Assembly (NCBI RefSeq): GCF_964204645.1
Contig: NC_134026.1
Coordinates: 1,488,001-1,552,000 of the forward strand
From: Tubulanus polymorphus
Taxonomy: Eukaryota; Nemertea; Palaeonemertea; Tubulaniformes; Tubulanidae
Direction of reading: 5' to 3'
Length of the DNA stretch: 64,000 bases
Both the position numbers and the translations under genes were made by a program. A model generated the notes under the pieces. That model did no database searches and was not told the origin of the DNA. It saw only the letters and a program-made list of their open reading frames with translations. Positions 1 through 64,000 of this stretch are shown piece by piece; within the stretch, counting starts at the first letter, position 1; the number at the start of each line of letters is the position of its first letter.

Positions 1-1353
1 TCATCATTCACGTAATTAATACTACTTTAGTTAAGATAGATATTCACATTGGTTTACATACTGCCGGTATATGACAAGAATTAATATTTAGAAAAAAAAA
101 TGTATCGGACAAATTCTGATTCGAATCACATTTGCATAGTAACAAACACAACCAACACGGCTAAAATCAACAAACCCATTGCAATTATAGGCGCAAAATC
201 TTACAAAAACTGCTACAAATGATAAATTATTTCTTATATTCGATATGTAATTCAAAATAAGATGGAATGTGAAATAAAAATACATTTTACGGTTATTATA
301 TTATTGTTTATAAGTGTTAAAATTTATAATGAAAAATTTAAAACAACCAATTGAATAAATAATGATTAACAATTAAATAATCGTAATAAAAGGAATGATG
401 AAATAAAATTATGCTTAAAACTCACAATTAGAAATTGTGACAATAAAGCACATTGTTTTTTTATCACCATATATTTTTAGCACTTCGTTTTTTAGATAGA
501 AAGGAATGTTTGGAGGGATTTCTTGCAACTTGTATTGGAATGTTAATTTTATTAGAAATAAATGTTTTATGAGTTAAAAATTCTTGCGAAATGAGGAAAA
601 TCTGAAATTATTCAATATTTTAAATGCAATCATAATGACATGTGCTTGTTTTGATAAAATAAAATGTTGCGCGCTGTGCACAAGCTACAAGTAAATATGC
701 TGCAATTACGAGCCGTACGGAATGTCACTTAAGCAAATTATCTGATGAATTACATTAAGATCAAAAATAGGACTGGATGCAAAAAACTTCAAAATTGCGA
801 TGCCGAGTCCAAGATTTAAGACCAGTTGGTTCTCTAGTCTTCTGGTCACAGCTAGTGCCTGGACATACCTGAATACTCTTTTCCATGTTCATCAGGCTCA
901 ACTTACTATAATACACATTTTCGAGTAAAATCTACATAAATTCTTACTGTTATCAGTGATGATGCGACGCAAGGTAAGAAACGTCATTGGTCATCAAGAA
1001 AACGCACTGCACTCATCACCAATTACAGTTGATTCCTCTTAACTCAAATGCTTTCAAGTCATCTTTTAAACTCGATAACAAACCTTCAAACCATAATAAC
1101 AGAATGTGATTTGTTATTTAGATTTGTCTAACTTCACTTATCGCCCAACTCGAACAACAGTGACTGGTCACAATCGAGTCGAGTTTGGAGGAGTTTTACT
1201 GTATAAATATTTCACTCTGAAATTACGAAAAGTTTCATTTCACGCCTGAGTTTTCAGATCGTACCAGTTACAAATTCTCGCTCCAGTTCGATTGCACACT
1301 TCTTCGCGCTAACAGTCAATATTCACTGAATGTTTATACGAGGTGTCGGTATT
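1..1353. other. Intergenic, downstream of MAPK15
   Basis: AT-rich DNA beyond the MAPK15 stop codon. It probably includes the 3' UTR of that minus-strand gene. I see no convincing coding exon, RNA gene or repeat; the short open frames near 88-285 have low-complexity composition and no splice context. Confidence 0.5.
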
Positions 1354-4300
1354 TTAAACAGCCCATTTACGCGACTGTAACGCCGATAATTGACTTGCAG
1401 CGATTGTTCCGTGAGATTGAGAGTAGCTGCCGTAAACTGATTTCGGAGCTCCCGTTGATGATGTATTTCTAGTATTTTCGTACTGTCGACGACCGTACAC
1501 CGGTTTCACGCGTGATTGATCTTTAGAAGATGACGTCGGGCGTTGATTCGGCATCTAGAAAAATATAACCATAGCGTCGCATGAATATAAATAACAGTTT
1601 TTAAACAGATATCCCCTCAATATAGCGAGCAATCCAAAAAACAGAATAGCAATGGCATTCTAGTGTGTGGGGAGGCTACATGGTTTAAAGGCTAAGCAAT
1701 ATTCTGAGTTATCATTTATGTACAAGGGCAGATTGCGGGTTCCTCAATAATCTGAATTGCCCTCCTTGAAGAAAGCAGAAAAAAATTGAGTGACTTCGAA
1801 AAGTTCTGAAAGAAAAATTCTGAGCACACCAGGGGCCGATTCAAGGGGTTCCCAGGGTGTCTGGAGGAATATCCCCTCCGAGTAACCCTACGTCGCTTAA
1901 TCAGTCTAAATTGTACCCACAAACAGCCCTTGACGTATCTAATCATTTAAAGTACACCAAAAAATGTAACATATATCGCAAACAAAAAGCGAAAACTATA
2001 ACCTGAAAAATAGCACGTAACCCAGAATCATTTAATCACGTTGCAGAAAATAGTGTTTTTCAAAGCTTGAACTTGGGTCACAGCAATGATTGGTGTTAGT
2101 GAGTGATGGAGGCTGAATGTAAAAACACTGTGTCGTCACTTAAATTAAACTAGTGTTTTAAGTTAACACTACTTACAGTTAAATATACATGTAGTCAGAA
2201 TTTACTAGTCTACATAAGTGAGCACTGAAATAGTCATTTTGATTACGAGTATTATATTCAAGTTGTTTCGACAGTAGGAAATGAAAGACTGCAGGTAATC
2301 GAGATATCATCATATTTTCAACGCAGTGAACTCGCCTAGCCTAGTGTGATAACTCAAATTCATAAATACATGTATTAGATACAAATCAGGAATGCTCGAC
2401 CTAGGAGGGTGAATTGAATTCATCATGCAAAATCAGCACAAAAATTAGCAACCATAGGCATACATACAGTTTCATTCATAGATTTCAGATATCACAAAGA
2501 CTAGGGATGCTACTAGTTTGCAGAGAACACATTTATTAGACACACACACACAGATATACAGCAAAACCTCCATTAAATATATACTGGGTACATGAACCAC
2601 TACATAGAATAAAAGCTACGAAAAAAAAGATATAGAAGTAAAAGTTATTTCTGAAATACGACTCAATTTCAAATATGAAATAGTTCAACTAGAATCAGCT
2701 ACTACGATTAATATCTAATACACACACATCATACGAAGAAAGATTATTAAAATAGTCTAAAATCATTAGGAAAACAAAGCGTTCTGTAGCCCCCACCACA
2801 GTAAAGCACGGTCTGGATTAGTTATTGAATATTTATATCTATTTTTTGGAAGGCTGCTTACTGGAGGTAACACACGGGACCGTCTAGAATACGGAGTCAT
2901 CAGATAATCTATATAACTGTTATCCTGTGCGTCCTGCGATTTCTACAAACAAAAATCAAGTCTTAGCAACATAATGCTACATATATACATCAATACACAG
3001 ACACAGTGTTTATGGACACAGTCTCTCTCGAGAAATTGATTAGAAGTCACCACCACAGATAGGAGTGAGTGAATTGCCAAGCAACATGCAGAAAAACATG
3101 AAATAAACAAGTGAACAGTGATCAACAAACCACAGCAACCAGTTCAACAGCCCTTCACACTCACAAATTACTTCACAACCGTGGAACTGGTTCCTGACCC
3201 TTAACTCAAAGTTTTAGGGGCTGGTCATAAAGTATTGGTACATCCCCTAATTACACAATATAATCAAGAGTAAATAAATAGTCCATTTCTATATATAATG
3301 TCAATCGATATTCAAAGATAAATTCCCTATTTCTTTTACATGCAACGATTACAGGTTTCCTGTAGGACCGACAATTTCAGATTTGATCGGCTTTGAGGGT
3401 ATGAAATTTGAGGAATGTTTAGAATAAACTATAGACTTCAGTAACTGTTCCCGAACTGCTGAGCCTAGAATGTTTTGAAGGGGTGAAGCTCTGAAGAAAT
3501 TGGAATGGTTACTTTTTTGAAAAAAGGCAGACCTTGGCCACATTATCATCAAGCAAAACTCACCAGTCTCGAACTATTGACCATTAACCCACTACTCGCC
3601 GCAGGTCTATGATCATCTCTCGTGATAACGGGGTTTGACGTCGTACGTGAGAATGACGTGTATTGTCGCGCGTACGTCTTCGGTTCCGTCGCTCGGTTAC
3701 CGGCACCGACTACTGGCGCTGACTGTTGACGTCTCGCACTTCCGTTCGTATGAGCCATATAATTCGGTGGATTTGAGGTTGTCTATAGTGAAAGCGGAGA
3801 CGAACATTTCAAAATCATTGAAAAACTTCAGCTAAATTATGGTTATCATTGTAACCAATATAAAGATTCTTTCTCAAAACGTAGCTAAGATCTAAAATCG
3901 TACAGGGTAGCCACACCCCCCATTTACGTTCCCTGGGTTTTCCCAAAACGCCAATATCCAATTCGATGATTCATTTGTAGCGACTTACATCTTTTGTTCC
4001 TGAAGCTGCAGCTTTGATATTTTCGTAACTGCGTTGTCTTGATATAGGACGATACGGTCGCGTGTGGTTGTGTTGAGGGGGAGTGTGAACGGTTCGACCG
4101 AATGCTACTCCTACAAAAAAATAATGTATCATTTTTCCTTCAACTAAATCACAACCATGAAATCTCTTTAATCATTGCTTTAACTGGAATTTATGAGTTT
4201 TGATAGATAACTAGATGAGTTCCATATGAATCATGTATCTTATGATGATGATGATCACTATTTCCACCTTGCCAGTCCTTAAACCCAAGCGTCATAACCC

Positions 4301-7300
4301 AAATATTGAATCAAAAATTCTCCACGATACAATTTTGAATATCTGTAGCACATTTGAGACAAATTTCAAGACAGAAGCAGAAAATTTTATAACAAAAAGT
4401 TAAATACCCGATTAAAACCAAACGAATTCAAAAGATTAAAACGCAATCTCTTTATTGAGAATTTACATCAAAAGACACAACCTTTCAGATTCTCGTTGTG
4501 CCTTTTGATTTTGTTTTTTATCTTTAAAATTTGTTAATAGAGGGATTTAATCCGATAATCTATAGTCCAAGTCAGGAGTGAACGAGTTATCCTATTACAT
4601 CATACTCACTATCACCGTATGAATTATTTTGTGTTGTTTGTTGTTGTTGTTGAACGGGTCGAGTAACTTTAGGAGCTGGTTCCGTCGTTTGCCTGCTGTA
4701 ATCATTCACTGGAGTCGCAGATCTAGAATTCGACGATTGATACGTCGTCGTGTGAAGTTGTTCGGGTTCTTTTTGCGGCGTTTCTTTACGCGTTCGTTCG
4801 ACCTCCGTACGTCGTCTTCGTCTACGATCGGCTTTCTTTTGTAGAATCATCTGAAATTCATTTAACCACAAATTCCGTTTAACCCTTTCAGTGCTGAATT
4901 ATTAATAGCCTATAGTGCTGGAGATAATTTGAAAATTTTGAAAAATTCCATCTTAGTGTGTGGAACAACGGGAATACCACTATAGTGCGTCTACACCGCA
5001 GCGCGGTGTATCATTAGTTACTAGTATTTCACTATGTTTGACAGGTGCTGCCATCTTTCAAGAGAGATAATTACTAATTACATCAATTGCGGTGTACTAA
5101 CAAAATCCATCACTGATTTATACACCGCACTGCGGTGTAGACGCACTGAAAGGGTTAAAACGTTTAATTGTTGCCATGTCAACCATCCCCTAGACTTCCG
5201 AGTTAAGAGGACAGGATAGGATGTACTCAACTTTGCCGGCACCTACACGCGACTTCATTTGAAAGGCATTCCTTTACCTCGTATAGTTTATTCCTGTATT
5301 CAGATACCGTCAGTTGTACGTCATCATTGAGAACAGGAATTACATCAGCGTCTAGTGATATCTCTTCAGGTTTATTGTGAAATCTATACAGCAAAACAAT
5401 AATACGAAACAATGAACAAATACTTCATCTTAAAGCGTACATTAGACAACGACTTGAAACGGAATCATATTTTTACCTTGCAACATACGGATGTCTTAAG
5501 GCGTCTTCAGCAGTTATTCGTTTATCGGGATTGAAATGTAATAACTGTTTGAGAAGATCCATAGCATCACTCGATCCATCCGGCAATAAAGCATCTATTG
5601 ATTTACGCGGTCTATAAAATATTCATAATAAAAAAAAGAACGTGAAATCAACTCTAAAGAGAGATGACGAGACCGTTTTTAACAAACTTTTCAAACTCGT
5701 ACCTTTTGGAAGCCCTGTCTAATACAGACGCACCATACGCAGAATTTATACTGTCAATATCTAGAAAAAGCATTAACAAATATGATAAACTCGGGTCTTT
5801 CTGCAAATACTCGATGAATTGCTCCGAGTTTGTTTTTTTTACCTGCTCTGGTAGGAAGATTAATCGTGCTCATAATCTTCTCAATTTGATTCAAAGTCGA
5901 CGTCCCCGGAAATAACGGTTTGCCTAATATCAATTCGCCTAATATACACCCTAAACTCCACATATCAACGCCTTTAGTGTACCTGGGATAAAAACAAGAA
6001 AAACTTATAATAACACATTCAGACTCGCCTAAGTCATCGCACGTAATTATTTTTTCCAGTTCAATGTACTTAAGTCATCAAAATAATGATGGTCCCCCAA
6101 ATATTATTATCTCAGTTTGACTGCACTTACAAAACCATGGTCCAATTTTGACTACCTCACCAAAGATTTAGTGTACTAGGAAATTAACTCCACAAATTTG
6201 CCTCATACAACATTTCAAAAGTTTTCAAACTTTGACTCTTTACTGCCCATCTTTCACAAGGGAATCTCTGATTTGAGTGGCCCGCCTCATGTATCTGCCT
6301 CATATTTATACATACTTGTGAGATGCTAGCAGAATTTCTGGAGCTCTGTACCACCGCGTAGCGACGTATTCCGTTAGATTTGGGTCAACACCGTCTTCGA
6401 TATGGAGCTGAGTTAACGATCGAGCCAATCCGAAATCACAGATCTTTACGAAACATTCACTATCTAACAATACGTTAGACGGCTGTAAATAAATTATACA
6501 AATTACATAATTAAGAATTCATGGCATATCAGGGGTATCTTATAGGCTCTTAAAGGTCGGGTAAGATTTGGTTTCCCTGATATTCCCTGACCATCTATCA
6601 ATACCAAGAAAATAACAATCATAAGATATCCTCAGCGAGGGTTATTTCTTATCAAAAGGTTCCTGATGTCTCTCGGTGCCAGCAAGAAGAACGACTAGAC
6701 ACCAAATATTCAAATTCCGTGATTTTCAAGAAAAATTTCCAGAATTCCCTTATATCCCTGATCTGTAAGAACCCTGCATATCTGAAATACTTCCATAATT
6801 TTCTATTCAACCAGCCGCAAGCTATGGTCAACTTTCGACTCAAGTGAATTCTATAATCATTCTAGCGCGGAATGATACAAACGTAGCTCGACCTTACCTT
6901 CATGTCTCTATGAATGACGTTTCCCGAATGCATGTATTTCACAGCTTTAAACAACTGATACATAACGTAGCGTTTATGAACATCTTTCAGAATACTGCCT
7001 CTTTTGATAACATTGTGTAAATCCGTATCTAAAATTAATTGAAATCACTCTCATAACTTTGTATTCTTTATGTACAAAGCAATTATCAGCTGATTTTCGG
7101 AGGAGTGGATGTAATAACGACAGGGATGGCGGCCGCTCCATTAAAACCTCACATGGAGAACACTGATTTAACATATATTCATCACATACCCATAAATTCA
7201 AACACTAAATAAATGTCTTTGTCATTTTCAGCCTTGATAACGTTGTGCAGTTTGATAATATTTGGATGATCACCGAATTCTTGCAGGAACATAATTTCCC

Positions 7301-8509
7301 TAAACGTCCTCTGAAAATATGAGAAAAGAAACAGATATAAAGTCAGATACAGTTTTTCTCCGAGGGCTCCTTCAATTGTTTACACGCGCTATTGACCAAA
7401 GTCAGGTAAGTCAAAGTAGACACAATCACATAGATGAAATTTGGCTCATGCCAGATTATTGCGTGTGAATGCTAACTGGTTCTGTGACTCCATTCGCTTG
7501 CCACAGCATCGTTGAGATTTAAGTAACGAGTGAGTGATTTACATGTGAACGCGCTCTATGATTAGGCACGGGTCAAATTTTACTCCAGTTTGACCAAGAC
7601 CACATCTATCATCTCTTATGCAATCGCAGCTATGGTGATTTAACCCTCACTAAAACCAAGACAGTACATAGGCCTAATACACATATGCACTATTTATAAC
7701 TTAAATCTATCACTTGTAACCTACCTGAGCATCAGTTTGGTTGCGGAAGGCATCAAAGATTTTCTTTACAGCTACAACTTCATTTGTTCGTTTATCAATT
7801 GCCTTCCAAACTATTCCATAAGCCTACAACAAATAGAGAAACAATGTTCATCATCAACAAACAAGAGATTCCAGTTTTCTGTTAGTTCGACAGTATTTTC
7901 GGATACCGAGAGAGTATTGTGTGGTAAATTAGTCAGTAACCTGCGTTGTAGTTTCACATAAACCCATTCGATTATAAAAGCTTACCACCAACGTTTAGTG
8001 TGGTACAATATTAAATCTGTAGTAATCTCACATCCGGGTTACCCCAAGTCTAGAATAAAGGCCACTGATGTCACTATGAGAAGAGTTGACCAGTGAAATT
8101 GATCAAGGTTGGTTCCAGGACTTTGTTTCTGCAAGTTGGTCAAGGAAGGTTTGTAGGCAGGCTACAATTATAAGGCAAGGAAAAGATGCAGCCTACTCCG
8201 ATGGCGATGTACTCCTCCGCACACGTCACAGAGAAAGTGATAAAATAGAATGATTGATAACAGCAACAACAATAAAGAAAGTTTGCGACTTCCGACGCAT
8301 TCGATCAATTACATAAACCATTTTTTGGAAAAGAATTAATGTCAGTCGACGGAGAAGAAGATTAAGAAGCCGAATTCGGAATAGGCCGATCGTTCTACTC
8401 AACTAACACAGGCATTTCATGAGCAACAAATATTTGCACCTACCCCCTTGCCAAGTCGCTTTTTTATTTCATAACGCTTGGTTATGTGGGGCTCAATTTC
8501 TGAGCTCAT
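1354..8509 (-). CDS. MAPK15: MAPK15/ERK7-type atypical MAP kinase, 14 exons
   Basis: Atypical ERK of the ERK7/ERK8 family, which acts at cilia and in autophagy in other animals. Exons (phase checked): 8509-8444, 7823-7725, 7310-7190, 7028-6898, 6482-6316, 5982-5843, 5760-5703, 5611-5477, 5383-5278, 4850-4610, 4110-3989, 3782-3564, 2942-2862, 1554-1354; they sum to 628 aa. The kinase domain begins almost at the N terminus: glycine loop GKGAYG near residue 20, VAVKK with Lys42, HRDMK near 135-139, DFG at 155-157 and the activation loop motif TEY at 176-178. These positions match human MAPK15, and the kinase region is complete. The tail after about residue 330 is basic, then rich in Gln, Ser, Thr and Arg, without a recognisable domain; it is longer than in human MAPK15 (about 544 aa). 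The start is supported by the family-typical N terminus [17 protein letters not shown]. Exons in the tail are the least certain. Confidence 0.93.
4883..5154. mobile_element. piggyBac-type MITE, 272 bp, TTAA target site
   Basis: Lies in MAPK15 intron 9. It is bounded by perfect 12-bp terminal inverted repeats, CCCTTTCAGTGC at 4883-4894 and its reverse complement at 5143-5154. TTAA sits immediately outside on both sides (4879-4882 and 5155-5158). A second inverted pair is internal: GCGTCTACACCGCAG near 4987 and its mirrored version near 5121-5144. TTAA duplication plus CCC...GGG ends is the signature of piggyBac elements. There is no transposase frame, so this is a non-autonomous copy. Confidence 0.82.
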
Positions 8510-9014
8510 TTTCACGAGGTTTGACGAAAAGATCTAAAAGAAATACATCGAATATAAAAATGTCACTGAGTGGACCGAACAACACCTAATCTCATACTTC
8601 CGCGTTAATCCGCGTCGTGATATAGTTTCTGCGTAAATAACTTATTCCCAAAAGCAAAATCGATATATTTACGATATAGTATTTGTTATTAAGTATTCGC
8701 AGTTTTCACGAATATACGTGGAAATATATCTATAGAATGTTATAAATTTAGTAACGATTATTGTGATTGTGTTAATACATCTGTTAAGTAATTCGCCGTA
8801 CGCAAAAATCGATGACGTAGTACAAGCGTCAGTTACCATGACAACATACCAGTCCATAAGTGATATACCTCACATGCCAGAGTATGTGTGCTGGTCTATT
8901 AGGTGGCGCTACGTAACGATTCGAATTTACAAATTCAGTACGGTATGTGACACTGTTCTACTTTCCTGTGCATATATTTTCCTCACCATGAAATAAACGC
9001 GAACCTTTACTTAC

Positions 9015-9195
9015 ACTTAAACGTGTGGTCTGTAATGTAAATCATTGGAGAGCCCCTTGTTGGAGTTGGTAATCGATAACCACGCCGCGCGGTATACTGC
9101 CGTAATTGACCGATAGTACATTCATGGATCGAAGCTTTCCCTGTAGCATGTGCTTGATCGTTAACGTTGTAAATTAATTTCCCGCTGGACTTCAT
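9015..9195 (-). CDS. Candidate small ORF or upstream exon near MAPK15
   Basis: An ATG at 9195 opens a 62-codon frame that ends in TAA inside a perfect donor, AAGT|GTAAGT, at 9015/9014. So it may be a first exon rather than a complete 62-aa protein. The peptide starts MKSSGKLIYNV and has a basic, Tyr/Arg-rich second half. About 500 nt further along the minus strand an acceptor (TTTCTTTTAG, near 8534) precedes the MAPK15 start codon. If the two are spliced, this frame would run out of frame through the MAPK15 start and act as an overlapping upstream ORF. I do not recognise the peptide. It could also be a separate small gene or chance. Confidence 0.3.
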
Positions 9196-10185
9196 TTATC
9201 TCCTCGACTCAGCGTGACCGGCAACACTCCGGACCCGTATCGACATCATGTCTAGTCTCGTGCTAGCGTGTCAAGTTCAGTTCAAGCTACGTCCAGGGCC
9301 AATATTCGGCATCAGGCAACGGAATGAGAGAGAACGAGTTAACTTGAATGGATGAGAAGTTTTGACCAAACTCCTCGACAGCATTTTAATCATATATTGC
9401 CAGTGGTTTCCACTTATGACATTTATGACGAAGAAGGATCTGGTGTTCGACATGGAGGGACATCATCTGCAGTGTTTTCGTGTTGTCGATATAATTTCTG
9501 CGGACAGCAATCGATGGCTACCCGGTAATGCCTTGATTCGATGGCATTCACGGACGAAAGAGCCGCCATCTCTACTTTTCTCAGTTCGCCTCTTAGATAC
9601 AGGTATCGGATTGGTAGGCCTACTTTGTAATGTAGTAAAATCATTTCAGATCAACTCCTTCAGTCCATTCGCCCGGTCCAACCACGACCGCGGTTACAAA
9701 CGGCACTTCAATGGTTAAGACCGGGTCTCCCGATATCGACTACATTGATACTTAATCATCATGCCATTAAGCTATCTTTCTGTTTTCCGTTATCCCCGGG
9801 GTTCATTCCCGGTCGGTCAGGGGAAGTCAGATGGCGATAAATCAAGCAAAGCGCCGCGGTTTACTGATAAATGTCCATGCGATGGGCCAAAACAGACAGT
9901 CGTAACTCACGCCACCGGTATATTTATTTTCAAACGATACTTATTTGGATATATCGGGGTTTTCACTAGTGGTGTTTAACTGGCCGCATTTTTGTCTTAT
10001 CAGACAAGCGATAAAGACAAGTCCGAGCAAATTTGTAGCTTGTCACTGATTTACGGTATGTCGATTAGAACGATGCGATATGTATAGTCGCTGTCCATGC
10101 ATTTGGTAAAAAGAATATTCTAAATCCGGGAATTATCATGAGACTGAGTTCAAGATATGGATGATAACGTACATATATAGCAGAA
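9196..10185. other. Intergenic, locally GC-richer
   Basis: This stretch is less AT-rich than its surroundings and has several CpG-containing hexamers between about 9220 and 9880. It probably contains promoter sequence for the MAPK15 side (minus) and the MS4A-like gene (plus). Two overlapping open frames near 9362-9718 (plus) and 9423-9644 (minus) have no domain or splice support. A sequence reading ATGGCGGC on the minus strand near 9570 resembles a YY1 site. Confidence 0.4.
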
Positions 10186-10770
10186 ATGTTTAAAATGACG
10201 GATTTGTGTAGACGAAGTTTGCAGTTTTATTGCGGATATATATTCGTTGTATTGTCTATCGTGAACTTAGGATTCTGTATTCCGCTAGGGCTGAGTTCCC
10301 CTGTGCATACGGCTGGAATGATCGTGTCTGGTTGTCTGACAACCGTTCTTACCGCCATCGCTGGAATTAACATGATAATATTCATTACGATTCATAGAAA
10401 TACGATCCGAATGAAAACGTCTGTGATGGTGATGTCCATAATTTCCGCTACAGGAGTTATACCTACTTTAGCATATACGTGTGCCTTGATGACTTTAGTA
10501 TCGGACGAAACCTCGCTAAACGCCGAAATTGATAACACTGAATCGGTTCCTTTAGATATCGGTGTGAACATTGCGCATATAACGGTACTTCTCACAATAT
10601 TTATTACCTCTCTCGCCGAGGCTATTGTATTTTGCAGAAACTTTTGTGGTTTTGATTCTATAAACTCTGTTCAGCCGCTACAAGATCAGCGCGATTCTCG
10701 ACGAAATCGAGCTCAACTGGGCCCGTACACAATTACACAGATGATGAGTTTGGAAGCTGAAGTGCGGTAG
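10186..10770 (+). CDS. MS4A/CD20-like four-span membrane protein, single exon
   Basis: A 194-aa intronless frame with four hydrophobic segments, at about residues 14-36, 43-68, 77-102 and 124-148. Short polar loops and a charged C-terminal tail of about 40 residues containing Arg-rich and Gln-rich stretches complete it. The layout (short N terminus, four spans, cytoplasmic tail) is that of MS4A-type and related tetraspan proteins. Sequence identity to a named member is not evident to me, so the family call rests mostly on topology and on the clearer MS4A-like gene 8 kb away. MFKMTD is the first start; the second Met is three residues later. An AATAAA lies at 10902-10907, about 130 nt after the stop, which fits a short 3' UTR. 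Confidence 0.72.
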   Translation: MFKMTDLCRRSLQFYCGYIFVVLSIVNLGFCIPLGLSSPVHTAGMIVSGCLTTVLTAIAGINMIIFITIHRNTIRMKTSVMVMSIISATGVIPTLAYTCALMTLVSDETSLNAEIDNTESVPLDIGVNIAHITVLLTIFITSLAEAIVFCRNFCGFDSINSVQPLQDQRDSRRNRAQLGPYTITQMMSLEAEVR

Positions 10771-10901
10771 AAAAATAAGTGTTGGTTGTGCAGTTCTGGT
10801 TTTGTGTGTATCATCCATCGATTAAGTTCACACTATTCTGAGTCTATATCAATTGAGTTATTTTTACACGCATTTATTGCAATCAAGTGTTTCTAAAACA
10901 T

Positions 10902-10907
10902 AATAAA
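10902..10907 (+). terminator. Poly(A) signal for the MS4A-like gene
   Basis: AATAAA 132 nt downstream of the TAG of the tetraspan gene on the same strand. It is the first such hexamer after the stop. Confidence 0.5.
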
Positions 10908-11599
10908 AAAAATGAATGAACAACGTATATTACGAATAATCAAATTGTTGTCATCGTGGTTTAATGTAAAGACTCGATTATTTCAACGGGGCCAGATTTT
11001 TAATGGTGCTATTTAATTCCTACAGAGGTGAAACAGTGAACCCATAATGGAAATGTGTTAGGTCGTTAGCTAACAACAGTGATGTGAATTTGAATGTGGG
11101 AACGGATATGTTTCAGGTATTCAGTTGCAGTTATTTTATAGTCGTTGATAACACTAGAATCAGTCATTTGCTCGCGAGTTATAATTGCTTTATTATCGCT
11201 ATGAACATTGAATGATGCGCACCTACCTCACAAAACGCAATAAATGTGAAGTACGGATAGGTAAATGACGCATTTTCCTCCCGAATTTACATCGAAAGGA
11301 AACATACATATTCACCCCTCCCAGATAGATGTAGATATACGCTGATTATTGAGGGACACATTACTTCATATTATAACTGTTCAATAATCATTAAACTGAT
11401 AATCAGGGATCATTCGATATTCATACTAACCCAGTAGCGCGGAAACTGGCACATGTTTTATGTGATTATAGTGTAAATCCGTTGCATCATGGGATGTATC
11501 AGAAATGTTATTACGCTGCTTATTATGTTTATTTGTTTATGAATATTGCGTTTAGTTATTATTACTTTTGTTTGCTTTTGGCTGTCGACAGTTGACTGG
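10908..11599. other. Intergenic, upstream of DEG/ENaC gene
   Basis: AT-rich spacer between the tetraspan gene and the first recognised coding exon of the channel. No coding exon recognised. It should contain the channel promoter and any 5' UTR; no clear TATA box stands out. Confidence 0.4.
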
Positions 11600-14500
11600 A
11601 TGTCGTCATCTGTTCGAATCGACACCGAATTCGCAATCTCGCCCGCGTGCAACATCCACCGCGATGACATATCAGCTATCAGCCGATCCGATGTCGCGTT
11701 AGAAATGGATAGACACATGCGGAAACGGGGTATTAAGTCCGTTATTGGCGAGTATGCAAATGAAACCAATTTTCACGGCTTTAGATATATAATTCATGCG
11801 GCTTCACCTGTTGCCAGGTAAGTTTTTGAAAATATATTTTGAAAAAATGGTTTTTGGAATTCATACCAAATTTAACCTATCGTAATCATTTAACTCTGTC
11901 AAATATAGTCATCACAACGATGAAAGCAATTAGATTGGCCAAATCAGTATGGATTTTGTCGAGTTTATCGTTTTTGCAAAGCAGAATCTGATCATAAACA
12001 GGTTAATAAAACATGAATGCGTACCTATAAGTCTGCCGTCTGTATTAGGCGGATCAAAACAGATTTCCATGAGCCATGACGGTAAAAACTTAGATTAGAC
12101 CGAGAGAACGAATCTCAAATTACTCTCAATAATTCAGGTATCGCATGTTTTTTTTTCTGGTAGTTGTTGTCATTTACGTATTTGCGACACAGACGGCATC
12201 TGATCCTTCCATATAGAATCGTGAATAGTGTATATAAAATACGAAGTAATGGAAATGATACCATCCGTTTCCTGAAACTATCATTTTATAGCTTTTTTTT
12301 CTGAAGCGGTTATCCATTGCATCTATTGTATATCTCGTTTATTTTAGAGCCCGACATATGTCACAGTATCTAGCTTCCTAACTCAAGTTCAAGTTATTGT
12401 CTACTATTTAACGCTCCGCTGAGCTAAATTAAATTGACATCTGTTGAGACAAGCTCTAGCCAGAGTTATCCTGTACTGAGTTTCTCATCGTATTTCTGAT
12501 GTCGACTGTAATTTGGGAGCTTCGAAAACGCGGCACATACGTACAAATTTCAAACAAAGGTGTTAGTTTCCCCTCTCTTTTAGCTTTTGGGATATTTACA
12601 TAAGAGTTCAAAAATTCAATCGAGAAATATTCTAATCTATTTTGACTCTAAGAAATTATATAGGTTTCGACGTGGAAGTAAGAAACTACAATATGAGCAA
12701 TATCAACCCGGTGAATGTTAACCCTCGCAGAAGAAGCAACAGTTACTGACTTTCATTCCAGTCACAGTCGATGGTGCAAATCGCCAATAAGACGAACACT
12801 TACTTATATAAATCTGTATCGTTACTGATGAGAATAGCCATTACCGAGAGCAATTAACATCCCACGTGCTACATAGATTTCATTGTATAATGGTATCTTT
12901 CCATGTAGACAGTCATGTTTCCCTTTTGTCGATCGTTGCTGCAGGGAGATGGGAGTACCTCCCTGGTTGCTCGAACGGGATCCTACCCGGGGTACTGTGT
13001 CGTAGAAAACGATTTTCACCCACGGAATAGAAATTCGCGTTGCAAAACGGTAATTAAGATGGCGATGAAAAGGATATGAATAACCCTCCAAATGACCAAA
13101 AATCATCACGATGCTTTAAATAATGAAGATAGGGCGATATATTCGATTTCGACATGCAGAAGAAGGTTTTCTATTTTCATTGCTGGAATAGGAAATCCTG
13201 TACCATCGTCGCCTAATGAAGAATACGATAGTTTGGTTTATCTTTTGAGTCTAGGGTTCCTAGGGATCAATAACCCCATTTACAATATATTAATTCCGTC
13301 AACACATCGTATATATGCAAATGAAGCAGTTCAGTTCTCAATCATCTGTACTTTCGACCCACTACTGCTAGTTCACTAAAGACTTGAATAAATGCTCCGC
13401 AATGCTTGTAAATACTGGACATCCGTCTTGAATGTGATATAAAATCGACATCAGTTATATCGAATGAGACAACGGAATTCTAACAAGTTATGATTTCATA
13501 TTGATGGCTTGATGAGAATATCCAACTGAAATCACTGCTATAGCTTATCGATCTAGTCAAATATATATTTGAAATATAATATTGATTAAATGAATTCCAA
13601 AAATTCGGCCAGAATCAGAAGGAAGGCGACGAGAAATGCAAAATCAATATTATTTTCTCTAAAGGATAATTCGTTCAGTTTAGACGAGATGACGTGAATG
13701 GTTTTGATGAAGTCGCACAATGGCCGCGATTTCAACCAATTCCCTAGAGCGCAAATTAATTGGTTTTACAAAAAAAATGTAAATATATTTCGAACGACGA
13801 GGAGTATGAAGGAGGAAGTCTTTCGTGTATTGTTGTTCAATCGTATCCTTGTCGACATGGGAAATGTTGTTTTTGGCATCGTATTCCCTGCGATGAAACA
13901 ATCATCATTTAGTAGCTTATAATGCCGTGTAGGAAGCTCGTGTACAATAAGAAACGTTCTGCAAATAGCATATTTGCAATGAATAATAGTTCTTCTCAGA
14001 AACATCGGTGACGATTCCTATTTTGTTTGCAGGTTGATTTGGCTGTTGTTATTTCTGTCAGCTATCGCTGCGTTTTTGTACCAAGTACAGGACAGAGTAA
14101 GAATGTATCTGAGTTGGCCTGTCAACGTCAATATCGATATCGCCAGTAATTTTTCGCTCATCTTCCCCGCCGTGACAATCTGCAACTCTAATAACTTCAG
14201 GTGAGTTTGTCATCTCATTAATCACTGGCTGTGTCGTATTCAACGAGCGATTGGCATTCTCGCCACCAATACAACGTTTTTTCTATTCGGTTAAAAATTA
14301 TGTAACCATAAATAAATAATGTCTCATTGAACGCATTCGCAATCGCTAAAATTGCTGTAATATAAATCGTGTACACAATAGATATTTTCAAATTTTCAAG
14401 TTCAATAACTGCATCTAACAGCTTGGTACTTATTCAGTGAATTTCAATAGCCGGTATACAGCCCTGTCTCTCCTCACACGTGCTACATCACTGAACGATA

Positions 14501-14660
14501 ATCGTGGTCACGACACACAATCAAATAAAGTCGCTTAAAATACACTAAATTACCCAGTAACGCTCAATCGTTACAGCTACATTTAATAAGTCAATGTACT
14601 GAAGATTATTCACTTAAAAAAGCTCAAGCATCTATGAGAATTTCTGCTGAGTGAACATTG

Positions 14661-14691
<31 letters not shown>

Positions 14692-17600
14692 CATGATATA
14701 GAGCTTTTTACAACAGGCGATTTCTAGATCAAAATCGAATAATTCGACAGATATTCACGCATGAAATGGTGATATATTCTCTGAATTCAGTTATAAATGG
14801 TCGCGTGTATATAAAAACGCTTATCACTGTATCATTGGATGATGGGGTCACTATCACACTGGACCCCATCAGCGCAGAATCTTAATGTCCATCATTAGTG
14901 TCATGGAAGTTTTTTGTATCGATAATCAAGTCAAATCAAATTTGTCGGTCATCACAGCTCCACTCGTCGGCGCACAGATTGGGGTACTCTAATGTTTACC
15001 GTACGCCATATGAATAAATATTAGGGAAATGTTTCTGCCTTCCAGACATTATATACTGATAGACATATTTTCTTCTAGTTAGAGACGTTATCTTCATTTC
15101 TGTTACCCCGGAATCGGCGGACACAACAAAGGAATGATGATTAATAAATCGGTCTATAAACGATAAAAAATAATCACCAAGATCCAGTATTTCTTGAACA
15201 ATTCCTCGGAAACATTTCTGGACATAGACTAATCCGTGTTGAAGGAACATCCATATTTGATAAAGTATAAACACTCTGCTTAGCAGTAATCTAAGCTAGA
15301 TGAAGCTTAGATCGATAGAAACGAAGCAGAATTCTGTGACTACGTATAATATATGATAGCAAACAGGATTGTCATTGTATTATCACCGAGCGCCCTGTTC
15401 ATCTGGATCCAGTTCCACAGTCGTGAGTTAGAGTTAACGTGGAGTTAAAATTAGTTCATTTTCAGTATACAATGAGTTACTCTGAGTCAGATGATAAGTG
15501 ACAACTGAGGAACTGGGTCCTGTTGAATTTTATATATTTTTGATGCCGATTTTGCCGATAATACCATGGGAATTGATGTGCACCGCATCATCAATATTTG
15601 CGCTTCATTATAACAATGAATTACAATATTGTGGATTTCGGGGTCGATTCTGTACTTGATTTTTTCATGACTCTTATTTCCTATTCAATAAATTTTCATG
15701 GTTTTTTAATAATGAGTTTCGAGTGGATGCGAAATCCTTGTCATCAAATTGGGCTAGCCTGTTTAGACTGGTTGCCAGTCAATTCAATTCAATTGTCAAT
15801 ATATTGAAGTTCGAAATAGCTTCATTCATCCTTGAAATTATTATCATATCATTCATTGTCGATGGTATCAAGCAATTTGTGTCTTCTTGTTAACTATAGA
15901 TTGTCAGAAGCGATGAAGTTAGAAACGTATCAATACCTAACCGACGTCTTCCACCAAAAAGCGAATTGGGAAAAAGCGATGGAGAAACTGAATGAAATGA
16001 ATTATACAGATCTGCAGATAAAACTGGCTCATCGAAAAGAACATATGATATTGGGGTAATTATTTACACTCATTCCTATCGGCTTATTTTGAGCATCATT
16101 TTTCGGTCACTCGTCGAGTCGTTAATGAATATACGTAAAACTGTTTATTGAACTCTTGATTGAAAAACTTTCGTGAAAAATCGTCAGTGGAGTGGAATGC
16201 TTTTTATCCCACGTGAGAATAAAACATGTGTCTGTGATCGAGTGAAGACACTGAGTCTATGGCTGATCTTTTATTCATCTCGTTGATTATCTATCCGCAG
16301 TTGTACGTGGAAATCGAGTCAGTGTAGTTCGGCTAATTTTACCCCGATTCTCACAGATTACGGCGTGTGTTATACTTTTAACACGAATAAAGACAACATT
16401 TTGACAGTAGAAAATACAGGTACGTCGAGACGAAAACCTAACTCAGCTTAATCCATTCCATTCATTAAACACGTTCTTGATAAGTAATTCAAGAAAGTTG
16501 TTTTCTCAATTCGCAGTACGACCTTGTGAAAGGATATATACTCTAACACAGGCCGAGCGGTGTGCCTCATTTACAGCTTTTTTAGGAAATCAGTAATAGA
16601 TATATACCCTGTAATCGGACAAACCAATACAAAAAAAACGATAGCCTGTTATCAATTTGTTAGTTCGGAATAATGATATCATTTTTTTTCCTAATGTAAT
16701 CCGTAGGCCCACACATATTAATCAGAGAATATCGTTTTGGTATTTTTAGTTGGCATCATCACTTAACGATAACCTAAACGTAATGCTGCCCTAATTACCC
16801 TTCATTTTATGTATATTTGAACTGGTTTTTCACGATAAATGTCAAATTATGCGCGTATAAATCATCTGCATCATATAATATAGGAGTAGTTATTTTTACA
16901 CATCATCTGAAGTTCATTAAACTACTGAAATTTGAATTTAGGTGCGGCTTTCGGATTGGAATTATTGTTGAATATGGAACGTTATGAATACATGACCGGC
17001 GCCCACGTTTCGACGGGCATTCGGATACTGATGCATAACCATAACGAAAAACCTCGAATGGCGGACCTCGGCATATCAATTCCAGCTTCGATGAATGCTA
17101 TGGTAGCGATGGAATTGACTGAGGTAAAATGTATATACTGCTCTTTGTCGGATCCGATTGCAGCACGACCGTTTTTAACGAAAGTGGTATTTGAGCCGGC
17201 AACGAATGACATGCAAAGTTGCACTTCATTCTATTGATTATAGAAGCTGTCGTTTCCATTGAACGCTTCATTTTTCAAGTCAATTCCGCGTGCTGTGATA
17301 AAACATGAAATGATAACATATGCTCGTTGATATTACCACTTTCCGGCCTAGGAAAAATATTTGAAAAATATGACATGTTTATTCATATTACAAGGTTGTG
17401 TTTCGGTTGATACAGAGGTTATTGTCTCCAAAACGCTTACGAAACCGTATACCAAATCTTGGTTAAAACTGCCCGACAATGATCACAAATGACTCCCTAT
17501 AAAATCCTGGGGCCAGTTGTTCAAGTTGGCGAGAGAGGTAACCGGTGTATTAATACATGGTAAAAATGAAACAAGATTGAATGAAGCACATATGGCCTAC

Positions 17601-20600
17601 AACATAAAAATATTTTTATTCGTTATTAATATATTAATTATATTATTGTTACAGAAAGAAAAAAAGACAAAAAGTCAAAAAGCAAAAATTTATTTATATA
17701 GATAGATTGACCTTATCCACATTGACATGAGGATAAGTTATCTAAAGATAATTTTATCAATTATCATCATTACTTATCATCGTAATTCATCATTACCATT
17801 ATCGTGAAAGGATATAATAGGTTAGGTTATAATAGGTTATGATATTTTTATAATCAGTTACATTTCCACAGATAAAGTGTTCGTGTTATCATTAATTTCA
17901 TCAGTTGTGATGCCCGGACAGTTTGACCGTACATGCATTCATGATTTAAAAAGAGGAACTCATCAAAAGCATTTCTTACCATTAAAGTTTGATCCTGAAT
18001 AAAGATTCATCGATTCAGCAAAGAACGTTAGGTTAACAGATGGAATTAATGGGTTTCACAAACTACTGATCCACTTCCATTTAATGTAAAAAAACTGCAT
18101 TTGCGTTGAAGTCTATTTACACTCTGACAAACTGATCGTAAAAAAGTGACATTCCTCGATCTCTTGGAGCTGTATATGAATTAGATTTTAAAAGATTAGA
18201 ATGAGTTCTGTGTGGGATGTTTAGAACTGTCCTCTTGAGGTCTTGAATATTATCTATACATAATACGCGGATAAAGGGATTTGAATTCGAAATCGACAGA
18301 ATGAGCTTTAAAAAGAGATGAAGTCAATAATACAGTTTCCAATGGAAGCTTTAAGCAATTGTGTCCTACGATATTTTTTGAAGGTGAATGAAAGTACTAC
18401 AACTAGCCGAGTCATCTAAGTTTTTCCAGTTCGTCAGATCCTTTCGTTATTATCACCGTAAAATGGTACCGTATACGTCACAGTAGGGTCCTTCTAAGAC
18501 CTACCGTAACAGCAACTGCAGCAGAAAGAAGCGATTATGATCTCCAGGATGAAGGTTACGAAGTGCAGGACGGACACTACGACTGGAAGAGCGTAGGCTG
18601 CTCCTACACCTACTGTCCATATTACGATATTAGCAGCTGCCGACGCTGTACACGACGCAGCGAAAGACCAGACGCAGCCAATAATAGCCAGAACCATGCA
18701 GGCGATTCTCAAACCATCACTCTTCTTTTTTCCGCACATAACTGCTAAAACGCCTGAAACAATTGGAATGATCGCGCCCCAGATACCTGCATGGAAGAAA
18801 TTCCATTGAAGAGCGGCGATGCTTGCGATATTTAGTACTAGAGCGAGTACTTCGAGTACAAGCACTGCTATGCCCAACCCAAGAATGGCACCAGCGCGAA
18901 GTTTTCCTTCTTGTCTCACATAAGCGGGTTGTTGGACTATTACCACGTGAGGTTGTGGCTGTCCATAGTTAGCCGGTGGTGGCTGTCCATAGTTAGCCGG
19001 TGGTAGCTGTCCATAGTTAGCCGGTGGTGGCTGTCCATATCCCCCTTTTACGTCTGCCATGTCACGCGTAAACCTATTCAAAAATATATCATCGAAGGAT
19101 TAACGCCAGTTCTTGAGGTGCAAATAAAAATATCACTATTGCAAAGAATTTGCCTTTCTGCGCAGGGGCGCGGTGGCATTTTTCGAGTACAAAAGGTACA
19201 GATTTACAAATTAGAAGGTTGAAATCTTAGTATTGGTGGCTGACTTAATCAATTTGAGATTGTGTGGCCCGAATCAGCCCCCGTGTATAATTCATTTACC
19301 TTACTAACGTTGTATGATATTCGCTGTTCGTTGGATAACCGTCAAACACTTCTGACGATCTCGGTTGTATATGAGAACACTTTTAGATCGAAAGGATTTA
19401 TACTCTAAGGAAGATAAAGCATATTTCTGGTACTTTACAATGAATGTTTTGATTCTACTGTCCTACTGACATCTTAACTCCGAATAGAACTGGTTTAGCA
19501 CTATGGTTACCAAATGGTTTCCAAAAACGTTGCGTATTGTGTAGATATTCTCCGGTTAAATTGTAGAACACTATTGCCTGGCTCAGTGCATATATAACCT
19601 TATCGATCAACGACATTTCATGACACCAGTTTTAATCGAAAGAGTTTGGTTCATTCTCCTATAGGAATATGTTCTTTCTCAGGGCGGATCGCACTTAAAA
19701 ATGATTTCAATATTTTTCCGCGCACGATATCGGTTTAACTCCGATAAATGGGATAGTTTCAGGAATGTCGTGAGCGCCGTTTGGCCATTATATACACCTG
19801 ACCGAATCAGACATCAATTTCAAAAAGTGGTAACATTGCATCTGTGCACTATTTCAACGGGATTTCCGCCGGTTAACCTTAGTCCATTATATTTGAGCAA
19901 CTGGTCACTGATTGTTAATCTTCTTCAAATAATGAATATTTCCTTATCCCATCGCGTTTATCCCAGTTCTCCAAATCTGTCTCTTTTTTAACTGATGATT
20001 GTTTGAAATTTTCAGTTAAACGATTTAGCCGCGCCTCACGGAAACTGTACGAAGTCAGACTTCCGGTCACGTGAGGCGTGTATTGTCGACTGTCGAGTTG
20101 ATAATCTGGCGCATATTTGTCACTGTCGACCGATGTATGCCACTTACAAAGCGCATATTCCCCTCTGCAACGCAACATCTCATCACATTTGTGTCAAAAA
20201 CGTTTTAGGTAAGTGATAAGTGGAAAGTGAAAATCAAATAGTGCAGGAATATCCTCTCACAGATAACACCTGAGGCATTTGGCGATAACCGTTCGATAAA
20301 ACTATCTCTCCCTCTCTCTCTCTCTTTTGCAGGGAGCCACGAAGGTTATGAGGCGTGTAATGATAAATGTAAAGTGCCCTGTAAACAGTTGATGTATTCG
20401 GCTTCGCTTTCGTATACGACCACGTCTGATTTTATGGCCCGAGCTATGGCCAAAAAGTACGCCAGCGATTTCGATCTTCTGAACAGATCTCGCATCGCGA
20501 CGCTTAATCTTCACCACGTCGACGATACGTTTCTGGAAGAAGACAACGCCGTGATGTCAGCCTTCTTGAATAAATATCATAATTTCTATAAGCAATTGGT

Positions 20601-23600
20601 GTGGCTCTACGAATCCGCCCATAAAAATGTCTCGCATATCAAAGCCATGCGAGACGCGTTTGAGGGAGCTGAATTGTGTCTACAGGAAAAAAAGGTATTA
20701 TCGGTGCAGTTGTTTGATATATATCATGCATTCATTACATTGAACAGACAGGTTACGTCTGGAACTAACAGACGTTCCGGATAAGATCAAATATTTATTT
20801 CCAGTACGTGATTGAACTGTTTTCGTTGTCGCTTTTTAGAGTCTTTACGAAGAGACTTTGAAGTTGCACTTGGTTCCAGGATTGGTCGAGTTAACGGTGG
20901 AGCGGCTGCGATACGAAATATCCGACTTACAGAACAGACGGTTGCCGCGATTCAGCGACCTCGTGCAACAGAACGCAACTCACAACAACATATCTACATT
21001 CGTACAGCAACAGTTCGAAGAAGAACTGTGGTGGCTGGACCATAAAATGAGAATCATATTATCAGAATTGGAACTGACTGAAAGTACGTATTCGAACGCT
21101 TTAAACACGATTAAGTCCGAGTATGAGAATGCCGACTCCGCTCTACCGATGTCGATTCTGCGGCCGTACGAGGACAGGTTATTGAACTCATATTCGACAT
21201 TCGTCAACGATTCAAGTCGAACTATAACTGACGTAGAACATTTCCTTGATTACATCGCGCGATTCAGGCGTTCTCCGAACGGAGTAAATCTGATCAAATT
21301 ATACAACGAAACAGCAACATTGAACAGAGTTTTAACCGAATTCACCGAGGCCACGGAAGGCCTGGAATCGATCTCTAACGTAATAAAAGAATGTTTTCGC
21401 CATGAAATTTCCAGCATTCGGTCGACCGAACAAAACATAATCGGTTCGGCACAATTCCACGCGAGATTGCTGCATATCTACGCTAGCGAGTTCGTCGAAT
21501 CGCAGCCTCACTTGTTGGAGTTCGGCGATTTCATCGACCGCATAAAAAATCTAACCGGTGGATTTCAGATACAATACCTCGAGGATAAGTTACAAAACTC
21601 CGATCTGTGGAACCACACAATATCTCACACTAAGAACATGATGGTCACGTTAGATAAAATGAAAGCCGAAGCGAAATCGACGATTCTACACTCCGAAGAA
21701 GTATTGCTCAGTTTGGAAACGTCTGCCTCCGAGTTCAACGGTTCGAACGGTTGCGGCCAGTTTTCGACGATCATCGAGTTGTTGAGAACTTACAAGGACA
21801 GAATAAATAACCAACCGAATTATATCGATTCGGTTCAAAAAGACTATGAACAAATGCTAACAAGGCATACGAATCTAGACACCCATTTACAACAGTTGAA
21901 AGATTCGTACGCCATTAGTTATAAGTTCATAAAGTAAGTATAATGTATCCTTGAAGAACTACAAACTGTTTAACTTTCCATCCAACGCCTCATAAATTTT
22001 CATTTTCCTAATGAATAATGGGAGAAAAACCATCGACCAAGAATTCTGTTGGCAACAAGGATTTACCCTCTGGGCCACAACGTGTCTGCACGGAAAGGAG
22101 AACTGCTATCATAATTTCTTAAATGCATTTTCTCTTCCCATAGTTCTTTCGAGTACAATATCTTACCAGATAAAGAATAGAAAAATTAATTACTCCCACG
22201 AGAGATTTCCTCAATGCAACGTTATTCAAATATCTATCAAATATTTATAGTTATTCAAATATTTTACAACAAATGATGAAAAAAAAAGAAAATATTCTTA
22301 ATCTACATTTTCAGGAGGAATGTTCTCACTGTTCGTGTTTTCTATCAGAAGCTCAATTTTCAGCGAATCACAAAAGCCGAAGGGTATCAATGGTTTTCTT
22401 TGATATGTAAGTCATAAATTTGGGCTTATTGTTTGTTTTTCTATTTCGCCTTTACCTGACGCGTTATAGGATCATAATTCGACGCTACTCGCTCGATTAA
22501 CTCAGTAGCTAATAGTTATATTCAAACTCCTACCGGGACATGTCATTAATAGCATCGGAAATAGTTTCAGTTCGATGATAAACTACCATTTAGGGAGTTG
22601 AATAGTCCTACGTAGAGGTATTTACGGTCGTTGACATTTGGTCATAAAGATATATAGCTTAGTATATATAGTTATATTCGAAGAGCGGAAAGTGCTACGA
22701 CTGTTGGGTTATCATCGCATCCCAGTGGTGGTATTAAAGACAGGAATAATCCTGCGATAATATATGTATTAAGTCATGCCCAGCGCTTCGTCGACGGAGA
22801 GATGATAATTTCGTCGTGCGGGGTCGATGAAATTTGAATATAGCGTCAAATATTCATAAAACAAAAATTCTTCGTTCGCGTTTGGATTTTCATGAAAATG
22901 AAAGCTTTCGGTATACTGTCGTGCCCCAGGGGATCATACAGTTACCGACTTAATTGCCTTTTCCACTAGCATTTCTCCTAATAAAAAACCGCACTTAACC
23001 AGCCGTGTATGGAATACGTTACGAATTCTGGAAGTTGTTCTAACGTATAAAACAAATCAATTGATAATCATTTCCCATTGCCATTTGCTCGTCTGTAAAT
23101 TGTTTACCGGTTTCATTGCAACACGTCTTATTTTGGTTCACGCCTTTCAATGTATATGATATATGCAATGAACGGTGTGAACCAAATTATCAAAAGAAAT
23201 AATATACAGTAGACTTCGCTCAAGAAAGGATCTATTGGGACCATCAAAATGTTCCGGGTTCAATGTATTTGATATGTAGTATCACAAAAGATTTTTCAAA
23301 AGACATCCATGTTGAACGGTTCTGACTGACGTAATGAGAGGTGAACGGATTTCTATTATCTATACATGTATATGGCGAGTTGATCAGACTTGAGGGGCAT
23401 TTTCAATCGTGTGGCATTTTCACTCGTGGGGCATTTTCACTCGTGGGGCATTAACACTCGTGGGGCATTAACACTCGTGGGGCATTAAAACTCGTGGGGC
23501 ATTAAAACTCGTGGGGCATTAACACTCGTGGGGCATTTTCACTCGTGGGGCATTTTCACTCGTGGGGCATTAACACTCGTGTGTTAACGAACATCTGTAC

Positions 23601-23935
23601 TTCATTCTCTGGGATATCGGTATCATTTGACTTATCCACAGATTTGGTTCGTCCAAACACTGGTTAGAAAAATATCTATCCCAATACGATTTTCAGTATT
23701 TTTTTCTGTATTCTTTTCAGGTGATATAGGTGGTTCGTTCGGTCTGTATCTCGGTGCATCTTTGCTCACGTTAGCGGAACTGTTATATTTCATCGGAAAA
23801 CATATAAAACCGGGCAATTCTTCACAGGAAAAAGTGAAATCGTTCAGCATGAAACAACAACGAGCGAAAATGAACGGTAGCGACAAACAAAATGTGATCA
23901 CTCACAGCGATAAGATTGCCTGGGCGTCTGACTAG
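11600..23935 (+). CDS. DEG/ENaC cation channel subunit with a giant ectodomain insert
   Basis: Amiloride-type sodium channel subunit of the degenerin/ENaC/ASIC superfamily. Exons: 11600-11817, 14033-14200, 15900-16055, 16301-16419, 16942-17123, 20016-20208, 20333-20694, 20840-21933, 22315-22406, 23721-23935. Phases agree at all nine junctions, giving 932 aa. Landmarks in order: cytosolic HG motif (NFHGFRY, near residue 60), TM1 at 74-92, the palm/beta-ball segment with CYTFN near 210 and LNMERYEYM near 230, cysteine-rich thumb region with CNDKCKVPC at 354-362, final strand VRVFYQKLNF before TM2, then GLYLGAS (GAS at 873-875) in TM2 at 867-892 and a 40-aa tail. Usual members are 500-750 aa. 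The excess is about residues 398-831, predicted helical, with several N-glycosylation sequons. The ATG at 11600 is the first in frame; an earlier 5' exon is possible. Confidence 0.92.
14663..14692. repeat. (AT)n microsatellite
   Basis: About 13 AT dinucleotides in channel intron 2. Confidence 0.85.
18494..19060 (-). CDS. MS4A-like tetraspan with proline/tyrosine repeat N terminus, nested gene
   Basis: A 188-aa single coding exon lying in intron 5 of the channel gene on the opposite strand. The N terminus holds four tandem copies of an eight-residue unit ANYGQPPP, with variants ending LPP and PQP, followed by a hydrophilic linker. Four hydrophobic spans follow: about residues 60-82, 88-108 (with the MS4A-typical GIWGAIIPIVSG), 118-140 and 148-178. 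The protein ends in a Cys-rich FCCSCCYGRS, a likely palmitoylation cluster. This is the layout of MS4A proteins, which are plasma-membrane tetraspans. I start at the Met of MADVKGG because an acceptor (TTTTTGAATAG, near 19077) lies just upstream, so a 5' UTR exon probably precedes it. A start seven codons earlier is also open. Confidence 0.78.
   Translation of the reverse strand: MADVKGGYGQPPPANYGQLPPANYGQPPPANYGQPQPHVVIVQQPAYVRQEGKLRAGAILGLGIAVLVLEVLALVLNIASIAALQWNFFHAGIWGAIIPIVSGVLAVMCGKKKSDGLRIACMVLAIIGCVWSFAASCTASAAANIVIWTVGVGAAYALPVVVSVLHFVTFILEIIIASFCCSCCYGRS
23207..23265 (+). mobile_element. pogo/Tigger-like terminal repeat fragment
   Basis: Begins TA-CAGTAGACTTCGCT and contains TTGGGACCA and TCCGGGTTCA in the same order and spacing as the copy at 36187-36247 in ROCK. 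The CAGT...TTGGGACCA...CCGG pattern resembles pogo/Tigger element ends. The opposite terminus was not found, so it is a fragment or solo end. Confidence 0.45.
23397..23584. repeat. 17-bp minisatellite, about 11 copies
   Basis: Tandem units of the form ACTCGTGGGGCATTWWM, differing mainly in the last three bases (TTC, AAC or AAA). It lies in the last intron of the channel gene, ending about 135 bp before the TM2 exon. Confidence 0.92.
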
Positions 23936-24844
23936 TCGAATATCAATGATTCCGGCCGATTTAAACAGACTAAAATGAAATTCTGAAATTCGACCTCGTA
24001 AACGCGTGTATAGTTGTTTCATGATGTTAGATAGTTATTTGTATTCGTGTGTGAGTGTGTAAAGCAATCGGTACTGGAAAATCATTCGCTGAAAAATTCA
24101 AATTGCATCTGCGTCACTCTGGACGAGGCGACATTCTCTTTCATGTAATGATTTCCGTTGGATAAGTGGAATCGTCGGATAGTTAAACATAACCGTATCG
24201 TAGAAATTGCATGATCATGACCTATCTTCAACTGTGAGTTTAATCAGACTACTGAATCGAAATTAGTTCATTTTCGAGTTGATTTTAACACTCAACTTAA
24301 TGATGACTCCTTATGTTTCAGTTCGTCTCATATTCAGAGCACTTTGATATAAAATAAAACGGCGCAGTTGTCGATATCGCTATTAGAGTAAAAATAAATG
24401 TACATACAAATATAAAGCGTTTCTGTTCTATCTAGGTTCGTATCGTAGTTTGACTATGAGCTTACACTCCGGAAGTACCCATTCGGCCATTCTAAACGAC
24501 AGGTCCCGTCAGGTAACAGGTTGCTTCGACTGCGTGGTTTGGACGCTGTAAAACAGTTCCTAGATAAATATGGTTGACGACGTTGGTTTTTTTAACGTAT
24601 TAGAGAAACCGCAGCAAGAAATGATAGATTACAACATGTCCTGGTGGAAATTTGACCTGATCGGAAAGATGACCCGCTTAAGACCAAACTGATAAGTCTA
24701 ATTCAGACAAAACGTTACGTTATTTTAGGTAGGTTTTAACATTTATCAAAGTTATGTTGTCTTTAACTGGCTAGATAACAGAGCATTTCCATCGATCGAT
24801 AAAAAAGAACACGGTAAGCAAGCGAAGATAAGCGATAAGACATC
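23936..24844. other. Channel 3' UTR and spacer to phosphatase gene
   Basis: AATAAA occurs at 24353-24358 and again at 24393-24398, about 420-460 nt after the channel stop. These are the likely poly(A) signals. The remaining 450 bp up to the phosphatase promoter contain no recognised exon. Confidence 0.5.
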
Positions 24845-24845
24845 G

Positions 24846-24855
24846 GTCACGTGAC
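24846..24855. promoter_or_regulatory. Palindromic E-box GTCACGTGAC
   Basis: A perfect ten-base palindrome with a CACGTG core, 66 nt upstream of the phosphatase start codon. This is the form bound by USF/MITF/TFE-type bHLH factors. Position makes it a plausible promoter element; binding is inferred only. Confidence 0.4.
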
Positions 24856-24920
24856 TATGCTTATCACTAGCTCGCTCGAAGAACAAGGCGTCTTCACACG
24901 GATGAAGAGTCGGTTTAAAA

Positions 24921-27723
24921 ATGCCTTCCCCGAGTTCCTTGCGTGGAAAGTTGTTGTACATCGTGACTGATGTTGTTTGCTTCGTCATCGGTAAGTGTGG
25001 TTTGTGTCTATCTTGACCAGAGAAATAGATACCGTGAACAGAAGGCCGTGTTCACAGGGATGACTCTTCAAATAATTCATTCAGAAATGGACGGGAAAAC
25101 ATTTATGGCATATCATCTACAAACTTCACGAGAAAAAAAAGTGAAAGTGTATATTCGATTTTGTATCATCGTAGCAACATCGAAGACGATATAGCAATTC
25201 GTGTATTCTTGAAAATAACTGACATGGTACTTTCTCTATTTGAAGATACCGACGCGTAATCTAGCCCGCTATATATCTCACCGGGGTTTATACATATAAG
25301 TTCGGATATATTTCAAATACATATGAAGTTTTTAATCTAGATGATATAAGACTCTTATCTCGGCGGCCAATATTCGATATCTTTCATACGACGACGTTAC
25401 ATGAATATGAAAAATATCTATCATTGTATATTGCTTTTTCAGCGGCGTTACCGAATATTTTGATGAAAGAGTACATGCCACCTTATCATCGTGGGTTTTA
25501 CTGCGATGACGAATCGTTGAAACACCCTTACAAAGGATCGACAGTTCCTTGGACCCTGTGTATTTGCGTTGGGGTTCTCTTACCCGCTGTAGTGGTAAGC
25601 TCAAGCTGATTTGTCGTCGAATTTCTGTTCATTGAGCTTAACAGAGCATATTCTAAGAGGTGAAAATACCTTATTGCCTACAAAAGAAATAGGTGGAAAA
25701 TGTTTCAACTTTTCAAATTGATTCGTTATCTGTTAAGTTTATGGGTGATAAAAACCTACTAGGGCGCCACCTGCTCGAAACGTTGTCGTTAAAACGCTTT
25801 TATTAACTGAAATATTATATTCAGTTTATTATATAGTCCTGTTGTCTAATGCTGGCTATGCTCCAATTTTCTATGTTTGCCATTAAGCGATAAAAACTTG
25901 AATATTATACGGTATTATAATGACTATACATTTTCACGTTTATACGACGATTTCTGAACAGGTATTCAAAGCGATTTGAACCACCGTCTTGATTTCAAGT
26001 TGCATAGTAGGATATAAACCCGCTCCCCGTTTGATAGTTCAGCTTTGCGCAGTGGCGGTACCATAGTCAATGAGGTTTATCCGAGGCGTGGTTATTGCTA
26101 GTTGAAAACTATACCCAATACCCCGCACTGGCGACCGCAAGGTCGACTGTGCAATTTTTCAAAGCCTCTACGGAGGCTGCAATTAATAAATCTAAGATCA
26201 AAATGAAAAGTGAACGATATCTGGTATACTAGATAGCAGTTTCGCTTGACACTTGCATGTTCGAGTAAAATGATGAGCATTCTAGAGGTGTCCAATTCGG
26301 GAATCGGTCCTGAGAGTAATTACAAAATCTTTTGCCAACCGTTTTTGCAGATTTTCATCGTCGAGTTGTTTCACTACTTGGACGATCGTAAACGAAATCA
26401 GGGATCGTCAAAATATCAATTAGGATCGGTACCAGTAGCTAGTTTCCTGTGGAACTGGTACAAACATACCGGTGTGTTCGGCTTCGGTTTGGCTCTCAGT
26501 CAGACATTTAATGGCATCGGAAAGTACAGCATCGGTCGACTGAGGCCGCATTTCTTGACGGTTTGCGACCCCGATTACAGCCAACTAAACTGCACAGGAC
26601 TGAACAATATGCAACGCTACGTCATCGATGAGAACATATGTCGAGGCGATGCGGCAGCGATTAAAGAAGCGAGGTAAATTGGTTTCACTGTGGAACTGAA
26701 ATTAGATTTACCCCATCTGGACTTGATCTAATATGAAAAGGGTTACTCACTTTAAACTGTTTGTAAAGTGAATGGATTAAGATTGAAAGTAATTATTTCA
26801 CATTATAGGTTGTCTTTTCCGTCCGGACACGCGTCATTTTCTTGGTATTGTATGTTGTACCTTGCGGTGAGTTTGCGATGACAATTCGAGTTGTATATAT
26901 AATATATATCATAATGGTCCAGAATTTTTTCCACAATTAAGACACGTTTTGAAATGATGTTTTAGATCTATCTACAATGTCGCATGACTTGGAACGGGTC
27001 AAAGTTGGCCAAACACCTTCTTCAAGGTGTAGTTATATTGCTGGCATATTTCACTGCGTTATCTCGCATCTCTGACTACAAGCATCATCCGACTGACGTT
27101 CTTTCCGGCTCCGTACTCGGCATCTTATTCAGTCTCCTAACGGTAAGAGCGATGGTAATCTTATCCCTGTCGGCGCGCCTCAACAGTACCATCCATCACA
27201 ATTCGCTGTTCTTTATACCCAAATTGTGAACAGACGTTTGGGAACCGTCCTTGTCTTCAAATGATAAGTTATGACACAAAATCGATACTTAAGACACACG
27301 CAAAAAGGTCCCCGAACCCTGCAGCCAAAATTAGGATTCAAGGATTTCTGTAGGATTTACTGATCCCTGTGGTCTATCAGAGAACATTATATGAATTGCA
27401 TTCACTTTGTCATGTATCTCAATTGCTTTTATTACTCTCTCGTATACAAAATAGATATGTATATATTCATGGATGATTTTACATGCAAGGTTTGTATACA
27501 TCATTCCAACAGCTACGGCTTTAACCCGTAAGATATATATATATATGTTAACTAGAGCCAAGACCTTCGTATGTTTAAATGCGTATTTCAGGCTTTTTGC
27601 GTGTCGGAATTATTCGATAAGAACGACCAAGCGTCTCGCGCCGATGATACGGATATTCTCGTCGGAGGTATGGAAAACCCGCTACAGTCTGACGTACAAA
27701 TTCAGCTATCGAACAAAGAATGA
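24921..27723 (+). CDS. PLPP: Phospholipid phosphatase (PAP2/LPP family), six exons
   Basis: Integral-membrane lipid phosphate phosphohydrolase, related to vertebrate PLPP1-3 and fly wunen, which dephosphorylates lipids such as phosphatidate, LPA and S1P at the plasma membrane. Exons: 24921-24990, 25443-25594, 26351-26673, 26809-26866, 26966-27142, 27592-27723. All phases agree and the total is 303 aa, normal for the family. The three catalytic motifs are intact: C1 KYSIGRLRP at 132-140, C2 PSGH at 186-189, and C3 SRISDYKHHPTDV with SR at 234-235 and the nucleophilic-relay His at 241. RGFYCDDES in the first loop is also typical. An N-glycosylation sequon NCT lies at 154, in the luminal loop where the family is usually glycosylated. 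Six membrane spans are expected. Which vertebrate paralogue is closest cannot be told here. Confidence 0.95.
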
Positions 27724-28108
27724 TAAGTAAACAATGAAAGCTCTGCAATACTCAGTTTTCGTTTGATAATCAAATCGTTTTGTATTTATATATCTATATA
27801 AATATGTGTGTATGGAATCGTGATTTTAATCAATTACATAAAATCAAAGTTACTCTCTATCGTCGATTTTACTTGCTATCATTCGATCATTTTTATTTCA
27901 AAAAGTATTCAACAAATTAACCCCAGAACGACGATGGTTTATGCGGCAAAAATCTCCGCGATTTACAGCAGTTCATTCTCGGTCTAATCTTCAACGAAAC
28001 CACGCGACGCGGCGGCGCATCCTATATATGAATATTTACACAGTTTATGCTTTCAACAAAATAATTCATCGTTCTTGGAAATTGAAATCCGCCGCCAGTG
28101 GTCAAACG

Positions 28109-29096
28109 CTACACACCAAAATCTCTCAATTCGACTGTATATCGGTTATTACACTGAGCTCCGACATCAGTAGTTCGAACCTGGCATTGGCTGGAACATT
28201 CTACCGAACTTGTCTGTTCAGTTTGGCTTCCGATGTCTTCTCTCGTCTGCTGCGTAGTATATTCTGCACGATCAATCGCAAGCGAAGAATATGACGGTGG
28301 TAACGCCATAATTTTATCTTGAAAATGAAAATGCACAAGAATTCGTATTAGCTCGTTTCCACATGTTTTTTTGCAATAACATTGCTATTTGTCCTGAAAT
28401 TTCCACGCGTACCTTCATTTGAAAACTCTTGTTCTGTGACCTCAGTTCGTGCGTGATTAATTTTTCTCCCGAGCCTGGAGGTAGATATACATGTACTTAA
28501 AAGATAGAAATGCATTTACAAATATGTTTGAGAAACTGGTTGAAAAAGGGGCAACTTACATTCCAGCAGTGGCGAGACCGATACCAACAACTACGAAAAC
28601 TAATAACACGGGAATACCAACGATTACCGCATAACACTCTAGAATAATGAATTAGAATTTTAGAAATAATATTATAGTTTCAAAGAAAACAAACTGCAGA
28701 TTAATATTGTCTATTGCAACATCTACGCCAATCATTACGTACTATCGTCATATTTCGTCGTCTTATTTTGATTCAAAGCATTTTCTTTCTGCAATTCGCC
28801 AATGATGTACTTAAGTTTCAAGTAAACCTGCTTTTCTAGTTTGCCCTCTCTGGCGATTTTCTCGATGAATCTCATGAATAGCGCCAAGTTATCAGTAAGC
28901 CTACCTGAAGTAGTTTTATCGGGCAAAGCGCCTGATAAAAAGGAATAAGTGAAAAACTCAGAAACATTCCACAATTTTATAGTTTACTGTTTCCGTCGTA
29001 CCAAAGTTCGGTCTTACCTTGCACTGATCTACCAGTCGTCTCTCCGATCATGAATACGAACAGTATGATCGATGTGATAAGGCTAATTCTCATCAT
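28109..29096 (-). CDS. Unrecognised type I membrane protein with PPxY tail, five exons
   Basis: Exons: 29096-29018, 28931-28743, 28638-28560, 28474-28413, 28317-28109; phases agree and give 205 aa. Residues 1-22 form a signal peptide (MMRISLITSI...). Residues 27-89 are a polar, probably helical ectodomain with one N-glycosylation sequon (NKT at 82). A single membrane span lies at about 92-115, and a 90-residue cytoplasmic tail follows. The tail carries LPPSY (PPxY at 143-146), the motif bound by WW domains of NEDD4-type ubiquitin ligases, and several Cys and Thr/Gln-rich stretches. I recognise no named family. The first two residues are both Met; the second may be the start. The gene runs tail to tail with the phosphatase, 385 bp apart. 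The introns are all short (75-100 bp). Confidence 0.68.
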
Positions 29097-32062
29097 TTTT
29101 TGGATATCTTCTCACTCTTGTCTTTACCGTCATAGAATGGGTGCATATCGGTATGTCGGATATTCTTATATAGTCTTTTTGTCGAATTTCTTTGTTCTAG
29201 TTCTTTGTCCCCCGAGTCTTGTGAAATGCGTATACTTAAATAGATTTCCCAACTTAAAATAGTACATGGTTCGTCACCGTGATTTTCCAGGTACTGAATA
29301 CGTCAGGTCAAATACGCTCCAAGTAATTCCTCGGAATTTTTATGTCACTTTTACAAAGGAGACCAACATATTGTGATCCGCAAACTCAATTACCCATAGC
29401 TATAATCCAATCTTTATACTAAGTTTTTAAATCTTTATTCTTTAAGTAGGAATTCACCCTGTTATCTATTTGATTGGTAGATTTCGTTTGATTTGGTGTC
29501 CCTTACAAAGCTACCACACCTGCCGGATCGAAACAGGGGGTTTGATATTGAAATCGGAAATCGAAGTACAGATACAGTAGTGTGATCGGCGGTTGAATGA
29601 TAAATCGAAGGACAAAATTGAGAAATTCGGTTCTGGTTCATTCAAACTATTAGGAAGGAGCTATAAACCCACTTCCTCGAGACTATTTCTTTGTACATTC
29701 CTTTCGCAGCTTTACGGCCCTCATTTGTTCTGCTATTGCCCGAAATACAACCGGAATGACGAAAACTTCGAAATGAATAAAAATGATAACGGGTTTTTTT
29801 TAGAAGTGTCTGGAAGCTTTATTACAATGTATTATTATGTATGATAAAATGCAATTATATAAATGTACACAGGTTTTGTCTGAAGAAATCACAGTGTTTG
29901 TATGTGTTTTAACTACGCCACTGACAGCTACAAATATTACAAAATATCTACAGTTCATTCAAGTTATCAAAATATTCGGTTTTTCTATAAATCCAAAAAA
30001 TCAGCCGTTAATATGAAATGTGTCGTCGGTTTTTTTTTTCGAATCGACAAATAAATGAGTTTCAGCGATTATTTTTAACAACGCAATTTTTTACACTGGA
30101 TTGAGAAATTTTGCGGTGATAAATATTCATTATTTTTCAATCGTGAGAGAAAAACTAACGAGAAAAATCTTCTAACGTGGACAAATACGTTTACGACAAA
30201 AACCATCGAATTCATGAGATTTTCTAGACTTACAACACGTTCATTTATGATAGAAAGTCAGTTCCTGAGACTTTGCATATACACACAGAAGACTAACTGT
30301 TTGTTAATTACAGCGGACAATTACAAACATGAGGCCTACAAAATACCACTGTAAACCAGAATAAAACATCTAAAAATCATTCAAGCTACAAATATAATAT
30401 TTATGTGCATTCGCTCAGCATCCGAGCTGCCACAATACATGAATTATATAAGTGGGAAAAATTAGAAACAGTTACTTGGATATATTTTAAGACGGGATCT
30501 ATCTGAAAAGGAAAGTTTTCAGGGTTTAAAAGAAAGTTGATCAGATCGAGATATTCGGGTATTCGTATGGCAGGACCGAATGTCTGATTAATATCTAAAC
30601 ACAATCTATAGGCCTACCTATCACACATTAAACTCTATTAAACAATCTCACCGAAATCCACGCTAACTTAGAAAGAAAAATAATAATTGGTTTTCTTCTT
30701 CTATAAGAAGTCGACTCAAACAAATTCTCTTTATCTAATATATTATAATACTGAGAACACTGCTAAACATTATATACTTAACTAAAAACATCTTTTAGGC
30801 GAGATGATTTTTCTTTTTCTGAATATATCAATCAATAAACTCAGTGAACGTGCATAGAATAGGTAAATTTTTTAAGTAGTAGAAGCCTAACATTGATCAT
30901 AATGGCACCGAATATTAGACACAACTTGAACTATAATAGATTCTGCTGTTATCCCGTTTAGATTGAACAGTGAAAAGTAGGAATTTTCAGCATATTTTGA
31001 CTCAAAACACAGAGTAGAAAATTTCACCACCATTTGACCACTTCACGGTGAGTGGAATCTTCGGTATTTTGTATTTTCATTACATTCTCTTCATTATTTT
31101 TCCTATCGTTAAAACATTCAAACAGTATTCACACAAAAATTGTAAACGGGTAGAATTTTGACAACAGATTTTTGACAACAAAATATCAGACCAGTCGATT
31201 TTCTGTAGCAGCCTACAATGGATTCCAAGGTAGGCGAGGCACATTAACATCGCACCGGATTTCCTCAGTGTAATCGTATACATGTAACCAGTACACGTAA
31301 CATCTACATCAATAGCTGAATACAACTAAATAATTTATAATCAATAGGCACATTCCAAACATTCATTAATTATCATAATAATACTTAGTTTTACTTTATA
31401 TATAAATTTATATATTTACATTTTACAGTTATATGTCTTAATATAATATGTCAGTCAGTCAGTCAGTCCGGCATGTGGTACGACACAGCTAAGCTAAAAA
31501 GGCTGCTGGATTTTCGGCAATATGTGATATAGTTCATATATATCCACAGGGTATTCAAGCCGGCATGCGAAACATTTTAGAATCTACAATTTGAAAGGAA
31601 ATTACAAGCGCCACAATCATTCGAGCATTATTCTCAGGAAAGTGGTTCACAATTTGGCCTCGGATTTAAATTTTGACATAAAAATCACGCTTAACTTGCA
31701 TCAAATATTGAACCCTAAAAATATAGCTAGAGAGAGGAGAGAAAAGATGCGTATGTTATAATAGAGCAGAAAGCACGTGTGACCAGCAGCCCAGGCATTG
31801 TTGACAAAAAGAGCACCAGTTTACCATCATACAGCAAATCAGTAATCAATCACATCAATCGACAAATTTCTCATCTATAAACAGCAGTAGAAACTGCCCT
31901 CGAGAAAATCAGCACGAGCTTCGAAAAATAAGATTGTGAGTAGATGATGCGATTGTATTACAATAAACAGTGATTTTCACAACGAATGATGATTGTGTGA
32001 ATATTTTTCTGTGTTGATTATAAGAAATAAAGCGAATGTTTTTGGCATTATGATTTCCAGCA
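29097..32062. other. ROCK 3' UTR and spacer
   Basis: Three kilobases of AT-rich sequence downstream of the ROCK stop, probably largely 3' UTR of that minus-strand gene, ending near the promoter of the small membrane protein gene. A minus-strand open frame at 30401-30604 with an acceptor-like TTAATCAG looks protein-like but has no partner exon. A (CAGT)n run lies at 31451-31468. Confidence 0.4.
31451..31468. repeat. (CAGT)n short tandem repeat
   Basis: Four to five copies of the tetranucleotide TCAG/CAGT. Confidence 0.8.
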
Positions 32063-45728
<13,666 letters not shown>

Positions 45729-47373
45729 TTTTATTCTTCACGGCGAAATTCTAGTCGACTGATTAAATCGTTATTAAACCCAGAAGGCGGTTAATATTAT
45801 AACTGTTGAGATCTTATGATTCCTGAAATTCTGCCTTTACGACATTTCCTGCAGTTAGTCACAGCTGACATTTAAATAATGCCTATGCTCACTATTAGGT
45901 TGTATCTTATAAAATCCAATTAATAATTTAAAGAATCCATCAACAAATGACTAAATATCCAATTAGAATTCAAACTAAAAGGCGTCCAGTTGATGAGGTC
46001 AATATTAAGCCACTAGAGTTGAACTCGAAGGCAGCAAACATTAATGACACCTAGAAATGTAATAGAATAAAAAACAATCAATTATGAAAGCTTATAAACA
46101 AAATGCGCAATATTTGATAATTAAAGCTTTAATGAAGCATAAAAATGTGATGACGATGATCTAAATATTCAAGGTCATGTGAATAAATCTTTTATCTAAT
46201 TGGGACACTATTACTCAACGTAGTATGACAGAAAGTATTGCTGCCTGGGTCTGCTGGGATGATTCATGATTCTATTACACAATATTAGATTTTTTCATAA
46301 ATTCAATAACAGTTCAACCATGGGACAGGACTAGACTATTGGGTAGTGTAGGACACCAGGGGGCATAACATATCCACGTGCAGCTGTCAGTCTATACAGA
46401 CTAGTTTAAATGAACAGATTCAATACATGGGTCAAGATAAAGCTGGTTTACGTACTAACTGACAGATCAAAATCATTTCAAATCATAAATCAGATTTGAG
46501 AATATAATGACACTATATTGACTGATTCTTCTTTGTTAATAGTGGATTTGTTTTACTATCAGAACATCTAACGTTATCTTACACACAAGAAACTGACACA
46601 ACTGAGACAACTCCCTACATTAACAGACCGACATTTTTTAAATTTTTTTCTGGGCCGCGAGAGATCGATGAAAGAAATCTGAAATATGGCACCCATCAAA
46701 ATAGTTTCAAAAACTTACGAACTTTTAAGCGCATACACATTTATTTCAACGAAGTCATTGCTTTATCATTAGACTGGTGAATAAACGATTACACTTACCC
46801 GGCCATTAACAAATCATATACCATGCCATACGCGAGAACTTATGCAAAATTCCTCCTAATTTACAGCGACGGCCAGCGGAAAGGAGCGGACGCCATTAAT
46901 CCAATAATGGCTGATTGATTAGTGGTAGGTTCGAATCCCACATATATTCAGAAAAAAAAGTACGCTGATAAATTGTATTCAATTTACATTTTTCATACTA
47001 TTCTGACATACACATCTTGTGACATGTCGCTTATTTCTATATTTGTATAGTTATTATTGCCGAATTAACAAATTGTCTAAATAATCAATTCAATTCAATA
47101 TACTTCCCTGGCAATCAAGTTCCAGGCGGCGCTTTGGTCGATTATTGTGGAGCCGCCGTGAAAAAAAATAAATTTTTTGTTCTTGTTTTGTAGCTATTTT
47201 ACGCTGTTATGAGTCACTGGAGAGTTGTTGTAAGTCAGTTTTATTGTAATTTTGAACCATTTTCAAATACTTAACTTTCCTTTCTATAAAGTATCTTTGA
47301 TTCACTCGAGTCGAGACGCAGAACTGTCGGAGAACTCCTAACCCATGTCCCTGCACGGTAATCTTGGTGTCAA
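45729..47373. other. Upstream of ROCK; divergent spacer to MRPL13
   Basis: AT-rich sequence holding the ROCK 5' UTR and promoter on the minus side. It also has a tRNA-like remnant at 46870-46952. No coding exon is supported; a 100-codon minus-strand frame at 47207-47509 overlaps the probable MRPL13 promoter. Confidence 0.4.
46870..46952 (+). repeat. tRNA-like SINE fragment
   Basis: Contains GATTAGTGGTAGGTTCGAATCCC, in which a B box GGTTCGAATCC follows an A-box-like segment directly. Not a functional tRNA. Confidence 0.35.
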
Positions 47374-47382
47374 AAAACAAAA
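47371..47382 (+). promoter_or_regulatory. YY1-like AAAATGGCGGC near MRPL13 5' end
   Basis: AAAATGGCGGC is the classic YY1 core that often sits just after the start site of mitochondrial and ribosomal protein genes. Here it lies about 460 bp upstream of the first recognised MRPL13 exon. It could alternatively include a start codon, but no donor fits the frame. Confidence 0.35.
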
Positions 47383-47624
47383 TGGCGGCTCTTTCAACCG
47401 ATGATAATAAGGGTTTAGAGGGTGGCATTCTCTGTTTCTGCAGTGCAATACGTTCCTGTTGATTAGCAAACTTACCGCTTACATCACTAACATTTTGTTT
47501 GCATGGCAACTGTGACTGATCAGTGAAGTATGTTATGAGATAAGCTGATATGTATGAAAAGGATCAGTAAGGTTAAGGCCATAGTGAATAATGTTTGGTT
47601 TGGTTCTAGTTGGCATCTGGCCTG

Positions 47625-47690
47625 ATTTGACTCTAGTGGTTAAAGTGCTGCATGGTTTGAGTTCGAATCCCAATTCTTGTGGTTTTTTAC
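47625..47690 (+). repeat. tRNA-like SINE fragment
   Basis: A box CTAGTGGTTAAAGTG and B box GTTCGAATCCC separated by only about 17 nt, so the anticodon arm is missing. Located in the presumed first intron of MRPL13. Confidence 0.45.
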
Positions 47691-47839
47691 TATTTTAGAT
47701 AAAGTGCATGCACATTGTGGCGCTTGGATCTGGTGGAGCTCTTTCCATCTCGTACCCGGTCGACTCATACCTGTTTTCACAATCAATCAATATGAAATTT
47801 GTTTTTCATTTTTTGTTAATAATCACTGTTTCATTACAG

Positions 47840-49403
47840 CAATGGTCGACATTTGCTCGGACATGGTGGTTATTCGATGCTGCCCATCAATGTCCTATTA
47901 AATCTAGTCCTCTTTTAGTTCGTTACTTGGTTGGAAAACACAAGCCTATATATCATCCATTCAGTAAGTAGTCAACAAAATAACACTTCCATTGATAGTG
48001 GATGACCATTATTGAACCGCTTAATCGAACATAGTTCTACTGGTCAGGATTTTTTTCTGTCTCAGCACCTCGTTTGTCGTGGCATCTTAATTTTTCTGAA
48101 GGTTTTTCTCAAGATGCTGTCTATGTTTTCAGGCGATGTTGGAGATCATATCGTCGTCATAAATAGTCGACATGTCGCGATGCAAGATGAAAAATGGAGA
48201 ACTCATCAGTATTACCACGACACTGGGTAATTTATTTTCAAGTTTGTCGATTACACCATTATTCATGCATTGACATGCGAATGCATTTTCTATAACATGA
48301 AGTCATGATTGAAGTGGTAATGTTATTGTTGTAGATATCCTAGTGGCAAAACATACACTCGAGCTTGGAAAATTCATGAAGCTGACCCAACAAAAGTGAG
48401 CTTATCACTATTTACAATAGATTGCTTTTCAAATCACATAGGGCCTAATTGCTGAAATTTTTCTATTGCCCTATAAGTCAAGTAGAAATGCTGCCAAGCT
48501 CAGATGCTTAATTGATCGGATAGTTAGAATTGATTGTTTCTGTTTATTAAAGGTGCTCTATAAAGAAATCTACGTGCGTATGCCTAAAGTCAATGAGAGG
48601 AAGACAATGATGAAACGCCTGCATATATTTCCTGAATCTGTAAGTTTTTTAAACCTCAAATACCAGTTAGTTCAAATTTCATACTTAATTGAAATTTATC
48701 TATCATAAGTTGAAAGAGTTGTCATCAAAGGATTCCTTCACGAAATAAACTAGGATTTAATGTGTCCTGACTCGATCTACGCTGTCAGACTTGATATTTT
48801 GTGGTCTGTGTCGATCATTCTTGAATATCAATGCAATCATCTTTCATCACACTTTCAGGATATACCTGATGACATTAGAGCAAATATAACCGATCAAATT
48901 AGACAAATAATGCCGGTACCAAAACGACTCGATGAATATTCACCGGAAGAAAGAAAAACCTTCCCCAAACTCTTTGACTGGTTAGTATCACCACAAGCTG
49001 TTCATTCAATCAGAGAGGCGTTTTGTATGTTGATAAATTATGAATGGTATCCATTTGCTAGATGAAAAAAAATTAGAAAATTTCCCTAAGGATATTTAAC
49101 ATACAGTGCATGTATTGCCTCACATCTCACGGGATAATACTTATCAAGATGACATTGTTAGTATACATTTCATTGTTGGTTTCTGTTTTCAATTGCTGCT
49201 AATGAATGATTACATGTAGTTCAGTTATCAAATAACTTAAGCCATGATATCTACCATATAACACACTGAACTTGTATAAAATGGAGAAACAGGTTTGAAT
49301 ATGAAATCTAAACTTTCTAGTCGTGATGTTTTGCAGGGATAAGGATCACGTCATTTATGAAGGCACAAGACGACTAAAGGAAGATGATGAAACATATGTA
49401 TAA
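47840..49403 (+). CDS. MRPL13: Mitochondrial ribosomal protein L13 (uL13m), first short exon not resolved
   Basis: Component of the large mitoribosomal subunit. Exons: 47840-47963, 48133-48226, 48335-48395, 48553-48639, 48859-48980, 49337-49403; phases agree and give 184 aa. The product starts QWSTFARTWWLFDA, continues with GDHIVVINSRHVAM and RRTMM-like RKTMMKRLHIFPE, and has KRLDEYSPEER near the end, all matching animal MRPL13. Length is close to the human protein (178 aa). The real N terminus needs a small upstream exon ending in phase 0. One candidate is ATGAAAAGGATCAGTAAG at about 47556 followed by a weak GTTAAG donor, and another start could lie near the YY1-like site at 47371. Transcribed divergently from ROCK. 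Confidence 0.93.
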
Positions 49404-51441
49404 TAGATTATGTTGTATATTATGGAATTCTTGTTTTGTAAATACAGTCAGTGCTGTTTGTGTAAAATAGTGAGAAATAATAACTATTTGTAAAGAAGTA
49501 AAGATCATATTTTTAGTTGTTGAATCCGGATTTCTCATCGATGTTCAAATTTCGAGGAACTACAGTCAGTGGGACGTTGTGATAACTTCGGATATTATTA
49601 CCATTACAAACCTACAATTCAATCCGAAATACATGTAGGACAATTCTAATGATTTCATAATGGATCTAACGCCTATAAGTTCCCCTTTGAAGTTCATTGT
49701 AACGAGTTCCAATGTACACGTCATCAGTCAACCGTGGCCGCCCTTGCAAGGATTCGAACCCTATAGAACAACCGCTGAACACGTTCTAGCGTCTTGCAGC
49801 GCTGACGGAAAAAGGGCGCCTTATTAATGAGAATGAGAAATATCCTTCGAAACCTAAAAATATGAGATTTTTTCTATCATTAATTGCATTTAGTTTTATT
49901 TTTAAACGATAATTACAATATTAGTATTGTGTATAAGCATTCAAAATTTTATACGTGTAATTTACAAATCAATCTTGCGAAATATCTAAAAAGATCGATG
50001 CAATTATTACCAAAGGAATTATTACAATGAAGAGGCCATCATTCAACGATAACTATAGCACCAGAAGAGAAACTCTATTACTTGTATTTATTTCTATGCT
50101 GCTTGTGCTAAAGTATTATTTTTTGGTTGATTTATTCGGAGACAATGCCAGGAGCTTCTTGTGCGACTATATTCTCGTCAAGGAGGCCAGTAATAGACCT
50201 AAAACCAATTTTTCTTGGATAATATACACTGCGCTACACAATTTACCATTAATATTCCATAATCAACAATCTAATTTAGTTACCTCTAGTACTTTAAAAA
50301 ATCAATCTACTTTAGTTACCTTCTTCAGTACTTAAAAAATTCCCTAAAAAGATAAATAACAAAAAATAATGAAGTTTACTAGATAAATAAGGCTGAACAC
50401 CATAGATACTTTTAATAATCCCTTATAAATTTCTTTTATACGAATAATGAATTATTAAAAAGAATCGGCGGCATCATCTACGATAAGTATATATAATAAA
50501 TATAGCACCCAGTTGAAGGCTTCGATAATGAACACACATTTTTAGCGCAGAATCAATATGCTTAGTTGAAAAATAATCAGATTTTGATTGGTAGACAATG
50601 AAAACGCATTTTAAAAAAAGGAAGAGTTCATGATGCCGCATATGTCAAACGAATAACATTCTATAATATCTCTCTAACATCTTTCAACAAACAAATGAAA
50701 TATTCTTTATGTATATTATAATGTGACACCTTTTGTGACACGATTGGTTTTTCTGTCATGCGAACGACAATTTACATGTATGAATAACATTCGTAATTCA
50801 AGAAATACAGCTTTATACAGATTAGCAATTTACGATACTGAGCGTGTGTTTAATGTGTTTATATAAAATTAGTGGATCATCCGTTTAATGATTCGAATAT
50901 AAAACATAGTAACGTCAAACGCTTGTTTACATATACATACCACCCCTATACAGATACACACATATTGGATATTACAAATCTGAATGCAAAAATGAAGGAC
51001 GAGAAAGTCATATATATCCACTTGGAAACTGTATAATCTGGCTGTAATTCAGGAATTTTGTTCATCGCGCTGTCGTGAGCAAAGTCTATTATAATCGTCA
51101 TCACTCCTTCGTCGTGTAGAGTATTTAAGCATCCCGAAATCATTTTCTAGACCAACAGATACATATCGAAAGTCTGAATAACGAATGACGAATGGCTTTC
51201 TGCTAATTGCATTACATATTCACTATAAGTAGATATACATATATTTGGTCAATATCAGGAGTATTCAAGTCAGCTCGTTGCGTTTGAGCCGTGGAGAAAG
51301 AATTTCATCCCCATCATGTTTGTAGTTATCATCAACTACATATCATAACCGATGCATTGTTTATAATTCCACAAGTCATGGTTGATAAACGTTACTCGTG
51401 TGAGCTGTTTATAACGCCTCATTGAAAATTAACGAATATTA
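49404..51441. other. Spacer between convergent MRPL13 and arrestin genes
   Basis: Contains the 3' UTRs of the two converging genes. A tRNA-like remnant lies at 49733-49815 on the minus strand. The rest is AT-rich with low-complexity frames (for example 50027-50335) that I do not support as genes. Confidence 0.4.
49733..49815 (-). repeat. tRNA-like SINE fragment
   Basis: On the minus strand a B box GGGTTCGAATCC with a partly paired T stem, preceded by GCAAGACGCTAGAACG. No matching acceptor stem, so not a working tRNA gene. Confidence 0.4.
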
Positions 51442-54400
51442 TTACACAGTCGTTGTTCGTTCTTCCATAACTTCAATTTCCTTCTCGGCAACAACAATTT
51501 CCGAGGTTTCTTTGGCGGTTATGCCAGCACCAGCAGCAGATGGAGAAGGAGACGCATCTTGATCCGTATCATTATTAGTCGTAGCCGCGTTATTCGAGTT
51601 TGTGACAGTCATTTTCTCATGCGGGACGCACACGTATACTGGGCGATAGAGAATCGTGTCCTCGCCGGCTTCCGTACCGCAAGTACCGTCGTAAACCTGC
51701 CCTAACTGAAATTCGGGACTTGTGTATAATCCACCTTCGACTGAACCAACTGCCGTATCTGAAAATACAACAACAAAAAAACATTTTCCTATAGATCATT
51801 TCATTTTGGAAACATAGATTCAAGGTTCAGTTTCTGCATTCATCAAAACCAAGGCAACATGATTGTGAAATTAACGAGATGAAAATAAAGAACAGAAACA
51901 AAGTCTATGTAACACAGTGCGAAAATAATCAAAACCATTTCTGATAATGGAATAGTAAAGTACTATTCATATATATAAGTGTAGAAGGTTAAATCATGTA
52001 AAAGCACAAAATGATGACATACGTAACTCTACGAGCAATCATGGGATGATATCATAGCTTAACTGTGCAACTCATACATGTCATACACGTACTTAATCCA
52101 ATTTCATTTCGTTAAAGTCAGTAAACTACATTTTTCTTAGCAATAAAAAAATGCTTACAATACAAGATTCTTCCAGTATGGTTCACGGCTTATGAGAAAT
52201 GCAGCAGTTGAATACGATAGAAATCTGATATTCTTATGTAAAGTTCAAATTAGAGCAAATTCAACGAAATTCCAGCGACGTTAATTCAATTTCTTATTTT
52301 AATAGTTTAATGCAGTATTCATCAACATCTTAAAAGGCAAGCATATACTTACCAAAGATCACTTCGGGTGGCTGCGTGTTTGGGATACGGAAGGGCACTG
52401 TCGCGATAGTTAATGGAAAATCAATTTGAAGGTCTTCACCCGACTTTTCTGCTCCTAATGAAACCTGCGGATAGAAATGAAATGGATTTTCTCTTCAAAA
52501 ATTCGGTCAATAGTATCATAAATCTCTCACACATAGCGGAAAGACTAACGGGTGTTGTATCAATGTCACGAGCAACTTAATTATTTGTGAAAAATTTAAG
52601 TGGCAAAAAACCTGCAAAACCTGCAACAGCTGTAATAAATTATAAAATCGAATTCAAAACGTATCATAGAAATCACTTTACAGGAATAATTATCATATTC
52701 AAATTCGCGAAAACTACGTGTTTTCAGCCCTACATGGATCGCTGAATTAGGCCAGGTGCCGTTTGTATTTCTTCGCAGATTTGCTTATTCTGTCAATGAA
52801 TATAAATTCAGATGTTAAGTCAGATATCTATCGTAAATGGCCACTTACTCGTAACACGTAATAGATCTGAATAACTTTACACACATCGACAATAGTTGTA
52901 GGCATCACAGGAACTTGCAGTTGCTTGTATAAATCATCTAACTTCTCCGTATGATGAGGAGGTACTGTTGGCCCTTTGAATTCCCATACTTTATGATGAA
53001 GCTCTTTCGACAGGCCGAGTACACCTTTGTTAATAAAATATTCTACGTACTGAAAAAGAGGAGAGTTTACATAACCATTATATATAATTCATTTCCCTGA
53101 TAGCTTCCGCGATCAACCAAAAATTATTTGCGCTCAAAAAGCCTAGAACACTTTAGATTAATAGGATATCACTGAAACTTCGAAAATTGGTGACAAATTG
53201 ACGCTAATTCAACCACCATAACTTCGGGTTCAGGACTCACATACGGGTGGTGACCTTTCTTCGAGTCCCACGCGTTTTAGAAATGTGTCTACTTAATCAA
53301 AAGAATTCCCAAAACATCAAAGAAGCCAAGATAATATAGTTTCTCCGAGTGATTTAAGATGTAAGTCTAATGTTTGAAGTCACACCTGTAACAGTCTGAC
53401 TATAACCCATGTATTCTCATCGCTGCCATTCTGCACTTCACAACGTAATTTCATCTGTTCACCGCAGCAGTAAGCAGATCGATCTAAGTTCGCCATTAAA
53501 GATATTGGACCTTGTGAACAGCAGAAACAATACGTATTGCGCTGATCTTCAGCTGATATACTCGTCTGAAATTTATACATAAATCATGATTAACTCGAGA
53601 TCTACAAGCCATTTATCGTTATATTTCAATAACCAAATCATCCGCACGATTACATCGAATATGAAATAAATGTCTGTAAAATGAGTTTTATTGGCCGCAC
53701 AGGAAATGTTCAGACAGCAAACGAACGAAAATATTTACGTTAATGTTTTTCGTTCTACATTTCTTTTTAATTCTTTACAATTACTCTGAAATTGTGGCAT
53801 CTTTTTGGCCGATGAAGAAATTTACATTCATCCTCTATGAAGATCTCTTATATCAACAACGATTAACTTCCAGGCAGACAACATATGTGAAGGAAGGGCC
53901 CGAGATTCGTAATTAGAAGGTTAATCATATCAACTCCATGTATCATCAGGAATATAGTTTCAATAAGTTTATGATCTTTGTTTTATGTAGCTAATATCCT
54001 TACCAGGTATCTTTCATCCATGCAGTCGATGTGTGGCCCAATAATTGTGAAATATTTGATCCCTTGCGGTGGAGAGGCGTATGGAATGTCTATGATTACA
54101 CGAAGATAGTAACGTATTGTACCGTTTTTACTTTCGAATGAGCATGGCAGGGAACTTTCGGGGAGTTGAAATTCCATTGGAAAGCGGTGAACTCCTCTGG
54201 GTAATATCGGCGTCGGGCCTTCTTCGTCTTTACCTGAAAAGAACCAAGGTTTGGCTGTTCTTTTAAGTGATAATATCAATTCACGCGATCATCGATAGAA
54301 AAATCAACCCTATCATCCTCTACCTCGCTGCATCTAGACTATAAGATTAAATATATATATATGTATATAATAAGTATAGAACAGAAAACAAATAACGGAA

Positions 54401-55686
54401 GTTATCTCCTTCTAAGCAAGAAGCAGTAGCATCAGCAAAGAAGAAAATTCAAAGGGGATAATTATATACTTGTCATGATGAAGTCATTTATTATTCTACC
54501 GAAGTATAAAACAGACAAGATCGCCTTCCTTCTTAATTGTTATCTCAAAGGCAAAGCGATGAGGGCTGGGGTACAAAACGATAAGAATATAAATAACGGA
54601 AGACTAGCAGAACCAGTAGATATATATGGAGTTAGTGCATAGCTATTGATAGAATACGAAGCGAGCAGCAAAAAGAGAATTCATGGGAAAAGATCTATTG
54701 AAATTATAGATAAAGCTTGAATAAATATCTTAGGATTATATAAAATATACATACACGGAATGTCGATTTCTTTTAGAAGAATTTATATATGTATAAAATA
54801 TAACTAACTACCCTTACCTTTTCCCCAAACAATCAGTTTTTCATCGAGATAAAGTTGATCTTCTTTAACGGTTCGTCGTTCACCACTCCTCATAATCTTC
54901 CACTCCACATGAGCCTTACCTCGCAAATTAACGCGAATTCCTGAAAAACATATCCATTTCAGACGAGAATGAATTCGAGCGACTCGAAGTATTCGAAAAA
55001 GTAGCTGAATAGTCGAACATTAATATTGAATGATGCAAAACAAAAATAGTAAATTTTCATCAAACCTTTTAAATATAAAGAATTGATATCGTGTTTGGAA
55101 CGATTTATATTCATGCTGCGAGTATGTACCAAAATCTTATCAAGAGTATATACTAATCCTTTGTATTTGAATGTATTTTTTATTTCAATTTCCTTAAATT
55201 AATTCCAAACATTCTGGGTTTTACAATTCAATCCTGGGCAACATAATTTTTCGAGCATATGATTTAGTGGAGGAAAATGTGATGAACTATCCGTTTCGTT
55301 CACAAGGCTTCCAACCTCTGAAAAGTGCTATCAGTAACAAATCGAATGTTTTTCAAACACATTTCATTGAAATATGAAAGAAAATGTTAAAATTAATCAA
55401 TAATAAACATCATCAAGACCCTCAGTAACATCTTTCATATTTCTGTACGCATGAAACAAATCTAATCAGTATTGGTAGCTGTGCAGATAGATTAATCCTT
55501 ATTTTGAATCACTCAACAAACAAACAAATCAATTTAATGTGATTCTTTCATCAATATTCAACTATAGGATTTACCTTTGATTTTGATATTTTCTATATTT
55601 TCCACCAATATATTTCCTTTCAACTTCTCACCGGCGTAATACACATCTTTATCCAGTTCTATATCGAATCGTTTGATGTAATCCAT
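51442..55686 (-). CDS. Alpha-arrestin, ARRDC family, seven exons
   Basis: Arrestin-domain-containing adaptor that in this family links membrane cargo to ubiquitin ligases and endosomal sorting. Exons: 55686-55575, 54940-54818, 54233-54004, 53565-53386, 53049-52849, 52464-52353, 51758-51442; phases agree, giving 424 aa. The arrestin_N fold spans about residues 1-150 (FDIELDKDVYYAGE, GIRVNLRGKAHVEW, LPRGVHRFPMEFQLP, IRYYLRVIIDIP). Arrestin_C spans about 160-330 (a CFCC cluster at 168-171, ISLMANLDRSAYCCGE, PLTIATVPF). ARRDC2-4/TXNIP normally carry PPxY motifs in the tail. Here the tail after about residue 360 is Ala/Ser/Thr/Asn-rich with no PPxY. The start is the first Met in the exon; the frame is open upstream to a possible acceptor, so a further 5' exon is not excluded. 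Confidence 0.93.
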
Positions 55687-56284
55687 CGTTTCCAATGTCA
55701 ATATTACCTACGAGCAAATATCCACACATATTTAAAAAGCACGCAAAAATGCAAAACTATTCGCTAAAAAGTGTAGGCCTTTGTTGAACATGCACGCACT
55801 TATAGTCATAATCATATAATCCAACTGAAAATACGAAATTGACTAAAAGAGTTTTATTGTGGTTATGAAATGAGTAATGAGGGAATGTGCGCAAAAACGT
55901 TTTCATTTATATAATGGACCAGAGAATGTAAAATGCGCTGAATGTGAAAGCGTTTGTTAACCCGACAATTATAGAATTGTGGTAATAACTGAAGTGAACT
56001 TAATCATAAATTCAAACTCTTTAATCGTATATTCTTTACGAAGACACTATTGTATATCATTGCGCGCTATCGATGCTCAATCAAGCCTCGAAATGGATAG
56101 AACTACAGGGGCGGATCTAGGGCCTGATTCAGGGAAGGGTGCATCCCTAAAATAGGGAACATCATATAAAAAGGCACCTTCAAAGAAAGCTGATCGCAAA
56201 ACATTAACTCATCTTTTGAAATACAGAGAACAAGCTTATGAACTTAAGCTTTTTGAGGTATCACCCCTGCACCCTCCCCTTGGA

Positions 56285-57678
56285 TCAGCCCTTGAACAAA
56301 TTTTTTTTAACCGTATTATTTCGGATTTTGATGATAAGCAAAATAATTAGCCCGGCACAGAATAGAAACAATTCGCACACAAGAAATCTCGGCCGAATTC
56401 TCTTGATTTTTTGCCGTTCTCCGGAATCAGCCACTTTACGAATCACTGCACAAAAAATACGTGTGCAAATATAACAATAAGAAACCATTGCTAACAAACT
56501 TTTCTAAAACGTAGAGATAAAAAACTCTTTGTTTATGATAGCAATACGATTAATGATTTATGGGACATAATGGAGATTCTTGTATCTCTATGGTTACATG
56601 GCCAGACGATACAGAAAATATGAATTGTTTATTGGTCACCGGTATTTAATCAGAAATCGAAATTTAATCTTTTGTTTGTCGTAATACAATCGAAAGCCAG
56701 ACATAAAATTGTTCAGTTATACTTTTATTTGTGAACGAAAGTTACGTTACACTAAAAGAATTGTTTAGCATGATGTGAACCATTATATAAGCGCTGCTAC
56801 ACTTCGAAAATAGATTGCTGATATTGATGGTTCTGTGACACGTTAACGACTCGATAAGTCAGTGACATCATTTTTTGTAGACCGTAGCACGGATTGCCAG
56901 TGTATACCTAATATCAGACAGTGGAAGCATGAAACCATAAATAATAATATCCTTGATCCTTGGTCTGCTGAAGCCAAACTGGGCATTTTCCCAAAAGAAA
57001 ATTGATTTCAGGCAACAGGCAGGGTTACGTTAATCACTCGATCAATTACGAAAGATGAGTGGCTCGACATCCTCGCCAAATTGCAGCCAACGTGATTATC
57101 TAAGAAAGATCTGTTAAAATAGGAAAATAGAAGAAGCATCGGTTTATTGCAGTCGATACGTATTTACGTTTAGGGCGTAAACCTCTAGTACGATACATGT
57201 AAATACGTACAGATTGCGATAGAAATTATTTCTATACCAATAAATCTATACATATTGACATCACTTGATTCAATATACAATGATAATTGGATGTTTATAG
57301 GTAAAAACCAGTCTCCTCACATGCTGCCATAATCGAATGAATGATAACAGTACAATACGACATAATTCATAGAATCATGAATTTAAAAAAAAATACGTCA
57401 GTATTATTTCATGGTTTCTACGTATATAAATATCCCAGATAAAACAGATTACCAAACATTGTAGAATTATGCGCTAGCAGTCCATTTTCTAAATTGTGAC
57501 AGCACTTAAAAGGATTGGATTGAGATTGTGATTATGATTGTGATCGGGACCATACACCATACAGATTACTAACAATCAGGCGATATAAATAATAAATACA
57601 TTCTGTGAAATTCGTCCAGCGGAAATGGGTGAACGGGATTCTTCCCGAATGCTTCTATTTCGACTAAACGCGATATGG
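56285..57678 (-). CDS. Candidate 3' end of a membrane protein gene (two exons)
   Basis: Two minus-strand exons fit together: 57678-57574 (acceptor GCTTTTTTCCAG, donor GTTAGT) and 56445-56285 (acceptor ATTTTTTGTGCAG, stop TGA). They join in phase 1. The first encodes a charged stretch including EAFGKNPVHPFPLDEF. The second encodes a basic stretch, a hydrophobic span of about 20 residues (LFLFCAGLIILLII) and a short basic tail. No family recognised and no upstream exon securely found; the phase of the first acceptor requires one. It could be a real single-pass or multi-pass protein C terminus, or chance. Confidence 0.3.
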
Positions 57679-58308
57679 CTGGAAAAAAGCTTCACTATTC
57701 TCTATTGTATAGATTCAAAATATCTTTATGACTGGACGGTTGATTCAATTGTATATGATATAGTTTATGCTGATCTGATGTCGTTAGCTTTATTTTGTCG
57801 GTATAAATGACTGTATTGCGGAAATGGTTGTGTTTACTTGAAGCAGCAAACTGCAGTTGTGTTGACAGTGCGTGCTCAACTGAATGAATGCCTGTCGCCG
57901 CAAATATCCAGCTATATTCATGGATTTTTTTCATTGCCTGTTTGACTGATGTGATTGAGCATCGACTTTTTCGTGAATCGAAACAGAATATTCTTCGAAT
58001 CTGATACCTTGAATGAAAACGCGTTGAAAAAAAAACAAATAATATACATGTAGTAGTAAATATCCTCCGGGAACACCACCAAAAAGTTTCTGTAGAAAAC
58101 CGGATTAACTTTAATTAATGTCATTATTTTTTCATAAAATCGCTCAAAGGTATACGTGTATATTTGACTGATGACAATTTAAATTATTTCAAAACATATT
58201 TTCGTTTCATTTTGTTTAATTCTTTAAATGTTCTAACAAAGTATATATAATACACCAGTTTTAATACAACTAAAACAAATTACTCGGTATATTGATCTTA
58301 GAGTGACG

Positions 58309-58850
58309 CTAACACGCTTCCTGGTCAGACGATTCTAAATGTTTTTCCATGTAATATCGATCGAACGATATCGCAGACGAGAAAAGAGCAAATTGAATAT
58401 ACACACCCAATATAGATATCGTGAAAGAAGTTAACAGAATTGATCCTAAAAACGCTAAAAGCCGTTAGCAGAAAAACATCCGCGAACAGCAGAAAATCGA
58501 TGTAGAAACGGCGGCGATGAGTAAAGTGTATCTCTGTGTAGGCAGAAAATTTCTAACGAAATTGTCGATAAATTTCTAAACAGATTTCAGGTTTTATCGT
58601 GTACTGTGTACTGATGTCTTTCGCAAGCTTACTTCCGGGTAAATAATTCATAATTAAAAAAATAGAAAACATCTTTTTGCAGGTAAGATATTTCATCAAC
58701 TGCTTCATCGTCATTATGATCATCACCATCCCATTGTTACAATACCTTTTTCTCGCTATAAGGAACATCGTTCTTACAGGTGTCGAAGAATTCACACGAA
58801 ATTACGAAATCACTAATAGCCTCAAAAACCTGAGCCGATATATCCGCCAT
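58309..58850 (-). CDS. Candidate small membrane protein, two exons
   Basis: Exon 58850-58778 begins MADISAQVFEAISDF and ends at a GTAAGA donor in phase 1. Exon 58454-58309 starts after CTAAC...TTTTAG and encodes one or two hydrophobic spans (GSILLTSFTISILGVYIQF) and a polar tail ending DQEAC. Together they read 72 aa. The first frame is open upstream of the Met to an acceptor near 58897, so this may be the 3' end of a larger minus-strand gene. A possible first exon (MAVIKLSASF, donor GTACGT) lies at 60645-60594. The opposite strand is also open across 58677-58889, which lowers confidence. Confidence 0.33.
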
Positions 58851-58899
58851 ATTTGCAATTACTACATCGGCGTGATACGTGTGAATTGAACTTCGAACT

Positions 58900-61800
58900 T
58901 TGAAACCAGGAAGACAATTTTATAACAAAACAAAAAAAGAATATTGCCGACGATTTTTCAGAGAAAATAGCTCAATCGTTCGATTGAAAGTACAATAAAA
59001 AACCATTACGAAAACAACGCAGGCCATAAATCGATGCGGAAAACTGTTCGGTCCGGCATGTCTATTTCAATAATTCACGACATGTTCGCATGCAAAGACC
59101 GCATCAACGTCGAGTTTGAGTATGAATTAATGAACACCAGCTAAAACGGGATATCTGCATAATCCGCTCAGTAGCGGGTGATCGCACTGAGAATTGTACG
59201 TAAGTCGTGGGGTTGGGGGTCGGAGGTGTACGATATACCATCAATATTGAGATTGATCTCATTCCGCATGAAAATCTATACATGCCACAGATGTGTAAAT
59301 ATCACTTCAGATTTTATAGGTGTATATGATCAATTTTGCACATAGGCTAGACATATACAAACATATATATGTCTATATACCTGGCTTTTTAAAAATGAGT
59401 TTCCAATGAAAATACAAATAAATCCTGTGTAATATTGAGCGCATATTCATGAACGATTTCTTTTTTGTGCATTTCCATTAATGAAAAGTTTTCAATCGAG
59501 GGACGTCTAATCAGTCCATCCCAAAGAACTCATATCAAGGGTGGTTCACCGCATATTCGATATAGAATACATAGTTGGCATGGAAAATTAGTTTCATCAG
59601 TGCTTAACAAGCTCATCAATAGCCGTGTAAACCAATGGCTCATTAGATAAATCAAGTTATGATGAATCAATGCATCTTTACGAAATAATAGCAATGAAAG
59701 TAGGTGTCCGTGACTATTTGGGAAATTTACGAGATCTCTTGAGTTTCATTCCAGTAGCCGAATCAACCAATAACCTGACCAGCCTCTATTATACCATTAC
59801 CGATAATTGCTATTATACCCTTAGGTTAATAGTCCTGGCGCCCTGGGGTGTCAAAGTAATGAGGTTTTCGTCACATCTTCGCATTCAGCAGGCTGACGAA
59901 CGAACGGACAGAATTGTTTTCGTGCAATGTTCGCAGAGATAACTGACGTTGACCAGAATCCCTCAGGACCCGTCCGTATCTTCCAACTCCATCCCCAGAC
60001 CGCAGAGCTCTATTCCTTTCACCAGTTAGATAACAACCAGTACACCACTCTCAAAATCAGGCCAAATGGTTAATTGATCTCGTCAACAATCCCATAAATC
60101 CCTTCCCACCTGCTCTATTCTCATGCACGCATTCCACCAGATCACATTTCACCGTCATGTCATAATCTACATGTAAACAGTCAGTTACAGTGGAATATCA
60201 TAAATTCCATCATGTATTCTTGAATCGGAATTCGGCCCATCCAGTCTATCGGATTTTTCCTTTTTCGAGTTCTGTCATCCGACAACTGAATGAGTTCTCC
60301 GCTCTCATGTCAGAAAGAAAGAGAAAACGTTTAGGTCAAAAATGGCCAATATCGGCTACATTTATGATTACCTGGACATTAATGAATGTTTAGTCTGTGT
60401 ATATGACGTTCTATTTGAGATGTCGGTGGGGGTTAACGCATCGTCCATACATAAATACACGATCGATTTGTTGATCTTTCATCGTGTACACAGCGGCGGC
60501 CAGTTGGCGTACAGATTATCGATGCACTGGAATAAATTGAACTGTCAACGCCGACATGAAAGCCGGCACTTATTCTCAGCCATGTAACGAATACGTACCT
60601 GAAAAGCTTTCGATCAAAGGATGCACTTAGCTTAATCACGGCCATGTCACTTTTATTGGTAGCGACAGAATTTACATGTAGAATAATGCGCTACAAAATA
60701 CCTAAATATAGAGGTATACGTAACTGTTTTGGAGAGAAAGATATATTTCTAAATATATACGCATTTCCTTGGATCTTTTCATCAAAGAAACTCAATTTGC
60801 TCAACACCCAGGCGAAGCGATGTAATACATAGATTTAGCAGTTAAGGTGTAACTGTTTGGAATCGCGTTCTCTCTACGGTTTCATTATTTACACGTATAT
60901 ACCAACTCGAGGGGATGAGACAGGGGAAGTAACTTGTGCTTGACCCACGGAATCATGAATGAAAAATGGCACGCATTATGAGATTAGGACAGGCGACAAA
61001 TTTTAATTGTTCATCAGTAAAGCGCATAGAATGGAACCACGAAGGTTTCCATGACTACAACATCGGTCTCACGGCGTTTCATTTGGACCCAGGTTTTAAT
61101 TATCAGCCCGTACTGCAAATAGATAGAAAGATCAGAGATAACTCTTTTCATACATGCGACGCTATTTCCATTAGTTGACGACGAGGGATTTACAAGACAA
61201 ATACCCCAGCGGACATTGTCAGTAACATTTCCATCCGTACCATGGCCGCAAGCGAGCATAAAATGTAACCTCCCCATGTACGTACGAATGAAAACATGTA
61301 CATAACATTTCTCATGATTCGTTGCGTATACGACGGAAATACCTCAGCTTTCAGTATTGCTTTTATAGTGAAGAAGAGGTAATAAAAAGCAGAAAAATTG
61401 CGCATCATGAGATTTACCGTTCGCTGAAGAAACGCATTAACCGAGTCTTAACGAAATATAAAACACATCAAACATAATCGCATCACAAACAAAAGCTGAT
61501 TATTCTCTCGGCGAATAATACGATCAATTTTCTTCAAATTCTCTTGTTTAATGCCAGTAAATCGGTGATTGCTAAGAAAGGGCACGCGGTATGATCCTTC
61601 GAAGAATATTCCAGCTTACAATTTCAAACTCATTATCAAACTATATTTACATATCGAATATCTAGATTTTCACTTTACTATAAAAATGAGATACCTGAGA
61701 AAAATGCTGAATTTAGTAGACCAAAAGAACCCAAAAGCTGTATTCAGACATGATGAAGGAGATATACTTTTTAACACGACAGCATCTAAATATTAGGAAT

Positions 61801-62890
61801 TACTAAACGGCACGTCCTGTTGTTGATCTCTGAGAAATAAATTTACATCACAATTCTCAAATCGATCGATCATTTCAGCTACCACGCAAAGACTACCGAG
61901 AAGGTTTTCTGAAATTGAAGTCTGCCTATACAGTGCACAGATAAGAAGGTACTGAAGCATTAGTATCTGCAGAACATATACAATCTAGGCTGCAAGTGTA
62001 TTACTCATAAACCGTACCTTTAAATAAGAATGAATTAATCCTTCGTTAATATAAAATTTCTTGCCAATTCATTGTCTTATGTCACTGAAGAGAATATATA
62101 CTGCAAGCAGCACAAACGCACACGCGCTGTTGCAGGAAGCTACTTACAGCTCCAATCAATAACGCATCATCAGCAACACATACAGCGACTCGCTTCAGGT
62201 TTTACTGTGTACTCACAGCAATCACATATCCTTATTCACTTCTATTTATCCGCAATTTTAAATTGTTCCGTCCATATTGGTGAGAGTGGAGAGATCTCCT
62301 GAAGAGGAACCTAGACGCGCACAGCTGTTCAACCTGTACTTACATGTTCACAGAACATCAGCTTGTATTATGAGTCGGCGTATAGGCTACCGGTACTGGA
62401 GGTTTCCATGGCAGCGTACTGGTGTCCTCCGAGCTAACATCTGGAGCAATATGTAATTGCTTTTTATAAAAAAGTCCAATTTTTTTAAACGTTGGACTTG
62501 TTATACAATTACCAAACCACCTGCCATGCAGATTTAATCAAATTGTGACAAGAATTCAAATAATCATTTGTTGGATTTGCCTGGAAAAACGTAAATGCAT
62601 TTAGCCTAAATAGTTTCAATTTAAATTTTTTCTCGGTTTTTTGTTTTCTCATGGATCGTAGCAAGTGGGTTCGCCCAACAATCCAATGTGAATCTGCAGG
62701 ATATAAATGCCCCGCGTTAAAGCTCAATTAGGAGAAGATTAATTAATTATTCATTCAAAGCTGATTTCAGGGAAAGCATTTTGGAATCAATATAGTTAGT
62801 ATTTCAAAATTAGTCAGTGTCGCAAAAAATATGGATTCGAACCCATTTCATCATTTGATCTCCATCGTAGCGTGTCGATTGCCGCGCATA
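58900..62890. other. Sparse region without supported genes
   Basis: Four kilobases of AT-rich sequence with scattered short open frames on both strands, none with domain support or a second exon. Apart from the tentative first exon at 60645-60594 on the minus strand and a tRNA-like B box near 62838-62850 (minus), I see nothing firm. Confidence 0.4.
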
Positions 62891-62898
62891 TCTCTTAG

Positions 62899-62944
62899 CC
62901 AATCAGACACGAGTCTTTTGACCGCGAAATAACTTCCAACCAAT
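62899..62944 (+). promoter_or_regulatory. Pair of CCAAT boxes
   Basis: CCAATCAG at 62899 and CCAATCAGAG at 62940, 41 bp apart and in the same orientation, upstream of the plus-strand gene at the window end. Two NF-Y boxes at about this spacing are common in cell-cycle promoters. A TTCAAA (the complement of a CHR element, TTTGAA) lies near 63035. The link is an inference. Confidence 0.4.
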
Positions 62945-63470
62945 CAGAGAGCAGACTTGTGCGGTGAATGAGAATCTATCAATTCTACCGCGCGCGACAT
63001 GACATATGTGGAGCAACCAGGAAGTGTACTTAATTCAAAAATTCTGGACTAAGATTTTCTACGTTCTAATCTAATTTTTAGGGCTTTAAAATCAGTTTTT
63101 GAGTTAAAGTTGAAAAGGTAGATATATTTTACTGTATTCAATGTATATTTATCCATACTTACAATCTCCGAGACCTTTATACCGTCCAACTTATCAATCG
63201 AAATAACCAACTTCATCATCCATGATCCTCTTTTTTACCATTACCAAGAAACTTTAAGTTTAAGGTAGACACGTAATGTCTGGATGTACCGGTACCACAA
63301 GTTGGTTATACTACGATCGTAGAGTGACGGAGATCTCTGTGGAGGCAACCTCTGCCAGGGCTGGGTTAAACGATCCTCCAACCAATGGCCAATCAATTAA
63401 ATTAAATTCCTTTCAATCAGAATAACCCCATATTTGCTGGCTGCTTTTCAGAAACTAGCTCATCAGAGCC

Positions 63471-64000
63471 ATGAATTCTGCTATGCTCACCAGTAAACAA
63501 ACAGCTTCAAGTGGACAGGAAGGTACACCAAAATCAATGATTCTACCTAAGAAAGAGCAGGTTAGTTTCTGTACGGTCTGTGTCAATAACTTGGGAAGTA
63601 GGATTCAGGATTGATTGTCTTCAAAAATTGAAGGCTGAAGCCATGTTTTGGTTTCACTTTTCTCTCATTAGGCCTTGCTAATTTGTTTAGCTCGGTTGGT
63701 TTTGGTTTCACCTGTGATTCTCCATCACAAAAATCTTTCAGGTTTCTTCGATCATTTCTGGTTTTGTGTTTGTCAATGAAATGCCGAAGACTGAGGTATA
63801 TCAGTTATTTGAAGAATCGATGAATTTTATCATCTTTTTCAGTCACTCACTGTTGGTAAAAACAGAAAAACATTGCAGACTATTCAACCAACAGCAACAC
63901 GATCCGAATCGGCCCATAAACCACACGTAAGAATTAAATATCAACGACGTTTCTGAAATGTTTATTCTAATCTATGAATTTTGATACTTTTGCTAACAGT
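63471..64000 (+). CDS. Unrecognised gene, 5' part only, cut by the window end
   Basis: Three phase-0 exons: 63471-63560 (start MNSAMLTSKQTASSGQ, donor GTTAGT), 63742-63795 (18 residues, donor GTATAT) and 63843-63926 (28 residues, donor GTAAGA). An acceptor GCTGCTTTTCAG just upstream of the ATG (63440-63451) points to a preceding 5' UTR exon. The visible 76 residues are rich in Ser, Thr, Lys and Gln, as in a disordered nuclear protein N terminus. No family recognised. The gene continues past the window. Confidence 0.6.

Follow-up and report, generated by a model that had tools for sequence, protein, structure and literature searches.

A large knuckle insert in a DEG/ENaC channel gene of Tubulanus polymorphus and in at least 22 paralogues

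The window, a 64,000-nucleotide stretch of Tubulanus polymorphus DNA, contains a gene that by its sequence is a DEG/ENaC sodium channel subunit, with an insert of 443 residues that alignment places at the apex of the channel trimer, where it separates the two knuckle helices. At least 23 DEG/ENaC genes in the genome, the window gene included, have an insert of ∼440–500 residues at the same site. Together these knuckle-insert carriers resemble a DEG/ENaC channel class that has so far gone undescribed, and their added outer part could sense force or ligands. Hox genes served to place the genome among the spiralians, as no COX1 was found from which to read the mitochondrial code.

The rebuilt gene model has 10 coding exons (11705–23935, forward strand), is intact in the window and encodes 897 amino acids without an internal stop. 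All nine introns are GT–AG and all are in phase, in agreement with the first-pass annotation, which had reported phase to be kept at every junction. The 932-residue product given there corresponds to an alternative start 35 codons further upstream, at an ATG that also lies in the open first exon; the rebuilt model itself has 897 residues. The features of the gene are as follows.

11705–11817, + strand: exon 1 (rebuilt model)
14033–14200, + strand: exon 2, TM1 and the post-TM1 motif FPAVTICN (translation, ASIC alignment)
15900–16055, + strand: exon 3 (rebuilt model)
16301–16419, + strand: exon 4 (rebuilt model)
16942–17123, + strand: exon 5 (rebuilt model)
20016–20208, + strand: exon 6, Cys-rich palm/thumb (model, ASIC alignment)
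20333–20694, + strand: exon 7, final thumb cysteines, beta10, knuckle helix alpha6 and insert residues 1–78 (ASIC alignment)
20425–20460, + strand: knuckle helix alpha6, within exon 7 (ASIC alignment; ASIC knuckle residues from PMC12658276)
20461–20694, + strand: first part of the insert, 78 codons, with the best conserved insert motif, LHxVDxxxxxxD (alignments A1/A2, HMM test)
20695–20839, + strand: phase-0 intron that splits the insert; its donor is weak (score 0.32)
20840–21933, + strand: exon 8, second part of the insert, 1094 bp, 364 codons plus 2 bases (model)
21934–22314, + strand: phase-2 intron directly 3' of the insert, FIK/RNV (paralogue comparison)
22315–22406, + strand: exon 9, beta11, the beta11–beta12 linker (Leu-Asn) and beta12 (model, ASIC alignment)
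23721–23935, + strand: exon 10, TM2 with DIGG and the GAS selectivity motif, and the C terminus (model)

Assignment to the DEG/ENaC family, made from the first, is borne out by a match to Pfam ASC (PF00858; 3e-82, in two stretches, 277.5 bits versus a curated cut-off of 23.6) and by the alignment of ASIC1 and ASIC2 as two blocks, residues 13–354 and 781–856, with the insert falling between them. The N-terminal His-Gly motif (NFHGFRYI), TM1 and FPAVTICN are all present in the translated model, as are the thumb and pore features of the family: Cys-rich exons 6 and 7 and a TM2 with a GxS selectivity motif, DIGGSFGLYLGASLLT. The first codon of exon 10 (T/GT, with base 22406) encodes a Cys at the degenerin (DEG) position.

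The best sequence match among solved structures is to ASIC1/ASIC2 (e.g. PDB 6L6P and 6AVE; E = 6e-50 for ASIC2), and the pairwise PDB match to FaNaC is weaker (E = 1e-29). ASICs and the window gene have in common the order of motifs flanking the insert, the Leu-Asn beta11–beta12 linker and the DIGG/GAS TM2. They differ between alpha6 and beta11, which are separated by about 10 residues in ASIC and about 450 in the window gene, and at the DEG position, which is Gly in ASIC and Cys in the window gene; the short knuckle and DEG-position Gly that mark the ASIC subfamily are thus both absent. The ASIC blocks stop and restart at AKKF/NKSEQYIGEN in the alignment to ASIC structures, and the ASIC1a knuckle residues K384, K388, K392, K396 and E403 (PMC12658276) flank the insertion point on both sides. 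The knuckle consists of two linked helices and forms the upper vestibule (PMC6827283). The insert had initially been assigned to the path by which force passes from thumb to pore; the ends of the ASIC blocks and the positions of K384–E403 place it elsewhere, between the knuckle helices. The nearest precedent is provided by the placozoan TadNaC channels, which have short loops at the same spot, but those loops were predicted by modelling, and no helical segment of ∼440 residues is reported there (PMC6827283).

In the 897-residue model the insert spans residues 355–797 and is free of stops. These bounds, about 390–832 in 932-residue numbering, confirm the large extent first given (∼398–831, same numbering) while shifting its limits. 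Its depiction as helical, Cys-poor and rich in sequons (at least five) also stands. Hydrophobic periodicity peaks at 100–105 degrees, as for alpha helices, the z value reaching 4.7 in the window insert and about 5–10 in most paralogue inserts tested; there are nine N-glycosylation sequons versus 4.8 expected from shuffles, and three Cys. No membrane-spanning hydrophobic stretch was found in the 443 residues. The insert is probably extracellular, mostly helical and N-glycosylated. The 1094-bp exon, uninterrupted as originally reported, is open throughout, as was none of 1000 block shuffles, and because homologous inserts recur at one site in over 20 paralogues, the insert is more than chance. 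AlphaFold2, run on this exon alone as a single sequence, gave an all-helical model of low confidence (pLDDT 45), too poor to use, including for fold searches.

No source domain is detectable for the insert, which may have been acquired or expanded, and searches for a known domain gave little. Pfam searches with single inserts and with alignments returned scattered helical and coiled-coil families with weak scores only, and a single-sequence search of solved structures with the insert gave no match. The best PDB profile match, Nsp1 (9e-6), was rejected as compositional, all profile matches being to generic coiled coils. Bacterial genomes and viral contigs contained no relatives, which is unsurprising since the gene is from an animal. 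Insert residues 1–30 (RSRIATLNLHHVD) were considered as a decayed second copy of beta11 and this was rejected, the same stretch being a conserved motif in other inserts.

One could ask whether the long exon is absent from the mature channel mRNA and represents intron sequence left unspliced or an adjacent gene wrongly joined. Of two weak donors, the one at 20694 scores 0.32; the other, an in-phase alternative at 20456, scores slightly higher (0.8) and could in principle yield an insert-free isoform. However, the frame is lost before TM2 if 20840–21933 is skipped, alone or together with exon 7, and therefore clean removal of the insert by exon skipping is impossible; an exon-skipping isoform is ruled out by phase. 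Transcripts joining 20208 or 20694 directly to 22315, which the first-pass annotation had held would tell against the insert, would both break the frame, as judged by phase from the sequence. In nearly all paralogues the knuckle helix and the insert occupy one long exon, so that the insert is not skippable without the knuckle, and the split at 20694/20840 in the window gene is the exception. The 20695–20839 intron is not seen in paralogues having the single long exon, and the profile alignment of inserts runs ungapped across the junction, as does the homologous frame. Given also the purifying selection described below, we regard such an artefact as very improbable. The intron 3' of the insert is, by comparison, ancestral: insert-free paralogues have an intron at the same codon and phase (FAR/NNF, LR/ENF).

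The insert was at first described for the window gene alone. Within this genome it is not confined to that gene; no library or publication was found that describes such an insert. A profile search of the insert alone, suggested at that stage, yielded generic coiled coils only. A search for other carriers, which had been suggested for related species, was made in this genome and gave at least 22 sister genes. Complete inserts are about 441–472 residues long, with 11–15% identity to the window insert. In leave-one-out HMM tests most inserts are recovered with E values of 1e-51 to 1e-69 and the C11 group with 1e-13; the window insert gives 9e-6 when searched for among 1000 sequences, its shuffled and reversed controls scoring lower, and minus its first 70 residues gives 0.018, below the best reversed control. 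The insert of a C1 paralogue (L044) has no similarity to other inserts detectable by HMM. Homology is thus strong for most paralogues, weak for the window insert and undetectable for one, and because of the marginal or undetectable similarity of these two, part of the claim that the domain is the same rests on position, the shared Cys and the tree. Cys occupies the DEG position (codon T/GT) in all 23 of 23 carriers. In a core-sequence tree that took in six insert-free genes only, carriers form one side of one branch (support 83/82, not at the starred level). The shared Cys and this branch are consistent with a single origin of the insert.

It has long been asked how external force or ligands are coupled to the DEG/ENaC pore, and little is known about the tethers that mechanosensitive members of the family are proposed to have. 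We propose that the insert forms a helical module outside the cell that tethers the channel or recognises a ligand and acts on the knuckle–finger corner, a reading whose chances we consider evenly balanced. The functions first suggested for the insert (a tether, a ligand-binding stalk or a mechanosensing lever) may still apply. In a trimer the three insert domains would rise above the upper vestibule and form a helical crown or stalk at the apex; the crown would bind an extracellular partner, such as a ligand, the matrix or another cell; and this contact would act on the knuckle–finger corner, a known site of FaNaC peptide binding and of glycan-dependent shear sensing (alpha-ENaC N511), to change pore opening. 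Against this reading, the fast evolution of the insert might instead reflect a spacer under weak constraint. More tentatively, and a little short of an even chance, a large spiralian clade may have evolved a trimeric, glycosylated knuckle crown as a new kind of extracellular gating input that responds to force or ligand and is coupled to the altered residue at the degenerin site. The knuckle loop can evidently accommodate a domain about equal in size to the remaining ectodomain. More than 20 paralogues differing in a ∼440-residue apical domain, together with insert-free relatives in one genome, constitute a natural series that allows a direct test of the role of the knuckle by domain deletion, swap, transplant and recording.

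If ligand recognition is the function, the insert would be a rapidly evolving module for binding, with a different agonist (a peptide, secreted protein or chemical cue) for each paralogue, in the manner of chemoreceptors. Among the carriers are recent duplicates in tandem clusters (nine genes in C6:7.11–7.18 Mb and three on C11), as this reading would suggest. Between recent duplicates the insert dN/dS is 0.28–0.61; in most of the scorable comparisons the value for the adjoining knuckle segment, which has only 31 codons, is about 0.06–0.2. The contrast is absent from the C11 pairs. The inserts are thus under purifying selection and in most comparisons change faster than the adjoining knuckle while keeping their length. 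The FaNaC/WaNaC channels, also spiralian DEG/ENaCs, have their ligand pocket at the finger–knuckle corner adjoining the insert site, with no large knuckle insert described (PMC9234716, PMC11026163), and the FaNaC peptide pocket involves knuckle helix alpha6 (PMC11026163). However, all dN/dS values for inserts of recent duplicates are below 1, so positive selection was not seen, and a scaffold, no less than a binding site, would be expected to keep its length while its sequence drifts. Taken singly, we regard ligand recognition as possible but rather unlikely.

It is also conceivable, though distinctly less probable, that the main role of the insert is to determine how subunits pair in heterotrimers or to keep other proteins away, and that it has no direct sensory role. 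The helical, coiled-coil-like composition and the generic PDB matches are compatible with this, and rules for pairing might be needed among so many co-clustered paralogues, but the sequence gives no sign of an assembly role and moderate purifying selection equally fits a sensory or binding role.

Under the force-tether or lever form of our proposal, which taken singly we consider unlikely, the glycosylated helical crown would join the channel to the matrix or to neighbouring cells and pass pull to the knuckle. The conserved length, the helical periodicity and the nine sequons of the window insert are in its favour, but in many paralogue inserts sequon number is not above expectation, and Pfam searches recognised no matrix-binding domain in the insert. 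A knuckle N-glycan at N511 of alpha-ENaC is required for the shear response, and an added knuckle glycan in delta-ENaC raises the shear response in a matrix-dependent manner (PMC7958617). As proposed for the insert, the alpha-ENaC N511 site is an extracellular, glycosylated part of the knuckle with a proposed link to the matrix (PMC7958617), but alpha-ENaC has a single glycan site where the window gene has an added domain.

The channel gene was rebuilt from raw sequence as a complete plus-strand gene of 10 coding exons (11705–23935), with introns that are all GT-AG in phases 2, 2, 2, 1, 0, 1, 0, 2 and 1, and a single open frame of 897 codons. The first-pass annotation had given 932 aa, which is the same frame started at an ATG that lies 35 codons farther 5′ within exon 1, and its claim that phase is kept at all nine junctions is confirmed. 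Pfam ASC matches the protein in two stretches (277.5 bits, E 3e-82). The best matches among solved structures, ASIC2 and ASIC1, each align as two blocks (residues 13–354 and 781–856), with no match in these alignments from residue 354 to 781. This is an intact coding DEG/ENaC gene, in which the family core is interrupted by the following segment:

20461–20694 and 20840–21933, plus strand, insert of 443 residues

The insert contains 3 Cys and no membrane-spanning stretch, shows hydrophobic periodicity at 100–105 degrees and is extracellular by family topology. At least five N-glycosylation sequons had been claimed; we count 9, compared with 4.8 expected from shuffles. In the long exon, GC by codon position (0.43, 0.32, 0.55) resembles that of coding sequence, and the exon is open throughout, whereas none of 1000 block shuffles is. 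Skipping of this 1094-bp exon, alone or together with exon 7, puts the downstream sequence out of frame and thereby removes TM2, so the insert is not removable by exon skipping and the skipped transcripts envisaged in the first-pass annotation would lack TM2. An in-phase alternative donor at 20456 is weak (score 0.8) and its use would yield an insert-free product; the predicted donor at 20694 is likewise weak (0.32).

Where does the insert lie in the channel? The ASIC2 alignment is interrupted within SAKYLEKKF...NKSEKYISENIL. The ASIC1a residues K384, K388, K392, K396 and E403 have been placed in the knuckle (PMC12658276), described as a pair of linked helices that come together on the extracellular side and make up the upper vestibule (PMC6827283). 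The break point and these residues together place the insert, as judged from alignment, at the apex of the trimer between the two helices of the knuckle, and not in the thumb-to-pore path where it had first been located. The nearest precedent is found in placozoan channels, where insertions likewise lie between the knuckle helices but are predicted loops (PMC6827283). Pfam and PDB searches with the insert returned no relative and a literature search found no publication describing such an insert, but unpublished predicted proteins carrying it may well exist in databases.

Used alone as a query, the insert exon matched only itself in the window's own genome (268 Mb). The whole channel protein matched a gene on sequence C8 of this genome from the thumb into the insert (E 2e-7), and reading of the C8 locus and three C11 loci revealed inserts of ~441–464 residues in the identical place. 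Searching the genome with the C8 and C11 inserts, followed by reading of the loci, brought the total of insert-carrying genes to at least 23:

Window, C8, C10, C1 and C2: one each
C4: two at 5.44 Mb, one at 8.83 Mb
C11: three
C6: three dispersed, nine in 7.11–7.18 Mb

The knuckle helix and insert share one exon in most carriers. The window and C8 inserts are split by phase-0 introns at differing points, and in four genes (L037–L040) the insert is apparently split near its end. Two paralogue introns hold other open frames: reverse-transcriptase-like frames, probably a retroelement, on C11 (L033:3250–4355), and a 395-aa frame resembling a seven-helix receptor on C8 (minus strand, genome 15202670–15201486, same strand as the paralogue).

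Homology of the inserts was tested with leave-one-out profiles; the controls were 970 shuffles and reversed sequences. E-values were 1e-51 to 1e-69 for most groups and 1e-13 for C11. The window insert aligned end to end with E 9e-6 (20.7 bits versus 9.0 for the best shuffle and 11.1 for the best reversed sequence); minus its first 70 residues it gave E 0.018, scoring worse than the best reversed control. The C1 insert (L044) did not score in this test. Most inserts therefore show strong sequence homology, that of the window modest homology and that of L044 none.

Three further features support one family: (i) an ancestral phase-2 intron lies directly 3′ of the insert, at the codon and in the phase that insert-free paralogues also have (window FIK/RNV; L006 FAR/NNF, L004 LR/ENF; slashes mark introns); (ii) a Cys occupies the degenerin position, just before DIGG, in 23 of 23 carriers including L044, its codon (T/GT) split by a phase-1 intron (window bases 22406 and 23721–23722; paralogues at loci L031–L050), where insert-free L004 has Ala and L001 and L002 have Ser and (iii) in a core-sequence tree with the insert removed, carriers all fall on one side of a branch with support 83/82, and among them L044 splits off first and the window next. 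This tree included only six insert-free genes, and several have long branches. Contiguous frames or short gaps led us to read L001, L002, L004 and L006 as insert-free; only parts of L003 and L005 were seen. A single origin is consistent with these features, but not proven. Very probably, the carriers make up a real and unusual DEG/ENaC clade that is apparently undescribed. In this family, channel opening is tuned by the size of the residue at the degenerin position, so the Cys common to all carriers suggests a change in gating that accompanied the insert.

In recent duplicate pairs of paralogues, insert dN/dS is 0.28–0.61, always below 1, and about 0.06–0.20 in the adjoining 31 codons for most comparisons that could be scored. 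The C11 pairs lack this contrast, with 0.98 in the 31-codon segment, which is a small sample. The window copy has no close duplicate, and these values do not directly show that it is functional. Complete inserts keep about 441–472 residues with identity to the window copy falling to 11–15%, a pattern that would suit a helical scaffold of set length whose surface is free to change.

The three inserts of a trimer would together build a crown or stalk at its apex. In FaNaC1, the FMRFamide pocket uses α6 of the neighbouring knuckle, and the finger–knuckle corner is called important for gating across the family by the same authors (PMC11026163). The α-ENaC knuckle residue N511 is needed for the shear response, and a knuckle glycan added to δ-ENaC raises that response in a matrix-dependent manner (PMC7958617). 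Given this published ligand and matrix action, we favor, at about even confidence, an extracellular recognition or tether module that would act via the knuckle–finger corner. Its input could be a ligand, as the FaNaC1 pocket would suggest, or force, as the shear responses would; we prefer neither.

Intron 5 of the channel gene contains, on the opposite strand, an intronless open frame (18494–19060, minus strand, MADVKGGYGQPPPANYGQ..., ~188 aa) with about four hydrophobic segments, and a ~194-aa frame with several hydrophobic segments lies just upstream of the gene (10168–10770, plus strand); neither has a Pfam match. Downstream, exons at 25265–26677 (plus strand) belong to a gene for a PAP2-type lipid phosphatase; Pfam PAP2 matches one of them at 2.5e-5, slightly short of its cut-off. 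Minisatellites occupy 23394–23581, within intron 9 (17-bp unit, 11 copies), and 32279–33251 (34-bp unit, 28.7 copies, open in several frames). Elsewhere in the genome, C6:5348972–5634747 holds a compact collinear Hox cluster, whose genes we take to be Lox2, Lox4, Antp-like, Lox5, Scr, Dfd, Hox3, Hox2 and Hox1; the Lox2, Lox4 and Lox5 homeodomains presumably mark a spiralian animal.
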